From: Segatella baroniae DSM 16972 = JCM 13447
Lineage (GTDB): Bacteria > Bacteroidota > Bacteroidia > Bacteroidales > Bacteroidaceae
Reading direction: 5' to 3'
DNA: 64,000 nucleotides
Assembly (NCBI RefSeq): GCF_000426585.1
Contig: NZ_AUFQ01000004.1
Span: 62,001-126,000, forward strand
Shown in pieces: positions 1-64,000 of this stretch (positions are counted from its first letter, which is position 1; every line of letters begins with the position of its first letter). Position numbers and translations under genes: made by a program. The notes under the pieces are model-generated. The model had not been told where the DNA came from and ran no database searches. It was given only the letters and a program-made list of their open reading frames with translations.

Positions 1-1
1 C

Positions 2-121
2 GGCGACGGCAGGTTCGAAGCCACGATCGTGGAGGTGGGCGACGATGGGCTGCTGGTGCTGCGAGATGGCGACGGCAGGTTCCGGGAATATGAGTTCAGG
101 GAAGTGAAATTTGTATTATAA
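2..121 (+). CDS. birA: C-terminal end of a probable biotin--protein ligase (partial)
   Basis: An open frame enters from the left edge and ends with TAA at 119-121. The 39 visible residues contain IVEVGDDGLLVLRDGDGRF and finish REVKFVL. This alternation of short beta strands with a closing 'EV-F' resembles the small SH3-like C-terminal domain of BirA-type biotin--[acetyl-CoA-carboxylase] ligases, which attach biotin to the carrier domain of carboxylases. The catalytic domain lies outside the window, so the call rests on a short tail. It ends 18 bp before pyrH on the same strand, so the two may be co-transcribed. Confidence 0.5.
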   Translation, partial: GDGRFEATIVEVGDDGLLVLRDGDGRFREYEFREVKFVL

Positions 122-139
122 ATCAATTATCAATACCTC

Positions 140-850
140 ATGGCAAGATTTAAAAGAATATTATTGAAGCTCAGTGGTGAGAGTCTGATGGGGCAACAGC
201 ATTTCGGTATCGACCCGGAACGCCTTGCCGACTACGCCAGACAGATTAAGGAAGTGCACGAAATGGGCGTGCAGATTGGTATCGTGATAGGCGGTGGCAA
301 CATCTTCCGTGGCCTGAGTGGCAGCCAGAAAGGCTTCGACCGCGTGAAAGGCGACCAGATGGGCATGTGCGCGACGGTCATCAACTCGCTGGCGTTGAGC
401 AGTGCACTGGGCGCCATCGGCGTGAAGACAAAAGTGTTGACGGCCATCCGCATGGAACCTATCGGCGAATTTTACAACAAATGGAAAGCCATCGAAGCGA
501 TGGAAGCCGGCTATGTGTGCATCTTCTCGGCTGGAACGGGCAGCCCCTACTTCACCACCGACACCGGAAGTTCGCTCCGAGGCATTGAAATCGAGGCCGA
601 CGTCATGCTGAAAGGCACGCGCGTGGACGGTGTCTACACGGCCGACCCGGAGAAGGATCCGACCGCCACGAAGTTCAAGGACATCGCCTACGACGAAATC
701 TACACCCGTGGATTGAAGGTGATGGACCTCACGGCCACCACCATGTGCAAAGAGAACGACCTGCCCATCTACGTTTTCAACATGGACATCGCAGGAAATC
801 TGAAGAAAGTGATGGACGGCGAGGACATCGGAACGCTGGTACACAACTGA
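140..850 (+). CDS. pyrH: UMP kinase
   Basis: Uridylate kinase of the amino-acid-kinase fold, phosphorylating UMP to UDP with ATP in pyrimidine nucleotide synthesis; cytoplasmic and normally hexameric. The protein is 236 residues, the usual length. Visible family motifs are the N-terminal KRILLKLSGESL phosphate-binding strand, IGGGNIFRG around residue 50, the TGSPYFTTDT loop near 135, and the C-terminal NMDIAGNL segment. The ATG at 140 directly precedes the conserved strand, so the start is secure. A GC-rich inverted repeat at 885-926 follows the stop. Confidence 0.97.
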   Translation: MARFKRILLKLSGESLMGQQHFGIDPERLADYARQIKEVHEMGVQIGIVIGGGNIFRGLSGSQKGFDRVKGDQMGMCATVINSLALSSALGAIGVKTKVLTAIRMEPIGEFYNKWKAIEAMEAGYVCIFSAGTGSPYFTTDTGSSLRGIEIEADVMLKGTRVDGVYTADPEKDPTATKFKDIAYDEIYTRGLKVMDLTATTMCKENDLPIYVFNMDIAGNLKKVMDGEDIGTLVHN

Positions 851-884
851 GCGAAGCCCCTTGTGACGCACCCTTTCACAACCG

Positions 885-930
885 ACGCACCTTGGCGAGC
901 CTGCGACAGAGGCGCCCAAGGTGCGTTCAT
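885..930 (+). terminator. Probable terminator hairpin after pyrH
   Basis: An inverted repeat pairs ACGCACCTTGG at 885-895 with CCAAGGTGCGT at 916-926 (one bulged base lies just inside), followed by a weak TCATGTTT run. It sits between pyrH and the susC promoter. The short T tract makes it a moderate terminator call. Confidence 0.5.
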
Positions 931-998
931 GTTTGGCAACGCTGTATTAAAAAGCGTTAAACACATAAGAATTGTATAAACTTTCATCTGCTTTTTCC

Positions 999-1006
999 TA
1001 TCTTTG
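999..1006 (+). promoter_or_regulatory. Bacteroidetes -7 box upstream of susC-like gene
   Basis: TATCTTTG matches the TAnnTTTG -7 consensus. A TTG lies at 973-975, slightly farther than ideal. The inferred leader to the susC ATG at 1110 is about 100 nt and AT-rich, with no clear riboswitch fold. Confidence 0.55.
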
Positions 1007-1109
1007 TGTCATCTCTTGGCGTAGAGCTTACGTTGACCGAAACCTAAGTAATCGATTCTATACCTTCGTTCTTTTTTTAAATACACTAACCATTTTAACC
1101 TTATTAATT

Positions 1110-4100
1110 ATGATTCTGTGTTGTAAGAAAAAATGGCTGTTGGCTTTATGCCTGGCATTGGGAATGCCTCTGACAGCCGTATCCATGCAAGCCCAGACTG
1201 TGACACAGGCTGAGCAGGTTGTCAACGGCGTCGTGACAGACAGCAACGGGGAGCCGATTATCGGCGCGAGTGTCCGCGTAGGCAAATCCGACAATGGTGC
1301 CGTGACCGACTTGAGCGGCAAGTTCAGGATTGCCAACGTACCGCCTTCGGCCACTTTGACGATCTCGTACATCGGATACGTCACACAGAGCGTTGCCGTC
1401 ACCGGCAAACAGCCCTTGCGGATTGTGCTTTTGGAAGACCAGCGCAGCCTGAATGAAGTTGTCGTCGTAGGCTATGGAACCATGAAGAAAAGCGACATCA
1501 CCGGTGCCATCGCGTCCGTCGGTCAGGGACAGCTGAACAAACAGCCCGTAGCCAACGTGGCTTCGGCCCTGCAAGGCTTGGCTTCGGGCGTATCCGTCAC
1601 GTCAAACTCCGGTTCTCCCGGCTCTTCCTCCACCATCCGCATTCGTGGTGTAGGCACCGTGAACGACGCCGAACCGCTGTACGTGGTCGATGGAATGCCC
1701 GTGACCGACATCAGCTATCTGAGTACATCGGACATCCAGTCGATGGAAATACTGAAAGACGCTTCGGCTTCGGCCATCTACGGGTCCAGAGGAGCCAACG
1801 GCGTCATCCTCATTACGACGCAAAAGGGAGCCGTTGGCAAACCGACCGTCACCTTCAACGCCTATTGGGGCACGAGCAAACTCCTGAACAACCTCGATTT
1901 GCTGACCGGTCCCGAATGGTATGACCTACAGTCGGCCATCAACAAGGTGAGAGCTGCCGAAGGTGTAAACGAGCTGAATCTCAAGTTGGTGGACAGAAAC
2001 ACGTCGACCGACTGGATGAAGGCCATCTCGCGAAGTGCGTTCATGCAGGACTACAGCATAGGCATCAGCGCCGGCAAAGCGGATGACTACAAATACAACC
2101 TCGGCGCGAACTACCTGAAACAGGAAGGAACCATCAAGAAGACCAACTACGAACGCATCAACCTGCGCCTCAACTCGGAAAAGACGGTCATCAAGAACCA
2201 CTTTGTGGTTGGAACAAACCTGTCCATAGCCAAATCGAATTCGGCAGGTATCAATGAGTACAACAATTCCGGACTGTATGACGCCGACTACGGCGTGATA
2301 AGCAACGCCATCCGCGTAGAACCCGTCGTTCCCGCCCAAAAAGCAGACGGCACTTACGGCTCCTCGCCCTACATCGACTATTACAATCCGCTGGCAGACA
2401 TCGTTTATAATGACCAACACGCCAAAGACCTGGCCGTCATTGGCAACATCTATGGCGAAATCGAGTTTTGGAAAGGCTTGAAGTTCAAGAGTAGTTTCGG
2501 CGCGGAAATCAGACGAAACGAAGCTTCCAGCTTCACCCCAGTCTATTACGTATCGAACAGTCAGAAGAATACGGAGAACAGTCTGTACAAAGGACAGGTG
2601 AACGGCAATTACTACACGTTCGAGAATACGCTGACCTTCATCAGGACATTTGCCCAAAAACACCATCTGAACCTGATGGCCGGCTACACCAACGAGTGGG
2701 GAAAGCGCGAGAGCTTTGGCCTGACCGGCCTGCATCTCATCGGTGAGGCACCCAATCTGCGCTATATCGACGCCACCCTAGAACGAAACAAGACCACAGG
2801 CACGAACAACGGTTCGGAGTATGCCATGATTTCGTATCTGGGTCGCATGCACTACGACTTCGACAACCGCTATCTGCTGACCGTTTCCTTCCGACGGGAC
2901 GGCTCGTCGAAGTTCGCCAAGAAGAACCGCTGGGGCAACTTCCCCTCATTTGCCTTGGGATGGAGAATCGACAATGAGAACTTCTTCAAGAAACTGAACG
3001 CCAACTGGATATCGTCATTGAAGCTGAGACTCGGCTGGGGGCAGATCGGCAACCAGAACATCGACAGCTACCTGGACCGCAGTCTGCTGTCGTTGTGGGC
3101 ACAATACGGAGCACTCTTCGGCACCAAGGAGACGCTCTACCAGGGAATAGCCGTAACAAGACTGGGGAATCCCAACATCAAGTGGGAAACCACGGAGTCA
3201 ACGAACGTGGGACTCGACGCGACATTCTTCAACAACCGGCTCATGCTCAGCTTCGAGTATTACTACAAGACCACCAAAGACATGCTCCTGGCAGCTCCCA
3301 TGCCGAAATACATGGGCTACAACTACAACACCTACACCAACATCGGCGCGGCCAACAACCGGGGTATCGAGATGAACATGGAATGGCGCGACAAGGTGAA
3401 AGACTTTGAATACAACATAGGCCTCAACCTTTCTACCATCCGCAACAGAATGACCAAGCTCAACGGCGGCACACCCATCGCGTCGGGCGTTCTCCGGCAG
3501 CAATATGCCACCTACACCAACGAGGGCATGCCCATCGGAGCCTTCTGGGGATATGTCACCGACGGACTGATTCAAACGGAAGAACAGTTGAAGAAAGTCA
3601 AGAAGGCCGGCTTCCAGCCCAATGCGCAGTTAGGCGACGTGCTGTTTGTCGACACCAACAATGACGGCATGCTGAATGAAAAGGACAAACGCATGATCGG
3701 CAATCCGATTCCTGCCGTCATCTATGGCTTCAATGTCGGCATGAGTTGGAAGAACTTCGACCTGAGTCTCCAGTTCGGAGGAACAATCGGCAACAAGATT
3801 TTCAATGCCTTGCGGCTTTATACCTACAGCCTGACGGACATCACCAACAAGGACAAGGCCTTGCTGAACTATTGGACACCGACCAACAAAAACACGAACA
3901 TACCCCGTCTGGCCGCTGCCGACTACAATAACAACAACAGACTCTCCGACCGCTACATTGAAAACGGTACCTATCTGCGCCTGCGCAACGTACAACTGGG
4001 CTACAAACTGCCTGCGACGCTGACAAGAAAGCTCATGCTTCAAAGTGCCCGAATCTATGTCAGTGGACAGAATCTGCTCACTTTCACCAGCTACAGTGGC

Positions 4101-4205
4101 CTGGATCCGGAAGTTGGACAGTCCACTTCATTGACAAGGGGCATTGACTATGGTATCTATCCGCAGTCGAGAGTGATAACCGGAGGTGTAAACATTACTT
4201 TTTAA
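1110..4205 (+). CDS. SusC/RagA-family TonB-linked outer-membrane transporter
   Basis: A 1031-residue outer-membrane transporter that, with its SusD partner, imports a large nutrient (usually a glycan or peptide) in a TonB-dependent way. I chose the ATG at 1110 because it starts a signal peptide (MILCCKKKWLLALCLALG, cleavage near SMQAQ); the frame is open further upstream but without a sensible start. In order: a carboxypeptidase-like regulatory domain (about 35-125, VVNGVVTDSNGEPIIGASV), a TonB-box and plug region (NEVVVVGYGTMKKSDITGAI onward; YVVDGMPVTD; IEVLKDASASAIYGSRGANG-type motif), and a barrel ending in the aromatic GGVNITF. The SusD partner follows after 11 bp. No glycoside hydrolase or dedicated regulator adjoins the pair, so the substrate cannot be inferred. 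Confidence 0.95.
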   Translation: MILCCKKKWLLALCLALGMPLTAVSMQAQTVTQAEQVVNGVVTDSNGEPIIGASVRVGKSDNGAVTDLSGKFRIANVPPSATLTISYIGYVTQSVAVTGKQPLRIVLLEDQRSLNEVVVVGYGTMKKSDITGAIASVGQGQLNKQPVANVASALQGLASGVSVTSNSGSPGSSSTIRIRGVGTVNDAEPLYVVDGMPVTDISYLSTSDIQSMEILKDASASAIYGSRGANGVILITTQKGAVGKPTVTFNAYWGTSKLLNNLDLLTGPEWYDLQSAINKVRAAEGVNELNLKLVDRNTSTDWMKAISRSAFMQDYSIGISAGKADDYKYNLGANYLKQEGTIKKTNYERINLRLNSEKTVIKNHFVVGTNLSIAKSNSAGINEYNNSGLYDADYGVISNAIRVEPVVPAQKADGTYGSSPYIDYYNPLADIVYNDQHAKDLAVIGNIYGEIEFWKGLKFKSSFGAEIRRNEASSFTPVYYVSNSQKNTENSLYKGQVNGNYYTFENTLTFIRTFAQKHHLNLMAGYTNEWGKRESFGLTGLHLIGEAPNLRYIDATLERNKTTGTNNGSEYAMISYLGRMHYDFDNRYLLTVSFRRDGSSKFAKKNRWGNFPSFALGWRIDNENFFKKLNANWISSLKLRLGWGQIGNQNIDSYLDRSLLSLWAQYGALFGTKETLYQGIAVTRLGNPNIKWETTESTNVGLDATFFNNRLMLSFEYYYKTTKDMLLAAPMPKYMGYNYNTYTNIGAANNRGIEMNMEWRDKVKDFEYNIGLNLSTIRNRMTKLNGGTPIASGVLRQQYATYTNEGMPIGAFWGYVTDGLIQTEEQLKKVKKAGFQPNAQLGDVLFVDTNNDGMLNEKDKRMIGNPIPAVIYGFNVGMSWKNFDLSLQFGGTIGNKIFNALRLYTYSLTDITNKDKALLNYWTPTNKNTNIPRLAAADYNNNNRLSDRYIENGTYLRLRNVQLGYKLPATLTRKLMLQSARIYVSGQNLLTFTSYSGLDPEVGQSTSLTRGIDYGIYPQSRVITGGVNITF

Positions 4206-4216
4206 CTGAAATTATT

Positions 4217-5695
4217 ATGAAAACAAATAAACTCATTGCCGGGATTGCGCTTGCAGTCTTGACATCATTCAGCAGTTGTGTCGACTTGGACTTGGAGCCT
4301 TTGGGAAGGGCTACAGCCGGCAAAATGGAAAACGAGGAACAGGCTTTCCTGCGTCTGGCAGCCGTATATTCCGACATGAAGGACTTCCGATATACGTGGT
4401 CTACCATCGCGTTTGGCGACGTTCTGTCCGACGACGCGACATACAGCGGCTCCGACAACGACGCCGCCACGTTCACCTTGATGGAGAACTATCAGTATCC
4501 GGCTGACCATAACGAAATCTTGAACAAATATTCGCAGACCTATCAGTGCATCAACAAGGCCAACCTCGTGATACGCGACTTTGGAGCGGCGGACAAATCC
4601 TTGTTCAAGACCTACAACAGAGACCAAATGATAGGTGAGGCGAAGTTCATTCGCGCCTACTCTTACTTTGAACTGGTGAAGACTTTCGGTGCCGTACCGC
4701 TCTATACGGACGTTCTGGAGCTTGACCACAAGCGGCTCGGACGGTCCAAGGTCGAAGACGTGTATGCCGCCATCGAGAAAGACCTGAATGAAGCGGCAGC
4801 CATACTGCCCTCAAAGAAGGATATAGACATGGCAACCTATGCCGGAAGAATCACCAAGGGAGCCGCTTATGCCATGCTGACACGCGTGTGTCTGTATGAA
4901 AAGAAATACGACCAGGTGAAAGATGCGGCCAAGAAACTGTTTGCCCTCAACGAATATTCACTGGTGGACGACTACAAGTTCCAGTTCCTGCTTGCCGGCG
5001 AACACTGTTCCGAGTCGATTCTGGAGGTGAACATGTACGACTCTCGTACTTTAGGAGCATGGAACGTGAACAACGGAAACCGCCATGTACTGATGTCCAT
5101 GCCCAGGAATCTGACCATCGGATTTGGTGTGGCACAGCCAACGAAGTCGCTCGCCGAAGCCTATGACAAGGCCGGAGATAAGATTCGCAAGCAAGCTACG
5201 CTGCTGTCGAGCCAAGAAGCTGTCGAGATAGAGAAGGCCGCGTATGGAGAAGTGGACCCGTTAACCGGCGACCGAACCGGATTCTACAACCGCAAACTCT
5301 ACCTGAAGCCGGGAGAAAGGGAAGAGAACCGTGGCAACAACCAGCCTTTGAACCATAAACTGATTCGTCTGGCCGAAGTCTATCTCAACTATGCAGAGGC
5401 ATGTGCCTTGACTGGCGACGAGAAAGAAGCCAGGACATACATCAACAAGGTGCGAAACCGTGCGAAACTGGCGGACATCGCGTCGACGGGCGAACAGCTT
5501 TTTGAAGACTTGATGAACGAGCGCCACCTGGAATTTGGCATGGAAGGATTCCGCTTTTTCGATGTGGTGAGAGTCGGCTGGGGCCCCAAGGTCTTCAAGA
5601 ACTTCAAGCAAGGGGCGGAAGTATTGCCCATCCCGCAAATCGAAATCGACATCAGCAAAGGGGAAATCGTCCAAAACCCTGCTCCCAAATCATAA
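4217..5695 (+). CDS. SusD/RagB-family nutrient-binding lipoprotein
   Basis: Surface lipoprotein of 492 residues forming the lid of the preceding SusC-like transporter. The N-terminus MKTNKLIAGIALAVLTSF is a lipoprotein signal with lipobox FSSC, giving an acylated Cys near residue 21. The central region has SusD helical features (GEAKFIRAYSYFELVKTFG) and the C-terminal RagB region contains RLAEVYLNYAEACALTGD and NKVRNRA, then ERHLEFGMEGFRFFDVVR. Only 11 bp separate it from susC, so the two are one operon, terminated by the hairpin at 5817-5875. Confidence 0.95.
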   Translation: MKTNKLIAGIALAVLTSFSSCVDLDLEPLGRATAGKMENEEQAFLRLAAVYSDMKDFRYTWSTIAFGDVLSDDATYSGSDNDAATFTLMENYQYPADHNEILNKYSQTYQCINKANLVIRDFGAADKSLFKTYNRDQMIGEAKFIRAYSYFELVKTFGAVPLYTDVLELDHKRLGRSKVEDVYAAIEKDLNEAAAILPSKKDIDMATYAGRITKGAAYAMLTRVCLYEKKYDQVKDAAKKLFALNEYSLVDDYKFQFLLAGEHCSESILEVNMYDSRTLGAWNVNNGNRHVLMSMPRNLTIGFGVAQPTKSLAEAYDKAGDKIRKQATLLSSQEAVEIEKAAYGEVDPLTGDRTGFYNRKLYLKPGEREENRGNNQPLNHKLIRLAEVYLNYAEACALTGDEKEARTYINKVRNRAKLADIASTGEQLFEDLMNERHLEFGMEGFRFFDVVRVGWGPKVFKNFKQGAEVLPIPQIEIDISKGEIVQNPAPKS

Positions 5696-5816
5696 CGGAA
5701 CAAGTGCCCATGGCCGGGCGCAATTGACGCCCGGCCTACCATCAAGAAAGCAGACCCACCAACAACCTGAACGAAACACATTGCAAACAGGTGGGAATGC
5801 GTGCCACCTCAAGATA

Positions 5817-5875
5817 AACGCACCATGTCAACACCCTGTCAAAATAAAGACAGAGGATGGACATGGTGCGTTTTT
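5817..5875. terminator. Bidirectional terminator between susD and acyltransferase
   Basis: A perfect 13-bp stem (AACGCACCATGTC at 5817-5829 with GACATGGTGCGTT at 5860-5872) runs into TTTTT. The loop holds a smaller CTGTC/GACAG stem. The A-rich left flank lets it work for the minus-strand gene as well. A separate hairpin without a T tract (GGCCGGGCG/CGCCCGGCC) lies near 5714-5738. Confidence 0.8.
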
Positions 5876-5904
5876 CGTTTGCAAGAAAGGATTCAGCGAA
5901 AGCC

Positions 5905-7008
5905 TCACCCAATAATCCACTTGCTTCCCGGCAGATATGAAACGAGCTTTGTCGTGAGATAGCAGCAGACAAAGGTGCTGACGGCCATGCAGGGAATGGC
6001 GGCTACGGTGGGAAGCGAGAGCGTTTCCTTGTAAATCATAACCCAGAAACCAAGCCAGAAGATGTGCATGAGATACATGCCGAAGCTGAGTTTCGACAAA
6101 TCGAGGATGAAACGAGGAGCCGATCGCCCTTGGATGCAAGTAAAGAGCAGGAACGCTCCCGCAGTAAGCATCACGCAATTGATGGTGCAGAATGACCAAC
6201 CTATCTCCAATTCGGGCGTAACCAACAACACGCCCGGTACAGCCTGCACGTAGAACGACAGAATGGTGAGCACCGCTCCGACCAGGGTCAACGCCGTTCC
6301 AACGAACAAACGACGGGTTACCGTCCAATCAAGATGTACCCGAATGTAATGGGCCAGCACCAAATAGCCCAGATAACCGGAGAAATACCACAACATGTGA
6401 TACTTATTCCAGAAGCATTGCCCCCACACTTCACCAAACCAACGGTTCAGATAAGGCATGCACGATGACGCCAAAAACAGCAAGATGAAGAACCGCTCCT
6501 CCTTGGCTGTGGCATTGCGAAGCCAAGGCGACACGATTGGGATGAAGAGATAAAGGCTGATGAGTGGATAGAGGAACCACAAATGGCCTGCCAACGTCGG
6601 GAAATTGAGCGGAATACGGGCAAGATCGGTCAATGAGGTAGACAGGTCTATCTGTCCCCACAACAGGGGCAACGTACTGTAAAGGACCATGAAAACAAGA
6701 AACGGCGGCAACACCCTTGTGAAACGACGGCGATAAAATGCCTTCATGGTCTGTCCATCCTTCATCGGCGCAAGCAAGAATGCCGATACAATCATGAACA
6801 AAGGCACCGACATGCGCGAAAAACCGTCATAGACCGACACCCACAGACGGTCGGCCTCATTGGCAAGCATAGCCTGTGGCCCGGCCATATCCGTGGAACC
6901 GGGGCCTGGATAGTAATTCTCGCTGGCATGTACCAGCATAACCAGAAAGCACGCAAACACACGCACATAATCCAAAAAGACAATTCGGTTGGAAGTTTTT
7001 TCTTTCAT
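5905..7008 (-). CDS. Acyltransferase family 3 membrane protein
   Basis: Integral inner-membrane protein of 367 residues with about ten hydrophobic segments. The N-terminus has the family hallmark RIVFLDYVRVFACFLVMLVHA, and RRRFTRVLPPFL near residue 95 matches the family's R-x10-R-type motif. Members transfer acyl groups (often acetyl) to surface sugars, O-antigen or peptidoglycan. The sequence does not give the acceptor, and no polysaccharide locus adjoins it. It is convergent with the SusC/D operon and shares its terminator. Confidence 0.85.
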   Translation of the reverse strand: MKEKTSNRIVFLDYVRVFACFLVMLVHASENYYPGPGSTDMAGPQAMLANEADRLWVSVYDGFSRMSVPLFMIVSAFLLAPMKDGQTMKAFYRRRFTRVLPPFLVFMVLYSTLPLLWGQIDLSTSLTDLARIPLNFPTLAGHLWFLYPLISLYLFIPIVSPWLRNATAKEERFFILLFLASSCMPYLNRWFGEVWGQCFWNKYHMLWYFSGYLGYLVLAHYIRVHLDWTVTRRLFVGTALTLVGAVLTILSFYVQAVPGVLLVTPELEIGWSFCTINCVMLTAGAFLLFTCIQGRSAPRFILDLSKLSFGMYLMHIFWLGFWVMIYKETLSLPTVAAIPCMAVSTFVCCYLTTKLVSYLPGSKWIIG

Positions 7009-7130
7009 AGGTAATTGATTCTTGCCCGGTGAGAACTCGGGACTTCATTGACAATATCTAATGGTTGGGCCACTTCTGCCTAAAAACAGAGAATGGGTCC
7101 GTCGCCAGAGCCATATATACAAGGAAAAGG

Positions 7131-7406
7131 CTACTCTTCTGTATAATCTACATACTCCCCTTCGTCTTTGGAAAATATCTTTTGGTTGGCTTCTTCGGGA
7201 CTGCGCCGGTCGATGACCGACTCGTGGTCGGACTGACGCCTGCGGTTTTGCCCGCGATAGGTGTTCCGCGCAGCCTCTTCACCGCCCAAGCCACGCTTCA
7301 CCTGCCTGAAGAGGTGGAAGAAAGTCTTGATGATGTTCCAGAAAAACACCACCGCCATGAGCAACATGACAAGGAGAACCAGAGCGAAGAACTTGAGTAA
7401 TATCAT
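7131..7406 (-). CDS. DUF4834-type small membrane protein
   Basis: A 91-residue protein with one N-terminal membrane segment (LLKFFALVLLVMLLMAVVFF) and a charged cytoplasmic tail rich in Arg, Asn and Gln. It resembles the Bacteroidales DUF4834 proteins that commonly follow phosphatidylserine synthase genes. The function is unknown; the context (pssA and psd directly upstream on the same strand) hints at an envelope or phospholipid role. Confidence 0.65.
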   Translation of the reverse strand: MILLKFFALVLLVMLLMAVVFFWNIIKTFFHLFRQVKRGLGGEEAARNTYRGQNRRRQSDHESVIDRRSPEEANQKIFSKDEGEYVDYTEE

Positions 7407-7470
7407 GATTCAATTGTTTTCTTGACATTCAGGGAACGCGAATCACACTCACCAAACTACAGAGAAGCAA

Positions 7471-8187
7471 CTATGCCTTGCACACCTTGTTGGCAAATAC
7501 CGACACGACGACATAGCAGGCGATGACAATCCACCAGGCTTCCAACAGACCGAAAATCGCCAAAAGGACCACGGAGAGGCCGACGAAACCGTATTTCAGT
7601 TCATTGCCTTTCCATCCCCAATGCTTGAACTTCAAGGCAAACATGGGAATTTCGGCCACCAGCAGATAGCAGCTCAGCACAATCAGCAACAACAATATGA
7701 TGACGCCGCCATGCTGATTTTCGAACCAACCATGGCCATAGACCAGCAACGACCCCCAGAAAAGGGCGTTCGCCGGTGTCGGAAGACCGATGAACCCGGT
7801 TGATTGACGCTCGTCAAGATTGAACTTGGCCAGCCGTAAGGCCGAGAAGGCAGCCATCACGAAAGCGAAGAAAGGCAGGATGTCGCGCAAAGGCTCCAGA
7901 AACGAAGGATAATCCAGCGAATACAACTCGAAGAAAACCATCGTAGACGGTGCCAAACCAAATGTAATGTCGTCTGCCAGGGAGTCCAACTCCTTGCCAA
8001 TGGGCGATGAAACATGGAGCAGACGGGCCACCATGCCGTCGAAAAAGTCGAAGACGGCGCCCAGGATGACAAAAGCCAAAGCCAGCGTAGTGTCGCCGGT
8101 AAAAGCAAAGGACGTGGCGATGCAACCCGAAATCAGGTTGCAGCACGTTATACTGTTAGGAATATGTTTTTTGAAGTTCATCGTCAT
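7471..8187 (-). CDS. pssA: CDP-diacylglycerol--serine O-phosphatidyltransferase
   Basis: Makes phosphatidylserine from CDP-diacylglycerol and serine at the inner membrane, the first committed step to phosphatidylethanolamine. The 238-residue protein has several membrane segments and the CDP-alcohol phosphatidyltransferase signature: the conserved Asp/Gly residues in [12 protein letters not shown] and the following [15 protein letters not shown]. Its ATG overlaps the psd stop by 4 bp (ATGA), so I kept the start at 8187; an in-frame ATG two codons on is equally possible. Confidence 0.95.
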
Positions 8188-8879
8188 CCTTTCAACTTGG
8201 CGATGACGGTCTGGTCACCGGTCGTAGCCTGCCCCATCTTGACACAGACTTCCGTCCCAATCGGCAGATAGACATCGACGCGACTTCCCAACTTGATGAA
8301 GCCCAAGTGCTCGTCGATATAGCAATCCTCGCCCTCTTTGGCATAGGTGACGATACGCCGTGCCATGGCACCGGCTATCTGTCGGCAAAGCACGTCCACT
8401 CCGTCCGGCGTCGTTATCATGATGTCGGCATGCTCGTTCTCCTCGCTGGCCTTCGGAAGCCATGCCTTATGGTAGTTGCCGTCCTTGTGCACCACCGACT
8501 TCACCTTGCCATCCACGGGAAACCAGTTGGCATGCACGTTGAAAAGACTCATGAATATGCTGATCATCAGGCGACGGTCGTGAAAATATTCGTTCTCCTC
8601 CACTTCTTCTATCACGACGATGCGTCCGTCGGCAGGGGCTACGACGAGATGGTCAGTATCATCCGTTTCAGAGAAACAGCGAATGGGACAACGATAGAAG
8701 TTGACGACAACGCCGTAGAGCGCCGTACATAAAACGAGAAAGGACCAGAAGGGAATCTTATTGTCAAGGCGGTATAATAATAGAGCTATCGCTGCGATAG
8801 CAATAAAGCTATAGACGAGCTGATCAGTACCTTCACGATGGATACGTATCTTCTTGAGCTTCTTCTTAATCTTAATCAT
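8184..8879 (-). CDS. psd: Phosphatidylserine decarboxylase (short, archaeal-type)
   Basis: Converts phosphatidylserine to phosphatidylethanolamine. At 231 residues it is the short proenzyme form found in Bacteroidetes. It has two N-terminal membrane segments, [15 protein letters not shown] around residue 85, [16 protein letters not shown] near 115, and the self-cleavage site GS in [13 protein letters not shown] near 210, where the Ser becomes the pyruvoyl group. It heads the psd-pssA-DUF4834 run behind a strong minus-strand promoter. Confidence 0.95.
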
Positions 8880-8907
8880 AAATGAGGCTTTCGATTCGAA
8901 TCAGTTG

Positions 8908-8939
8908 CAAAGGTAGTGGTTTTTTGTTGCTTCCACAAA
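8908..8939 (-). promoter_or_regulatory. psd-pssA promoter
   Basis: On the minus strand TACCTTTG (complement of 8908-8915) is preceded by TTTG (8936-8939) with a 20-bp gap, a near-ideal Bacteroidetes sigma-ABfr promoter. It lies about 30 bp before the psd ATG and in the gap shared with divergent dnaE. Confidence 0.8.
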
Positions 8940-9007
8940 TTTTTACAATTATTCTTTTGTCAGGTCGGAATTTCGGCGTAACTTAGTGCGCTCAATAGCT
9001 TTTTCAC

Positions 9008-12000
9008 ATGATGGAAGATTTTGTTCACCTCCACGTTCACACCCAATACTCTATTCTCGACGGGCAGTCCAAGATACCTTATCTCGTAGACAAAGCCATC
9101 AACGACGGCATGAAAGGCATGGCCATCACCGACCATGGTGCCATGTTCGGTATCAAGGAGTTCGTCGATTACTGCGGCAGTGTCAACAAGCAGCGCAAGA
9201 AAGACGGGCTCGAACCTTTCAAACCCATCATCGGTTGCGAGATGTATGTGGCCCGCCACCGCAAGGAAGACATGGTGAAGGAGAATGGAGACAACAGCGG
9301 CTACCACCTCATCGTGCTGGCCAAGAACTACAACGGCTACAAGAATCTGATCAAACTGGTCAGCCGCTCGTGGCTGGACGGCTACTACTATCGCCCCCGA
9401 ACCGACCGGGCCGACTTGGAGAAATACCACGAAGACCTCATCATCTGCACGGCATGTCTGGCCGGCGAGGTGCCCAGAAAGATATTGAAAGAAGACATTG
9501 CCGGCGCGCGCGAGGCCTGCGAATGGTACAAACGCGTGTTCGGCGACGACTATTACCTTGAGCTGCAACGCCACGAGGTGAAGGATCCATCCATCTTGGC
9601 CAACCGCGAGGCCTATCCGCTGCAGCAGAAGGTGAACAAAGTGCTCATGGAGTTTTCCAAGGAGTACGGAATCAAGCTGGTCTGCACCAACGACTGCCAC
9701 TTCGAGGACAAGGAAACGGCCGAGGCCCACGACCATCTGCTCTGCCTGGCCACGGGAAAAGACCTGGACGACCCCAACCGCATGCGCTACAGCAAGCAGG
9801 AATGGTTCAAGACGCGCGAAGAGATGAACGAGGTGTTTGCCGACATTCCCGAAGCATTGTCCAACACTTTGGAGATATTGGACAAGGTGGAGACCTACAG
9901 CATAGACCACGGTCCCATCATGCCCTTCTTCCCCATACCCGAAGATTTCGGCACCGAAGCCCAGTGGGAGGCGAAGTTCTCAGAGCAAGACCTGTACAAC
10001 GAGTTCACAACCGACGAAAACGGAGAAAACCAAATGTCACCGGAAGATGGACAGAAGGTCATTGAACGTCTCGGCGGTTATGAGAAAATATATCGCATCA
10101 AGTTCGAGGCCGACTACCTGGCCAAGCTCGCTTACGATGGCGCCAAGGAGCTGTATGGCGACCCGCTGCCCGAGAATGTGAAGGAACACATCAACTTCGA
10201 GCTGCACGTGATGAAGACGATGGGCTTCCCGGGCTACTTCCTCATCGTGTCGGACTTCATCAAAGCGGCACGGGAAGAGCTTGGCGTGATGGTCGGACCG
10301 GGCCGCGGCTCGGCAGCCGGCTCTGTGGTGGCCTACTGTCTGGGCATTACGAAGATCGATCCGCTGAAATACGACCTGCTGTTCGAGCGTTTCCTCAACC
10401 CCGACCGCGTGAATCTGCCCGATATAGACACCGACTTCGACGACGACGGACGTGGCAAAGTGCTGCGCTGGGTCATGGACAAGTACGGCCATGAGAACTG
10501 CGCGCACATCATCACCTATGGCAGCATGGCCACCAAGAACTCCATCAAGGACGTCGCCCGCGTGGAGAAGCTGCCGCTGGACAAGTCGAACGCGCTGTGC
10601 AAAGCCATTCCCGACCGCCTGCCCGACGGCCTGAAGATGAATCTGAAGAATGCCATCAAGTGCACGCCGGAGCTTCGCGAGGCGGAAGCGTCGGTCGACC
10701 TGCGCGAAAGAAACACCATCAAGTATGCCAAAATGCTGGAAGGCACCGTCAGGGGGACGGGCATTCACGCCTGCGGCTTCATCATCTGCCGCAACCCCAT
10801 CGACGACTGGGTGCCCGTTTCGACCGCGGCCGACCCCGACTATCCGGGATTGAAGACGGCGGTGACGCAATATGACGGCCATGTCATCGAGTCGACAGGA
10901 CTCATCAAGATGGACTTCCTCGGCTTGAAGACCTTGTCGGAGCTGAAGGAGGCCTGCAAGAACGTCAGGCAGACGACCGGCGACATCGTCGACCTGGAGA
11001 AAATACCCATTGACGACGAGCTTACCTATCAGCTGTACCAGCAAGGTCGCACCATCGGAACATTCCAGTTCGAATCTCCCGGCATGCAAAAGTATCTGCG
11101 GGAGCTTCACCCCACCGTCTTTGAAGACCTCATCGCCATGAACGCCCTCTATCGCCCGGGGCCCATGGACTACATCCCCGACTTCATCAAGCGCAAGAAC
11201 GACCCGTCATTGGTGAAATATGACATCCCTTGCATGGAGAAATACCTGAAAGACACGTATGGCATTACGGTCTATCAGGAGCAGGTGATGTTGCTCTCGC
11301 GCCAGTTGGCCAACTTCACCCGTGGCGAAAGCGACGCATTGCGCAAGGCGATGGGCAAGAAGAAGAAGGCCATCGTCGACGCCATGAAACCGAAATTCAT
11401 CGCGCAGGGCAAGGCGAACGGCCACAACCCGGCCGTCCTGGAGAAGATATGGGGCGACTGGGAGAAGTTCGCTTCCTACGCTTTCAACAAGTCACACGCC
11501 ACCTGCTACTCGTGGGTGGCCTATCAGACGGCCTACCTGAAGGCCCACTATCCCGCCGAATACATGGCCGCCCTCCTGACAAGACGCAAGAGCGACATCA
11601 AGGAAATCACCAAGTTGATGGACGAATGCAAGGCTTTGGGCATTCCAACGCTCGGCCCGGACGTGAACGAAAGCTTCAGCAATTTCGGCGTAAACAAGAA
11701 CGGTGAGATTCGATTCGGCATGGCAGCCATCAAAGGAATGGGCGAAGCGGCGGCCCTGTCGATTATCAAGGAGCGCGACGAAAACGGCCCGTTCAAGGAC
11801 ATTTTCAATTTTGCGGAACGCGTAGACTTCACCAATGTCAACCGGAAAGCATTCGAGTCGCTGGCATTGAGCGGAGGTTTCGACTGCTTCGGGCTTCGCC
11901 GCGAGCAATATCTCGGCGTCAACAGCAAGGGCGAAGTGTTCCTCGACACGCTCGTCCACTATGGCCAGCTCTTCCAACAGGAGCAGAACGAAGCCCGAAC

Positions 12001-12718
12001 TTCCTTGTTCGGAGGCGTGGAGGAGGTGGCCATCGCCCATCCCCCCGTCCCACAGGCAGAGGAATGGAGCACGATAGAACGGCTGAACAAGGAGCGCGAA
12101 CTCGTCGGTATCTACCTCTCGGCCCACCCACTCGACGACTATTCCATCATCGTCAAGCACATGAGCAACACGCATTGCGCGGAGCTTGGGGACAAGCCGG
12201 CCTTGGCTTTGAAGAATGAAATAACGGTCAGCGGCATTATCACCGGCGTGAAATCGAAGTTCACCAAGACGGGAAAACCGTTCGGAATCGTCACCATCGA
12301 GGACTACGAAAGCGCGGGAGAGCTGGCGCTTTTCGGCGAAGACTGGGGACGATGGAGCGGCATGCTGACGATAGGGTGCTCGGTCTACATCACCGCCAAG
12401 TGCATGCAACCCTACCAGAACGGCAACTACTACGACTTCAAAGTGCAGAACATACAGTTCCTTCAGGACGTGAAGGAAAACCGATTGGAGAAGATTACCA
12501 TCACCATCAACCGCAACGCCATCGACGACACGCTGGTAAACGACCTGAACACCATCATCAGCGAGAACCCGGGCAAGACCCAACTATACGTCCAAATCAT
12601 CGATGACGAACACAAATCGCGGCTCGTCCTCCGATCGAAGAGCAAGGAGGTTGACATCAAAAACAACCTCATCGCCTACATCGAGGCCAATCCCGCCATG
12701 GAATACTGCATCAATTGA
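9008..12718 (+). CDS. dnaE: DNA polymerase III alpha subunit
   Basis: Replicative polymerase catalytic subunit, 1236 residues, slightly longer than the E. coli protein. The N-terminal PHP domain starts at once with VHLHVHTQYSILDG. The polymerase core carries GPGRGSAAGS near residue 434 and the catalytic acidic cluster PDIDTDFDDDGRG near 475, followed by fingers (YQEQVMLLS, SYAFNKSHA), a helix-hairpin-helix region, and a C-terminal OB-fold (ITVSGIITGVKSKFTKTGK). Either of two consecutive ATGs could start it. I see only a weak -7-like TTCTTTTG at 8952-8959. Confidence 0.98.
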   Translation: MMEDFVHLHVHTQYSILDGQSKIPYLVDKAINDGMKGMAITDHGAMFGIKEFVDYCGSVNKQRKKDGLEPFKPIIGCEMYVARHRKEDMVKENGDNSGYHLIVLAKNYNGYKNLIKLVSRSWLDGYYYRPRTDRADLEKYHEDLIICTACLAGEVPRKILKEDIAGAREACEWYKRVFGDDYYLELQRHEVKDPSILANREAYPLQQKVNKVLMEFSKEYGIKLVCTNDCHFEDKETAEAHDHLLCLATGKDLDDPNRMRYSKQEWFKTREEMNEVFADIPEALSNTLEILDKVETYSIDHGPIMPFFPIPEDFGTEAQWEAKFSEQDLYNEFTTDENGENQMSPEDGQKVIERLGGYEKIYRIKFEADYLAKLAYDGAKELYGDPLPENVKEHINFELHVMKTMGFPGYFLIVSDFIKAAREELGVMVGPGRGSAAGSVVAYCLGITKIDPLKYDLLFERFLNPDRVNLPDIDTDFDDDGRGKVLRWVMDKYGHENCAHIITYGSMATKNSIKDVARVEKLPLDKSNALCKAIPDRLPDGLKMNLKNAIKCTPELREAEASVDLRERNTIKYAKMLEGTVRGTGIHACGFIICRNPIDDWVPVSTAADPDYPGLKTAVTQYDGHVIESTGLIKMDFLGLKTLSELKEACKNVRQTTGDIVDLEKIPIDDELTYQLYQQGRTIGTFQFESPGMQKYLRELHPTVFEDLIAMNALYRPGPMDYIPDFIKRKNDPSLVKYDIPCMEKYLKDTYGITVYQEQVMLLSRQLANFTRGESDALRKAMGKKKKAIVDAMKPKFIAQGKANGHNPAVLEKIWGDWEKFASYAFNKSHATCYSWVAYQTAYLKAHYPAEYMAALLTRRKSDIKEITKLMDECKALGIPTLGPDVNESFSNFGVNKNGEIRFGMAAIKGMGEAAALSIIKERDENGPFKDIFNFAERVDFTNVNRKAFESLALSGGFDCFGLRREQYLGVNSKGEVFLDTLVHYGQLFQQEQNEARTSLFGGVEEVAIAHPPVPQAEEWSTIERLNKERELVGIYLSAHPLDDYSIIVKHMSNTHCAELGDKPALALKNEITVSGIITGVKSKFTKTGKPFGIVTIEDYESAGELALFGEDWGRWSGMLTIGCSVYITAKCMQPYQNGNYYDFKVQNIQFLQDVKENRLEKITITINRNAIDDTLVNDLNTIISENPGKTQLYVQIIDDEHKSRLVLRSKSKEVDIKNNLIAYIEANPAMEYCIN

Positions 12719-12846
12719 AGATTTTGGCATGGTCTTTACCCAATCCTCTCCATCGGTTCCGCACTTCGGAATACGGCTTTTGCAATGACATATAGATTCA
12801 ACTATATCAATTCAAACATCATTTCATCATAAAAAAAACAAACAAA

Positions 12847-13164
12847 ATGGAAGTAAAAATCACAACAGAGAACTTCGAGAGTTACAAGAATGGCGAATTG
12901 CCATTGGTCGTTGACTTGTGGGCTACATGGTGCGGACCCTGCCGTATGCTCGCCCCCATCATTTCCGAACTTGCGAACGACTACGACGGCAAGATTGTCG
13001 TGGGCAAATGCGACGTCGAGGAGAACGACGACATCGCCATGGAGTTCGGTGTTCGCAACATTCCCACCATCCTGTTCTTCAAGGGTGGCCAGCTCGTCGA
13101 CAAGTTCGTAGGCGCTGCCAGCAGAGACAAGATTGAAGAGAAGTTCAAGGCTTTGCTCGGCTAA
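12847..13164 (+). CDS. trxA: Thioredoxin
   Basis: A 105-residue single-domain thioredoxin with the active-site motif ATWCGPCRM near residue 28 and the cis-proline segment NIPTILFFKGG. It has no signal peptide, so it is a cytoplasmic thiol-disulfide reductant. It follows dnaE by 128 bp; an AT-rich leader precedes its ATG. Confidence 0.97.
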   Translation: MEVKITTENFESYKNGELPLVVDLWATWCGPCRMLAPIISELANDYDGKIVVGKCDVEENDDIAMEFGVRNIPTILFFKGGQLVDKFVGAASRDKIEEKFKALLG

Positions 13165-13227
13165 GCCGCCCTCTCGACAAGTCACGGCATATCGATGGAT
13201 TTCCAACAGGCCCGCTTTCACGGCCTG

Positions 13228-13315
13228 ACCGCTGTGCTTTCAGCAGCCAACCGCTGTGCTTTCAGCTTCTGAAAGCTGTGCTTTGGGAAGCCCGTCGCCA
13301 TGCTTTTGGAAAGCC
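13228..13315. repeat. Four 22-nt degenerate tandem units (cluster A)
   Basis: Four consecutive 22-nt units start at 13228, 13250, 13272 and 13294. The first three share GCTGTGCTTT at the same phase; the fourth has GCCATGCTTTT. The array is followed by the hairpin at 13310-13347. The same core is present in reverse orientation in cluster B (24045-24135). No unique spacers separate the units. Confidence 0.8.
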
Positions 13316-13355
13316 ATATCAGCCCTTTCACAGGCATGATATGGCTTCTTTGTTT
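13310..13355. terminator. Terminator between trxA and the TonB receptor gene
   Basis: AAGCCATATCA and TGATATGGCTT form an 11-bp perfect stem, followed on the plus strand by CTTTGTTTT. The minus-strand flank is also T-rich, so it may serve both convergent genes. Confidence 0.65.
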
Positions 13356-13362
13356 TCCAACG

Positions 13363-15405
13363 TCAGAGAATGCCGGTCTGCCTGTCCTTGTTTTGCAGCC
13401 TCCGCTCTATGTCGCGATACCGCCTTCCCTTGCCGAATTTCCACGTAAAGCCCAGATGCAGCATGTTGCCCAGGTCGTGGCTGCGCGTCGTCATCCGCTT
13501 GTGAATGAGCGAATTGACCAACTCCGCGTGGCTCTCCTTCGGATTCTTCTCGAACGGGTGCTGCCAATAGAGCGACACGCGGCAGTTGCCCACACGCCAA
13601 CTGCACGTCAGATAGACGGCATGTCCTTGTCGGTTCCACGTCTCCCCCTCCATGAACTTCCAGCCGTTGTCGGCATTGGCCGTCAATGTCCAGCGTCCCA
13701 GATAGGCTTGAAGACTGCCGCCGTAGTTGCAGGCGGTCAGGTAATGCCGGTAGTTGTCGCCACGATTGATGAAACGATACACACCTCCGTTGACGCTCAA
13801 CGACAGCCGTTCGGGAATCAAATCCACCATTGTATAATTGGATACATAGAACATCGCAATGCCGGGCTGCATCTTCTGCGTGTAATAGAACTGATTGTCA
13901 GCGCCCCGTTCATAGCTGGCCATGTTGCAAGAAGAATGGCGCCAGTACTCCATGTCCACGCTTGAATGGAACCGTGGTGTGTTGTAGGCCAGCCGAATGG
14001 CATGCGTCTGCACGGCATTGGGCTTGATACGCGGGTTGCCCACCGTCCATTCCATCGAATTGGTGCGTATCCGTGTGTCGCTAACCATGGCTATTTGGGA
14101 AGTGTGTTGACTGATTTCAAACGTGTAGCCGGCCGTCAGTCCGTCGGTCAAAGCATAGCTCAGAGAGGCTTTCGGACGAAACAGCCAGAAGGAATAGTGG
14201 GTGTCGTCCTGCCGATAGCGCACGTTGCTCACGCCCAGACCGGCCACGTAGCTCCACTTCCGCCACCTTCCTTTCAGTTCGCCGAAGCCATACAGCAGGC
14301 TGCGGTGCATGCCGTTGGCCGACGCCACGGAGCCAGAATAGACGTTGCGGGTGTATTTCAACTGGTGGTTCACGCCGAATGACAGTTTGGCAGCTGTCAA
14401 CTGACGCTCGTAGATGGCCTCCGACGTGAGCGACCACGTATTGCCGTCGACATCGTAGGCATACGCCCCACCCTCATTGTGGGCACGAGCGGCGTCCGTG
14501 GAGATGGCCGTTGCCACCACATTGGCCGTGACCGACCGCTTGGAACCAAGCCGACGAAAGAGATAAAGGTCGAGAACGGGCGTAAAGCTCCTGTCCTTAT
14601 TCATCATTCGCACCATCTTGTCAGCCTGTCCACTCTCCGCAAACAGCCGGTCGACAGTATTGCGCGGCGCATACGAAAAGGCACCGGAGAGCTTGGCTTG
14701 CAACACGTAGGTGGCCGAATCGGCCAGATTGTAGACCAAATCCAGGCTGTTGTCGAAGTTTCGGGTTCGACTGCCGACGTCCTTGCGCGCAATGAGATGG
14801 TGGGTGCCGTCGGCCAACAGATAGTCGGCTGCCTCACGATAACGGCCTCCACGCAGGTCGACATAGCTGGAACTATAGGCCAATCCCAACTCCGAATGGC
14901 CTTTGTTCCACTTGAAATATAGGCTATTATCACCATGCGGGGCCGTAACGCAGTTGTTCAAGTCGGCCCCCAAGAGCACGCCCTCGCCGCCGCGCTGGGT
15001 CCGAATGTCGATGACACAGGCGATGTCAGCCCCATAGCGCACGCCCGGATTGTCCACAAAATGAACCGACTTCACCTCTTTGGGGTTGAGGGCGAGCAGG
15101 TCTGACTTGTCGGCAACCACGCCGTTGATTCTCACTTGCACGGCTCCACGATTGTCAAGTGCCACAATCGTGTGCATCACTTCGTCGATTCGGACGACAG
15201 GCAACGCCACTTTGGCAAGCAGACTGTAGCCATTCGTCGAGGCTTCCTTCTGCCTGGCGGAAGGCAAATAGAGCCGCCCGTCGGCGCGTTCCACCACCCG
15301 GGCCGCCTCGACCTTCACTTCCTTCAACTCCACGGTGCGCTCTTGCTGCGCCCACAGCGGCGCGGCCGGCATGCTCATCAGTAATAATAAAACAGCGTTT
15401 CTCAT
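13363..15405 (-). CDS. TonB-dependent receptor / outer-membrane beta-barrel protein
   Basis: A 680-residue exported protein (signal MRNAVLLLLMSMPAAPLWAQ). It has a plug-like region at about 60-155 (VRIDEVMHTIVALDNRGAVQVRIN; NPKEVKSVHFVDNPGVRYGAD; CVIDIRTQ) and then a long barrel with alternating aromatic strands. It lacks the carboxypeptidase-like extension of SusC proteins and has no SusD partner, so it belongs to the smaller barrel receptors. A membrane-bound winged-helix regulator lies directly upstream on the same strand, and three TGACATTT sites sit at its promoter. The ligand is unknown. Confidence 0.8.
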   Translation of the reverse strand: MRNAVLLLLMSMPAAPLWAQQERTVELKEVKVEAARVVERADGRLYLPSARQKEASTNGYSLLAKVALPVVRIDEVMHTIVALDNRGAVQVRINGVVADKSDLLALNPKEVKSVHFVDNPGVRYGADIACVIDIRTQRGGEGVLLGADLNNCVTAPHGDNSLYFKWNKGHSELGLAYSSSYVDLRGGRYREAADYLLADGTHHLIARKDVGSRTRNFDNSLDLVYNLADSATYVLQAKLSGAFSYAPRNTVDRLFAESGQADKMVRMMNKDRSFTPVLDLYLFRRLGSKRSVTANVVATAISTDAARAHNEGGAYAYDVDGNTWSLTSEAIYERQLTAAKLSFGVNHQLKYTRNVYSGSVASANGMHRSLLYGFGELKGRWRKWSYVAGLGVSNVRYRQDDTHYSFWLFRPKASLSYALTDGLTAGYTFEISQHTSQIAMVSDTRIRTNSMEWTVGNPRIKPNAVQTHAIRLAYNTPRFHSSVDMEYWRHSSCNMASYERGADNQFYYTQKMQPGIAMFYVSNYTMVDLIPERLSLSVNGGVYRFINRGDNYRHYLTACNYGGSLQAYLGRWTLTANADNGWKFMEGETWNRQGHAVYLTCSWRVGNCRVSLYWQHPFEKNPKESHAELVNSLIHKRMTTRSHDLGNMLHLGFTWKFGKGRRYRDIERRLQNKDRQTGIL

Positions 15406-15427
15406 TCTTTGCGTCCTTGTTTTGGGG

Positions 15428-15506
15428 CAAAGGTAGAGACGACAGTGTGTTTTTCACGAAAAAAGAGACTGACATTTGCCTGACATTTCATTGCCGACAA
15501 ATGTCA
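15428..15506 (-). promoter_or_regulatory. Receptor-gene promoter with three TGACATTT sites
   Basis: The minus-strand -7 box TACCTTTG is the complement of 15428-15435, so transcription should begin about 15-20 nt before the ATG. Upstream are TGACATTTG at 15470-15478, TGACATTT at 15481-15488 and the inverted CAAATGTCA at 15498-15506. The outer pair forms a 10-bp inverted repeat. The sites lie roughly 45-85 bp upstream of the predicted start, where an activator would bind. Confidence 0.6.
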
Positions 15507-15527
15507 GACAGCTATATAGAGGTCGGC

Positions 15528-16274
15528 TCAAAGCGCTTTGTCCGTCGGCAGCAAGCGGTAGTTTCCTCCTCGCCCCGACACGATTTTCAGTCCGCCTTGC
15601 CTCTCGATGACAGGCTTCAGCCGCCTGACGAGCGTGTAGAGCGTGTCGCTGGCGTCGGGCTTTTTGGGCCACAGGGCGTCGCAGATTTCCTGTTTTCCGA
15701 GTTGATGACGGGCCTTTTCAAAGAACAGCCGCATGAGTTGGTGCTGCATCGGCGTCAGTCCTACAGGCTCATCGTTGAGATTGTAGAAACTGTTTTCATC
15801 CTGCCGAAACGCCAACCGCCCCAAAACTATCAGGTTGCGGCCCCGCCGACGGAAATAGGCCAGCGAGAACACGGCCCACAAAAGAGCCGTCACCGACAGC
15901 GAGAAAGGCAGCCGCTGGTCGGACAAGGCCAGCACCGAGGCCATCGAACAGTTGGCATAACTCTGAAAAACCACCTTTCCGTCCTGCCCCTTCCATCCCA
16001 TCCGCCGGCTGCAAAGGCCGCCGGGCTGCTCCATGGCGTAATACACGATGGAATGGCGGCGCAAGACTTCGGTCTTCAGATGGCTGCGATAGTCGGCTAT
16101 CGTGTCGGGGGTCAGCCAGCGGTCCTGCTTCGTGGCCAGTGTCCGGGCCAAGGCCTGGTCCATGTCGGCCACCATCAGTCGTTGCGTCTGCCGATAACTG
16201 CGCATGCCCGCCCAGGCCGCGCCGCCCAGAAGCAGCACGAACAGCAGTATGGCGTGGTAAGGTTTCATGTTCAT
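15528..16274 (-). CDS. Membrane-anchored winged-helix transcriptional regulator
   Basis: About 248 residues. A first membrane segment (YHAILLFVLLLGGAAWA) is followed by about 95 extracytoplasmic residues containing two Cys (GLCSRR, YANCSM). A second membrane segment (LPFSLSVTALLWAVFSLAYF) leads to a C-terminal OmpR-like winged helix (VGLTPMQHQLMRLFFEKA; ICDALWPKKPDASDTLYTLV; IVSGRGGNYRL). This is a one-component sensor with its DNA-binding domain in the cytoplasm, ToxR-like in principle but with reversed order. I took the ATG at 16274; 16268 or an upstream start is possible. Context suggests it controls the receptor gene 120 bp downstream. Confidence 0.75.
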   Translation of the reverse strand: MNMKPYHAILLFVLLLGGAAWAGMRSYRQTQRLMVADMDQALARTLATKQDRWLTPDTIADYRSHLKTEVLRRHSIVYYAMEQPGGLCSRRMGWKGQDGKVVFQSYANCSMASVLALSDQRLPFSLSVTALLWAVFSLAYFRRRGRNLIVLGRLAFRQDENSFYNLNDEPVGLTPMQHQLMRLFFEKARHQLGKQEICDALWPKKPDASDTLYTLVRRLKPVIERQGGLKIVSGRGGNYRLLPTDKAL

Positions 16275-16313
16275 GACGTCTTCTTTCAATTCAAGTCGGT
16301 ATCGTTTTCGCAC

Positions 16314-16628
16314 ATCACAGCAGTTTGATTCACGTTTGAAATCAGTCCTTTCACAAAGTTAGAGAATAAAACACAAGATTGACTTGACGTACAATCGACT
16401 CTAACTTTTCTTATTCGTCATTTCGATTCGTTAACGCTGGAACAGCAGAAAGAATGTTGAAATGCTGACAAGGCAGGCTGTTGAAGAATCATCCGGCAAA
16501 CAAAAAAACAATAAAAAGCCTCATTTTCCACCTCTTTTTATATTATTTAATATCAACAAGCAGCAACCTGTCTGATAATTCCATACCTTTGCGACATCGA
16601 ACTATCCACATTTTAATATATAAAAGAT
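16314..16628. promoter_or_regulatory. Divergent promoter region (regulator / lipoprotein)
   Basis: An AT-rich gap of 315 bp without a gene. On the plus strand TACCTTTG at 16584-16591 is a -7 box for the lipoprotein at 16629. On the minus strand TAACTTTG (complement of 16354-16361) fits the regulator gene. Neither has a clear TTG at the standard distance. Confidence 0.5.
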
Positions 16629-17402
16629 ATGAAAACGAGACTTCTATTCCTTTTCGGAGCACTCATGAGCTTGATGTTTAGCCTCTCGGCCTGCTCTTCC
16701 GACAACGACGGTGATGAACGGAATCAGGACAATCTCTACCATCGGATGCAGTTGGCAGGCTACTGGACGGCGCAGGAATTTACCAATGCGCCGGGTAACA
16801 TCGTGCAAATTCATTTCACGTCGTCGTTGCACGCTTATCTATACTACGTAACACCCGACGACAGTATAAAGCCTTCGTTCGCTTCATTCAAGGAAGACGG
16901 TCCTGACAAAATGCGCATTTCACCCTACAAAAACCAAGAGATAGAACTTCAATGCGACACGATCAACAAAGAAATTCATTTCACCTGCAATAATAAAAGA
17001 TACACACTGACCAAGCAGACGCACGCCCCACTGGGCATAATTTGTGGCAAATGGGTGTCGGCCTATTATCAGTCGCACGGCTTGAAGGCCGATGACAAAG
17101 ATTTCAACACCGTAGAGTTTGGGGTAGAGAAAAAGTACACGCCGCAAGAGCACCTCACGATGAAATTCGAAGGACGCAGCCATGTCGGCGATCCGTCGGC
17201 AACAACCGCGGAATATAAAGCGGAAACGATGACTTGGAGCTATGGTGACAAGCACGCTATTCTACTTTATACAGAGCAAGGGGAAAAGAGAATTGCCTAT
17301 CAATTCACCTACCGCCCCGATTTGAAGACAATCGTTCTGAAACTGAACTGGGTCCCTCGCATTCCTGACAATTATATCACATATACTAAAAATGGTAGAT
17401 AA
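16629..17402 (+). CDS. Uncharacterised lipoprotein
   Basis: A 257-residue predicted lipoprotein: signal MKTRLLFLFGALMSLMFS, lipobox LSAC at about residues 19-22, then an acidic linker SSDNDGDERN. The mature part has two similar halves that each begin with a Trp-containing strand (LAGYWTAQEF near 41; ICGKWVSAYY near 138) and contain short beta strands, suggesting a tandem lipocalin-like beta fold. I do not recognise a family. The gene ends exactly where the inverted susD remnant begins. Confidence 0.7.
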   Translation: MKTRLLFLFGALMSLMFSLSACSSDNDGDERNQDNLYHRMQLAGYWTAQEFTNAPGNIVQIHFTSSLHAYLYYVTPDDSIKPSFASFKEDGPDKMRISPYKNQEIELQCDTINKEIHFTCNNKRYTLTKQTHAPLGIICGKWVSAYYQSHGLKADDKDFNTVEFGVEKKYTPQEHLTMKFEGRSHVGDPSATTAEYKAETMTWSYGDKHAILLYTEQGEKRIAYQFTYRPDLKTIVLKLNWVPRIPDNYITYTKNGR

Positions 17403-18020
17403 AACGATTGATTCCACGGCCGCCTTCGTCCTGAATCTTGTCGACAAGAGCCGGAATCTTGGCCACTGCGCTTTGTCGTGCTGTGCCCAGAAGGCGTAGG
17501 TCTTGACCATATAGCCCAATGCGGCGTCTTTCGTGGCACGTCCATAGTTGTCCGTGGAATAATCCTTGAACCAATCGAGGTTGTCGGCAGCCTTCTGCAA
17601 GTCTTCAACAATCAGTTTGTAGTTGTCCATGACGGTGGCTTGCTGGGTCGGAATGCCGTTGATTTGCTTGGCATAGTCGGTGAAATCCTCATATTTGACA
17701 AAGGGAACGCCGTTGTCGGGGCGACCGTAGCGATAGGCGATCATGTAGTGGGTGAACGCCCGCATGAAGTAGGCTTCGCCCAAGGAACGCTTCTGCACTG
17801 CGGAACGTTCCGTCTCTGGAATCCGAAGCGCGTGATAAATGATGTTGTTGGCGGCCGACATGGTTTCATACATCTGGTTGTAGACCCACTTGATGGGGCC
17901 TTGGGTTGCAGGCGTTCGCCCTTGTCATTGACGTAGGCGGCAGCCTCGGCGTCGGTTTGGAAGACCCCGTCGGTGCGGATGAGATAGTAGGAGTAGGATG
18001 GCATAGCCGTGCATTGTTGG
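17400..18020 (-). pseudogene. Decayed SusD/RagB gene remnant
   Basis: Minus-strand translation gives strong SusD-family text broken over frames: SYYLIRTDGVFQTDAEAA and YVNDKGERLQP in one frame (about 18000-17905), then KWVYNQMYETMSAANNII, GEAYFMRAFTHYMIAYRYG and YGRATKDAALGYMVKTYAFW in a second (about 17900-17465), then AKIPALVDKIQDEGGRG in a third. At least two frameshifts are therefore present, and both the signal peptide and the C-terminal RagB half are missing. No SusC remnant is visible beside it. Confidence 0.85.
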
Positions 18021-18158
18021 CATCGGATTGTCATCATCCGCCATTTTATGCCTTCGAATCGTGTGTATTTTGCCAAAGTCAAAGACAATTACAAATATAT
18101 TGCTTATTTTTGCAGCCACATACATGCGCAAAGAGCTTTTGAATTTTAGAGTTGCAAT

Positions 18159-21100
18159 ATGGAGAACAAGCTGCCACAGGAGTTCAACAAATTTTATTTG
18201 AAAGACGTCACGTTTGTCAATTTGATGATGCGACGTATATATAATGTACTGATTGTAGCCAATCCCTACGACGCCTTCATGTTGGAGGACGACGGCCGCG
18301 TGGAGGAGAAGATTTACAATGAGTACATGGAGCTGGGATTGCGTTATCCCCCCACGTTCACACAGGTCAGCACCATCGAGGAAGCGTCGGTCATTCTCAA
18401 CACGACGCAGGTCGACCTGGTCATCTGCATGCCGGGGAACGCCGACAACGACGCCTTCGACGTGGCCCGCGCCATCAAGGAGAAGTTCCCCAAGATCCAC
18501 TGTGTGGTGCTGACGCCCTTCTCACATGGTATCACCCGTCGCATGCAAGATGAGGATTTGAGCATTTTCGACTACGTGTTCTGCTGGTTGGGCAATACCA
18601 ATCTTATTCTATCCATCATCAAGTTGATTGAGGACAAGATGAATATCGAGCACGACATACTGAAAGGTGGCGTGCAAATGATACTGCTGGTGGAAGACAG
18701 CATTCGCTTCTACAGTTCCATCCTCCCCAATCTCTACAATTACATATTGCTCCAGAGCAAGCGGTTTGCCACGGAAGCACTCAACCGTCATCAGGCCACC
18801 TTGCGCATGCGGGGGCGGCCCAAGGTGGTGTTGGCCCGCAACTACCAGGAAGCGATGAGGCTGTTCAATCGTTTCAAGGACAACTGTCTCGGCGTCATCT
18901 CCGACGCCCGCTTCCCCATGGACGACCGACTGTCGCAACTGCCCACCGCCAATGGACGCGGCGAGGCCGTGAAAGACCCGGAAGCCGGACTGAAACTGCT
19001 GCGCGCCATTCGACAGCTGGACGAATACGTGCCGTTGATCATGGAGAGTTCGGAGTCCGACAACCGGCAGCGGGCCGAGGCCGAGGGCTTCCGTTTTGTA
19101 GACAAGAACTCCAAGAAGATGAGCGTCGACCTGCGCAACATGCTCGAAGAGCACATGGGCTTCGGCGATTTCATCTTCCGCGACCCCGCGACGCACGCCG
19201 AAATCCTGCGCGTCCACAACCTCAAAGAGTTGCAGGACAACATCTTCAAGGTTCCCGACGACTCCATGCTCTATCACATCAGCCGCAACCACATGAGCCG
19301 CTGGCTGAGCGCACGGGCCATTTTCCCGGTGTCGGCCTTCCTGCGCACCGTCACCTGGCACAAGTTGCAGGACGTCGGCGCCCACCGACAGATCATCTTC
19401 GACGCCATCGTACAGTATCGGCGCATGAAGAATATCGGCGTCGTGGCCATCTTCGACCGCACGAAGTTCGACCGCTACGCCCACTTCGCCCGCATCGGCG
19501 AGGGGTCGCTGGGCGGCAAGGGGCGTGGCCTGGCCTTTCTGGACAACATCGTCAAGGTGCATCCCGAGTTCAACAAGTTCGAGGGTGTCTCGGTGCGCAT
19601 CCCCAAGACGCTGGTGCTCTGCACCGACCTCTTCGACCAGTTCATGGAACAGAACAACCTTTACCAGATTGCGCTCAGCGACGCCGACAATGACGAGATT
19701 CTCAAGCACTTCCTGCGGGCGCAGTTGCCCGATTCACTCATCGAAGACTTCTTCACTTTCTTCGAAGCCGTGAAGTGTCCAATCGCCGTCCGCTCCAGTT
19801 CGCTGCTCGAAGACAGCCACTATCAGCCCTTCGCCGGTATCTACAGCACCTACATGATACCCTATCTTGCCGACCGATATGCCATGCTCCGCATGCTGGC
19901 CAGTGCCATCAAGGGGGTCTATGCCTCAGTGTATTACAAGGATTCGAAGGCCTATATGGCCGCCACCCGCAACGTCATAGACCAAGAGAAGATGGCCGTC
20001 ATCCTTCAGGAGGTGGTGGGGCGGCAGTATGGCGACCGCTTCTATCCCAACATCAGTGGCGTCTTGCGGTCGCTCAACTACTATCCCATCGGCGACGAGA
20101 CGGCCGAAGAGGGTATCGCCTCACTGGCATTGGGCCTGGGCAAGTACATCGTAGACGGCGGACAGACGTTGCGCGTCAGCCCCTATCACCCCGACCAGGT
20201 GTTGCAGACCAGCGAGATGGAGACGGCCCTGCGCGAAACGCAGACGCAGTTCTACGCGCTTGACATGGGAAACAGCGACAACGAGTTCAAGGTGGACGAC
20301 GGTTTCAATATCCGGACGCTCAAGGTGAAGGAAGCGGTGGACGACCAGTCGCTCAATTACATCGCCTCCACCTACGACCCCTACGACCAAATCATCCGCG
20401 ACGGAATCTACGACGGCGGCCGAAAGGTCATCTCCTTCTGCGGGGTCTTGCAGCAGGGCGTCTTCCCTTTGCCCGAACTCATGCGTATGGCGATGACTTT
20501 CGGCTCGGCCGCCATGCGCCGTCCCGTCGAGATAGAGTTCGCCTGCAACGTCAACGCCGACCGCACAGGCGACTTCAACCTGCTGCAAATCCGGCCCATC
20601 GTCGACTCCAAGCAGATGATAGAAGAAGACGTGAGGGCCATCCCCGACGAGAAATGCCTGCTCCGCAGCCATAACTCGCTGGGCCACGGCGTGATGGAAG
20701 ACGTGCAGGACGTGGTCTATGTCAAGTTCGACGACCAGTATTCGGCCATGCACAACTATGACGTGGCGGGCGACATCGAGCGTCTGAACAAGAAGTTCCT
20801 GGCCCAAGGCGGCAACTACGTGCTGGTCGGGCCGGGCCGCTGGGGCTCCAGCGACCACTATCTGGGCATTCCCGTGAAGTGGCCGCACATCAGTGCGGCA
20901 CGCGTCATCGTGGAAGTGGCGTTGAAAAACTATCGGGTCGACCCCAGCCAGGGCACGCATTTCTTCCAGAACCTGACGAGTTTCGGCGTCGGCTACTTCA
21001 CCATCGACATGAATGCGTCGGACAACGGAGGCATGCTCCGCAAGGATCTGCTCGACGCCATGCCCGCCATAGAAGAGACGACCTACGTCCGACACGTCCG

Positions 21101-21167
21101 TTTCGACAAGCCGTTGCGCATTCTGATGGACGGAAAGAAACAAGAAGGGGTCGCCTGCTTGACATAA
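18159..21167 (+). CDS. Receiver-like / PEP-pyruvate-binding (PPDK-N) fusion protein
   Basis: A 1002-residue cytoplasmic protein. Residues about 25-150 form a receiver-like fold (IYNVLIVANPYDAFMLEDD ... VDLVICMPG ... HCVVLTPF). Residues about 170-335 form a second receiver that keeps the phosphorylation pocket: LVEDS, the acceptor Asp in GVISDARF, the Ser of IMESSE, and the Lys of FVDKNSKK. From about 440 onward a PPDK-N/PEP-synthase nucleotide-binding region follows (GEGSLGGKGRGLAFLDN, IAVRSSSLLEDSHYQPFAG, VILQEVVG). I do not find the swivelling His domain of PEP synthase, so full PEP synthase chemistry is doubtful. The gene has its own -7 box at 18103-18110. Confidence 0.8.
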   Translation: MENKLPQEFNKFYLKDVTFVNLMMRRIYNVLIVANPYDAFMLEDDGRVEEKIYNEYMELGLRYPPTFTQVSTIEEASVILNTTQVDLVICMPGNADNDAFDVARAIKEKFPKIHCVVLTPFSHGITRRMQDEDLSIFDYVFCWLGNTNLILSIIKLIEDKMNIEHDILKGGVQMILLVEDSIRFYSSILPNLYNYILLQSKRFATEALNRHQATLRMRGRPKVVLARNYQEAMRLFNRFKDNCLGVISDARFPMDDRLSQLPTANGRGEAVKDPEAGLKLLRAIRQLDEYVPLIMESSESDNRQRAEAEGFRFVDKNSKKMSVDLRNMLEEHMGFGDFIFRDPATHAEILRVHNLKELQDNIFKVPDDSMLYHISRNHMSRWLSARAIFPVSAFLRTVTWHKLQDVGAHRQIIFDAIVQYRRMKNIGVVAIFDRTKFDRYAHFARIGEGSLGGKGRGLAFLDNIVKVHPEFNKFEGVSVRIPKTLVLCTDLFDQFMEQNNLYQIALSDADNDEILKHFLRAQLPDSLIEDFFTFFEAVKCPIAVRSSSLLEDSHYQPFAGIYSTYMIPYLADRYAMLRMLASAIKGVYASVYYKDSKAYMAATRNVIDQEKMAVILQEVVGRQYGDRFYPNISGVLRSLNYYPIGDETAEEGIASLALGLGKYIVDGGQTLRVSPYHPDQVLQTSEMETALRETQTQFYALDMGNSDNEFKVDDGFNIRTLKVKEAVDDQSLNYIASTYDPYDQIIRDGIYDGGRKVISFCGVLQQGVFPLPELMRMAMTFGSAAMRRPVEIEFACNVNADRTGDFNLLQIRPIVDSKQMIEEDVRAIPDEKCLLRSHNSLGHGVMEDVQDVVYVKFDDQYSAMHNYDVAGDIERLNKKFLAQGGNYVLVGPGRWGSSDHYLGIPVKWPHISAARVIVEVALKNYRVDPSQGTHFFQNLTSFGVGYFTIDMNASDNGGMLRKDLLDAMPAIEETTYVRHVRFDKPLRILMDGKKQEGVACLT

Positions 21168-21208
21168 ATCAATAATTCACAACTTGATGAGAATATAATG
21201 GAATAATA

Positions 21209-21240
21209 TTTGCAAACAGGCGAAATACATCCTATCTTTG
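21209..21240 (+). promoter_or_regulatory. Promoter of short leader RNA
   Basis: TTTG at 21209-21212 and TATCTTTG at 21233-21240 with a 20-bp gap form an ideal Bacteroidetes promoter. Transcription should begin near 21245, only about 60 nt before a terminator. Confidence 0.8.
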
Positions 21241-21244
21241 CATC

Positions 21245-21307
21245 GTGTTTTTCATGGTATTAGATTTAAGGTTAACAAGATTGGGACTCAGCGGAGCCCC
21301 TTTTTTT
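21245..21307 (+). ncRNA. Short terminated leader RNA / leader peptide element
   Basis: The segment between a strong promoter and an intrinsic terminator is about 62 nt. It contains an ATG at 21254 whose frame begins MVLDLRLTRLGLSGAPFF and runs through the terminator stem. From memory, near-identical ATTAGATTTAAGGTTAACA strings recur in Bacteroidales genomes just downstream of such promoters; I could not check this. It could be a small RNA, a translated attenuator or both. Confidence 0.55.
21283..21307 (+). terminator. Intrinsic terminator of leader RNA
   Basis: GGGACTC (21283-21289) pairs with GAGCCC around an AGCG loop with one bulged A, followed by seven T residues at 21301-21307. Confidence 0.75.
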
Positions 21308-21454
21308 ATGTCTGTACGTTTCCCGACGGCCTTGCATGCAGGCAAGGGCCAATCGTTGCGCCGCGGTTTTAACTTTAATTACAGCTTGATGTGCGTGCAG
21401 TGTCAAACAGTTTGCCTATTTTTGCCACGAAATACAAAATTCATACGAGAAATT

Positions 21455-21910
21455 ATGGTAAAGATTAAAAACGCAATTCTGCTTTTTGCCGCCGGCACCG
21501 TGCTGATGGCATGTCATCAAGGCACCAAGACCGCAGCCAACACCGAGGGTGTCGATTCCTTGGCGGCCGACTCCGTACAGGCCGACTCGCTCCGTTTCGC
21601 AGGCGAAATCCCAGGCGCCGACCACACGGCGCTGTACGACTTGGCTCTCGCCAACGACTCCACCAACGGCTACCGCCTCACCGTCACCTACGAAGGTAAG
21701 GAAACCAAGACCGAAACCTACGCCGGAACGAAGGAAGTGGTGAAGAAAGACGTAAATGGACAGCCCGAAACATTCTACAAGATAGCCTACGGCAAGGGTG
21801 AAGACGCTGTCCTTTTCAAGGTGCTCAACGACTCCGTCCTCCGCATGGTGAACGACAAGTTCGAGGAAGCCGATTCCCAATTGAACTACGATTTGAAGCT
21901 GAAGAAGTAA
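21455..21910 (+). CDS. NlpE-like small lipoprotein
   Basis: About 151 residues. The ATG at 21455 gives a lipoprotein signal (MVKIKNAILLFAAGTVLMAC, lipobox LMAC). The mature part FAGEIPGADHTALYDLALA followed by YRLTVTYEGK resembles the N-terminal domain of NlpE/copper-resistance lipoproteins, which sense envelope stress or bind copper. The usual Cys of the 'PCADC' motif is replaced here (PGADH), so metal binding through that site is unlikely. A -7 box TATTTTTG at 21417-21424 serves the gene. The frame is continuous with the upstream leader peptide, probably by chance. Confidence 0.7.
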   Translation: MVKIKNAILLFAAGTVLMACHQGTKTAANTEGVDSLAADSVQADSLRFAGEIPGADHTALYDLALANDSTNGYRLTVTYEGKETKTETYAGTKEVVKKDVNGQPETFYKIAYGKGEDAVLFKVLNDSVLRMVNDKFEEADSQLNYDLKLKK

Positions 21911-21991
21911 TTCGACAACGTCGATCAAGACAATGGATGGTCGCTGACAGACAGCCGCACGGCGGTGTTTGTCGGCGACTTTGCTTTTATT

Positions 21992-22368
21992 TCCTCCCGA
22001 CCGCTCGTCTCATTCACGGTTTTTAGTACAACAGTCCGAACATCCACAAAGGAATCCTGTTGCCAACACCCGTTTCCATGTTGTCCAAAGCAAGAAAACC
22101 ATTGGGCGCATCTTTGATTTAATCAAAGGATTTACCCAATCCGCCGACCTCAAAAAGGTATTCCCCATTGACAAGAAAATCACCTTTTTGCGGCATAAAT
22201 CACTTTTAGAAAAACGAATTTTGCAAGATAAATAGCTTTTAGAGAAGTGATTTTCCCGGATATTTTCATTGAAAATGAAAGACGAAAAGGCAGGCAAGGT
22301 TCTGCCAAAATGGATTATATCCTCCCGACTGCTCGTTGCATTCACGGTTTTTTACTACTTTTGCAGTC
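21992..22368 (+). repeat. Imperfect direct repeat of a promoter segment (two copies, outer limits)
   Basis: Copy 1 at 21992-22036 and copy 2 at 22320-22368 share TCCTCCCGAC, GCTCGT and ATTCACGGTTTTT in the same order. Copy 2 ends in TACTTTTGCAGTC; copy 1 has lost the -7 box (TTAGTACAACAGTC). Confidence 0.7.
22335..22363 (+). promoter_or_regulatory. Promoter of the BASS-like transporter gene
   Basis: TACTTTTG at 22356-22363 matches the -7 box, with TTG at 22335-22337 (18-bp gap). It lies inside copy 2 of the direct repeat. Confidence 0.6.
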
Positions 22369-22451
22369 GTCAACGTCGATTGGTCGCGTCGACCTGTCAC
22401 CCCGACACCCCGGCAATCTCTCAACGACCTTCGACGGTCAAATAGGTTTTG

Positions 22452-23414
22452 ATGATGAATTTCGTGAAGTTTCTCAAGACTTGGTCGCTGCTCGTGGGCC
22501 TTGCGGTAGGCTCCATCGTCTACCTGCTGTTCACCGAAATTGCGCCATTGGCACCCATCGGCGAGTTCGTCGGCCCACTTTTGGTGACCGTCCTGCCCGT
22601 CAATGTCTTCCTCATGCTCTACATCACGTTCTGCAAGATGCGGATGGACGACATGCGCCCGCGCCGCTGGCACTTCATCCTCCAGGGCATTCGCGTGCTG
22701 CTCTCCTTGACGGCCGTGCTGCTCGTCAACCTCACTTCCGACCCCACCATGAAGCTGTTGCTCGAAGGTGTCTTCATCTGCGTCATCTGCCCGACGGCCG
22801 CCGCGGCCCCCGTCATCGTCGAAAAGCTGGGCGGAAGCATATCTTCGCTGACGGTCTACCTGTTTCTTGCCAACGCCGTCACGTCCGTCATCATCCCCCT
22901 TTTCTTCCCCATGGTGGAGAAAGACGCCGACATCTCCTTCCTCATGGCCTTCCTGATGGTGCTCAGAAAGGTGCTCATGGTGCTCGTCATTCCGCTCTGC
23001 TGCGCCCTGCTCACCCGCCGGTTCTGGCCCGCCATGGTGCGTCTGCTCAAGACGAAGCCCAACCTCAGCATTTATATATGGAGTATCAACCTCTCCATCA
23101 TCATGGGCATAACGATGAAGAGCCTGCTCCACGCGCCCGTTTCGGGCTGGGTGCTGACCATGCTGTGCGTCATTCCGCTGGTGCTTTCCGTCTTCCAGTT
23201 CTCCCTGGGCAAAGCCGTAGGCCGCCACTACGGCGACAGCATTGGCGCAGGACAGGCCCTGGGACAGAAGAACACCGTCGTTGGAATATGGCTCACCATC
23301 TCTTTTCTCAACCCATACGCCGCCATCGCGCCCTGCGTCTACGTCATCTGGCAGAACATCATCAACGCTCTGCAGCTGTGGTACAAGCAGAAATACGGCT
23401 ATCTGAAATGGTAA
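22452..23414 (+). CDS. BASS-superfamily (bile acid:sodium symporter-like) membrane transporter
   Basis: About 320 residues with nine or ten hydrophobic segments. The features CPTAAAAPVIVEKLGG near residue 120 and the C-terminal GQALGQKNTVVGIWLTISFL fit the two crossover regions of BASS-fold transporters, which move organic anions with sodium. The substrate is not inferable. An ATG at 22455 is also possible. The stop codon overlaps the start of the Fur-family gene (AATGGTAA), so the two are translationally coupled. Confidence 0.75.
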   Translation: MMNFVKFLKTWSLLVGLAVGSIVYLLFTEIAPLAPIGEFVGPLLVTVLPVNVFLMLYITFCKMRMDDMRPRRWHFILQGIRVLLSLTAVLLVNLTSDPTMKLLLEGVFICVICPTAAAAPVIVEKLGGSISSLTVYLFLANAVTSVIIPLFFPMVEKDADISFLMAFLMVLRKVLMVLVIPLCCALLTRRFWPAMVRLLKTKPNLSIYIWSINLSIIMGITMKSLLHAPVSGWVLTMLCVIPLVLSVFQFSLGKAVGRHYGDSIGAGQALGQKNTVVGIWLTISFLNPYAAIAPCVYVIWQNIINALQLWYKQKYGYLKW

Positions 23415-23869
23415 CGGAAACTCGAACCTATCCTGTGAAACTCATGGAACTTCAAGAATGCGAGCAACTGCTCATCCGTCACGGCGTGAAGCCCACCGCC
23501 AACCGCGTCGTCATCCTGCGGACGCTGGCCGCCGGCAGCCGCCCCATGTCGATGCGGGAGCTGGAAATGGAGATATTCTCCATCGACAAGTCGAACATTT
23601 TTCGTGCGCTGGCCCTGTTCCGGGCCCGCCATCTGGTGCACGTCATCGAAGACGGCGACGGCGGAACACGCTACGAACTGTGCTACAGCCATGACGAGGA
23701 CAACGACGAGGACGAGCACATGCACTTCTTCTGCGAGCGTTGCCACCGCACCTACTGCCTTCCCGACCTGCACGCGCCCGAGGTCTCGCTGCCCGAAGGC
23801 TACCGGCTGCACAGCGTCAACTGTCTGGTCAAAGGCGTTTGCCCCACCTGTGGCCGAAAAGGGAGGTAG
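23408..23869 (+). CDS. Fur-family metal-responsive regulator
   Basis: About 153 residues. The N-terminal winged helix contains LIRHGVKPTANRVVILRTLA and SIDKSNIFRALALFRARHLV. The C-terminal dimerisation region carries HMHFFCERCHRTYCLPD and a final VCPTCG, giving the two CxxC structural zinc pairs. Fur, Zur and PerR cannot be told apart by eye. The ATG at 23408 overlaps the previous stop codon; a start 12 codons later (MELQECEQLL) is also plausible. Coupling to the transporter suggests shared metal or stress control. Confidence 0.88.
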   Translation: MVTETRTYPVKLMELQECEQLLIRHGVKPTANRVVILRTLAAGSRPMSMRELEMEIFSIDKSNIFRALALFRARHLVHVIEDGDGGTRYELCYSHDEDNDEDEHMHFFCERCHRTYCLPDLHAPEVSLPEGYRLHSVNCLVKGVCPTCGRKGR

Positions 23870-24044
23870 ATTCAGCGCAAATGGCGGGGCCGACGGCTTG
23901 CCTCCTGTGGCTGGAGACTGCCGAAGGCGCAGCCCCGGTCGGCCGTGGAGCGTGCGGCAGGCCGGTCGAAAAAGCCCGCTGACCGCCTTGCCGTCGTGCG
24001 TCGTTTGCGGCTCGCTGCCCGACGGCGTTTCAAAAGGCCCGCTC

Positions 24045-24135
24045 CGAGCTTGCCAAAGCACAGCGTCTGCCTTGTAAAAAGCCCGCTTTCGCGACGCGAA
24101 AGCACTGCTTTGGGCTTGCAAAAGCACAGCGTTTG
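24045..24135. repeat. 22-23-nt degenerate repeat array (cluster B)
   Basis: Read on the minus strand, units begin CGCTGTGCTTTTGCAAGCCC, AAAGCAGTGCTTTCGCG, AAAGCGGGCTTTTTACAAGG and CGCTGTGCTTTGGCAAG at 22-23-nt spacing. Two carry the same CGCTGTGCTTT core as cluster A. Confidence 0.75.
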
Positions 24136-24243
24136 GAGCGCAGGAAGACAGCTCCCCATTTCCCATCCCACATTTCCCATCCCCCCATTTCATACTTCCT
24201 CATTTCACATTTAACATTTAATATATGTTTTTTCTCGAAATAG

Positions 24244-24274
24244 TTGCAAGCCAACAATAATTGCGGTAAATTTG
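24244..24274 (+). promoter_or_regulatory. Promoter of sugar MFS transporter gene
   Basis: TTG at 24244-24246 and TAAATTTG at 24267-24274, 20 bp apart. It predicts a 5' leader of about 225 nt. Confidence 0.65.
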
Positions 24275-24504
24275 CCGTCGCTTAGACAGCGCGCCAAAGC
24301 ATGGAAAGCGGCGGCGCACGAACCACCGCAACCGGGCGGGGCGACACGTCTTTCACGACCATCCCCCATCCCCCGCGGCGCCATCATCAGAACAATACAT
24401 GACCATACAACCCTTCTCCCCCACTCGTCTTCGCCCCCAGACAACACCCTTCTCGGACGGCGGTGTCGACGGCGGGCGTTGGCCATCGACGAAAACTCAC
24501 TGAA

Positions 24505-25740
24505 ATGAAAAAACAACAGCCTCAATCCCCCCGCAAGACGGCACTGACCACCAAGGAATATCTGGTGCCCTTCATCCTCATCACGAGCCTCTTCTTCCTG
24601 TGGGGCTTTGCCAGGGCCATCCTGGACGTGCTGAACAAGCATTTCCAGAACGAGCTGGACATCACGATCACGCAGTCGTCGCTCATCCAGGTGACCACCT
24701 ATCTGGGCTATTTCCTGATGGCCATCCCCGCGGGGTGGTTCATCAACCGCGCCGGCTATCGGCGGGGCGTGGTGATGGGGCTCATGCTGTTCGGCATCGG
24801 CGCCCTGCTGTTCATCCCTTGTTCGGCCATGGGCACGTTCTACGCCTTTCTGGGCGCGCTGTTCGTCATCGGTTGCGGACTGGTTTTCCTGGAGACGTCG
24901 GCCAACCCCTACGTGACGGAACTCGGAAACAAAGCCACGGCCACCAGCCGGCTGAACTTCTCGCAGTCGTTCAACGGCCTGGGCAGCCTCTTCGCCACCT
25001 TCGTGGTGGGACAGTTCTTCTTCAGCGGCACCCGCAGTTCGTGCGACGTGGTGATTCCATATACCATCTTGGGCGTGCTGGTGCTGTCGATTGCGATGGT
25101 TTTCTCACGGGTGAACCTGCCCGAAATCAAGCACGAGGAGACCGCCGAAGACCAAGTGGCCGACACCCGCATCATGAAGCTGTTCAAAAACCACCCCATG
25201 TTCGTCTTCGGACTGTTCGCGTTGCTGGCCTACGAGGTGGCCGAAATCTCCATCAACAGCTACTTCATCAACTTCGTGACAGGCCAGGGATGGATGGACG
25301 ACAACAGCGCGAGCATCGTACTGACCGTGGCGCTGGCCTTCTTCATGGTCGGCCGCTTCGTCGGAAGCTGGATCATGCGGCGCGTTCCGGCCGAAGTCAT
25401 GCTGCTCTTCTGCGCGGCCGGCAGCGTGCTCTGCATGATTGTCGTGCTGTTCGACCTAGGACGGCTGTCGATGGTGGCCATCATCTGCAACTATCTGTTC
25501 GAGGCCATCATGTTTCCGACCATCTTCTCGCTGGCCCTCCAGGGCCTTGGCAGCCTGACGAAGAGTGCTTCTTCGCTGCTGATGATGACGCCGATAGGCG
25601 GCTGCGGCTTCCTGCTGATGGGCCTCATCGCCGACAACACCGACCTCACGATTCCCTTCCTGATTCCTTTCTTCGGCTATTTCGTCGTGCTGCTCTTCGC
25701 TTCCGAGTTGACACGAAAGAACAACTTGTTCCGCAGGTAG
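24505..25740 (+). CDS. FucP-like sugar MFS transporter
   Basis: A 411-residue inner-membrane protein with twelve predicted membrane segments. The N-terminal VPFILITSLFFLWGFARAIL and the LETSANPYVTELG segment near residue 133 are hallmarks of the fucose/glucose/galactose:proton symporter branch of the MFS. I set the start at the ATG at 24505, which gives a short polar N-terminus before the first helix. The exact sugar is uncertain. A hairpin (TTTGCCACA/TGTGGCAAA) follows at 25751-25783. Confidence 0.88.
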   Translation: MKKQQPQSPRKTALTTKEYLVPFILITSLFFLWGFARAILDVLNKHFQNELDITITQSSLIQVTTYLGYFLMAIPAGWFINRAGYRRGVVMGLMLFGIGALLFIPCSAMGTFYAFLGALFVIGCGLVFLETSANPYVTELGNKATATSRLNFSQSFNGLGSLFATFVVGQFFFSGTRSSCDVVIPYTILGVLVLSIAMVFSRVNLPEIKHEETAEDQVADTRIMKLFKNHPMFVFGLFALLAYEVAEISINSYFINFVTGQGWMDDNSASIVLTVALAFFMVGRFVGSWIMRRVPAEVMLLFCAAGSVLCMIVVLFDLGRLSMVAIICNYLFEAIMFPTIFSLALQGLGSLTKSASSLLMMTPIGGCGFLLMGLIADNTDLTIPFLIPFFGYFVVLLFASELTRKNNLFRR

Positions 25741-25750
25741 CCCCCTCGGC

Positions 25751-25783
25751 CCCACGTTTGCCACATCCGTGTGGCAAATGGGG
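25751..25783 (+). terminator. Hairpin after MFS gene (weak terminator)
   Basis: TTTGCCACA and TGTGGCAAA pair around TCCG, extended by flanking CCCC/GGGG. There is no T tract, so termination is uncertain. Confidence 0.4.
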
Positions 25784-25855
25784 CAAGCCATGGCTCGTCA
25801 TGCCGCCATCTTAACGTTTTTAACTTGCGCGTGCTGCTAAATCACGTGCAATTTC

Positions 25856-25886
25856 TTTGCATTGCAAAAAGAAAACACTAATTTTG
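25856..25886 (+). promoter_or_regulatory. fba promoter
   Basis: TTTG at 25856-25859 and TAATTTTG at 25879-25886 with a 19-bp gap, a very good match consistent with a highly expressed glycolytic gene. Confidence 0.8.
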
Positions 25887-25938
25887 CAATTGTTACAAGA
25901 TAACAAGGTATTCATTTTTTAATAAACATCATATTATT

Positions 25939-26952
25939 ATGGCAGTTAGTTTCAAAGAATTAGGTCTCGTGAACACACGCGAGATGTTCAAGAGAGCCGT
26001 AGACGGTGGTTATGCCATCCCAGCATTCAACTTCAACAACCTGGAGCAGCTTCAGGCCATCATCAAGGCTTCTTCTGAATTGAAGTCGCCGGTTATCCTG
26101 CAGGTTTCGAAAGGCGCCCGCAAATATGCCAACCAGACATTGCTCCGCTACATGGCCGAAGGTGCCGTGGAGTATGCAAAGGAATTGGGATGCAACCATC
26201 CTGAAATCGCATTGCACCTGGACCATGGCGACAGCTTCGAGCTGTGCAAGAACTGTGTGGACATGGGCTTCTCTTCCGTAATGATCGATGGTTCCGCACT
26301 CCCTTACGAGGAGAACATCGCGCTGACCAAGAAGGTTGTGGAATACGCCCATCAGTTCGACGTGACCGTCGAGGCAGAGCTTGGCGTTCTCGCAGGTGTC
26401 GAGGATGAAGTCGTTGCCGAGGTTTCACACTACACGAAGCCCGAGGAAGTTGTAGACTTCGCCACGCGCACTGGCTGCGACTCGCTGGCCATCTCCATCG
26501 GAACCTCTCACGGTGCTTACAAGTTCACCCCGGAGCAGTGCACACGCGACCCGAAGACCGGCCGCCTGGTTCCTCCTCCATTGGCATTCGACGTTCTCGC
26601 AGCCATCGAGAAGCAGCTCCCCGGCTTCCCCATCGTTCTCCACGGCTCTTCTTCCGTACCGCAGGAGTACGTTGACATCATCAACAAGTACGGCGGCAAA
26701 ATGCCAAACGCCGTAGGTATTCCCGAAGAACAGCTTCGCAAGGCCTCCAAGAGCGCCGTTTGCAAGATCAACATCGACTCCGACTCTCGTCTGGCCTTCA
26801 CCGCCGGCGTGCGCGAGACCTTCGCACTGCACCCGGATTACTTCGATCCCCGCCAGTACTGTGGCAAGGCTCGCGAGTACATGGAGCAGCTCTACGCCCA
26901 CAAGATCAAGGAAGTTCTCGGCTCTGACAACAAGTTGGCACAACTTGATTAG
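25939..26952 (+). CDS. fba: Class II fructose-bisphosphate aldolase
   Basis: Metal-dependent aldolase of glycolysis and gluconeogenesis, 337 residues. Signatures: YAIPAFNFNNLEQLQAII at the start, LHLDHGDSFELCKNC near residue 95 (metal-binding His and catalytic Asp), VEAELGVLAGVEDEV near 145, and ISIGTSHGAYKF near 190. Codon use is visibly biased towards a restricted set, as expected for an abundant protein. It has its own promoter and terminator. Confidence 0.97.
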   Translation: MAVSFKELGLVNTREMFKRAVDGGYAIPAFNFNNLEQLQAIIKASSELKSPVILQVSKGARKYANQTLLRYMAEGAVEYAKELGCNHPEIALHLDHGDSFELCKNCVDMGFSSVMIDGSALPYEENIALTKKVVEYAHQFDVTVEAELGVLAGVEDEVVAEVSHYTKPEEVVDFATRTGCDSLAISIGTSHGAYKFTPEQCTRDPKTGRLVPPPLAFDVLAAIEKQLPGFPIVLHGSSSVPQEYVDIINKYGGKMPNAVGIPEEQLRKASKSAVCKINIDSDSRLAFTAGVRETFALHPDYFDPRQYCGKAREYMEQLYAHKIKEVLGSDNKLAQLD

Positions 26953-27004
26953 TCCATTCTTCGAGCTGATGCAACCTTGTTTGCAGCAAGAGCTTGAAAA
27001 TATA

Positions 27005-27037
27005 GAATCCGGTCTCACGCGAGATCGGATTCTTTTT
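27005..27037 (+). terminator. fba terminator
   Basis: GAATCCGGTCTC and GAGATCGGATTC form a 12-bp stem (one G-U pair) with loop ACGC, followed by a TTTTT run. Confidence 0.85.
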
Positions 27038-27139
27038 CACCCCGGGCGAAAGCCGGTGAAACGGCCGGAGGGCTTCCGATGAAAGCGTTCCGACAGGCAT
27101 TTGCTTTGAAACTATCATGAGATATTTTTTATGACTCTC

Positions 27140-27195
27140 TATTTTTGAGGGGTGCTTGCAGTCCGTGAGGATGGTGCAAGCACCCATTTTCGTTT
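27140..27195 (+). other. -7-like box directly followed by an 11-bp hairpin
   Basis: TATTTTTG at 27140-27147 is followed two bases later by GGGTGCTTGCA (27150-27160) pairing with TGCAAGCACCC (27175-27185) and then ATTTTCGTTT. It may be just a second terminator, or a very short hairpin transcript. The remainder of the 26953-27322 gap holds no gene. Confidence 0.4.
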
Positions 27196-27258
27196 CATGT
27201 CCTTGGACAAACAGGCGCGCCCGACACGCCCTGCCCCGCTGTCGGACAGGCAAAGGAA

Positions 27259-27298
27259 AACCCTCGCTTTGCCGGATGAGCCGGACAAGGCGAGGGTT
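27259..27298 (-). terminator. Terminator of the coiled-coil lipoprotein gene
   Basis: AACCCTCGC and GCGAGGGTT form the outer stem with an inner CCGG/CCGG. On the minus strand the stem is followed by TTTTCCTTT. Confidence 0.7.
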
Positions 27299-27322
27299 GT
27301 CTGCAAGAAAGCGGGATGAATC

Positions 27323-28186
27323 CTACTTGACGACCACGACAAGATACTTGCTGGTGCTCCAGAAAAGCTCGGGATTGGTGATTCGAAGCGTGTATTGCTT
27401 GTTGGCGTCGCGCGTCAGCGTGTAGCTGCTCGACGGATGGGTGGTCAGGATCTTGGCCGACTTGGAATAGAGGTTGACTACTTTGTCCACGCGGATGTCG
27501 ATCTTGGTGAAGTAGCTCTTGTTGAAGTTGGCCTGCAGAACCTTTCCGCCTTCAACGATGCGCTGGTCTTTCAACTCTTTCTTCGTGCCGAATACGTACC
27601 ATGCCGTGTTCAACTGCTTGTCCTGCGAGCTGATGGTCTGGCTCTTGGCGTTGCTTTCGGCCGAAAGCGCCGACACGTTCGTGTTCAGGTTGTTGATGGT
27701 TTCATCCAGTTCGGAGATGTGGATGTCCTTGGCGTCGAGCTCGGCGTGCAACTGTTTCAGCTGCGTGTCTTTGTCGTTGAGTTGCTTCACCAGATTGTCG
27801 ATGGTGGTCTTGAACTGCTCTCCGTGCACACTGCTCTCACGGAGCTGGCTCTGCAATCGGGCGATCAGCTCGCGGTTGCGCTTCATGGCGTTGGAGATGA
27901 ACTTGATGTTCTCCCGAATTTGCTGCGACTTGTTGCTGCCTTCGCCATCCTTCACGATACTGACACGGTGCTCGGCCTCGTTGATTTCACGAAATCCTTC
28001 CTGGATTTCATTCAATGTACCCATCATGTCGTTTATCTCGTTGTCCTTTTGGTCGATGATCTTCTGCAATGAATCCGACTGCGCGAGATTGTCAACGGCA
28101 GATGCTGTCTTCTCTTGCTTGCAACTATTCAATGAGAGCAGTGCTGCACCGCCCATCATCACGTAAACCAATAATTTCTTCATCAT
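27323..28186 (-). CDS. Coiled-coil lipoprotein (Cbp1-like)
   Basis: A 287-residue predicted lipoprotein: MMKKLLVYVMMGGAALLSLNSC with lipobox LNSC. Residues about 35-190 form long heptad-rich helices (IDQKDNEINDMMGTLNEIQ; HAELDAKDIHISELDETI), and a C-terminal globular beta region starts at about 195 (AWYVFGTKKELKDQRI ... YTLRITNPELFWSTSKYL). The layout resembles the Bacteroidales family annotated as Cbp1 collagen-binding adhesin, described in B. fragilis; this is recalled, not searched. The start lies inside the end of rsmI (62-bp overlap), so expression is probably coupled to rsmI. Confidence 0.65.
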   Translation of the reverse strand: MMKKLLVYVMMGGAALLSLNSCKQEKTASAVDNLAQSDSLQKIIDQKDNEINDMMGTLNEIQEGFREINEAEHRVSIVKDGEGSNKSQQIRENIKFISNAMKRNRELIARLQSQLRESSVHGEQFKTTIDNLVKQLNDKDTQLKQLHAELDAKDIHISELDETINNLNTNVSALSAESNAKSQTISSQDKQLNTAWYVFGTKKELKDQRIVEGGKVLQANFNKSYFTKIDIRVDKVVNLYSKSAKILTTHPSSSYTLTRDANKQYTLRITNPELFWSTSKYLVVVVK

Positions 28187-28886
28187 GATTCGATTTGTTG
28201 TTCTTACTCTTCTTGTTATCTTTTCCGGCTACAACGATGACGATTTCGCCCCGCGGCTCGGTTTCTGTAAAATGACCAATCACCTCTTCCAGGCTGCCCC
28301 GCACGTGCTCTTCGTGTATTTTCGATATTTCCCGAGCCACGCTCACCTGCCTGTCAGGGCCGAAATGCTCCGCAAATTGCTGCAAGGTCTTGAGCAGCCG
28401 GTAGGGCGATTCGTAGAATATCATGGTGCGTTGCTCTTCCGCCAACTGCAGAAGAAGGGTCTGGCGGCCTTTCTTTTGGGGAAGAAAACCCTCGAAACAG
28501 AAGCGGTCGCAGGGCAGTCCGGAAGAGACGACGGCAGGAATGCAGGCGGTGGCGCCGGGCAAAGTGACGACAGGAATGCCTGCTCTCGAAGCCTCCCGGC
28601 TCAGATAGAAGCCGGGATCGCTGATACCTGGGGTTCCCGCATCGCTGATGAGTGCCACCGTCTGGCCGCCTTTCAGACGCTCGATGACGCCCGCCGCTGT
28701 ACCATGTTCATTGAACTTGTGATGCGACATGAGACGGTTCTTGATGTCGAAATGCTTCAGCAGAATGCCCGAAGTGCGTGTGTCTTCTGCCAATACCAAG
28801 TCCGCTTCCCTAAGAATGCGGATGGCGCGCATCGTCATATCTTCCATATTTCCGACCGGAGTCGGTATAATATATAAGGTACCCAT
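28125..28886 (-). CDS. rsmI: 16S rRNA (cytidine-2'-O)-methyltransferase RsmI
   Basis: SAM-dependent methyltransferase of the tetrapyrrole-methylase fold that modifies C1402 of 16S rRNA. The ATG at 28886 gives MGTLYIIPTPVGNMEDMT; then LVLAEDTRTSG near residue 30, ALISDAGTPGISDPG near 80 and GLPCDRFCFEGFLPQKKG near 120 are family signatures. About 253 residues. The C-terminal tail extends 62 bp into the next gene. The -7 box ends only 7 nt before the ATG, implying a leaderless or nearly leaderless mRNA. Confidence 0.95.
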   Translation of the reverse strand: MGTLYIIPTPVGNMEDMTMRAIRILREADLVLAEDTRTSGILLKHFDIKNRLMSHHKFNEHGTAAGVIERLKGGQTVALISDAGTPGISDPGFYLSREASRAGIPVVTLPGATACIPAVVSSGLPCDRFCFEGFLPQKKGRQTLLLQLAEEQRTMIFYESPYRLLKTLQQFAEHFGPDRQVSVAREISKIHEEHVRGSLEEVIGHFTETEPRGEIVIVVAGKDNKKSKNNKSNHDEEIIGLRDDGRCSTALIE

Positions 28887-28893
28887 ATGCGAA

Positions 28894-28924
28894 CAAAGAT
28901 AGCTAAATAAAAACCATCTCCAAA
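28894..28924 (-). promoter_or_regulatory. rsmI promoter (near-leaderless)
   Basis: Minus-strand TATCTTTG (complement of 28894-28901) with TTTG (28921-28924), gap 19 bp. The start codon lies within about 7 nt of the -7 box. Confidence 0.75.
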
Positions 28925-28939
28925 AAAAGCAGTGCTTTC

Positions 28940-28971
28940 TTTGCAATTTTTAAAACCTATTCGTAATTTTG
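28940..28971 (+). promoter_or_regulatory. tdk promoter
   Basis: TTTG at 28940-28943 and TAATTTTG at 28964-28971, gap 20 bp; it lies back to back with the rsmI promoter. Confidence 0.8.
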
Positions 28972-29011
28972 TAAACGTATTGCTTGATACTTACCCATCT
29001 TTTGTTACGTT

Positions 29012-29617
29012 ATGAATAAGAATATAGTGGGCGAAGCGCACCGCCCCGGAAGAATAGAAGTCGTTTGCGGTTCCATGTTTTCCGGAAAGACAGAAGAACT
29101 CATCCGAAGAATGAAACGTGCAAAGTTCGCCCGCCAGCAGGTGGTGATATTCAAACCGGCCATGGACACACGCTATTCGGAGGAAGACGTGGTGAGTCAT
29201 GACCGGAATTCCATCCCTTCCACACCGATAGACTCATCGGGCAGCATTCTGTTGCTGTCCTCCGGAATCGACGTTGTGGGAATCGACGAGGCGCAATTCC
29301 TCGACGACGGCTTGGTCGACGTGTGCAACGAGTTGGCCGACCGGGGCGTTCGGGTGATTGTCGCAGGCCTCGACATGGATTACAAAGGCGTTCCCTTCGG
29401 ACCCATTCCGGCCTTGTGCGCCGTCGCGGATGAGGTGACCAAGGTACATGCCATTTGCGTGAAGTGCGGCAATCTCGCCTATGTGAGCCACCGTTTGGTC
29501 GCCGGCGACAAGCGGGTCATGCTGGGAGAACAGACCGAGTATGAGCCGCTGTGCAGAGAGTGCTACCAGAAAGCATTGCAGGAGGACAAGAATCATGAAA
29601 CAGGAAATCACCTTTGA
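29012..29617 (+). CDS. tdk: Thymidine kinase
   Basis: Type II thymidine kinase of 201 residues, phosphorylating thymidine with ATP in nucleotide salvage. The P-loop is [12 protein letters not shown] near residue 20, the catalytic region [11 protein letters not shown] near 90, the lasso region [15 protein letters not shown] near 125, and the zinc site is formed by CVKCG and CRECY. Its end overlaps the start of the next gene by 23 bp, indicating one transcript. Confidence 0.97.
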
Positions 29618-30710
29618 CAAGTTTGTCAGATGGACGGGGATGGGGCTCCTTGTCATTGCCATTTTGCTCTTGGTCAACTACCTGAGCAACGTTCTGCTAC
29701 CTTTTTTCATCGCTTGGCTGCTGGCTTACCTGCTATATCCCGCCGTCAAGTTCATCCAATACAAGCTCAAGGTGAGGGTCAGAGCCATCGCCATCATTAT
29801 CGCCATGCTCCTGGTGCTGGCCTTCGTGGCTCTGGTGACCTACCTGATCGTACCTCCCATGATCGAGCAGTTCGAGAAGTTGGAGAGGATATTGCGGCAA
29901 TGGCTCTCCACGACAACGCATTCCAATGACATCACGGCTACGATTTCAGGATGGATTCAGCAGAACCAGGCGGAGTTTGAGCGGTTTTTCAAGAGTCGGG
30001 ACTTTGCCGACGCGGTGAAGACGGCCATGCCCAAAGTGTTCTCTTTCGTGGGACAGACGGCCAGTATCATCCTGAGCATTGTAGCTTCGATGATCACTTT
30101 GCTCTACATGTTCTTCATTTTGCTCGACTATGAGCTGCTCACGACCAACTGGATTCGCATCTTTCCCAAGAAGAACCGCCCCTTCTGGAGCGAGTTGATG
30201 CAAAGTGTGGAACGCGAACTGAACAACTACATCCGTGGGCAAGGCCTGGTGGCGCTCTGCATGGGTATCATGTTCTGCATCGGCTTCACCATCATCGACT
30301 TCCCCGTGGCCATCGGCTTGGGCATTCTCATAGGCATTCTCGACTTGGTGCCCTACCTTCACACCTTTGCGCTCATCCCCACGGCGTTCCTTGCCATGCT
30401 CAAGGCGGCCGACACGGGGCAGAACTTCTGGTGGGTGTTCGGCGGTGCTCTGCTCGTGTTCTGCGTTGTTCAGGTAATAACGGACTTCATCGTCACACCG
30501 AAGATCATGGGCAAGGCAATGGGCCTCAACCCAGCCATTCTCCTCTTGAGTCTGTCCGTTTGGGGCGCCCTGCTGGGCTTCATCGGACTGATCATCGCCC
30601 TGCCACTCACCACACTCCTCATCGCCTATTGGCAACGTTATGTCACCAAAGAGGGCAAAACACCACCACATAGCACTCCGCAGGCCGATGAAAACCAGGC
30701 GTCGGAATAG
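29595..30710 (+). CDS. AI-2E/PerM-family membrane protein
   Basis: A 371-residue inner-membrane protein with about eight membrane segments. It has an N-terminal pair ([32 protein letters not shown]), a soluble helical region around 90-150, and a C-terminal bundle with [31 protein letters not shown] near 250 and [11 protein letters not shown]-type text. Members are annotated as AI-2 exporters or as ion/proton antiporters; the true substrate is unsettled. The ATG at 29595 lies within tdk, so it is translated from the same mRNA. Confidence 0.88.
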
Positions 30711-30853
30711 CGTTCTTCACCCGACTGTCAGCATTTAGTTGGAGTTTGGCCAGCATTTAATCAGCCATCGGACAGAGAAAACAAAGGAATAATTTGGAGA
30801 ACTCGAAAAAACTCCTTACCTTTGCACACGCTTTTGGAAACAAAGCATGCGTC

Positions 30854-30926
30854 GATCCGCTAGCTCAGTCGGTAGAGCACAACACTTTTAATGTTGGGGT
30901 CATGGGTTCGAGCCCCATGCGGATCA
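30854..30926 (+). tRNA. tRNA-Lys (anticodon TTT)
   Basis: A 73-nt cloverleaf: acceptor stem GATCCGC/GCGGATC, D-arm GCTC/GAGC, anticodon stem CAACA/TGTTG with loop CTTTTAA (anticodon TTT), T-arm ATGGG/CCCAT with loop TTCGAGC, discriminator A. CCA is not encoded. Directly after it is a long terminator hairpin. Confidence 0.97.
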
Positions 30927-30930
30927 CGGA

Positions 30931-30976
30931 AAACGTGAAAGAGGACTTCGGTGACGAAGTCCTCTTTCACGTTTAT
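30931..30976. terminator. 20-bp perfect hairpin after tRNA-Lys
   Basis: AAACGTGAAAGAGGACTTCG (30931-30950) pairs perfectly with 30955-30974 around GTGA. It lies between the tRNA and the end of the minus-strand PqqD cassette and can terminate both. Confidence 0.8.
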
Positions 30977-31038
30977 ACATGGCCACTTGTCAGCCAGATG
31001 GCGCATTCAGAGGAGTCCATGGCTTTACAAGACGCATC

Positions 31039-31308
31039 TCATTCCATGACACCAGCCTCCTGCCACTCTGCCACAATGGCCTTTACATCGGCTTGGGCTT
31101 CCACGTCCGTCACTTCGTATTCCTCACAAAGCCTTTCCGACAGCGCCTCAACGGTGAAGTCACCCATCGCCACTGCCTGTTTCCACAACCATGCCGCCGT
31201 CTCATTCATAGCCAACAGCTTTCCGAAATTGATGGCGCCGAGGCCCTCGCCCACCACCACGTTCTCACCGCACACTTCGCGCAGCACAAATCCTTGCCTG
31301 ATTCTCAT
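31039..31308 (-). CDS. PqqD-like peptide-binding protein
   Basis: An 89-residue protein of the PqqD fold, used in peptide-modification pathways to bind a leader peptide and present it to a modifying enzyme. The ATG at 31308 begins MRIRQGFVLREVCGENVVVG; the hallmark MNETAAWLWKQ near residue 34 is followed by FTVEALSERLCEEYEV and a final amphipathic helix. It overlaps the peptidase gene by 4 bp. No radical SAM enzyme or cyclase lies nearby, so the partner enzyme is probably the kinase-like or peptidase-like protein of the same operon. Confidence 0.85.
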   Translation of the reverse strand: MRIRQGFVLREVCGENVVVGEGLGAINFGKLLAMNETAAWLWKQAVAMGDFTVEALSERLCEEYEVTDVEAQADVKAIVAEWQEAGVME

Positions 31309-31730
31309 AATCGTTTGTATATTGCCAATAAATATCTTCTTATGGGGCGTAGCCAGAACCACGTCCTTGCGGCCGACTTCCGCCACCTATTATATAAATA
31401 ATGTATCTCTCCCTTGCCATCCATCACGTGCGTCGCTATGGCCTTGACGGTTTCGAGGGTGCAGTGTTCCGTACCCACGATGTTGCCGTCTCCCATCAGT
31501 GTCACGCGATTTCCGTCAATGCGTATGATGCGATGTACAACCCAACGCCCCGGTGAAGCCCATGCCAGCACGACATCGCCGACTTGCAGCTGTCCGGGCT
31601 TCTGCAAGACGACACTCTCCCTGCCCCCGATGATAAACGGCAGCATGCTGGTGCCGTTCACGGGCAGCGTCACGCTCACGCCCTCGTCCACCAACCTGAC
31701 AGCTTCCTCTATGATCTTGTCGCCTGTCAT
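31305..31730 (-). CDS. Soluble S26B-like (SipW/ER-type) signal-peptidase homologue
   Basis: A 141-residue protein. NGTSMLPFI places a nucleophile Ser at about residue 28. WVVHRI at about 62-67 puts His where bacterial LepB has Lys, as in ER, archaeal and SipW signal peptidases, and MGDGN near 80 gives the conserved Asp. Unlike true signal peptidases I see no membrane anchor; the C-terminus is a basic amphipathic stretch (RTWFWLRPIRRYLLAIYKRL). It lies between the kinase-like and PqqD genes with 4-bp overlaps on both sides. A role in processing a cytoplasmic peptide or loosely membrane-associated substrate is inferred. Confidence 0.8.
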   Translation of the reverse strand: MTGDKIIEEAVRLVDEGVSVTLPVNGTSMLPFIIGGRESVVLQKPGQLQVGDVVLAWASPGRWVVHRIIRIDGNRVTLMGDGNIVGTEHCTLETVKAIATHVMDGKGEIHYLYNRWRKSAARTWFWLRPIRRYLLAIYKRL

Positions 31731-32581
31731 TGCGTGATGGTTCCGTTACACAATCTCGCCGCCGCCTCGTCGGGCAGACACTCCAGCTTCCATATGGGCA
31801 CGTTCGACGCCACCATGTTTTCCGTCCGATGCAGTCCGTCGGCGATACGTTTGTCCCAACGCTTGCCGCTGATACTCCCCATCAGAGCCGCATACGCATA
31901 GATGCCACGCAGACGTTGCGCCTTGTTGTATGCAGCCTGACTGAGTACGACGACAGCACCCAAGGGATGGCAGACGTTCCGATAGCATGGCGTCTTGCCA
32001 CTCCACGGCGAACCATACACGAAAATGGAGCCATCCCCACCGATACGCACCACGGGGTTGTCATCATTCACCAGCGCCGACCCCTCGATGTGCTTCAGCC
32101 ACAGACCAGCGTGGGTGCTTTTCCCCGTACCGCTCGGACCGAGGAACATATATCCCTTGCCCCTACAGCTCACCACTGCCGCATGGAAGAGTGCCGTCGC
32201 CTTGTCTGCCGTTGCCAAGGCATACATCACCATCAACGCATTATTGACGGCCAGCTCCATATAGCTGCCTGTCGTGACAAGCCGCCCCTCACGATAGTCA
32301 GCAGAACAGACGAGCCATCCTGCCGAAACGCCCTGCCAGACAAATTCAAACACGGCTTCCCCCGTAGCGGAATGTCCACATACGATTTCCTGACCATCAT
32401 CTTCCTGGCGCCAGTCGACCGCATAATCGGCGATCGCTCCACGGGCGATGTTCAGGGAAAATACAACATTCCCTTCATCGCAGCCAAACGGCCTGTAATT
32501 GTCCATCAGCGCAAAGCACTCCGCCTCGCCGCTGACACAGAAGCGATGTCCCGCCACCTCGTAATGTCTTGTCTCTTTCAT
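31727..32581 (-). CDS. HPr-kinase-like / PEPCK-fold ATP-binding protein
   Basis: A 284-residue protein. The C-terminal half matches the HPr kinase/phosphorylase C-terminal fold: LFHAAVVSCRGKGYMFLGPS, then Walker A GPSGTGKST at residues 148-156, HAGLWLKH, and ALVNDDNPVVRI near 172, which supplies the conserved Asp residues. The N-terminal 120 residues are a separate beta-rich domain unlike the HprK N-domain. There is no HPr/PTS gene nearby. Such 'HprK-related' proteins accompany PqqD-like proteins in peptide-modification clusters (one class phosphorylates lasso peptides), so a peptide kinase role is plausible but unproven. Confidence 0.8.
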   Translation of the reverse strand: MKETRHYEVAGHRFCVSGEAECFALMDNYRPFGCDEGNVVFSLNIARGAIADYAVDWRQEDDGQEIVCGHSATGEAVFEFVWQGVSAGWLVCSADYREGRLVTTGSYMELAVNNALMVMYALATADKATALFHAAVVSCRGKGYMFLGPSGTGKSTHAGLWLKHIEGSALVNDDNPVVRIGGDGSIFVYGSPWSGKTPCYRNVCHPLGAVVVLSQAAYNKAQRLRGIYAYAALMGSISGKRWDKRIADGLHRTENMVASNVPIWKLECLPDEAAARLCNGTITQ

Positions 32582-32591
32582 CCTGGTATGT

Positions 32592-32708
32592 CTATTCGTG
32601 ATGATTTCCTTCCATCGTTGCGGCCCTCGGTTTGGCGGCGGTTGGCTTCAGCCGGCTGTCTGCCCGCCATTCCACCCTACTGCCACGGGTGTGCCGGGGC
32701 TGCAACAT
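32592..32708 (-). CDS. Candidate 38-residue peptide ahead of the HprK-like gene
   Basis: A short minus-strand frame: ATG at 32708, TAG at 32592-32594. It begins MLQPRHTRGSRVEWRADSRL and ends EGNHHE. It is very basic (nine Arg and Lys) with five Ser/Thr. It starts about 12 nt after a -7 box and stops 10 nt before the kinase-like ATG, the position expected for a precursor or leader peptide of the cassette. High local GC can keep frames open by chance, and I recognise no family. Confidence 0.3.
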   Translation of the reverse strand: MLQPRHTRGSRVEWRADSRLKPTAAKPRAATMEGNHHE

Positions 32709-32720
32709 TGAAAGTCGAGA

Positions 32721-32728
32721 CAAATTTA
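32721..32728 (-). promoter_or_regulatory. -7 box of the HprK-like/S26B/PqqD cassette
   Basis: Minus-strand TAAATTTG (complement of 32721-32728). The -33 element is poor: the nearest TTG-like words are off the ideal spacing. Confidence 0.5.
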
Positions 32729-32781
32729 CGAAAAAGCAAAGAAACAACGCTAAGATTGTCACAAAACAAGATTTATTTCAT

Positions 32782-32850
32782 CCAAACACTGCCCTTAAAA
32801 GACATAAAGCCCCCTTAAAAGCCATAAAAAAGCAGCATTTGAGGCTTGAA
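32782..32850. repeat. AT-rich degenerate repeat run
   Basis: About three units of 20-22 nt: CAAACACTGCCCTTAAAAG, TAAAGCCCCCTTAAAAGCCA and TAAAAAAGCAGCATTTGAGG. The CTGCCCTT word links them to clusters C and D. Confidence 0.5.
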
Positions 32851-32997
32851 GTACGCAAGAAACGCGCCGTACCGCCGCACCAAACCCCTCCGTAAGTTCA
32901 TCACCGAACACGTAGTGGAAAAGCGGCAAGAGGGACTGGACACGTCATGCCGACCAAAGGGCATGACAAAATGATGCGACGGCAATTCCACTGCTCT

Positions 32998-33107
32998 CCA
33001 AAAGCTGCCCCTTGAGAAACCAAAAGCTGCCCTTTGAGAATCTAAACACAGCCCTTTGGCAATGCAAAAGCTGCCCTTTCAGCTCTTGAAAGGGCAGCTT
33101 TCGGTGC
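32998..33107. repeat. Five 22-nt units (cluster C)
   Basis: Units start at 32998, 33020, 33042, 33064 and 33086. The first, second and fourth share CAAAAGCTGCCC(C/T)TT and the third has CACAGCCCTTT in phase. The fifth is the inverted form (GAAAGGGCAGCTTTC), so units 4 and 5 form a hairpin. Confidence 0.85.
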
Positions 33108-33180
33108 GCAATCGCACAGCGGTTGCAAGCGCGTCGGGCAGCGTTGCGCGCTGCCAGAGCGGCAGAACCGCATTGACGGC

Positions 33181-33885
33181 TCATTTGCGCATGAGCCACT
33201 GCCGTGTGGGCTGGTCGAACTTCTCGATGGCGTAGCGCAGCAAGGTGCGGGGCATTTCCCGGCGGTGGGCTTCCACGAAGTCGTAGAGCCGCTCGGCGTC
33301 TTTCTTTCCGGCCTCGCGCAGCATCCAACCGATGGCTTTGTGCATGAGGTCGTGGGGATGGCCCATCATCTTCACGGCCAGTTGGTAAGTGTCTTCCAGG
33401 TCACCGCGGCGGATGAAGGCGGCCGTTGCGACCATGGCGATGCGGTTGTCCCACAGCAGCGGACTTTCGGCCAGGCGATAAAGGATGTCGCGCGGCTTGT
33501 CCAAGAGATAGCCGCCCACGATCTGCGGAGCCGAGAGGTCGACGAGATCCCAGTTGTTGATGCGGGCGGTCATGGAGAGATAGAAGTCGAAAACCTCCCG
33601 ACTCACCTCCTTGCGGCATTGCAGCGTGAGGATGAAGAGGCCGCATTCGCGCATCTCATGCCACGTGCTGGCCAGCAGTCCCTTGACGGTGGCGAGCGGG
33701 GCGTGCTTGAATTCCTTGGCCACGAGCCTGATGTTGGGCACCACGACGCCCATGAAGCGGTCGCCTTCGCCGTACTCCCCCTCGCCCGTCTTGAAGAAAC
33801 GGGGCAGAAACAATCGTTTCTCCTCGGAATGCAAGGCCTGCAGCGCCTCGTAGATGTCATTGATTTGTTGCTTCGTTTTCGTCAT
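33181..33885 (-). CDS. AlkD-family DNA alkylation repair protein
   Basis: A 234-residue all-helical protein of the HEAT-like AlkD fold, a glycosylase family removing bulky or positively charged alkylated purines. Features: FKTGEGEYGEGDRFMGVVVPNIR near residue 30-55, INNWDLVDLSAPQIVGGYLL near 110 and RRGDLEDTYQLAVKMMGH. The NWDLVD motif places the conserved Trp and Asp of the DNA-binding concave surface. It is probably monocistronic; the repeat array C lies just downstream. Confidence 0.9.
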   Translation of the reverse strand: MTKTKQQINDIYEALQALHSEEKRLFLPRFFKTGEGEYGEGDRFMGVVVPNIRLVAKEFKHAPLATVKGLLASTWHEMRECGLFILTLQCRKEVSREVFDFYLSMTARINNWDLVDLSAPQIVGGYLLDKPRDILYRLAESPLLWDNRIAMVATAAFIRRGDLEDTYQLAVKMMGHPHDLMHKAIGWMLREAGKKDAERLYDFVEAHRREMPRTLLRYAIEKFDQPTRQWLMRK

Positions 33886-33933
33886 ATTTCAATATCCTTG
33901 GATGTGATTCGTCTGTCACTTCGCCGTCCGCCG

Positions 33934-34317
33934 TCATTCTTTCGGCTGCCTGTCGCGATATTCCATGGGCGTGCAACCCAGATGTTGCTTCACGTATCGG
34001 CTGAATAAGCTCGTGTTGGAGAAGCCTGTCTTGTTGGAAATCTCCTTCACGCTCAGCTCCGTGTTGCGCAGTTCGTGCGTGATGGCCGCCAGCGTGTACT
34101 CCCGAATCCATTCGTTGGCGGTCTTGCCCGAGTTTTTCTTGCATATCATGGTGAGGTCTTCATGCAGGCAGATGGCCAAAAGATTCATTTGGATGCGTTC
34201 TATGGCAGGTGTGTCAAGCTGTTTAACGTCGCCTATCACGACCAAGTCTTCATCCCGACAGGCCCAGTCGAGGTCTACATCAGCGGGATTCTGCACTATC
34301 CATTCTTCCTTTTCCAT
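33934..34317 (-). CDS. AraC-family regulator with apparent internal deletion
   Basis: 127 residues. The C-terminus is a complete-looking AraC second helix-turn-helix (LSVKEISNKTGFSNTSLFSRY, then HLGCTPMEYRD). The N-terminus (LDTPAIERIQMNLLAICLH) resembles the beginning of the sensor domain of Prevotella/Bacteroides AraC proteins of about 280 residues. The two join abruptly at CLHEDLTMICKKNSGKTANE, where one expects about 150 more residues including the first helix-turn-helix. It may be a remnant or a mini-regulator. A -7 box (complement of 34362-34369) remains upstream. Confidence 0.6.
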   Translation of the reverse strand: MEKEEWIVQNPADVDLDWACRDEDLVVIGDVKQLDTPAIERIQMNLLAICLHEDLTMICKKNSGKTANEWIREYTLAAITHELRNTELSVKEISNKTGFSNTSLFSRYVKQHLGCTPMEYRDRQPKE

Positions 34318-34528
34318 GTGTCGATGTCCTTATTTGCCATTTTTCCAACAGCTTTCGATGGCAAAAATACAGCTTATTTTCGATATACAATGTTTTATTT
34401 GCAAAACAATCGGTTCTTTTCAGGACTGTATTCCCATAACCAACACTCTTGTTCCGAAATGGAATGCTCCATGTTTTCCAAAACTCCCATAACTTTGCAG
34501 GCGAAACGGAACAAGTCATATAGAAGAT

Positions 34529-34624
34529 ATGTACAAAGCAAGAATGTGGATTGTCCTGGCTTCCGCCATGCTGACGGTTGCCGGATGCAGAGAGAGATGT
34601 GCAAGTTTACCGAACGGGGCTTGA
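34529..34624 (+). CDS. Tiny lipoprotein-like peptide (31 residues) or gene remnant
   Basis: ATG at 34529, TGA at 34622-34624. It begins MYKARMWIVLASAMLTVAGC: charged start, hydrophobic core and lipobox VAGC, followed by only eleven residues, RERCASLPNGA. A -7 box lies 31 bp before the ATG. It is either a small entericidin-like lipoprotein or the preserved start of a deleted lipoprotein gene. Confidence 0.4.
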   Translation: MYKARMWIVLASAMLTVAGCRERCASLPNGA

Positions 34625-34643
34625 CGGATTGTCATAGATTTTG

Positions 34644-34651
34644 TATCTTTG
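34644..34651 (+). promoter_or_regulatory. -7 box of the HAD hydrolase gene
   Basis: TATCTTTG lies 11-17 bp before the possible ATGs at 34663 and 34669, implying a very short 5' leader. Confidence 0.65.
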
Positions 34652-34662
34652 CGACATATTTG

Positions 34663-35463
34663 ATGGCTATGGACAAGAAAATCAAAGCTCTGTTTTTCGA
34701 TATCGACGGCACCTTGGTCAGTTTTGCGACCCATCGTGTGCCCGATTCGGCTGTCTCTGCCCTGGAAGAAGCCAAGCGCAGAGGGCTGAAAATCTACATA
34801 TCGACCGGCCGCGCCGTGCGCCTGATCGTGAATCTGCAGCAAATCGACAGGCTCGTCGACGGCTACGCCTCCACCAGCGGGGCCTATTGTTTCGTGGGAA
34901 AGGAGACCGTTTGCTGCGAATCCATGCTGCGGGAGGATGTCGACAGGGTGCTGGAGGCCTGCCGGGCGTGGCGCGTCCCCGTCGTCATCGTGGGCACGTC
35001 GAAGGTGGCCGAGTATCTGGACGACGGGGTGATAGACCGTTCTTTCAGAGTGGGGCTGGGGCTTCATGACTTCCGTTTCGACCCTTTGGACGAGGTGATG
35101 CGGGAACCCATCCTGCAACTCACGCCCTTCTTCTCGCCCAGCCAGGAAGCCGAAATCATGCCGAAGCTCAGGAATTGTACGAGTGGAAGGTGGACAGACG
35201 CCTTCATCGACATCACTTCGATGAAGGCAGACAAGGGCATTGGCTTGCGGGCCATGGCCGAACATGAAGGATTCGACGCGGCCGAGACCATGGCGTTCGG
35301 CGACGGCGGCAACGACATCCCCCTTTTGCGGGCGGCCGGTATCGGCGTGGCCATGGGCAACGGACGTGACGACGTGAAGGCCATCGCCGACTATGTGACG
35401 ACACACATCGACGCGGATGGCGTCGCCCATGCCCTCCGTCACTTCAATGTCATCCAACAGTAG
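34663..35463 (+). CDS. Cof-type HAD-IIB sugar-phosphatase-like hydrolase
   Basis: About 266 residues. Motif I KALFFDIDGTLVSF holds the nucleophile and acid Asp; the Thr of ISTGRA is motif II; Lys in SMKADKGIGL is motif III; GDGGNDIPLLRAAG is motif IV with GVAMGNG after it. The cap between motifs II and III is the IIB type. Such enzymes dephosphorylate sugar phosphates or flavin/pyridoxal phosphates; the substrate is unknown. Starts at 34663 (MAMDKK) or 34669. The GH29 gene follows 32 bp downstream. Confidence 0.9.
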   Translation: MAMDKKIKALFFDIDGTLVSFATHRVPDSAVSALEEAKRRGLKIYISTGRAVRLIVNLQQIDRLVDGYASTSGAYCFVGKETVCCESMLREDVDRVLEACRAWRVPVVIVGTSKVAEYLDDGVIDRSFRVGLGLHDFRFDPLDEVMREPILQLTPFFSPSQEAEIMPKLRNCTSGRWTDAFIDITSMKADKGIGLRAMAEHEGFDAAETMAFGDGGNDIPLLRAAGIGVAMGNGRDDVKAIADYVTTHIDADGVAHALRHFNVIQQ

Positions 35464-35495
35464 ATTCTCATTTAACATTTCTCATCTTATCATTT

Positions 35496-36836
35496 ATGAA
35501 AAAAATTATCGTTGCGGCACTGTTGGCAGGCATGTCCTTGCCGCTCATGGCCCAGAAGGCAGCCGAGGATTCCACGGCTTGGAAGTCGCGAATGCAATGG
35601 TTCAAGGACGCGAAGCTCGGCATATTCATCCACTGGGGTATCTATGCCGTGGACGGCGTGTCGGAAAGTTGGTCGTTCCATAACGAGCGGGTGCCCTACG
35701 CCGACTACATGGCGCAGGCCAAACGCTTCACGGGCAGCAAGTGGAACGCCCAGAATTGGGTGGATTTGATCAAGGAGAGTGGCGCCAGATACGCCGTGAT
35801 GACCACGAAACACCACGACGGCGTGGCACTGTGGAACACCAAGGCAGGCAAACTCAGCACCGTGAAGACCACAAAGGCGAAGCGCGACTTCATCACGCCG
35901 TTTGTCAACGAGCTGCGGCGGCAGAACTTGAAGGTAGGTCTCTACTACTCGTTGCTCGACTGGAGTCACAACGATTACCCGAATTTCACGAAGAGCAAGA
36001 GCCGCTACAAGATTGCCGAAGACCCCAAACGGTGGAATCGTTTCGTGGACTTCAACTTCGCACAACTTGGCGAATTACGCAACCAATTCAACCCCGACCT
36101 GTGGTGGTTTGACGGCGACTGGGAGCAGAGCGCGGAGGATTGGCGGGCCCCGCAGCTGGTGGCTTTCCTGCGGGAGGGCAACCCCAACGTGGTCATCAAC
36201 AGCCGCGTGCAGGGCTACGGCGACTACGCGACGCCCGAAGTGGGCGGCCCCGTGCAGCAGCCGACCGCCCCCTATTGGGAACTCTGCATGACGATGAACG
36301 ATTCCTGGGGCTACCAGCACAAGGACACGCTGTTCAAGTCGCCCTACGAACTGCTGCGCTCGTTCTGCGACTGCCTGAGCATGGGCGGCAATCTGCTGCT
36401 CGACTTCGGCCCACGCGAGGACGGAACGATTCCCGAACCCGAAGTGGCCATCCTGAAAGAGTTCGGCCGCTGGACGGCGAAACACCACGAAGCCATCTAC
36501 GGAACCGACGCCGGTGTCTACAAAGACGCCTTCCAGGGCTACACCACCTTGAGCAAAGACCACCGCACGCTCTACCTCTTCATCCCCTACCAGCCGCATG
36601 GCGAGGTGGAGGTGAAGGGCCTGTTGACGAAGCTGAAGGGCGCGCGCGTCGTGGGAAGCAACACGCCGCTGCGCTGGAAGATCTACAATGAGGCCGACTG
36701 GCGGGCCGAACCGGGCAACCTCTACATCGAGATTCCCGAGCAGGAACTCGACAGCGAGATTACGGTCGTGGCCCTCGACCTGGAAAAACCCGTCGAGATG
36801 TACGTGAAGAAAGACGTGCGCCAGTTCCAGCAATGA
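35496..36836 (+). CDS. GH29 alpha-L-fucosidase, exported
   Basis: A 446-residue secreted enzyme (signal MKKIIVAALLAGMSLPLMAQ). GH29 features: QWFKDAKLGIFIHWGIYAV near residue 35, YAVMTTKHHDGVALW near 100 (conserved His pair), and NPDLWWFDGDW near 205 where the Asp of WFDGDW is the expected nucleophile. A C-terminal beta domain follows. It would release fucose from host or plant glycans in the periplasm or at the surface. The FucP-like transporter is 10 kb away, not linked. Confidence 0.92.
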   Translation: MKKIIVAALLAGMSLPLMAQKAAEDSTAWKSRMQWFKDAKLGIFIHWGIYAVDGVSESWSFHNERVPYADYMAQAKRFTGSKWNAQNWVDLIKESGARYAVMTTKHHDGVALWNTKAGKLSTVKTTKAKRDFITPFVNELRRQNLKVGLYYSLLDWSHNDYPNFTKSKSRYKIAEDPKRWNRFVDFNFAQLGELRNQFNPDLWWFDGDWEQSAEDWRAPQLVAFLREGNPNVVINSRVQGYGDYATPEVGGPVQQPTAPYWELCMTMNDSWGYQHKDTLFKSPYELLRSFCDCLSMGGNLLLDFGPREDGTIPEPEVAILKEFGRWTAKHHEAIYGTDAGVYKDAFQGYTTLSKDHRTLYLFIPYQPHGEVEVKGLLTKLKGARVVGSNTPLRWKIYNEADWRAEPGNLYIEIPEQELDSEITVVALDLEKPVEMYVKKDVRQFQQ

Positions 36837-36877
36837 AGCCTTTGGCCGGCAGCCGGCCGACAACGGACGAAGGTCGC

Positions 36878-36920
36878 AAACCTAATCGTAAGCAACACGC
36901 TTGCGGTTAGGTTTTCTTTT
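36878..36920 (+). terminator. Terminator after fucosidase gene
   Basis: AAACCTAATCGTAAGC and GCTTGCGGTTAGGTTT form a 16-bp stem (two G-U pairs) with loop AACAC, then TTTCTTTT. The remainder of the 36837-37185 gap is an AT-rich promoter region. Confidence 0.85.
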
Positions 36921-37107
36921 TGGCGTTTTCACGCCCCATTTCCGGCAAAGTATCACCAACAGAAGATTCCTTCCGGCGATTCAAGACGGACCGCTTTACA
37001 AACTGTAAGCAAACCATGTTAAAACGTTCACTTTTAAATTGAAAGCCAACTGCTAAATTTCAATCGTTTTCCGGTCGAAAAATAGTTATGAAATAACGTT
37101 AAAAGAC

Positions 37108-37139
37108 TTGCCAAATTACAAATAAATTGCATACATTTG
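37108..37139 (+). promoter_or_regulatory. Promoter of the YwqK-like gene
   Basis: TTG at 37108-37110 and TACATTTG at 37132-37139, gap 21 bp. Confidence 0.65.
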
Positions 37140-37185
37140 CACCCGGATTCAAACAACAACCTATAACTATTTATTGACAACTGAT

Positions 37186-37698
37186 ATGAAAAAAGTCCTT
37201 TTGATGGCAGTTTGTGTAATGGTATCCATGACGAGTTTCGGACGCAAGAGCGTCGTCTTGGACAATGCGAAGGTCGTGACCGACACGATTTTCTATGCCG
37301 ACAACATGCAGAATGTCGCCAAGCGCGCGGAAGCTTCCTACTACCGTCTGCTCAAAACGCAGAACGTAGGCGCAAAGAAGCAGGAGGTTTTCCAGGATTT
37401 CTACATGAACGGAACGCTGAAAGCCGAAGGAGGCTACAGCTTCATCGACCTGGGCAACGACGCCAACACCCTGCTGAACGGCAAGGTCACCACCTATTAC
37501 AGGAATGGCAAGGAACGCTGGCATGGCAACTACATCAATGGCAAGCGCCATGGGTACTTCACTTTGCAGCTGCGTGATGGCGGAATCGCCGTCATCCAGT
37601 TTGAAAACGGTAAGTCGAAGTTCGACTACTTCACCGTGACGCAGAAGGACGGGACGATGCAGAAGCGTCCTATCGACGAATTGAAATCTCTCTTATAA
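37186..37698 (+). CDS. Exported MORN/YwqK-like repeat protein
   Basis: About 170 residues with signal MKKVLLMAVCVMVSMTSFG. The C-terminal part has MORN/YwqK-type Gly-aromatic repeats (GKVTTYYRNGKERWHGNYING, then GKRHGYFTLQLRDGG). The ATG at 37186 is preferred over an upstream TTG. The annotation 'antitoxin' used for YwqK proteins is not supported here because it is exported and has no toxin neighbour. Function unknown. Confidence 0.65.
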   Translation: MKKVLLMAVCVMVSMTSFGRKSVVLDNAKVVTDTIFYADNMQNVAKRAEASYYRLLKTQNVGAKKQEVFQDFYMNGTLKAEGGYSFIDLGNDANTLLNGKVTTYYRNGKERWHGNYINGKRHGYFTLQLRDGGIAVIQFENGKSKFDYFTVTQKDGTMQKRPIDELKSLL

Positions 37699-37736
37699 GA
37701 TAATTTTACAAAAGTCTCTATTTAAAAATGTATTGA

Positions 37737-37768
37737 AAAAGGCCTGCTTCGTGAGAAGCGGGCCTTTT
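37737..37768. terminator. Bidirectional terminator
   Basis: AAAAGGCCTGCTTC and GAAGCGGGCCTTTT pair around GTGA, with A and T tracts on the two sides; it is shared by the YwqK-like gene and xth. Confidence 0.8.
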
Positions 37769-37823
37769 ATCGTTGGTGGCTGTCGTGAAGACGGACCGGC
37801 GTGCGCATGGAGTAGCACGGCGG

Positions 37824-38579
37824 TCATGCCTCGTCGAGCACCAGTTCCACAGGGCAGTGGTCGCTGCCGTAGATTTCCGTGTGTATGCTGGCTTCGTGCA
37901 GTCGGTCGCGCAGCCGGTCGGAGATGAGGAAATAGTCGATGCGCCAGCCTGTATTCTTCTCGCGGGCACGGAAACGGTAGCTCCACCAGCTGTAGGTCAC
38001 CTCCTCGGGGTGCAGCGTCCGGAACGTATCCGTAAAGCCGTTGCCGAGCAGCGTGGTCATCTTGGCGCGCTCTTCGTCCGTGAATCCCGCGTTGCGGCGG
38101 TTCGTCTTCGGGTTCTTGAGGTCGATTTCCTCGTGCGCTACGTTCATGTCGCCGCATACGATGACAGGCTTCGCCTTGTCGAGCGTGTGCAGATAGGCCT
38201 GGAAATCGTCTTCCCATTTCATCCGATAGTCGAGCCGGCGCAGCTCATCCTGCGAGTTCGGCGTGTAGACCGTGACGAGATGGAAGTCTGGGTATTCGAG
38301 CGTGATGACACGTCCTTCATGGTCGTGCTCGTCGATACCGATTCCGTAGCTGACATTCATCGGATGATGCTTCGCATAGATGGCCGTTCCGCTGTAGCCT
38401 TTCTTGTCGGCATAGTTCCAATAGCTCTCATATCCATCGAACTGCAGGTCGAGTTGTCCGGCCTGCATCTTCGTTTCCTGAAGGCAGAAGAAGTCTGCGT
38501 CCAGCTCACGGAAAGTCTTTTCAAACTCTTTTCCGACAGCGGCACGCAGACCGTTCACGTTCCATGAAATGAACTTCAT
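37824..38579 (-). CDS. xth: Exodeoxyribonuclease III / AP endonuclease
   Basis: A 251-residue enzyme of the exonuclease-endonuclease-phosphatase fold cutting DNA at abasic sites. The ATG at 38579 starts directly at MKFISWNVNGLRAA. Further signatures: FFCLQETKMQ (metal-binding Glu), VYTPNS, VIVCGDMNVAHEEIDL and a closing YGSDHCPVEL (catalytic Asp-His). It follows the DUF4840 gene by 16 bp, probably one transcript. Confidence 0.96.
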   Translation of the reverse strand: MKFISWNVNGLRAAVGKEFEKTFRELDADFFCLQETKMQAGQLDLQFDGYESYWNYADKKGYSGTAIYAKHHPMNVSYGIGIDEHDHEGRVITLEYPDFHLVTVYTPNSQDELRRLDYRMKWEDDFQAYLHTLDKAKPVIVCGDMNVAHEEIDLKNPKTNRRNAGFTDEERAKMTTLLGNGFTDTFRTLHPEEVTYSWWSYRFRAREKNTGWRIDYFLISDRLRDRLHEASIHTEIYGSDHCPVELVLDEA

Positions 38580-38595
38580 AGGCAGATGATGGGGA

Positions 38596-39228
38596 TTAAA
38601 TCTTTGTCCGGATGACAACGGCGGTGTTGATGGCATAGGTCGCGCCGTCGACTTTCAGCTCCCTCACCAGCAGATAGAACAGATTCTTCCCCTTGTAGTA
38701 TTGCATGACGGGGTAGTAGGTGGTCTGGTTTGTCTGCAAATACTGGTCGATGAAGCTCAATTCGCATGTCTTCCCTTTGTATGTGAAGGACAGTTTCTTG
38801 TCTTTGGGAACCACGATATACTGATAGAACTGGGCTTCCCAGTCGGTCTTTCTCATGACATAGGGCATGTGGATGTCCAAAACGAGCTGCTGGCTGCCCG
38901 CGTTGTTGAGCACATCCTTCGCCATATTGTCGGAAGTGTAGTTAGCAAACTGCTTCACGGGGAACGCCTCCATGGCCAGCGTGGAGTCGTTGCCGGCAAT
39001 CTGCCATGCAACCGCGGTCGAGTCGCTCTTTCTGGTCTCCTCGTTGTAGAAGAAAATCCAGCCGTTGTATTGGCCTGTCGCGGCGTTCAATCCCTGCATG
39101 CGCTGCGCGCGCGTGAGGTTGAAGACCTGAGTGTCAGGGCTGTCGCCGTTGTCTCCGAGACAGGAAGTCAATGAAGTGGTCGTCAACAGGAGTGCGGCCA
39201 CCATCCATAAATAATGCAATTGTTTCAT
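38596..39228 (-). CDS. DUF4840-like lipoprotein
   Basis: About 210 residues. The ATG at 39228 gives signal MKQLHYLWMVAALLLTTTSL with lipobox LTSC. The mature part is beta-rich (YNGWIFFYNEETRKSDSTAVAW; QYIVVPKDKKLSFTYKG), resembling the Bacteroidales DUF4840 lipoproteins. Function unknown. It may be co-transcribed with xth. Confidence 0.6.
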   Translation of the reverse strand: MKQLHYLWMVAALLLTTTSLTSCLGDNGDSPDTQVFNLTRAQRMQGLNAATGQYNGWIFFYNEETRKSDSTAVAWQIAGNDSTLAMEAFPVKQFANYTSDNMAKDVLNNAGSQQLVLDIHMPYVMRKTDWEAQFYQYIVVPKDKKLSFTYKGKTCELSFIDQYLQTNQTTYYPVMQYYKGKNLFYLLVRELKVDGATYAINTAVVIRTKI

Positions 39229-39307
39229 GATTTCTGTGATTTTAATTGTTATCATACTGTTTTTATAGTCTTGCTTTGGCATTTGAAGGAAATCAAAGGC
39301 CTTCCGT

Positions 39308-39901
39308 TTAGATTCTCTTCGACTCTCCGCGCAACAGGTTCATGAACTCCTCACGCGTCTTGGCCTGGTTGAAGGCCCCGCTGAAGTCGCTCGTCGTGGT
39401 GATGGAGTTCTGCTTTTCCACGCCTCGCATCTGCATGCACATGTGCTTGGCCTCGACGACCACCATCACGCCCATGGGCTTCAGCGTGTCCTGGATGCAG
39501 TCCTTGATTTGCTGCGTCAGCCTTTCCTGCACCTGCAGGCGGTGGCTGAAGATGTCGACGACCCGCGCGATCTTGCTCAGGCCGGTGATATAGCCATTCG
39601 GGATGTAGGCCACGTGCACCTTTCCGTAGAACGGCAGCATGTGGTGTTCGCACATCGAGAAGAAGTCGATGTCCTTGACGATGACCATTTGGTTGTATTT
39701 CTCTTCAAAGAGCGCGTCGGTGAGCACCTTGTGCGGGTTCTGCGCGTAGCCGCGGGTGAGCACCTGCATGGCCTTGGCCACCCGCATGGGCGTCTTCTGC
39801 AACCCGTCGCGCCCGGGGTCTTCGCCCAACAGCCGGAGGACGGCGTGATAGTGGGCGGCCAGCTGGTCGAGTCCCTCTCTGTATTCTGTTTCCGGATTCA
39901 T
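39308..39901 (-). CDS. folE: GTP cyclohydrolase I
   Basis: First enzyme of folate/pterin synthesis, GTP to 7,8-dihydroneopterin triphosphate; 197 residues from the ATG at 39901. Signatures: [15 protein letters not shown] near residue 80 (zinc Cys and His), [20 protein letters not shown] near 110, and [15 protein letters not shown] near 150 with the third zinc ligand. It is the last gene of the minus-strand group starting at 43865. Confidence 0.97.
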
Positions 39902-39955
39902 TGTCGTTTCGTTGCGATTCGTCGTCACCCCGTGCGTTGCGGCGGCTCAATCGTC

Positions 39956-40702
39956 CTAATATTGTACGGTTATCTTGCCCCTGACGATGCAAGCCTGCTT
40001 ATATCCCATCTCCTTGAGGTGCTGCAGCATGCGGTCGGCCTCCTCGAATGTGCGGTAGTTGCCCACCCTGCATATCCAGCGAGGTGAATAGAAGTGGACA
40101 TAAACCGGCTCGTCGGGGAACTTCATCTTTATGTTTGAACCAATCTTCTCGGCTTTTATTCTGTCTTCTCTTGAGTTGCCGCCGGCATAGGCCTGCACCC
40201 GATAGCCGGTCACCTTGTAGCTTCTGCGCATCACTTTCTTGCGCATGTCGACGGTGGGAATGTCCATTCCCGTGTCTTCAAGCCCCGTCTTTTCGGTCGT
40301 CTCCGCCTTCCGGGCCGTTTCGCGGCGTTCCGTCTCCTTTCTGTCGGCCTCACGCTGCTCCGTCCGCGTCGAGTCGTGTTTGGCTTCGCGCGGCCTTTCC
40401 TTCCTGACACTGTCGGGCTGCGCTTCTTTCCGACCTGGCTTCTGGCCGTTTCTTATGCTGTCGCTTTTGGTCAAAGGTGCTGTCGCCACCTTCACATCCT
40501 TGGGCCCGTCGGTCGCCCCTCCGCCCGTGACTTTCGTCGCAGACCTTTTCCCGTTGACGAGTTTTTCTATTTCCTTGCTTTGGTGAATCGTCACGTTTCC
40601 CCGCCCGGTCTGTTGCGTCTGAACGTGCTCGGTATAGGTCTGCGCTTCGGCCGTCGTCAAACCGCAGAACAGCAAGAGTATGATTGTGACGAGTTGGTGC
40701 AT
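39956..40702 (-). CDS. SPOR-domain exported protein
   Basis: 248 residues with signal MHQLVTIILLLFCGLTTAEA. The middle (about 45-160) is a low-complexity Arg/Lys/Glu/Thr region. The C-terminus is a SPOR fold: YRVQAYAGGNSREDRIKAEK, then VYVHFYSPRWICRVGNYRTF. SPOR domains bind denuded septal peptidoglycan, so it probably acts at the division site. Its place between tpiA and folE is, from memory, conserved in Bacteroides. Confidence 0.85.
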   Translation of the reverse strand: MHQLVTIILLLFCGLTTAEAQTYTEHVQTQQTGRGNVTIHQSKEIEKLVNGKRSATKVTGGGATDGPKDVKVATAPLTKSDSIRNGQKPGRKEAQPDSVRKERPREAKHDSTRTEQREADRKETERRETARKAETTEKTGLEDTGMDIPTVDMRKKVMRRSYKVTGYRVQAYAGGNSREDRIKAEKIGSNIKMKFPDEPVYVHFYSPRWICRVGNYRTFEEADRMLQHLKEMGYKQACIVRGKITVQY

Positions 40703-40790
40703 AGTTGCGTTTGCGTTAGAAAGTACGGGGCGGGCGACCATCCCACCGGGAGAGCGCCTCCCGCCCTGTACAGATTCCGTTTGTTCGCGA

Positions 40791-41552
40791 TTACTTTTTC
40801 CAAGCGTCGATGATACCCTTGAAGTCGGCGCACTTCAGCGAAGCACCACCGATCAAGCCACCGTCGATATTGGGCTTGGAGAAGAGTTCGGGAGCGTTGG
40901 AAGCCTTGCAGCTGCCGCCGTAGAGGATGGAGGTCTCATCGGCAACAGCCTGTCCATACTTCTCCGCAACGATGGAACGGATGTAGGCCAACATCTCCTC
41001 GGCCTGGTCGGAAGTGGCGGTCTTGCCCGTTCCGATGGCCCAAATGGGCTCGTAGGCCAACACGATGTTCTTCCATTCCTCGGCTGTGAGGTTGAAAACG
41101 CTGCCGTCCAGCTCAGCCTTCACCACCTCGTTCTGGCGGTTGGCTTCGCGCTCTTCAAGCGTTTCGCCGCAGCAGAAGATGATCTTCAGACCGTTGGCGA
41201 GTGCCAGCTGCACCTTCTCCTTCAGGATTTCGGCGGTCTCGCCATAGTACTCGCGACGCTCCGAGTGGCCGAGGATGACGTACTGGGCACCCGTGCTCTT
41301 CACCATTTCGGCGGAAACCTCACCCGTATAGGCACCCTTGGCCTTGTCGGCGCAGTTCTCGGCACCGAGAGCGACGACGTTCCTGTCCAACACATCGGCA
41401 ACTTTTGCCAAGTGGATGAACGGCGTGCAGACGACAACTTCGCAGTTGGGCCTGTCGGCCTTCATGGCTTCATTGATCTCATTGGCGAGCGCGATGCCGT
41501 CTTGCAGGTTCATGTTCATTTTCCAGTTGCCTGCTACAATTTTCTTTCTCAT
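40791..41552 (-). CDS. tpiA: Triosephosphate isomerase
   Basis: Glycolytic interconversion of dihydroxyacetone phosphate and glyceraldehyde 3-phosphate; 253 residues. The ATG at 41552 starts [15 protein letters not shown] (Asn, Lys). [10 protein letters not shown] holds the catalytic His and [15 protein letters not shown] the catalytic Glu and flexible loop; [12 protein letters not shown] binds phosphate. It lies 38 bp after the BT_3928-like gene. Confidence 0.98.
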
Positions 41553-41590
41553 TGTCTTTTGCTTGTTAAATAAATAATAATGTATAGCGA

Positions 41591-42862
41591 TTATTTTCTT
41601 TTCTTGAACTTCAGATACCGTGTCCAGGCCCACAGGCGGTCGGCTATGGCCAGCAGGAACAGCGGCAGCAGGAATATCAGGACGACTTCCAGAATCTTCT
41701 TCGGCACGGAGTTGGCGGGCAGGCGGCCGATTTCCAGCCGGCTCAGAGGCCCGCTGCCGGCCCTCAGCTGCGGCAGTTGGTTGTGGCTCCACTTGCCGAT
41801 GACCGTGCCGTCCTTCAACAACAGCAGGCCGGGATTGCTCCTGACGATGGTCTTCAGCGTCGTCTCGTCGGTCGTGGCGAAAGGATATTGCGCCCCTGTG
41901 TTGTCGACCCACTGCCAAATCCTGTCTTCCGTGCTTGCCGTCAGGCAGTAGAAGGGAACCTTCTGCGCCACGGCATATTCGAAGAGCTGGTTGATGTCGC
42001 CGAAATTGCTGTCGTCGGCAGATTCGAGGTGGGGCGATATGAGCAGGAACGTGTAGCCCTTGTGGCTCAACACCGAGTCGGTGATGTCCTCGCCGTCGCG
42101 CTCGATGGAGAAATCATGGATGGGAGGAACGTAGCCCGGCTCCGTCTGGACGGTCTTGCTGTCTACAAATTCCCAGGTGGAATCGGGATAATCGTTCAGT
42201 GTAAACTCCTTTTTGACGCCGTTCTTCTGCAAGACGAACGTGGTCTCGAACTTGGGTTGCGGCGCGCCCGCCGGTATTTTCATTCCTTCCGGGATGTTGG
42301 CGCCGATGTGATAGGGCCTGAAATCGAACCGCGGAAGGAAGTAGAGGCTGTAGACACTGCACCCCAGGATGAACAGGATGGTGTAGTTCGTCACGATCCA
42401 CTGGTTGCTGCGGCTGATGAACCGCACCATGCGCAGCGGCCACGCGGCCGTGACGACGGCACAAGTCAGCAGGAGGATGTTCTTCAAGAGCGTCTGTCCG
42501 TTGGTCAGGATGACGGCGTCGCCGAAGCAACCGCAGTCCTTCACCGGGTTGGCGACGACCAGCCACACCGTTATGAGCGTCATGACGACCATGACGGCCG
42601 CAATCAATTTGCTCGTGGTTCGGCGGCGAATGGCGAACAACAGGAAGATACCCAGGCAGAACTCCAGGGCGGAGAGCGAGATGGAGGTGGCCAGCGTTAT
42701 CCAGTCGGGCACCAGATCGACCGCTCCCAGCGCCTTCAGGTAGTCCTGAATCTTGTACTGGGTGCCCAGCGGGTCTATCGCCTTGACGAATCCTGAGAAA
42801 ACGAACGCGAGCGCGACGACGAACCGGCAGATGTTGGTAAGAATGTTTTTAAGCTTGCTCAT
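41591..42862 (-). CDS. BT_3928-like DoxX/MauE membrane protein with periplasmic thioredoxin-like domain
   Basis: 423 residues. The N-terminal third is a four-helix DoxX/MauE-type membrane domain ([20 protein letters not shown]) with the paired-Cys motif [11 protein letters not shown] near residue 108. After another membrane segment comes a periplasmic thioredoxin-like region at about 250-370 ([43 protein letters not shown]) without a CxxC. A final membrane anchor ends KKRK. The layout fits a redox-linked or quinone-linked membrane protein of unknown partner. It overlaps the DUF1599 gene by 14 bp. Confidence 0.8.
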
Positions 42863-43400
42863 TCAGTTTGATGGCACCGAAAACGGCATAGTTGATGATG
42901 TCCATGTAGTTGGCGTCGACGCCTTCGCTGACGTAGGTGTCGCCATGGAGGTCCTCTATCTCCTTCACACGCTGCAACTTGGTCAGTATCAGGTCGGTAT
43001 AGCTGCTCACGCGCATGCTTCTCCAGGCCTCGTCGTAGTCGTGGTTCTTCCTCAACATCAGTTCCAGGGCTGTCCGCACGTAGTGGTCATACAGGCGCAA
43101 GGCCTCGTCGGCCGTGATGTCGACCGTGTCGACAAAACCTTTCTCCAACTGGATGAGGCCGACAATGCCGTAATTGATGAGTGCGATGAACTCGGGGCGG
43201 ATTCCTTCGCCCACCAGGGAAAGTTTCTTGATTTCGAGTGAGCGGATGCGCTTGGCCTTGATGTACAACTGATCGGTCAGGGAAGCCGGACGAAGAATGC
43301 GCCACGAGGCGCCATAGTCATGCAGTTTCTTGCTGAAAAGCTCACGACATTCGGTCATGACAGCCTTGAACTGTTCTTCCGTATTGGGATTGCTCATCAT
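42849..43400 (-). CDS. DUF1599 protein
   Basis: About 183 residues from the ATG at 43400 (or 43397). It contains two similar blocks, KLHDYGASWRILRPASLTDQLYIKAKRIRSL and KNHDYDEAWRSMRVSSYTDLILTKLQRVKEI in part, an internal duplication of an alpha-helical unit with a conserved DY-x2-W-R. This is the DUF1599 pattern. I note a resemblance to MazG/dUTPase-like helical NTPases, but that is inference. It sits between a lipoprotein gene and the BT_3928-like gene. Confidence 0.75.
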   Translation of the reverse strand: MMSNPNTEEQFKAVMTECRELFSKKLHDYGASWRILRPASLTDQLYIKAKRIRSLEIKKLSLVGEGIRPEFIALINYGIVGLIQLEKGFVDTVDITADEALRLYDHYVRTALELMLRKNHDYDEAWRSMRVSSYTDLILTKLQRVKEIEDLHGDTYVSEGVDANYMDIINYAVFGAIKLNEQA

Positions 43401-43451
43401 ATCAGAATCTAATTGACCGCAAAAGTACGGATATTCCATGGAATAACCAAA

Positions 43452-43865
43452 TTATTGCTTTCCTTTCATCTTGCTGCGGATGACCCTCACCGTGCCGCAC
43501 AAAGCCTCGTATCGGGCCTGCAGCGAATCGCGTTTCACGCCCAGCAGGTTGCGCTTGTAGCGGTCCGGCTCCCGCGGTATGCGCGCGATGGTGGCTTGGA
43601 GCAGCGAGTCGGTCTTGCCCACGTCCTGCTGTGTCAGCCTGAGCGAAGCCTCCTGCCACAGCCGCAGCGCCTTTTTGCGGGCGTCGACAGCCTGCGGATG
43701 GTGGGCGCGAAGGCTCCGTATCGAGTCGAGCGCGGCCTGGTAGCGGCCCTCGGCATAGAGCTGTTCTATCCGTTGGAGCGCGGCTTGCGCCTGGTCGTCG
43801 GCCGTAGGCCGGCAGCCCGTGAGCAACAGGCCGACCAGCATGCAGAGAATGGTTCCTGACTTCAT
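43452..43865 (-). CDS. Small TPR-like lipoprotein
   Basis: 137 residues with signal MKSGTILCMLVGLLLTGC (lipobox LTGC). The mature part is helical and charged: QAALQRIEQLYAEGRYQAAL looks like one TPR-type hairpin. No family recognised. The -7 box TAATTTTG (complement of 43871-43878) ends five bases from the ATG, so its mRNA should be leaderless. It heads the minus-strand group down to folE. Confidence 0.65.
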   Translation of the reverse strand: MKSGTILCMLVGLLLTGCRPTADDQAQAALQRIEQLYAEGRYQAALDSIRSLRAHHPQAVDARKKALRLWQEASLRLTQQDVGKTDSLLQATIARIPREPDRYKRNLLGVKRDSLQARYEALCGTVRVIRSKMKGKQ

Positions 43866-43870
43866 TCCTG

Positions 43871-43878
43871 CAAAATTA
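43871..43878 (-). promoter_or_regulatory. -7 box giving a leaderless transcript
   Basis: Minus-strand TAATTTTG with only 5 nt between the box and the ATG at 43865. Confidence 0.55.
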
Positions 43879-43962
43879 TAAAAATAATGAGACACGCTTC
43901 GAAGGGCCTCGCCAATAAATGATAATCTGTGTTAATCAGTGTAATATACAGGGCTTTTTTCG

Positions 43963-43970
43963 TACCTTTG
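43963..43970 (+). promoter_or_regulatory. -7 box of the cca gene
   Basis: TACCTTTG, 20 bp before the ATG at 43991; no clear TTG at the usual distance. Confidence 0.55.
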
Positions 43971-43990
43971 CGCCATCAATTTTCAATAGA

Positions 43991-45457
43991 ATGAGAACTC
44001 TTTCCAATGCCGACCTGGCCCATTTGCTCAATCAAGATATATTCCATAAAATTTCAGAAGCGGCCGACGCGCTGCATGTCAACTGCTATGTGGTCGGCGG
44101 TTATGTGCGCGACTTGTTCCTCGAACGCCCTTCCAACGACATCGACGTGGTGGTGGTGGGCAGCGGCATACGCGTGGCCGACGAGCTGAAGAAGCTCCTG
44201 GGGCGGCGCGCCCACATCTCCGTGTTCCGCAATTTCGGCACGGCGCAGGTGAAATACAAGGGTTTGGAAGTGGAATTTGTGGGCGCGCGCAAGGAGAGCT
44301 ACAGCCATGACTCGCGCAAGCCGATTGTCGAAGACGGCACGCTGGAGGACGACCAGAACCGCCGCGACTTCACGATCAACGCTATGGCCGTATGTCTCAA
44401 CGCCGACCGCTTCGGCCAATTGGTCGACCCTTTCGATGGTATCGGCGACCTGGAAGACGGCATTGTCCGCACACCGCTCGACCCCGACATCACCTTCAGC
44501 GACGACCCGCTGCGCATGTTGCGCTGTGTCCGCTTCGCCACGCAGCTCGGCTTCTACATCGACGATGACACTTTAGAGGCGCTCAAGCGCAATGCCGACC
44601 GCCTGAAGATCGTCAGCGGCGAACGCGTTCAGGAGGAATTGAACAAGATCATCCTGTCTTCCCACCCCAGCAAGGGCTTCTATTACCTGCGGGAGAGCGG
44701 ACTGCTCGACCTCGTGTTGCCCGAACTGGTGGCCCTGGATGTGGTGGAGACACGCAACGGACGTGCCCACAAGAACAACTACTACCACACGCTGGAGGTG
44801 CTGGAGAACCTTTGCCGGGCCCAAAGCATGGAGGAAGCCAAGGGAAAGGACCTCGGCGAACACAAGTTGTGGCTGCGCTGGGCCGCCTTGCTGCACGATG
44901 TGGGCAAGCCCAAGAGCAAGCGTTGGGAGACGGTGCAAGGCTGGACGTTCCACAACCACAACTTCATCGGGGCCAAGATGGTGCCCGTCATCTTCCGAAG
45001 GCTCAAGTTGCCGCTGGACGCGAAGATGAAATACGTGCAGAAACTCGTGGAAATGCACATGCGTCCCATCGCCATCGCCGACGAGGAGGTGACCGACAGT
45101 GCCGTGCGCAGGCTGGTGAACGACGCCGGCGACGACATCGGCGACCTCATGATGCTGTGCGAGGCCGACGTGACGAGCAAGAACAGCCAGCGCAAGCAGC
45201 AGTTTCTCAACAACTTCAAACTCGTGCGCGAGAAGATAGCCGACCTGGCCGAACGCGACTACAAGCGGCTGCTGCAGCCCGTAATCAACGGCAACGAAAT
45301 CATGGAAATGTTCCATTTGGGGCCTTCGCGCGAGGTGGGCACGCTGAAGCAGACGCTCAAAGACGCCGTGCTCGACAACAAGGTGCCCAACGAACGAGAA
45401 CCGCTCATGCAGCTGTTGATGCGGAAAGCCGAGCAAATGGGGCTGACTGTCGGATGA
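43991..45457 (+). CDS. cca: CCA tRNA nucleotidyltransferase / poly(A) polymerase family with HD domain
   Basis: 488 residues. The nucleotidyltransferase head has CYVVGGYVRDLFLERPSNDIDVVV with the catalytic Asp pair, followed by RRDFTINAMAV and DPLRMLRCVRFATQLGF. An HD hydrolase-like domain lies at about 265-380 (NYYHTLEVLENL; RWAALLHDVGKPKSKRW with HD). This architecture is the usual Bacteroidetes enzyme adding or repairing the tRNA 3' CCA end, consistent with the local tRNA gene lacking CCA. The ATG at 43991 is chosen because it follows the promoter and precedes the conserved region. Confidence 0.93.
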   Translation: MRTLSNADLAHLLNQDIFHKISEAADALHVNCYVVGGYVRDLFLERPSNDIDVVVVGSGIRVADELKKLLGRRAHISVFRNFGTAQVKYKGLEVEFVGARKESYSHDSRKPIVEDGTLEDDQNRRDFTINAMAVCLNADRFGQLVDPFDGIGDLEDGIVRTPLDPDITFSDDPLRMLRCVRFATQLGFYIDDDTLEALKRNADRLKIVSGERVQEELNKIILSSHPSKGFYYLRESGLLDLVLPELVALDVVETRNGRAHKNNYYHTLEVLENLCRAQSMEEAKGKDLGEHKLWLRWAALLHDVGKPKSKRWETVQGWTFHNHNFIGAKMVPVIFRRLKLPLDAKMKYVQKLVEMHMRPIAIADEEVTDSAVRRLVNDAGDDIGDLMMLCEADVTSKNSQRKQQFLNNFKLVREKIADLAERDYKRLLQPVINGNEIMEMFHLGPSREVGTLKQTLKDAVLDNKVPNEREPLMQLLMRKAEQMGLTVG

Positions 45458-45499
45458 CGGACGACGGCCGTTGGGTGAGGACGGATGGTCTTCCGGCGC

Positions 45500-45670
45500 G
45501 TAAAAGGGCAGCGGTTGTTTTGTAAAAGGGCAGCGATTGCTTTGCAAAAGGGCAGCTTTGACTTGCCAAAAGGACTGCGGTTGTTTTGTAAAAGGACTGC
45601 TTTCACAAAACGGAAACGACCTTTGACTTACCATAAAATGGAACGACCTCTGACTTACCATAAAATCGAA
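45500..45670. repeat. Seven 22-nt-period units (cluster D)
   Basis: Units begin at 45500, 45522, 45544, 45566, 45588 and 45610. The first three share (G)(T/C)AAAAGGGCAGC and the next two AAAAGGACTGC at the same phase. They then grade into GACCTTTGACTTAC and GACCTCTGACTTAC, each followed by CATAAAAT. Confidence 0.85.
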
Positions 45671-45673
45671 ACG

Positions 45674-45966
45674 ATGAAACAAAGACTTCTCAATCTATTA
45701 TTCGCCACCTGGTGGACACGCTGTCGGTGGACGATGAGGCGGTGGCTTCCAACTATGAGAAAGACCACGGACAGCTGTGCCGCATGACGGAGGAGTATAT
45801 CAAGACGCGGAAACCGAACCTGCTGGCCGTCATCTACGACCAGATCGACCACACGGGGCATGCCGCAGGCCACGACACGCCGGCCTACTACGAGACGCTC
45901 ATCCGTGTGGACGGCTACATAGGACGCATCGTCCAGGCGCTGAAAGACGAGGGAATCTATGACATC
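45674..45966 (+). pseudogene. Remnant of a type I phosphodiesterase / alkaline phosphatase superfamily gene
   Basis: An ATG at 45674 starts a signal-peptide-like MKQRLLNLLFAT, but the frame then fails. In the next frame the text DTLSVDDEAVASNYEKDHGQ, KPNLLAVIYDQIDHTGHAAG and YYETLIRVDGYIGRIVQALK is characteristic of nucleotide pyrophosphatase/phosphodiesterases (metal-binding DQIDHTGHAAGH). The N-terminal catalytic Thr region is missing and the end is cut at about 45966, directly against the end of rlpA. The gene has therefore suffered an internal deletion and a 3' truncation. Confidence 0.8.
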
Positions 45967-45975
45967 ACCCAGCAC

Positions 45976-46656
45976 CTACTTCTCTTCCAGGTCTTTCCAC
46001 CAGGACTTCATCTTCTCCAGAATGCGCTTGGTCAGCTTGTCTTCCTTCTGTGACAGGCCTTTCTGGCCACCGGGCGTGGCATTCTTGGCCGCCGCACCTT
46101 TGCTGCGGACAGCCGGTTCTACGGTTTTAGGCTGCTGGGGCGGCTTTTGGGGCTGTTTGTTATTGCTTCCGGGCATTGCGGCCGGCTCTTTCGGAAGGCC
46201 GCGCCACTTGTCCTCCAGGCCGTAATTCTGGCCTGTCACCTCAAATTCAAGCTCGGGCAATTCCTCCTTTTCCAACTTGAAAGGCACGCCACGGTCGGCC
46301 TTCACTTTCTCAACCGTCACCATGGCGACGCCACGATCCAGAATGCCGAGAGCCTTGGCGGCCCCCCATGACAAGTCGATGATGCGACCACGGCTGAACG
46401 GCCCTCGGTCGGTGACTTTCACGATGACCTCTTTACCGTTGGCAGGATTGGTCACCTTCAACATTGTACCAAAGGGATGGGTGCGGTGGGCGCACGTCAT
46501 GCTGTCGTGGTGCATCCTTTCACCGCTGGCAGTGCGGGCTCCGGTGGCTCTCTTGGAATAAAAAGTGGCCTTACCTTTCTGCGTTTGGGCGCACAGAAAG
46601 GTAAAGGCCATCAAGAAAAGAACTTGTAAAAAAATCCTCTGTTTTCTACAATTCAC
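45976..46656 (-). CDS. rlpA: RlpA-like septal protein (double-psi beta-barrel)
   Basis: 226 residues. The double-psi barrel at about 27-115 shows GKATFYSKRATGARTASGER, CAHRTHPFGTMLKVTNPANG and VKVTDRGPFSRGRIIDLSWG, the RlpA core. The usual C-terminal SPOR domain is replaced by a Pro/Gln/Lys-rich tail. The best start is a GTG at 46656, which gives a full signal peptide (FLQVLFLMAFTFLCAQ); the first downstream ATG would shorten it. It follows gdhA by 17 bp on the same strand, so it may be transcribed with it. Confidence 0.85.
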   Translation of the reverse strand: MNCRKQRIFLQVLFLMAFTFLCAQTQKGKATFYSKRATGARTASGERMHHDSMTCAHRTHPFGTMLKVTNPANGKEVIVKVTDRGPFSRGRIIDLSWGAAKALGILDRGVAMVTVEKVKADRGVPFKLEKEELPELEFEVTGQNYGLEDKWRGLPKEPAAMPGSNNKQPQKPPQQPKTVEPAVRSKGAAAKNATPGGQKGLSQKEDKLTKRILEKMKSWWKDLEEK

Positions 46657-46673
46657 AATATTTTGGGGTTGGT

Positions 46674-48011
46674 TTATACGACTCCCTGGGCCATCATGGC
46701 GTTGGCAACCTTCATGAATCCCGCCACGTTGGCGCCCTTCACGTAGTCGATGTAGCCGTCAGCCTCCCTGCCATACTTCACGCACTGTTCGTGAATGGAG
46801 TGCATGATCTTGTGCAGGTTCTCGTCGACCTCGGCGGCGCTCCAGTGCAAACGGATGGAGTTTTGCGTCATTTCGAGGCCTGATGTGGCCACGCCTCCAG
46901 CATTGACAGCCTTGCCCGGTGCGAATAGTTGCTTGGCGGCGATGAACTTGGTGACGGCTTCTGCGGTGCAACCCATGTTGCTCACCTCGGCCACACACAG
47001 CGGTTTGTTGGCCAATATCATGTCGGCGTCTTCGCCATTCAGCTCGTTCTGCGTCGCGCAAGTCAAGTAAATGTCGGCTTTCACCTCCCAAGGTTTCTTG
47101 CCGGCGACGAACTTGCTGCCCGCAAACTTCTCGGCATAAGGCGCGCAGATGTCGTTGCCGCTTGAGCGAAGCTCCAGCATGTAGTCGTTCTTCTCGCCTG
47201 CTATGCCGGCCGGATCATAGATATAGCCGTCGGGGCCGCTGATGGTGACGACCTTGGCGCCCAGTTCCGTAGCCTTCTGGACAGCGCCCCAAGCCACGTT
47301 GCCGAAGCCGCTGACGGCCACGGTCTTGCCTTTCAGGTCGAGATTGTGGGTCTGCATCATCTGATTGACGAAGTAGAGAGCGCCATAACCGGTGGCTTCC
47401 GGACGGATGTTGGAGCCGCCCCACTCCATGCCTTTGCCCGTCAACACGCCTTCCCAGTGGCGTGTCAGCTTCTTGTACATGCCGAAGAGGTAGCCGATTT
47501 CACGAGTGCCGACGCCGATGTCGCCCGCCGGAACGTCGATGTCCGGACCGATATGGCGATAGAGTTCGCTCATGAACGACTGGCAGAAGCGCATGATCTC
47601 GGCGCTGCTGCGGCCACGTGGCGCGAAATCGCTGCCTCCCTTGCCGCCACCCATGGGCAAAGTGGTCAACGCATTCTTGAAAGTCTGCTCGAAACCGAGG
47701 AACTTCATAATGCTCAGGTTGACCGACGGGTGGAAACGCAGACCGCCCTTGTACGGGCCGATGGCGCTGTTGAACTGCACGCGATAGCCTATATTGACAT
47801 GAACTTCGCCCTTGTCGTCGGTCCAAGGCACACGGAACATGATGACACGCTCCGGTTCGACGATACGTTCGATGATCTTTGCTTTTTCAAATTCAGGATG
47901 TTGGTTGTACACATCCTTGATGGAATGAAGCACTTCTTCTACTGCCTGAAGGAATTCAGACTCTCTTGGATGCTTCTTAGCCAGGTCTTGCATGATTTTT
48001 TCTACTTCCAT
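46674..48011 (-). CDS. gdhA: Glutamate dehydrogenase (hexameric, probably NADP-specific)
   Basis: 445 residues, normal for the hexameric class. It links 2-oxoglutarate, ammonia and glutamate. Features: YKGGLRFHPSVNLSIMKFLGFEQ near residue 92 in part, PMGGGKGGSDFAPRG with the catalytic Lys near 125, DVPAGDIGVGTREIG near 165, and the nucleotide fold VAVSGFGNVAWGAV near 235. It is preceded by a strong promoter and a palindrome at 48123-48137. Confidence 0.97.
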   Translation of the reverse strand: MEVEKIMQDLAKKHPRESEFLQAVEEVLHSIKDVYNQHPEFEKAKIIERIVEPERVIMFRVPWTDDKGEVHVNIGYRVQFNSAIGPYKGGLRFHPSVNLSIMKFLGFEQTFKNALTTLPMGGGKGGSDFAPRGRSSAEIMRFCQSFMSELYRHIGPDIDVPAGDIGVGTREIGYLFGMYKKLTRHWEGVLTGKGMEWGGSNIRPEATGYGALYFVNQMMQTHNLDLKGKTVAVSGFGNVAWGAVQKATELGAKVVTISGPDGYIYDPAGIAGEKNDYMLELRSSGNDICAPYAEKFAGSKFVAGKKPWEVKADIYLTCATQNELNGEDADMILANKPLCVAEVSNMGCTAEAVTKFIAAKQLFAPGKAVNAGGVATSGLEMTQNSIRLHWSAAEVDENLHKIMHSIHEQCVKYGREADGYIDYVKGANVAGFMKVANAMMAQGVV

Positions 48012-48082
48012 AGTGTCTTAAATTATACGAGGTATTAAAATAATAGATTGCGTTAGCGTGTCATTGTGTAACGATGGCACGA

Positions 48083-48114
48083 CAAATGTAGGGATTAATC
48101 TTGAAAGCGACAAA
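48083..48114 (-). promoter_or_regulatory. gdhA promoter
   Basis: Minus-strand TACATTTG (complement of 48083-48090) and TTTG (48111-48114), gap 20 bp; leader about 68 nt. The palindrome GGCCTATTTTAGGCC at 48123-48137 lies just upstream of the -33 box. Confidence 0.8.
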
Positions 48115-48205
48115 TAAAAAGGGGCCTATTTTAGGCCAACAGGCTTACATTTTGTTAAATATATGCTTTTTTTATGCCTGTTAAGGCACACAAGGGGACA
48201 AGAAA

Positions 48206-48230
48206 AGGCGTTACGGTTGGGTAACGCCTT
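48206..48230 (-). terminator. lpxH terminator
   Basis: AAGGCGTTAC and GTAACGCCTT pair on the minus strand, followed by TTCTTGT after TT; the stem overlaps the last codons of lpxH. Confidence 0.75.
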
Positions 48231-48978
48231 CTTCGTATTGCTCCATGAACATGTGTTCGCCGTCGAACACGGCATAGGTGAACTGCCATATCCAGTCGCC
48301 CAGAATCATGACTCGGGCCTTGCGGTCGAGCGTGATGTCGAGCTCAATATGCCGATGCCCATAGATGAAATAGTCGATGTTCTGATGGGTTTTCATATAT
48401 TCCTTGGTGAAAAGCACCAAGAACTCGCGGTCTTCTCCCATGTAGGGCGGCTCCTTGCCGTCGGCCCGTTTCAACCTACTATGCTTGGCCCAGTTGAGCC
48501 CCAAGGCCATTCCCCAGCGGGGATGGATGGCATTGAGCAGGCGTTGGCATGCACGATTGTGGAACAGTTTGCGCAAAACCTTGAAACGGTTGTCGGGGTC
48601 TCCCAGCCCGTCGCCGTGCGCCAGGAAGAAGACCTTGCCGTAAATCTCGGTCGTCTCGGGCTTCCGATGGACGATGACGCCGCATTCCTGCTCCAGATAG
48701 CCGTATGTCCACAGGTCGTGGTTGCCCGTGAAGAAGTGTACCTCCACCCCACGGTCGGTCAGCTCGGACAGTTTGCCCAAGAAACGCGTGTAGCCCTTGG
48801 GCACGACATACTTATATTCGTTCCAGAAATCAAACATGTCGCCCAGCAGATAGACTGCGGCGGCCTTCTCCTTGATACTGTCGAGAAAGCGAACCAGCCT
48901 GCGTTCCTGCGTGCGTCGGTGCTCAAGTGCCAGCGAACCCAGGTGGGCGTCGCTCAAAAAATACACGTTCTTCATCAT
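48211..48978 (-). CDS. lpxH: UDP-2,3-diacylglucosamine diphosphatase
   Basis: 255 residues; metallophosphoesterase making lipid X in lipid A synthesis. Motifs: VYFLSDAHLGS (metal Asp-His), VYLLGDMFDFW, FFTGNHDLWTYG, LAHGDGLG and the closing FIYGHRHIELD. The start is ATG at 48978 or 48975. It is last in the operon ettA / DUF59 / lpxH. Confidence 0.92.
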   Translation of the reverse strand: MMKNVYFLSDAHLGSLALEHRRTQERRLVRFLDSIKEKAAAVYLLGDMFDFWNEYKYVVPKGYTRFLGKLSELTDRGVEVHFFTGNHDLWTYGYLEQECGVIVHRKPETTEIYGKVFFLAHGDGLGDPDNRFKVLRKLFHNRACQRLLNAIHPRWGMALGLNWAKHSRLKRADGKEPPYMGEDREFLVLFTKEYMKTHQNIDYFIYGHRHIELDITLDRKARVMILGDWIWQFTYAVFDGEHMFMEQYEEGVTQP

Positions 48979-48983
48979 TCCTC

Positions 48984-49304
48984 CTATTCAAATCCCAACT
49001 CCACCCTGGCTTCTTCACTCATCATGCTTTGATCCCAAGCCGGCTCGAAGACGAGGTTGACGTTGGCGGAAGTGACACCTTCGACGCTCTCCACCTTGGT
49101 TCGGACGTCTTCCAGGATGAAATCGGCCGCCGGACAGCTGGGCGCCGTGAACGTCATATCCAGGTCGACGCCTCCCTCTTCGTTCACTTCCACCTTGTAA
49201 ATCATGCCCAGATTCCAGATGTCCACGGGAATCTCGGGGTCGTAAACGGTCTTCAACACGTCTACGATGCGCTCTTCTATTCTTGTTTTTTCTTCTTGTG
49301 TCAT
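48984..49304 (-). CDS. DUF59/MIP18-family iron-sulfur assembly protein
   Basis: 106 residues. IVDVLKTVYDPEIPVDIWNL is the family hallmark, followed by VDLDMTFTAPSCPAADFI with the conserved Cys and VNLVFEPAWDQSMMSEEAR. Members (SufT/PaaD-like) help mature iron-sulfur proteins. It lies 13 bp after ettA and 5 bp before lpxH. Confidence 0.9.
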   Translation of the reverse strand: MTQEEKTRIEERIVDVLKTVYDPEIPVDIWNLGMIYKVEVNEEGGVDLDMTFTAPSCPAADFILEDVRTKVESVEGVTSANVNLVFEPAWDQSMMSEEARVELGFE

Positions 49305-49317
49305 CTTGACATGTCGT

Positions 49318-51015
49318 TTAGTCTTCCATCAACTTGCGATAACGGGTTTTCTTGATGTCCTCGTTACCCAGTCGACGGGCCTTGTTGATTTCGTATTCGG
49401 AGTAGTCGCCTTCGAAGAAAACCACATCGCCATCACCCTCGAAGGCCAGGATGTGCGTGCAGATACGGTCGAGAAACCAGCGGTCGTGGCTGATGACGAC
49501 GGCGCAACCGGCAAAGGCTTCCAAGCCTTCTTCCAACGCCCGCAACGTATTGACGTCGATGTCGTTGGTCGGTTCGTCGAGCAACAGCACGTTGCCTTCC
49601 TGCTTCAGAGCCAGCGCGAGCTGCAAACGGTTGCGCTCACCACCCGAAAGTACGCCGCAAAGCTTGTTCTGATCGGTGCCGGAGAAGTTGAACCGCGACA
49701 GGTAAGCACGCGAGTTGACGTCGCGGCCACCCATGCGGATGGTTTCATTGCCCTGTGCCACCACGTCGTAGACCGACTTGTCGGGGTCAATATCCTTGTG
49801 CTGCTGATCCACGTAGGCCAGTTTCACGGTCTCACCCACCTCAAACGTACCGCCATCGGCCTGCTCCAGTCCCATGATCAGACGGAAGAGGGTCGTCTTT
49901 CCGGCACCATTGGGACCGATGACACCCACGATACCGTTGGGTGGCAGCATGAAGTTGAGGTCCTTGAAGAGAACTTTCTCACCGAAAGCCTTCTGCACAT
50001 GCTGCGCCTCAATCACCTTGTTGCCCAGACGCGGGCCGTTGGGAATATAGATTTCGAGCTTCTCCTCGCGCTCCTTCTGCTCCTCGTTGAGCATTTGTTC
50101 ATACGAGTTCAGGCGGGCTTTGCCCTTTGCCTGCCGAGCCTTGGGAGCCATGCGCACCCACTCCAACTCCCTTTGCAGGGTCTTGCGACGCTTCGATGCG
50201 GTCTTCTCCTCCTGCTCCATGCGGGTGGTTTTCTGCTCCAGCCATGAAGAATAGTTGCCCTTCCATGGAATGCCTTCACCACGGTCAAGCTCCAATATCC
50301 ACTCGCTCACGTCGTCGAGGAAGTAGCGGTCGTGGGTAACGGCGATGACAGTGCCCTCATATTGCTGCAAGTGTTGCTCCAGCCAGTCGATACTTTCGGC
50401 GTCAAGATGGTTGGTAGGCTCGTCGAGCAGCAGCACATCGGGCTTCGTCAAGAGCAGCTTGCACAGGGCCACGCGCCTGCGTTCGCCGCCCGAAAGGTTG
50501 GTCACGGGCCAGTCGCCCGGCGGGCAATGCAACGCCGCCATGGCACGGTCAAGCTTCGAGTCCATGTTCCAAGCGTCCGTGGCGTCGATGATGTCCTGCA
50601 ATTCGGCCTGCCGTTGCATCAGCTTGTCCATCTTGTCGGGGTCTCCGTAATACTCTTCGAGCCCGAATTTCACGTTGATGTCGTCGTACTCCTTCAACGC
50701 GTCATACACATGGCGCACCCCTTCCTGCACGTTTTCCTTCACGGTCTTGGACTCGTCGAGTGGCGGATCCTGCGGCAGATAGCCCACCGTATAGCCCGGA
50801 CTCCACACGACGTCGCCCTGTGTGGGCTGTTCCAGTCCGGCAATAATCTTCATCAGCGTCGACTTTCCGGCACCGTTCAGACCGATGATACCGATTTTCG
50901 CGCCATAGAAAAAGGAGAGATAGATGTTCTTCAGAATCTGTTTTTGGTTTTGCGGAATGATTTTCGACACTCCCACCATTGAGAAGATGACCTTCTTGTC
51001 GTCTACTGTTGCCAT
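49318..51015 (-). CDS. ettA: ABC-F translational throttle protein
   Basis: 565 residues with two ABC ATPase domains and no membrane part. Walker A sites are GLNGAGKSTLMK and GPNGAGKTTLFR; signatures are LSGGERRRVALCKLLL and LSGGERNRLQLALALK; Walker B regions are LLLDEPTNHLDAESI and LLLDEPTNDIDVNTL. The inter-domain linker (WLEQKTTRMEQEEKTASKRR) and length fit EttA, which acts in the ribosomal E site. The promoter box is the complement of 51201-51208, so the leader is about 185 nt. Confidence 0.95.
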   Translation of the reverse strand: MATVDDKKVIFSMVGVSKIIPQNQKQILKNIYLSFFYGAKIGIIGLNGAGKSTLMKIIAGLEQPTQGDVVWSPGYTVGYLPQDPPLDESKTVKENVQEGVRHVYDALKEYDDINVKFGLEEYYGDPDKMDKLMQRQAELQDIIDATDAWNMDSKLDRAMAALHCPPGDWPVTNLSGGERRRVALCKLLLTKPDVLLLDEPTNHLDAESIDWLEQHLQQYEGTVIAVTHDRYFLDDVSEWILELDRGEGIPWKGNYSSWLEQKTTRMEQEEKTASKRRKTLQRELEWVRMAPKARQAKGKARLNSYEQMLNEEQKEREEKLEIYIPNGPRLGNKVIEAQHVQKAFGEKVLFKDLNFMLPPNGIVGVIGPNGAGKTTLFRLIMGLEQADGGTFEVGETVKLAYVDQQHKDIDPDKSVYDVVAQGNETIRMGGRDVNSRAYLSRFNFSGTDQNKLCGVLSGGERNRLQLALALKQEGNVLLLDEPTNDIDVNTLRALEEGLEAFAGCAVVISHDRWFLDRICTHILAFEGDGDVVFFEGDYSEYEINKARRLGNEDIKKTRYRKLMED

Positions 51016-51303
51016 ATATGATTGTTGTTTTATTTACCATTCGCGTCTCAATCCACCATCTTAGCCATGCTCCTCAGCCTGCTTTCGGAAGCAATCGTCT
51101 TCATACACCTTATTATATATATGGACAAAAATGACGATTGTCCACCTCGACACAACCTCACGGAACCACTTCAGGCTACCGATGGGCATTGATTCGTTTA
51201 CAAATATACGGAAAATAGCCGTAATACGGCAAGTTATTATGAAGTTTTGCGAAATCTCACAAGATTGCGGACGGAATCCATCCAAAATACTCTTTTCTGG
51301 GTA

Positions 51304-51334
51304 TTGCGGCCTATTTGTTTCCTTATTATTTTTG
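51304..51334 (+). promoter_or_regulatory. Promoter of tetR-operon leader RNA
   Basis: TTG at 51304-51306 and TATTTTTG at 51327-51334, gap 20 bp. Confidence 0.65.
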
Positions 51335-51339
51335 CAACA

Positions 51340-51442
51340 TCAAACATTTCCTATGCCAAAAGAAAGATACCATATCCCAATCGGGCAAACATCCCCGTCC
51401 TATCAAGCGCACTGTTCTGGTCAAGAGCTGTGCGCTTTTTTT
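51340..51442 (+). ncRNA. About 100-nt leader RNA ending in an intrinsic terminator
   Basis: Between the promoter above and the terminator at 51405-51442 lies a stretch of about 100 nt with no convincing frame. Because tetR starts only 46 bp after the T tract and I see no second -7 box there, the terminator must be read through for operon expression. That suggests attenuation, or a separate small RNA. Confidence 0.5.
51405..51442 (+). terminator. Intrinsic terminator before tetR
   Basis: AAGCGCAC (51405-51412) pairs with GTGCGCTT (51430-51437), followed by an unbroken run of T to 51442. Confidence 0.75.
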
Positions 51443-51488
51443 ATGAACAAAACAAAACCGTGTTCATTATTGCTTCTCTAAACGGCCT

Positions 51489-52103
51489 ATGCAGACATTG
51501 AAAGATGACATCCGGCAACGCATTCTGACGGCAGCCCGCCAGGAGTTTGTCACCCACGGCGTGCGAAACACGTCCATCCGCTCCGTGGCAAGGAAGTCCG
51601 GCATTGCCACCGGCAACCTATACAACTACTTCAGAAGCAAGGACGAATTGTTCCGCGCTGTGCTCAAGCCGCTCGTCGACGCCCTCGACCGCTATCTTCT
51701 GTCGCACAATGAAGAGCGACATCTAAGCATCGACATCTTCAATGTGAACGAGTTCCAAGACGAGCACATCCAAGCCATGAAGACACTGGTCAAGAACTTC
51801 CGTCCCGAACTGCGCCTGTTGCTCTTCAATGCCGAAGGAACTTCATTGGAAGGCTACACCGACCGCATCACGAATCACCAGGCCCACATCGGCAAAGAAT
51901 ACCTCCGGCTGATGAAAGAGCGCTATCCCCACATCAACATCGACATCTCGCCATTCTTCCTCCACATCGCCTGTTCCACCTGGACGACCCTCTTTTCCGA
52001 ACTAGTGGAGCACGAAGAATACGACGACCGTGAAATAGCCCACGCGCTCAGGCAGTATGCCATCTACAGCACGGCCGGCTGGAAAGCGCTGATGAAGCCA
52101 TAA
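51489..52103 (+). CDS. TetR-family regulator
   Basis: 204 residues. The N-terminal helix-turn-helix is RQRILTAARQEFVTHGVRNT followed by SIRSVARKSGIATGNLYNYF, a typical TetR domain; the rest is the helical ligand-binding and dimer region. It heads a run of six plus-strand genes with gaps of 57 bp or less. It most likely controls this transport operon in response to a hydrophobic ligand, by analogy with other TetR-RND pairs. Confidence 0.92.
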   Translation: MQTLKDDIRQRILTAARQEFVTHGVRNTSIRSVARKSGIATGNLYNYFRSKDELFRAVLKPLVDALDRYLLSHNEERHLSIDIFNVNEFQDEHIQAMKTLVKNFRPELRLLLFNAEGTSLEGYTDRITNHQAHIGKEYLRLMKERYPHINIDISPFFLHIACSTWTTLFSELVEHEEYDDREIAHALRQYAIYSTAGWKALMKP

Positions 52104-52137
52104 CTTTCAAACAATCAATTTCCAAACACTCAATGAT

Positions 52138-53889
52138 ATGATAAAGACACTCAAACGTTTGGGGGCTTACATGGGCGGACGCAAGCTGCTGCTCCCCTGC
52201 TCCGTCGTGCTGTCGGCAGTCAACGGACTGCTGTCGCTCGTCCCTTTCATCCTTCTGTGGCTCGTGATACGCACACTGTTCACGGCCGAAAGCCTCGTCG
52301 ACGCTCCCGTATGGGGCTATGCCATCGCGGCACTCGTGGTTTCGGTGGTCAATGTGCTGCTCTACTTCACCGTGCTCATGCTCTCCCACCTTGCCGCTTT
52401 CCGTGTGGAGACCAACATGCGGCGCACGGCGATGGAGCGGCTCATGCGCGTTCCGCTGGGATTCTTCGACACCCAAAACACCGGACGCATGCGAAAGATC
52501 ATAGACGAAGACTCCGGACAGACGCATACGTTCGTGGCGCACATACTGCCCGATGTAGCGGGAAGCATTGTCGCGCCGCTCGGTGTCATCATTCTCATGC
52601 TTGTAGTAGACTGGCAACTGGGGCTTGCCTCGATGATACCGATTGTCTGCGCCTTCGGTATCATGGGCTACATGATGAATCCGAAGAACAATCATTTCCA
52701 GCGATTGTATCTCGACGCGCAGGAAAAGATGAGTTCGGAGGCGGTGGAATACGTGCGCGGCATTCCCGTCGTGAAGGTCTTCCAGCAGACGGTGTTCTCG
52801 TTCAAGCGCTTCCACGACAGTATCATCAACTATCGCGACCTCGTCATCAGGTGCACGCTCCTGTGGCGCACGCCCATGTCGGCCTACACCGTGGCCATCA
52901 ACGCCTCCGCCTTTTTCCTCGTCCCCACGGGAATCATCCTGATAGCCCACGGCGACCAGCCGGCGGTGGTCGTTTCCGACCTGTTCCTCTACGTCGTGAT
53001 TGCGCCCATCATCGCCGCCAACGTAATGAAAATCATGTATCTCAGCCAAAATCTCTTCTTGGCCAACGAGGCCGTAGACCGCTTGGAGAGCCTCACCGCC
53101 GCGCCCCCGCTTCCCGACTGCATGGCGCCAGAACGGCCCAAGACGTTCGACATCCGCCTCCATGACGTGTCGTTCCGCTACGAAGGGGCGGAGCAAGACG
53201 CCGTGAGCCACATCGACCTCGTCATTCCCGAAGGCAAGACGGTGGCGCTCGTTGGCGCTTCGGGCAGCGGAAAGACTACCATCGCAAGGCTCATCCCCCG
53301 CTTCTGGGATGTGCGCGAAGGGGCTTTGAGCATCGGCGGCGTCGACGTGCGCCGGATGGATAAGGCCGAACTGATGCGCAGCGTGTCGTTCGTCTTCCAG
53401 AACACGCGCCTCTTCAAGACCACAATCTTGGAGAACGTGCGCTACGGCAGCCCCGAAGCGACACCCGACGAGGTGAACCGCGCCATCAACCTGTCGCAGA
53501 GTCGCGAGATCGTCGACCGACTGCCGGAGGGGCTGAACACCGTCATCGGAGCCGAAGGCACTTACCTCTCGGGCGGCGAACAGCAGCGCATCGTCCTCGC
53601 ACGCGCCATCCTCAAGAACGCGCCCATCGTGGTGCTCGATGAGGCCACGGCCTTTGCCGACCCCGAAAACGAGCATCTCATCCGCCAGGCGCTTGCATAT
53701 CTCACCGGCGGCAAGACCGTGCTGATGATCGCCCACCGGCTGACCACCGTGCAGGATGCCGACAACATCGTGGTCGTCGACCGCGGCAGCATAGCCGAAC
53801 AGGGCACGCACGAGCAGCTGATGGCCCGCAAAGCGCTCTATTATAATATGTGGAACGAATACCAGAAAGCGGTGGCGTGGAAACTATAA
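52138..53889 (+). CDS. ABC half-transporter 1 (membrane plus ATPase)
   Basis: 583 residues. Residues 1-320 carry six membrane helices of the type IV exporter fold. The ATPase shows VALVGASGSGKTTIARL, the Q-loop FVFQNTRLF, signature LSGGEQQRIVLARA, Walker B VVLDEATAFADPENE and the H-loop IAHRL. The ADPENE version of the D-loop recalls the YbtPQ/IrtAB siderophore-import subfamily rather than typical exporters; this is from memory. It pairs with the next gene, 22 bp downstream, as a heterodimer. Confidence 0.88.
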   Translation: MIKTLKRLGAYMGGRKLLLPCSVVLSAVNGLLSLVPFILLWLVIRTLFTAESLVDAPVWGYAIAALVVSVVNVLLYFTVLMLSHLAAFRVETNMRRTAMERLMRVPLGFFDTQNTGRMRKIIDEDSGQTHTFVAHILPDVAGSIVAPLGVIILMLVVDWQLGLASMIPIVCAFGIMGYMMNPKNNHFQRLYLDAQEKMSSEAVEYVRGIPVVKVFQQTVFSFKRFHDSIINYRDLVIRCTLLWRTPMSAYTVAINASAFFLVPTGIILIAHGDQPAVVVSDLFLYVVIAPIIAANVMKIMYLSQNLFLANEAVDRLESLTAAPPLPDCMAPERPKTFDIRLHDVSFRYEGAEQDAVSHIDLVIPEGKTVALVGASGSGKTTIARLIPRFWDVREGALSIGGVDVRRMDKAELMRSVSFVFQNTRLFKTTILENVRYGSPEATPDEVNRAINLSQSREIVDRLPEGLNTVIGAEGTYLSGGEQQRIVLARAILKNAPIVVLDEATAFADPENEHLIRQALAYLTGGKTVLMIAHRLTTVQDADNIVVVDRGSIAEQGTHEQLMARKALYYNMWNEYQKAVAWKL

Positions 53890-53911
53890 CCATTCAAAAA
53901 GACATACAACT

Positions 53912-55666
53912 ATGACCGGATACTTTCAAAACCGTTTCGCCCTGTCGGAAAAAGGGGCAAAAGACTTGCGGCGAGGCATTGCCTTCTCCACGCTGCTCAA
54001 CCTTGCGTTGATGGTACCGCCCACCTACTTGTTTCTCTTCCTCATGGAATACATCGGCACGCAGCCCCTGACGCCACGCCACACGCTGTGGTTCTACCTG
54101 CTCCTGGCCGCGGCACTGGCGGCCGTCATGTTCATCGTGGCCCGCCGACAGTACGACAGCACCTACACCACCATCTACACCGAGAGCGCGCAACGCCGCA
54201 TCAGCATGGCCGAAAAGCTGCGCCGTCTGCCCCTGGCCTTCTTCGGAGAACGCAATCTTTCCGACCTCACGTCGACCGTGATGGAGGACTGCACGGAGCT
54301 GGAACACACCTTCTCGCACGCCGTTCCCCAGCTGTTCGCCTCGGTGTTGAGCATGCTTCTCATTGCCGTCGGCCTGTTCTGCTACGATTGGCGACTGGCC
54401 TCCGCGCTCTTCTGGGTCGTCCCGCTCGCCTTCGCCACGCTGCAGTTGTCGAGACGTCGGCTCGACAAGGTGTTTTCAGAACACTATCACGTGAAGCGCG
54501 GCGTCACCGAGCAGATTCAGGAAGGACTGGAATGCGTCCAGGAAATCAAGTCGTACAGCGGCGAACAGGCATACTGCCACAGCTTTGACCTTAGGCTGAA
54601 GGATTACGAAAAGGCACTGGTTCAGGGCGAACTGGCGGCCGGCGTCTTTCTCAATCTCGCCGCCATGCTGCTCAAACTGGGCATGCCGACGGTCATTCTG
54701 CTGGGCGCGTGGCTGCTGCAACGCGGCGATGTGTCGCTATTCGTCTACCTGGCGTTCCTCATTGTCTCCGCCATGGTCTACAATCCGATACAGGAAGTGT
54801 GCGCCCATCTGGCCATCCTTGCGTTTCTCGATGTGCGCATCGACCGCATGAAAGAGATCGAATCCATGCCGACACAGGAAGGGAGCAAGGACGTGGAGAT
54901 GAGCAATTACGACATCGAGTTCCGTCATGTCAGCTTCGCCTACGAAGCTCGGAAGCAGGTGCTGCACGACGTTTCCTTCACAGCTCGCCAGGGAACGGTG
55001 ACAGCTCTCGTAGGTCCGTCGGGCGGAGGGAAGAGCACCACCGCCAAACTGGCCGCGCGATTCTGGGACATCGACGGCGGACAAATTCTGCTCGGAGGCT
55101 GCGACATCGCCGCCATCGACCCAGAGACGTTGTTGAAAAACTACGCCATCGTCTTCCAGGACGTGCTGCTGTTCAACGCCTCCATCGCCGACAACATCCG
55201 CATCGGTAAGCGCGACGCCACCGACGAGGAAGTGCGCCGCGTGGCAAGGCTGGCCCAATGCGACGACTTCATCGGCCGCATGCCGCAGGGATACCATACG
55301 ATCATCGGCGAGAACGGCGAAACGCTATCGGGAGGGGAGCGTCAGCGCATCTCCATCGCACGAGCGTTGCTGAAGAACGCGCCCGTCATCCTGCTGGATG
55401 AAGCCACCGCCAGCCTCGACGCCGAGAACGAAACGAAGATACAGGCGGGCATTTCCGAACTGGTGCGCGACAAGACCGTCATCATCATCGCCCACCGCAT
55501 GCGCACCGTCCGCAATGCCGACCACATCGTGGTGCTCGACGGCGGCACCGTCAGCGAGCAGGGCGCGCCCGACGAACTGATGGCCCGGGGCGGCGAGTTC
55601 GCCCGAATGGTGAGGTTGCAGCAGGAAAACAAACATCCCAACAAATCAGAAAACATACGACAATGA
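53912..55666 (+). CDS. ABC half-transporter 2 (membrane plus ATPase)
   Basis: 584 residues, same layout. The ATPase shows VTALVGPSGGGKSTTAKLAA, FQDVLLFNASIADNI, signature LSGGERQRISIARA, Walker B VILLDEATASLDAENE and H-loop IAHRMRTV. Its D-loop is the ordinary SLDAENE form, unlike its partner. The last codons overlap the RND start by 4 bp (ATGA), so the ABC pair and the RND protein are co-translated. Confidence 0.88.
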   Translation: MTGYFQNRFALSEKGAKDLRRGIAFSTLLNLALMVPPTYLFLFLMEYIGTQPLTPRHTLWFYLLLAAALAAVMFIVARRQYDSTYTTIYTESAQRRISMAEKLRRLPLAFFGERNLSDLTSTVMEDCTELEHTFSHAVPQLFASVLSMLLIAVGLFCYDWRLASALFWVVPLAFATLQLSRRRLDKVFSEHYHVKRGVTEQIQEGLECVQEIKSYSGEQAYCHSFDLRLKDYEKALVQGELAAGVFLNLAAMLLKLGMPTVILLGAWLLQRGDVSLFVYLAFLIVSAMVYNPIQEVCAHLAILAFLDVRIDRMKEIESMPTQEGSKDVEMSNYDIEFRHVSFAYEARKQVLHDVSFTARQGTVTALVGPSGGGKSTTAKLAARFWDIDGGQILLGGCDIAAIDPETLLKNYAIVFQDVLLFNASIADNIRIGKRDATDEEVRRVARLAQCDDFIGRMPQGYHTIIGENGETLSGGERQRISIARALLKNAPVILLDEATASLDAENETKIQAGISELVRDKTVIIIAHRMRTVRNADHIVVLDGGTVSEQGAPDELMARGGEFARMVRLQQENKHPNKSENIRQ

Positions 55667-58023
55667 AAATCGAAAGAATCAATCATAAGTTCAAGCAACT
55701 GACCAAGTGGACGCTCTCCCATCGCCTCATCGTGACCGCGTTGTTCACGGCCGTTGTCGCCTTCTCGTTCATGGGCACGAAGCGCATCGTGATGCGAACC
55801 TCCTTTGACGACTATTTCGTTGGCGACGATCCCATGCTGCTCAAGACGAATGAGTTCAAGTCCATCTTCGGCAACGATTACTATGTGGCCGTACTGGTCA
55901 GGAACAAGGACCTCTTCTCCACGCGCAGCCTGACACTTATCCGCCAACTCAGCAACGAACTGAAAGACAGCTTGTCATACGCCGACAAGGTGACGTCGCT
56001 CACCGACCTTGAGTTTGCCGTCGGAACGGAAGACGGCATGACCATCGAACAGATCGTGCCCGAGCGTATTCCCACCGACGCGACCGCACTGCGAGAAATC
56101 AAGCGCAAGGCTTACAGCAAGCCTTATCTGGCCAGGAAGATGGTGTCGTCGGACGCAACGATGACCTGGATTATGGTGAAACTACGGCCTTTTCCTGAGG
56201 ACAGCGTATGGAAGCAAACGAGTGACATCGCACCCGACATGCTCACGGGCAAGGAGGCGGGCCACATCATCGGCAAGGCCAAATACGCCGAACTCTCGCC
56301 CAACGCCTCGGGCATGCCCTATCTGGGCTATGAGAAGTTCATTTATCTGCAAAGCGAGTTGGGGCGGCTGTTCCTATTCGCATTCATGGTCTCCATCGTC
56401 GTCATGCTGTTTGTCACCCGTTCGCTGCGTGGCGTGGTCGCACCGTTGCTCACGTCGATATTGGCGCTCGTGATAGGCTTCGGCGTCATTGGGTGGGCAG
56501 GGCTCTACATCGACATGAGTACGTCCATGATTGCCGTGATTCTCACCTTCGCTTGCTCCATAGCCTATAACATCCATCTCTACAACTTCTTCAAGACACG
56601 CTTCGTCGAAACGGGCCGACGACGCGTTGCCATCGTCGAAGCTGTGAGTGAAACGGGCTGGGGCGTGCTCCTGTCGGGCCTCACGACCGTAGCGGCGATG
56701 ATGACTTTCCTCGCCATGAAGATTGTCCCGATGAAAGCCATCGGCGTCAACACCTCGCTGTGCCTGCTGAGTGTATTGCTCACTTGCCTGTTCATCACAC
56801 CCGTCATGCTGTCCTTTGGCAAGGACCACAAACCTATCGACAACATGTCGAAAAGCCTTGAGGGCTACTTTGGCAACCTCTTCGAGCGTTTCGGCAGCTT
56901 CATCGTGCGCAAACATCGTCCTATCATCGCCTCGTCAGTGCTGATTACGGCTTTATGCGGCGTCGGCCTCTTATTCATCGAGCCGGCTTTCGACATCGAA
57001 AAGACGATGGGCCACAAGATTCCATACGTCAAGAAGTTTCTCGACCTCTGCCAGACGGAACTCGGCTCCATGTATGCCTACGACCTCATGATTACGCTGC
57101 CACACGACAACGACGCCAAGAAACCGGAGAACCTGCAACGGCTCGACCGGCTGGCTGCAACGGCCGACGGCTACAAACTGACCAAACGCCATAACTCCAT
57201 CACCGACATCGTGAAGGATATGAACTGCACACTCAACGGCAACAATCAGCAGTTCTATCGCATCCCCGCCGACGCCAACATGGTGGCGCAGCTGTTGCTG
57301 CTCTACGAAAATGCCGGCGGCACCGAGTCGGAATACTGGATGGATTACGATTACAAGCGGTTCCGGCTACAGATAGAGATGAAGGACTACAACTCCAACG
57401 AGGCCGAAAAGGAGATGGCCGCCCTGGAACGAGAAGCCCGCAGGCTGTTCCCCGGCGCCCACGTTACGGTAGTGGGCAACCTTCCGCAGTTCACCGTGAT
57501 GCAACAATACGTGGAACGCGGACAGATGTGGTCGATGTTACTCTCGGTACTGGTCATCGGACTGATTCTCGTGCTCATCTTCGGCAACTGGAAAGTGGGC
57601 CTTGTCGGCATGATTCCCAACATTGCGCCAGCCATCATAGTGGGCGGCGTGATGGGCTGGCTCGATTATCCGCTTGACATGATGACCGCCTCGCTCATCC
57701 CGATGGTGCTGGGTATCGCCGTCGACGACACCATCCACTTCATCAACCACAGCCATGTAGCCTACGACCGATACGGCAACTATCAGCAAGCCATCAACCG
57801 GACATTCCGCACCGAAGGGCTTGCCATCGTCATGTCGACCATCATCGTCTCGGCAACGTTCGCCGGCTTCATCCTCTCCGACGCCACACAGATACGCAAC
57901 TGGGGAATCCTGGCCGTGGCAGGCATGGTTTCGGCACTGTTGGCCGACCTCTTTCTCACGCCCATTCTCTTCAAGTATCTCCGTGTATTCGGGAATGACA
58001 AGAAGACGGGAACTCCTCAGTGA
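55663..58023 (+). CDS. HAE3/MMPL-type RND transporter
   Basis: 786 residues, the short RND form with twelve membrane helices and two periplasmic loops. TM1 is LIVTALFTAVVAFSFMGTK. The first loop starts TSFDDYFVGDDPMLLKTNEF, typical of HAE3 proteins. The SSD-like helices include IAVILTFACSIAYNIHLYNF and, in the second half, PMVLGIAVDDTIHFINHSHV with the conserved Asp pair of TM10. Members move lipids, hopanoids or hydrophobic compounds out of the inner membrane. The genes downstream supply a periplasmic carrier and an outer-membrane barrel. Confidence 0.9.
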   Translation: MKIERINHKFKQLTKWTLSHRLIVTALFTAVVAFSFMGTKRIVMRTSFDDYFVGDDPMLLKTNEFKSIFGNDYYVAVLVRNKDLFSTRSLTLIRQLSNELKDSLSYADKVTSLTDLEFAVGTEDGMTIEQIVPERIPTDATALREIKRKAYSKPYLARKMVSSDATMTWIMVKLRPFPEDSVWKQTSDIAPDMLTGKEAGHIIGKAKYAELSPNASGMPYLGYEKFIYLQSELGRLFLFAFMVSIVVMLFVTRSLRGVVAPLLTSILALVIGFGVIGWAGLYIDMSTSMIAVILTFACSIAYNIHLYNFFKTRFVETGRRRVAIVEAVSETGWGVLLSGLTTVAAMMTFLAMKIVPMKAIGVNTSLCLLSVLLTCLFITPVMLSFGKDHKPIDNMSKSLEGYFGNLFERFGSFIVRKHRPIIASSVLITALCGVGLLFIEPAFDIEKTMGHKIPYVKKFLDLCQTELGSMYAYDLMITLPHDNDAKKPENLQRLDRLAATADGYKLTKRHNSITDIVKDMNCTLNGNNQQFYRIPADANMVAQLLLLYENAGGTESEYWMDYDYKRFRLQIEMKDYNSNEAEKEMAALEREARRLFPGAHVTVVGNLPQFTVMQQYVERGQMWSMLLSVLVIGLILVLIFGNWKVGLVGMIPNIAPAIIVGGVMGWLDYPLDMMTASLIPMVLGIAVDDTIHFINHSHVAYDRYGNYQQAINRTFRTEGLAIVMSTIIVSATFAGFILSDATQIRNWGILAVAGMVSALLADLFLTPILFKYLRVFGNDKKTGTPQ

Positions 58024-58080
58024 ACGCAGCGAACGATAACTCCTTTAAACTCCTTATCCCCTAAAATAACTCTTAAAAAA

Positions 58081-58860
58081 ATGAGAACAAGACACTTCAT
58101 ATTGTCGCTCATCGCCATGCTGGCGGTCGGCGGCGTGCAGGCAGCCCAGCTATCGGGCCGCGACATCATGCAGAAAGTAAGAAACCGTGCCGACGGCGAC
58201 ACCCGTTATGCCACCATCGAGATGACGCTTATTCAGAAAAGTGGGCACAAACGAGTCAGGAAACTGGAATCATGGGCCATGGACATCGGAAAGGACACGA
58301 AGAAAATCATGTTCTTCACCTATCCCGGCGACGTGAAAGGAACGGGCTTTCTCACCTGGGACTACGACAACACGGACAAGGTAGACGACAAATGGCTCTA
58401 CCTTCCGGCCATGAAAAAGACTCGTCGCATCAGTGGAAAGTCGTCGAAAACAGACTACTTCATGGGCAGCGACTTCACCTATGACGACATGAGCACCCGT
58501 AGCGTGGACGAGGAGAAACATACTTTCCTGCGCGAGGAGACGCTTGACGGACACCGCTGCTGGGTTGTTGAGTCGGTGCCTTACGGCAAGGACGACATCT
58601 ACACGCGTCGTATCACGTGGATTCGCCAGGACTGCCTGATGGCGGCCAAGGCCGAATTTTACGACAAACTCAACAAGCTGCACCGCAGTTTGACCATCTC
58701 CGATATAGAGAAAGTGCAGGGATTCTGGACCATGCACTTCATGAAGATGGAGAATGTACAGACAGGTCACCAGACAATTATCCGCATGAGCAATCAGAAG
58801 TTCAACGTGAAGATTGCGCCGAATCTCTTCACCGTTGCCAAACTGGAGAAAGGACTATGA
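58081..58860 (+). CDS. LolA-fold periplasmic protein (outer membrane lipoprotein-sorting family)
   Basis: 259 residues with signal MRTRHFILSLIAMLAVGGVQ. The mature part fits the LolA-like fold seen beside HAE3 transporters: GRDIMQKVRNRADGDTRYAT, IMFFTYPGDVKGTGFLTWDY, WLYLPAMKKTRRISGKSSKT, FMGSDFTYDDM. Such proteins have a hydrophobic half-barrel that could carry a lipid across the periplasm. The next gene begins one base after its stop. Confidence 0.88.
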   Translation: MRTRHFILSLIAMLAVGGVQAAQLSGRDIMQKVRNRADGDTRYATIEMTLIQKSGHKRVRKLESWAMDIGKDTKKIMFFTYPGDVKGTGFLTWDYDNTDKVDDKWLYLPAMKKTRRISGKSSKTDYFMGSDFTYDDMSTRSVDEEKHTFLREETLDGHRCWVVESVPYGKDDIYTRRITWIRQDCLMAAKAEFYDKLNKLHRSLTISDIEKVQGFWTMHFMKMENVQTGHQTIIRMSNQKFNVKIAPNLFTVAKLEKGL

Positions 58861-58861
58861 C

Positions 58862-60112
58862 ATGGAAGTATTGCGATTATGGTTTCTGCTGCTTGTGCCG
58901 TTGCTCTCGGCACAGGCTCATGCGCAAACCGACACGCTCGACGAAGCGTCGCTACAGGTCAGAGTGAAAGGCTTTCTCGACAGCTATCACGCCGTCAGGA
59001 CAGAGGGAAAGGCCGACTGGATGGCGTCGAGGACACGGGCACGGAGCGAAGTGACGCTTGAGAAAGGCCCGGCCTCGCTCTTTCTCTCCTTGAATGCCAC
59101 CTACAATGCCCTGCTGAACGACCGCACGGGTATCGAACTGCGTGAGGCTTATCTCTCCTATGCCAAAGGCAATGTAGACCTGCGCATGGGGCGACAGATC
59201 ATCGTGTGGGGCGTGGCCGACGCCCTGCGCATTACCGACTGCGTGTCGCCGTTCGACTACACCGAGTTTCTGGCCCAGGACTACGACGACATTCGCATTC
59301 CCGTCAATGCGCTGCGGGCCCGATACACGTGGCGAAGCCTTACGTTGGAAGCGGTGTGCGTCCCCACAAGTGCTTTCGGTATAGTGCCTACAGACTCACG
59401 TAATCCATGGGCTTTGCGACCGGCAGCCTCCTCGCTGCCTTATACCATCGACCTGGAAAGCGGCAAACCGGACAAACGGCTGGCCAACATGGAGTTCGGC
59501 GGCCGATTGACTCTGAACCTCAGTGGTCTTGACCTCTCGCTGAGCGGCCTGCGCACGTGGAACAAAATGCCGGTCGTGACGACCCGCTTAAGCACCGACG
59601 GACAGTCGTTGTTCATCGACGGACTGTATCGGCGCATGACGATGGCAGGCGCCGACTGCTCTCTGCCAGTCGGCCGGTTTGTGCTGCGCGGCGAAACGGC
59701 CTGCTATTTCAATGAGGCTCAGGAGGCCATAGCGGGCACGGATGTTCTTCAGCGCAACGTGCTCCACGCGCTCGTGGGCATAGACTGGTTTCCCGGCAAC
59801 GACTGGAATGTCAGTGCCCAGTATGCTCATCGGCATTTGTCGGGTCACCTCGGCAATGCCACCCATCGCAACACGGGACTTGCCACGGCAAGAATCGGCA
59901 AGGAGTTGCTGCGAAACACGCTGAAGTTGTCGACTTTCGCCTATATCGACGTGACGAACGGCGGCGTCTTCAACCGCTTTTCGGCAGCCTACGCCCTCAA
60001 CGACCAGATAGAACTGACCGCCGGCTACGACTTTTTCCATGCCGACAAGGGCACCTTCAGCCTATACCGCCACAATTCGGAGACATGGATGAAGCTGAAA
60101 TACAGCTTCTAA
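58862..60112 (+). CDS. DUF1302-like outer-membrane beta-barrel
   Basis: About 416 residues from the ATG at 58862, signal MEVLRLWFLLLVPLLSAQAH. ELREAYLSYAKGNVDLRMGR, then QIIVWGVADALRITDCVSPF and YDDIRIPVNALRARYTW match the DUF1302 pattern (GRQ-x-WG-AD, then RIP). The remaining strands alternate aromatic residues and the protein ends in KLKYSF, a barrel C-terminus. It is the likely outer-membrane component of the TetR/ABC/RND/LolA-like system. Confidence 0.8.
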   Translation: MEVLRLWFLLLVPLLSAQAHAQTDTLDEASLQVRVKGFLDSYHAVRTEGKADWMASRTRARSEVTLEKGPASLFLSLNATYNALLNDRTGIELREAYLSYAKGNVDLRMGRQIIVWGVADALRITDCVSPFDYTEFLAQDYDDIRIPVNALRARYTWRSLTLEAVCVPTSAFGIVPTDSRNPWALRPAASSLPYTIDLESGKPDKRLANMEFGGRLTLNLSGLDLSLSGLRTWNKMPVVTTRLSTDGQSLFIDGLYRRMTMAGADCSLPVGRFVLRGETACYFNEAQEAIAGTDVLQRNVLHALVGIDWFPGNDWNVSAQYAHRHLSGHLGNATHRNTGLATARIGKELLRNTLKLSTFAYIDVTNGGVFNRFSAAYALNDQIELTAGYDFFHADKGTFSLYRHNSETWMKLKYSF

Positions 60113-60155
60113 AGCCTGACGGTTTATAAAGCCATTCATCCGCAAGCGGCGGCAT

Positions 60156-60710
60156 TCACTTCAAGTCATAGAAGAACTTCCACAGCGGAGCCGCCATCAT
60201 GACCTGCATGAACGCGCCGGCTTTCAGCATTTCGAGCACCTCGGCCTTGTCCACGAGATAGACTTTCAGGTCTTCCGTGGCGTCGAAATGCGTGGCGCCC
60301 ACCCGCTCCACGCCCTTGGCACGGTAGCTGTAGCAGAGGTTGTCCATCGAACCGGGATTGGGAGCCACGCGCAGAAGCTCCGTCCACACGCCGTCGCCAT
60401 AGCCCGTCTCCTCCATCAGCTCACGGCGGGCGGCCTCCAGGGGCGTCTCTCCCGCCTCCACGCAGCCCGCGGGAATCTCCGTCGACATCACGCCCAGCCC
60501 GTGACGGTACTGCCGTTCCAGGATAATCTTGCCGTCGACGGTCTCGGCTATCACGTTGATCCACGTGGGATAATGCAGCACGTAGTATTCGTCGTGTATG
60601 CGCCCGTCGGGCAACTGCACCCTGTCGCGATCGACATTGAGCCACGGCCGCGAGATAAGATTCTCCGTCGACAGCACTTTCCATTTCATTTCGTCGTCAT
60701 CAAACTTCAT
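60156..60710 (-). CDS. NUDIX hydrolase (ADP-ribose pyrophosphatase-like)
   Basis: 184 residues. The Nudix box is GCVEAGETPLEAARRELMEE followed by TGYG; upstream VILERQYRHGLGVMSTEIPAG and downstream NPGSMDNLCYSYRAKGVERVG fit ADP-ribose or nucleotide-sugar pyrophosphatases. It cleaves a nucleoside diphosphate linked to another moiety; the exact substrate is unknown. It converges on the DUF1302 gene, with no strong terminator between them. Confidence 0.9.
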   Translation of the reverse strand: MKFDDDEMKWKVLSTENLISRPWLNVDRDRVQLPDGRIHDEYYVLHYPTWINVIAETVDGKIILERQYRHGLGVMSTEIPAGCVEAGETPLEAARRELMEETGYGDGVWTELLRVAPNPGSMDNLCYSYRAKGVERVGATHFDATEDLKVYLVDKAEVLEMLKAGAFMQVMMAAPLWKFFYDLK

Positions 60711-60969
60711 GGTCTCTTGTGTATATGGGGTTTACAAACATGCGGTTTCACGCCTGTAAAGATAACACAAATCGACGACAATGCGGCCAACGCGCCGCCT
60801 TGATTTGGCAAGAGGCCTGCTTTCAGGACGTCAAAGCACCACGATGACGTTCTGAAAGCAGGCTTTTTACAAGCCAAAAGGGCAGCTTTCGCAAGACGAA
60901 AGCTGCCCTTTGACGGGACGGCGGATGTGCCATATGAAGGGGGATGGTGTGGAAGGAAGCTTCGGAAGC
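60711..60969. repeat. Gap with cluster E repeats and two nested hairpins
   Basis: 60816-60911 contains GCCTGCTTTCAG pairing with CTGAAAGCAGGC (12 bp). Then AAAGGGCAGCTTTCG (60877-60891) pairs perfectly with CGAAAGCTGCCCTTT (60897-60911) around CAAGA. The words match clusters C and D. The second hairpin could terminate the MetE-like gene on the minus strand. Confidence 0.75.
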
Positions 60970-62094
60970 TTATTCGCCCCACACCTCGCGGGCGATGTCG
61001 CACACCAGGTCGACCTTCGCCCACTGCTCCTCCTCGGTCAGTTTGTTGCCGATTTCGCACGAGGCGAAGCCGCATTGCGGACTGAGATAGAGATGGTCGA
61101 GCGGCACGTAGCGGGCAGCCTCATGGATGCGGTCGATGACGGCACGGCGGTCTTCGAGCACGGGCGACTTGGTGGTGACGAGACCGAGCACCACCTTCTT
61201 GCCCGCCGGTACATACTTCAGCGGTTCGAAGCCACCCGACCGCTCGTCGTCGAACTCCAAGTAGAAGGCGTCCACATTGGCCCGGGCGAAGAGATAGGGC
61301 GCCACGGGGTCGTAGGCGCCACGGCAGGCATAGGTGGAATGGTAGTTGCCGCGGCACACGTGGGTGTTGACGACGAGGTCGTCGGGCAGGTTTTCCAGCG
61401 CAAGATTGTTGACACGCAGGTAGCGTTCGGCGTCGGTCTCCAGGCTGAAGTTGGCGTTCATCTTGCTTTTCCAATAGTCGCCGTCCACGATCATGCCCCA
61501 GGTGCAGTCGTCGAGCTGCACGTTGCGGCAGCCGGCGGCGTACAGGTCGAGAATCACCTGGCGGTAGGCTGCGGCAATGTCGTACTCCAGCTGGCCGCCG
61601 TCGGGATAGACACGCAGCGTGTTGAGCGTGTTGTCGCCACGGAAAAGCTCGGCCAGCAGCTGGGCCGGAGCCGGCAGCGTCTGCTTGGCCACAATGCCTT
61701 CCTCTTCGAACTGCTTCACGAACTTGTAGTCTTCGACGAACGGATGGGCGTGGCCGCCGATGCGACCTGTCAGCCGGATGGAGCCTTTCGTCGTCTCCTC
61801 GCCGTGGAATTGGTAGCCGTGGGCCAGCTCGATGTGCTCTATTCCCTCGAAGCCCCACATGAAATCCAGGTGCCAATAGGCGCGGCGGAACTCACCGTCG
61901 GTGATCGCCTTCAGGCCATGGGCCTTCTGCTTGGCTATCAAGTCGGTGATCAACTGATCTTCGATTTCTCTCAACTGCGTGGCCGTGATGCGGCCTTCCT
62001 CAAAGTCCTTGCGAGCTTTCTTCAACGCTTCGGGGCGCAGGAAGCTGCCCACGACGTCGGCTCTGAACGGGGTTTGAATCGTTTGTTGGCTCAT
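60970..62094 (-). CDS. MetE-C-like methionine synthase homologue (YxjG type)
   Basis: 374 residues corresponding to the C-terminal catalytic barrel of cobalamin-independent methionine synthase. RADVVGSFLRPEALKKAR, AITDGEFRRAYWHLDF, RNVQLDDCTWGMIVDG and the zinc-site His-x-Cys in VVNTHVCRGNYHS, plus a late Cys (SPQCGFAS), are visible. The N-terminal half that positions folate in MetE is absent, as in YxjG/YxjH. It therefore probably moves a methyl group to homocysteine from a donor that is not clear. It is divergent from the Lrp gene. Confidence 0.88.
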   Translation of the reverse strand: MSQQTIQTPFRADVVGSFLRPEALKKARKDFEEGRITATQLREIEDQLITDLIAKQKAHGLKAITDGEFRRAYWHLDFMWGFEGIEHIELAHGYQFHGEETTKGSIRLTGRIGGHAHPFVEDYKFVKQFEEEGIVAKQTLPAPAQLLAELFRGDNTLNTLRVYPDGGQLEYDIAAAYRQVILDLYAAGCRNVQLDDCTWGMIVDGDYWKSKMNANFSLETDAERYLRVNNLALENLPDDLVVNTHVCRGNYHSTYACRGAYDPVAPYLFARANVDAFYLEFDDERSGGFEPLKYVPAGKKVVLGLVTTKSPVLEDRRAVIDRIHEAARYVPLDHLYLSPQCGFASCEIGNKLTEEEQWAKVDLVCDIAREVWGE

Positions 62095-62148
62095 TTTTCT
62101 CTCTTATAAAATATGTTTGACTTTGTGTTGGCGTCACTTTGACGAATG

Positions 62149-62180
62149 CAAAGGTAAGCGGTCTGCACTTAATGAGCAAA
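62149..62180 (-). promoter_or_regulatory. Promoter of the MetE-like gene
   Basis: Minus-strand TACCTTTG (complement of 62149-62156) with TTTG (62177-62180), gap 20 bp. Confidence 0.8.
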
Positions 62181-62183
62181 TAT

Positions 62184-62215
62184 TTTGCGCATAACGGAAG
62201 ATTATGCTACTTTTG
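62184..62215 (+). promoter_or_regulatory. Promoter of the Lrp-family gene
   Basis: TTTG at 62184-62187 and TACTTTTG at 62208-62215, gap 20 bp. Its -33 box is three bases from that of the divergent promoter; the join GCAAATATTTTGC (62176-62188) is nearly palindromic. Confidence 0.8.
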
Positions 62216-62270
62216 CCACATATTCATCCATTTGACAGAATATCATCCTTTAAAACAGTAAAAACAAGAA

Positions 62271-62747
62271 ATGACAGAAGAAAGACTCGACGACATCGAC
62301 ATCAAGATTCTACGGCAGCTGCAGCGCGACGCCCACCTGACGGTCAAGGAGCTGGCCGCGCGCGTCCACCTGTCGCCCTCGCCCACTTTCGAGCGGCAGA
62401 AACGCCTGGAACGGGAGGGCTACATCGAACGCTACATGGCCATCGTCGACCGCAAGAAGGTGGGCAACGGCATTATCGTGCTGTGCAACATCCGGCTGAA
62501 ACAGCATTCGCAGGCGTTCATCCAGGAGTTCATGGACGCCGTGCAGAACATCGAGGAGATCACCGAATGCTACAACACCAGCGGCGACTTCGACTTTCTC
62601 GTCAAGGTGTATGCCCACGACATGAAGGCCTACCAGCAGTTCATGCTCAACACGCTGGGCCGCATGGAGTGCATCGGAAGCCTCCACAGCGTCTTCGTCA
62701 TCGGCGAAATCAAGAACACCCACGCCGTGCCGGTGGTCATGAAGTGA
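62271..62747 (+). CDS. Lrp/AsnC-family regulator
   Basis: 158 residues. The N-terminal helix-turn-helix is LDDIDIKILRQLQRDAHLTV then LSPSPTFERQKRLEREGYIE. The C-terminal RAM domain includes VLCNIRLKQHSQAFIQEFMD and ITECYNTSGDFDFLVKVYA, the ligand-responsive GDFD turn. It probably senses an amino acid and may control the divergent MetE-like gene and itself. Confidence 0.95.
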   Translation: MTEERLDDIDIKILRQLQRDAHLTVKELAARVHLSPSPTFERQKRLEREGYIERYMAIVDRKKVGNGIIVLCNIRLKQHSQAFIQEFMDAVQNIEEITECYNTSGDFDFLVKVYAHDMKAYQQFMLNTLGRMECIGSLHSVFVIGEIKNTHAVPVVMK

Positions 62748-62784
62748 GCGGACGGCGGGCGGCGGCGGCCTCCGCAAGAAGCAA

Positions 62785-62825
62785 GAAGCGCGAACCCATG
62801 ATGGATTCGCGCTTCTCGTGTTTTG
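62785..62825 (+). terminator. Terminator after the Lrp-family gene
   Basis: GAAGCGCGAA (62785-62794) pairs with TTCGCGCTTC (62806-62815), followed by TCGTGTTTTGC. Confidence 0.65.
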
Positions 62826-62869
62826 CAAAGGTCGTTCCGTTAGATTGGTTTGGGATGTCTCCTGCAGCT

Positions 62870-63964
62870 TCAGTCGGCCTGGACAAGATAGAGACTGGGC
62901 AGGTCTAGCCAGGCGGGCGTGGTGTAGCCGCTGTAGGTTCCGTCCTTCGACAGGGCCAGACGAATCTGCGCGAACTCGTAGACGGACGAGTCGAACGACT
63001 CGTTCGGCGTGAAGTTCCAGTTGACTTTGCCGTCGACGACCTTCGGAGAGGCCACCACCTTGATGCTCGCGTCCTTGTAGCGATAGACGGAAGTGGTGCC
63101 TTTCTTCAAGCCCATGATGAGCGTCATGATCCTGTAGGTCTTGCCCTTGTAGTCCTTGCTGCCCAGCAGGGAGAGGTTGGCGATGGAGAATGTCATCTTG
63201 GTTTTGTCCACTTCCACGGGGAAAGCCAGGTCGACGAGGTGGGCGTTGTTCTTGTCTGCAAACCGCAGGAGATAGCTTCCATCCGCCGCTTTGGCCAGTT
63301 CCACCGGCACGGACTTCCATGCCGACTTCACATGATACATCAGATTGTAGGTCTGAAGATAGGCCTTGTCGAAGCTGTAGGCCTGGTACACCTCCATCGA
63401 ATCGGTGTAGGGGCCCGACTGCACGTAGACCTTGCCCGGCCGTCCGGCCGTGCCCGCGTTCTCGGAGGTCTCCACGACCAGGCTGTCGCCGTCGACCGAG
63501 GCCTTCAACCAGGCCACATCGCTCCACGCCTTGGCGTCGGACGTATGCTTCACGTAGAACTTCATGACGCTGTGGTCGCTTTCCAGCGAGAGCGTGGACA
63601 CCAGATGGGGCAGGAACGAAAGTCCCTTCTGCTGCACGACGGCGTCCAGCGACTGGTCGCCGCAGCTGATGCGGATGGCGGCCGAACGCCCTGCAATCTC
63701 CTTGTTCTCGTCTACGCTGACGGTGATGGAGTCGCCGTTGACGACCGCGATGTGGCACCATGAGGCCGAAATCTGAGCGGTGATGGCTGCGGGGGCCGCC
63801 ACGCGGAGGCCGCCCGTGGCCTTGCCGCCCTCGAAAAGGATGTCGGAATTGACGATCTTGATTGGCGAACGCCAGTCCACTTCCTTGCTGTTGTCGTCGG
63901 AGCAGGCCGCAAAGAAGACCATGCCCAGCAACAGTATCATTGAACTAAAGACTTTTCTCTTCAT
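62870..63964 (-). CDS. BACON-domain lipoprotein
   Basis: 364 residues from the ATG at 63964 (MKRKVFSSMILLLGMVFFAA, lipobox FAAC). Residues about 40-115 look like a BACON domain (ASWCHIAVVNGDSITVSVDE; ENKEIAGRSAAIRI; SLDAVVQQKG). A second, more divergent repeat follows at about 120-195 (VAWLKASVDGDSLVVETSEN; AGRPGKVYVQSG). A C-terminal beta domain lacks an obvious family. BACON domains bind carbohydrate or mucin in Bacteroidetes surface proteins. A gene end lies 12 bp upstream on the same strand, so this is part of an operon that continues outside the window. Confidence 0.75.
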   Translation of the reverse strand: MKRKVFSSMILLLGMVFFAACSDDNSKEVDWRSPIKIVNSDILFEGGKATGGLRVAAPAAITAQISASWCHIAVVNGDSITVSVDENKEIAGRSAAIRISCGDQSLDAVVQQKGLSFLPHLVSTLSLESDHSVMKFYVKHTSDAKAWSDVAWLKASVDGDSLVVETSENAGTAGRPGKVYVQSGPYTDSMEVYQAYSFDKAYLQTYNLMYHVKSAWKSVPVELAKAADGSYLLRFADKNNAHLVDLAFPVEVDKTKMTFSIANLSLLGSKDYKGKTYRIMTLIMGLKKGTTSVYRYKDASIKVVASPKVVDGKVNWNFTPNESFDSSVYEFAQIRLALSKDGTYSGYTTPAWLDLPSLYLVQAD

Positions 63965-63976
63965 TGTTTTCACGTT

Positions 63977-64000
63977 TTAGTTGGGTTTCTTGACCAGATA
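63977..64000 (-). CDS. C-terminal end of an upstream minus-strand gene (partial)
   Basis: Only seven codons are visible, reading YLVKKPN then TAA. They lie 12 bp before the BACON lipoprotein ATG on the same strand. Nothing can be said about identity. Confidence 0.4.
   Translation of the reverse strand, partial: YLVKKPN

Follow-up and report, generated by a model that had tools for sequence, protein, structure and literature searches.

A conserved block of kinase-like, peptidase-like and PqqD-family genes in Prevotella-type bacteria and a dispersed family of candidate precursor peptides

Three overlapping genes of Segatella baroniae raise the question of whether they form a single peptide system and, if so, which peptides they act upon. 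They lie within the window, by which we mean the whole stretch of 64,000 nucleotides that was analysed computationally, and had been described from the sequence as a minimal cassette of a kinase-like, a signal-peptidase-like and a PqqD-like protein for peptide maturation or tailoring; these are here called P1, P2 and P3. The layout given in that preliminary description, three adjoining minus-strand genes overlapping by exactly 4 bp at each junction, proved correct, with both junctions being ATGA. Its span of 31039-32708 starts at the P3 end of the block as it should, but its other limit lies upstream of the P1 start at 32581. The features of the locus are as follows.

31727-32581, minus strand: P1, HprK/PEPCK-type kinase-like protein of 284 aa with Walker A at residues 148-156, H133 and D173-D174; activity predicted from sequence
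31305-31730, minus strand: P2, S24/S26-fold peptidase of 141 aa with S28, H66 and D81 in the S26B (Sec11)-type arrangement and basic C-terminal helices; putatively catalytic
31039-31308, minus strand: P3, PqqD-family RRE of 89 aa, three strands and three helices (PF05402, AF2, Foldseek)
31727-31730, minus strand: ATGA overlap of P1 and P2
31305-31308, minus strand: ATGA overlap of P2 and P3
30931-30974, no strand assigned: perfect 20-bp inverted repeat 3' of P3, fold -34.8 kcal/mol, z -8.6
30854-30927: tRNA-Lys gene, with the hairpin at 30931-30974 between it and P3
32721-32728, minus strand: TAAATTTG, weak candidate -7 box of a Bacteroides-type promoter

The hairpin at 30931-30974 is likely to act as a terminator between P3 and the tRNA-Lys gene; it is absent from the list returned by a consensus terminator scan. 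Upstream of P1, TAAATTTG fits what we take to be the -7 box consensus of Bacteroides-type promoters. No exact -33/-7 pair was found with this candidate box, and a sigma-70 promoter scan of the locus was uninformative.

Against curated models P3 alone could be securely named, with P1 and P2 falling under the cut-offs. The match of P3 to Pfam PqqD (PF05402; 50.9 bits, cut-off 23.4) bears out the earlier recognition of an 89-residue PqqD-like protein, and no other PqqD protein in the genome scores above the cut-off. The AF2 model of P3 (pLDDT 92.5) has strands at residues 7-12, 15-20 and 31-34 and helices at 36-48, 53-63 and 68-85. Its best six Foldseek matches are lasso B1-leader complexes (5v1u, 6jx3 and 5v1v), followed by PqqD itself (5sxy); the best solved matches are thus TbiB1 and TfuB1 with bound leaders, and a P3 profile searched against PDB sequences also placed TfuB1 first (E 2.5e-5). 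The preliminary description had made its idea of one peptide system depend on P3 having a peptide-binding fold, and the predicted structure points to such an RRE fold.

The Walker A motif that had been placed at residues 148-156 of P1 is there, as GPSGTGKST. Moreover, H133, S150-GTGKST and D173-D174 are conserved at 0.99-1.00 per position in 94 sequences including the query, and the H / GxxGxGKS / DD pattern, compared by eye, is that published for peptide kinases of the BsfK and PadeK type. The available part of PMC10368454 gives H / G..G.GKS / DD residues for the lasso peptide kinase BsfK and describes stimulation by an RRE of this HPr-type kinase, which acts on its YxxPxL precursor. Curated HprK and PEPCK models were reached weakly and below cut-off: PF07475 with 15.6 bits (cut-off 33.3), TIGR00679 (HPr kinase) with 17.5 (240), SynChlorMet ScmC with 19.5 (125), HprK-rel-A with 16.9 (200) and HprK-rel-B with 19.3 (200). 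The designation of P1 as an ATP-binding protein of PEPCK/HprK fold thus stands as regards the Walker A motif and the conserved active-site residues, but not as regards family membership by score. The genome of the window carries a single P1.

A similar division holds for P2, described earlier as signal-peptidase-like with Ser/His/Asp motifs. S28, H66 and D81 are invariant (1.00 in 99 sequences) and the predicted structure is of S24/S26 type, but the scores against Peptidase_S24 (PF00717; 20.8 bits, cut-off 23.3) and archaeal signal peptidase (TIGR02228; 24.3 bits, cut-off 51.85) are weak and below threshold; there is also a weak match to TIGR02754, the Ni-SOD maturation protease. The AF2 model (pLDDT 83) is closest to LexA/UmuD folds (Foldseek E 2.2e-4, LexA-type fold), with SipA further down and weaker. 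P2 has no obvious membrane anchor. The catalytic layout of Sec11 is Ser-His-Asp and the Ni-SOD maturation protease is soluble; signal peptidases cut after small residues.

The P1-P2-P3 block is no chance arrangement, since its order is kept at 58 of the 64 loci retrieved with P1 and since 180 of the 199 genus genomes carry a P1 (E <= 1e-10). The 64 loci came from a P1 scan of genome contigs, the titles being mostly Prevotella, Prevotellaceae, Bacteroidaceae and Bacteroidales together with two Fibrobacter MAGs. The exceptions are L049, L051, L052 and L055, as well as L060 and L081, which stop inside the block. Furthermore, the sequences of L087 and L091 show a P1-P2 fusion, and frame length indicates the same for L088, L089 and L093. 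It had been conceded that the idea of one peptide system would fail if the three genes rarely co-occurred elsewhere; the 58 loci contradict this. Taken together with the P1-P2 fusions, the RRE fold of P3 and the candidate substrate family described below, they support one peptide system, and neither of the observations named in advance as fatal to it was made.

The cassette is, by contrast with its earlier designation, not minimal by nature. An ABC exporter of ~540 aa adjoins P3 in 56 of the 64 loci, and an NTP_transf_5-like gene precedes P1 in six (L033, L034, L035, L036, L045 and L049), these families having been checked in L038 and L036 only. The loci lacking an exporter are L033, L049, L051, L055, L060, L075, L077 and L081; among them, L060 and L081 are truncated at the end of a contig. 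Neither gene lies beside the window triad, and the cassette-linked type of exporter is missing from the genome. However, whilst the triad is on contig C4, contig C2 of the same genome carries an unlinked exporter homologue, which is 66% and 62% identical to exporters of two divergent-branch genomes and 37-38% identical to cassette-linked ones, and which probably serves the window triad. P1 and the exporter also tend to occur together, in many genomes at unlinked positions: across the 199 genus genomes both are found in 165, P1 only in 15, the exporter only in 5 and neither in 14 (p 5.5e-10, a guide only, since genomes of one genus are non-independent and such p-values overstate). The thresholds here were E <= 1e-10 for P1 and E <= 1e-100 for the exporter, both exporter types being counted; the own genome enters under 'P1 only', its exporter match having been split.

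The absence of a radical SAM gene, part of the original description, holds at the window triad but not at some related loci. L122 and L160 contain a radical SAM enzyme by PF04055, L124 and L167 fall in the same blastp cluster as L122, and L051 is included by its likeness to L160. In L122 and L124 the radical SAM enzyme and a second PqqD accompany the triad and precursors with an FEKPQM leader. L051 has a related triad arranged as in an ordinary RiPP cluster, in one run of genes:

609-1694: radical SAM-like protein
1738-1872: precursor
1891-2163: PqqD
2180-2671: S26-like protein
2675-3604: kinase-like protein

The precursors of these loci score low, at 17-18 bits in L122, L124 and L167 (set A2, below) and 10.3 bits in L051 (set A1).

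Which peptides, then, might the triad act on? Clustering of small ORFs around cassettes yielded peptides such as MKKKIYEKPSMKVVLLQHKCQLLAGS-GGERGIPGYDDDYGYMPGWGKDGGNHLT (L035), with a leader of the pattern K-Y-x-K-P-x-M-x-V...L-(A/V)-G-S followed by an acidic core. A single pattern, composed after the family had been seen, fits 64 of 68 distinct peptides. Among these 64, the spacing from Y to S is 21 residues in 56, 20 in seven and 22 in one; the P+2 residue is M/F/V/I in 62, and positions -3 to -1 read AGS, AAS or VGS in 53. The cores have a median length of 20.5 aa, a mean net charge of -3.7, 20% D+E and 4% K+R; S or T occurs in 56 of the 64 and Cys in one. These frames are genes under selection, with pN/pS of 0.22-0.47 in the 12 informative of 13 peptide-gene pairs, the remaining pair being identical. 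The eight A1 peptides gave no NCBIfam match and one Pfam match at chance level (E 0.14); the family is new, having no Pfam or NCBIfam name. A ribosomal precursor with leader and core is thus found together with an RRE, as in RiPP systems, and the RRE would recognise the precursor. According to the available part of PMC10368454, lasso leaders carry a YxxPxL motif, and YxxP is among the recognition motifs in the accessible portion of a structure-based RRE survey. The modelled fold of P3 and the motif of the candidate peptides are what would be expected of a B1-type RRE and its YxxPxL leader.

From sequence and predicted structure, P1-P2-P3 probably makes up the cytoplasmic core of a RiPP-type system that matures and exports peptides and acts in trans on many small precursors. 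P3 would hold the precursor leader through the Y-x-x-P-x-M/F/V-x-V segment, and P1 would modify the precursor so held, phosphorylation being the most likely reaction. P2 would then remove the leader, most likely at the (A/V)-G/A-S small-residue motif, and the ABC exporter would move the mature acidic peptide of ~20 residues out of the cytoplasm. It is unlikely, though a real possibility, that another peptidase removes the leader, for example a C39 domain at the GS motif, and that P2 instead acts on the partner protein or has a regulatory part. C39 transporters can cleave after GS, as with cytolysin (PMC10885120, in the part available), and the fold of P2 is closest to that of the self-cleaving LexA and UmuD. 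Against this, the cassette exporter of L038 is without a peptidase domain and the other cassette exporters are of similar length. Moreover, an S24-like domain resembling P2 is fused to the ABC exporter in L163 (18.5 bits, below the 23.3 cut-off), P2 is joined to P1 in the fusions noted above, and its presumed catalytic residues are invariant.

The distribution of the peptides bears on whether they and the triad belong together. Two query sets were used: A1, of eight seeds, none from the own genome and four from G013 and G031, which are among the 12 other window-type genomes below, and A2, of 31 leaders, of which 27 come from window-type genomes, four of these 27 from the own genome. A window-type P1 scores at least 270 bits. 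Across 23 genomes, A1 gave four matches in the own genome (E 1.9e-5 to 8.9e-4) and 2-20 in each of 12 other window-type genomes. Its counts were 0, 0, 0, 1 and 4 for the five genomes of the divergent branch and 0, 0, 0 and 2 for the four that lack a P3 gene; G045, with an exporter beside its triad (P1 43%), had none. With A2, matches were present in 45 of 47 genus genomes with a window-type P1 (mean 6.3, median 5), 69 of 133 with a divergent P1 (mean 1.15) and 6 of 19 with no P1 (mean 0.9), which gives p 4e-17 for window-type against divergent and p 0.15 for divergent against none, a difference in counts that is biased, as is the proximity figure below, because the family was found beside cassettes and 27 of the 31 A2 leaders are of window type.

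The order-level comparison is the most independent test of co-occurrence. Over 198 order genomes, 21 of which have any P1 (E <= 1e-10), A2 found matches in the own genome and in G262, a member of another family, only. G262 is also the sole other order genome whose P1 (298.6 bits) is in the window-type range; the next score, 198.6 bits, belongs to G371, which has no peptide match. None of the 15 peptides matched in G262 is a seed, and its cassette forms one block in the order P3-ABC-NTP_transf_5-P1-P2.

We consider it decidedly unlikely, then, that the triad handles another, single or housekeeping substrate and that YxKP peptides merely occur in the same lineages. This reading draws on a divergent branch, found among 60 stretches from genus and order relatives and with a P3 mostly ~40% identical, in which the triad has a constant location, following a sigma-70-like gene (rpoD by eye) and a protein of 130-220 aa, with no adjoining exporter, and so has the look of a core function. 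About half of the divergent-cassette genomes (64 of 133) lack an A2 match, so that their substrates may differ or their leaders may have diverged, and when the surroundings of divergent cassettes were searched with a leader pattern, no more than three candidates (L155, L161 and L163) emerged. Furthermore, G153 and G237 have nine and two peptide matches without a P1 (E <= 1e-10) or an exporter (E <= 1e-100), the peptides of G153 thus occurring without the cassette. However, a different substrate sits poorly with the independent match in G262, with the fit between RRE and leader motif, with related leaders at the radical SAM loci and with peptide genes adjacent to the operon. In five distinct loci a peptide gene lies within 600 bp upstream of the operon, against 0.09 expected from genome-wide density, a figure that describes rather than tests, since the family was discovered beside cassettes and the five loci are seeds. 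The sample was 83 loci with a P1 of >200 bits, some from duplicate genomes, 75 being a rough distinct number. The five genes are 29-539 bp away, four on the operon strand and that of L041 on the opposite one.

Most cassettes have no nearby peptide gene. A conserved short frame beside the triad, which the preliminary description had proposed to look for, was not found by small-ORF clustering or profile search in the 64-kb window, and the substrate is likely to be a dispersed family, mostly with no short frame beside the triad. The own genome has six candidates, on contigs C1, C8, C13, C15 and C22; four are A2 seeds, and the remaining two have E values of 1e-4 and 1e-3. These candidates, the unlinked exporter homologue and the intact overlapping frames and active sites make it very improbable that the window copy is a non-working relic of a larger cluster, with its exporter lost, even though the triad has beside it neither the ABC exporter that most of its close relatives retain nor the NTP_transf_5 gene of some, and even though the window holds no peptide gene.

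The dispersed peptide genes have neighbours of their own. For 48 of the 55 distinct peptides in the fetched stretches, a gene of >= 100 aa on the same strand lies no more than 200 bp away, mostly no more than 60 bp, and peptide gene and partner are probably co-transcribed. By a crude hydropathy and lipobox rule, and with control genes taken from cassette flanks, 28 of 34 partners with an intact N-terminus look secreted or lipid-anchored against 38% of 459 controls, and a lipobox is found in 41% of partners against 3.5% of controls. The typical partner is either a lipoprotein encoded just downstream or, just upstream, a large protein that is often rich in repeats. Of the 15 peptide places in G262, 13 were fetched: ten have a same-strand gene directly downstream that is lipoprotein-like by eye, one lies behind a large open frame, and for two the rule used gave no neighbour. 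Pfam analysis of ten partner proteins gave no fimbrillin match, and we therefore term partners secreted proteins or lipoproteins and 'fimbrillin-like' by eye only; among the same ten, one has Beta_helix_3 above cut-off and one a divergent InlB B-repeat.

Since the peptide gene usually adjoins that of a secreted or lipid-anchored protein, the peptide probably serves this partner. More broadly, it is about as likely as not that the secreted peptides of these Prevotella-type bacteria form a class that is new. One central machine (lasso-type RRE, kinase, S26-type leader peptidase and exporter) would then process as many as a dozen scattered peptides, or more, and each of them would be produced alongside a particular surface lipoprotein or adhesin, for which it would serve as tag, ligand or assembly factor. 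For a conserved gene block of these bacteria that had lacked an explanation, the analysis proposes a likely family of substrates. It also suggests that an S24/S26-type enzyme can serve as the leader peptidase of a RiPP system, and it connects the maturation of peptides with surface proteins. Moreover, mining methods that search for a precursor in the surroundings of the enzymes would overlook most precursors of this kind.

Among known systems, split-B lasso clusters with a kinase (PadeB1/PadeK, BsfB1/BsfK) share with the cassette a discrete PqqD-like RRE of B1 fold (predicted for P3), a YxxPx(L/M) leader (in the candidate peptides), an HPr-kinase-like enzyme with H/GKS/DD, an exporter and sometimes NTP_transf_5. 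In contrast, the cassette has an S26B-type peptidase and its candidate substrates are scattered and numerous; no asparagine-synthetase-like cyclase (C protein) was noticed next to the cassettes. A lasso system with cyclase and B2 protease encoded elsewhere, which these shared parts would suggest, is hardly tenable and lasso membership was rejected, because the B2 transglutaminase-like protease family PF13471 is found in 0 of 12 genomes tested, the own included, and the place of the protease is taken by the S26-type peptidase. The best reading is of a system sharing parts with lasso biosynthesis but using an S26-type peptidase and no B2.

Other systems resemble the cassette in part. Radical SAM RiPP clusters with PqqD are joined to a related triad in L051, L122, L124 and L160, with a related-leader precursor in the first three, unlike the window triad with no adjoining radical SAM gene. 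SynChlorMet (ScmC/ScmD) and HprK-rel-A/B cassettes pair an HprK-like with a PqqD-like protein, whereas the present cassette has the S26-type peptidase in addition and a P1 far below their cut-offs. Peptidase-containing ABC exporters (C39, double-glycine leaders) likewise tie leader removal to an ABC exporter and a small-residue site, but here the peptidase is S24/S26-type and usually a separate protein, fused in L163 only. Finally, the Ni-SOD maturation protease, Sec11 and LexA group has the fold and the layout of presumed catalytic residues seen in P2, which differs in being encoded with an RRE and a kinase-like protein.

In open-licence PMC literature, as far as its accessible text extends, we found no account of a Bacteroidales system in which PqqD is combined with an HprK-like kinase and an S24/S26 peptidase. 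The available text of a RiPP leader-protease review (PMC10885120) has no match for S24, S26, LexA or signal peptidase, and that of the structure-based RRE survey none for Prevotella or Bacteroid-. In the accessible portion of a Bacteroidales RiPP survey PqqD is mentioned once, in the reference list. Surveys counting 'RRE-containing' clusters, such as PMC13289728 in its available part, may include members of this cassette.

Small ORFs common to many loci were dropped as candidates; most reflected conserved synteny or were antisense frames of a single region. A further family of tiny ORFs is present in L087, L089, L091 and L093.

At one locus, L052, the HprK/PEPCK-type kinase-like gene (P1) is divergent from the S26B-like peptidase (P2), PqqD/RRE (P3) and ABC exporter genes, a layout from which P1 could be expressed separately from the peptidase and RRE. 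Three others (L122, L124 and L167) carry a radical SAM-like enzyme and a second PqqD before P1; their precursors are short, for the most part Cys-rich, and share a FEKPQM leader, and these loci possibly represent a new type of radical SAM RiPP cluster. At 29 loci within L131-L160, a protein of 130-220 aa, which by eye appears to be secreted, sits between a sigma-70-like gene and P1; the member at L131 had no match in Pfam or NCBIfam.

Clustering of small ORFs identified a second tiny ORF family at four loci with fused P1-P2, similar to one another across about 21-24 residues and located 78-177 bp after the exporter:

L087:11378-11452, + strand, tiny ORF
L089:11317-11382, - strand, tiny ORF
L091:5211-5276, + strand, tiny ORF
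L093:5373-5528, - strand, tiny ORF

Cassettes L049 and L084 (P1 identity 60% and 50%, respectively) come from two MAGs labelled Fibrobacter, reflecting either transfer or mis-binned contigs. Profile searching of genome G153 gave nine hits to the candidate substrate peptides, and the genome scan recovered no P1 at E <= 1e-10 and no exporter at E <= 1e-100; either assembly gaps or another machine would account for this.

Lastly, a degenerate tandem repeat lies upstream of P1 in the window:

32997-33079, 3.8 copies of the 22-bp unit TCCAAAAGCTGCCCTTTGAGAA
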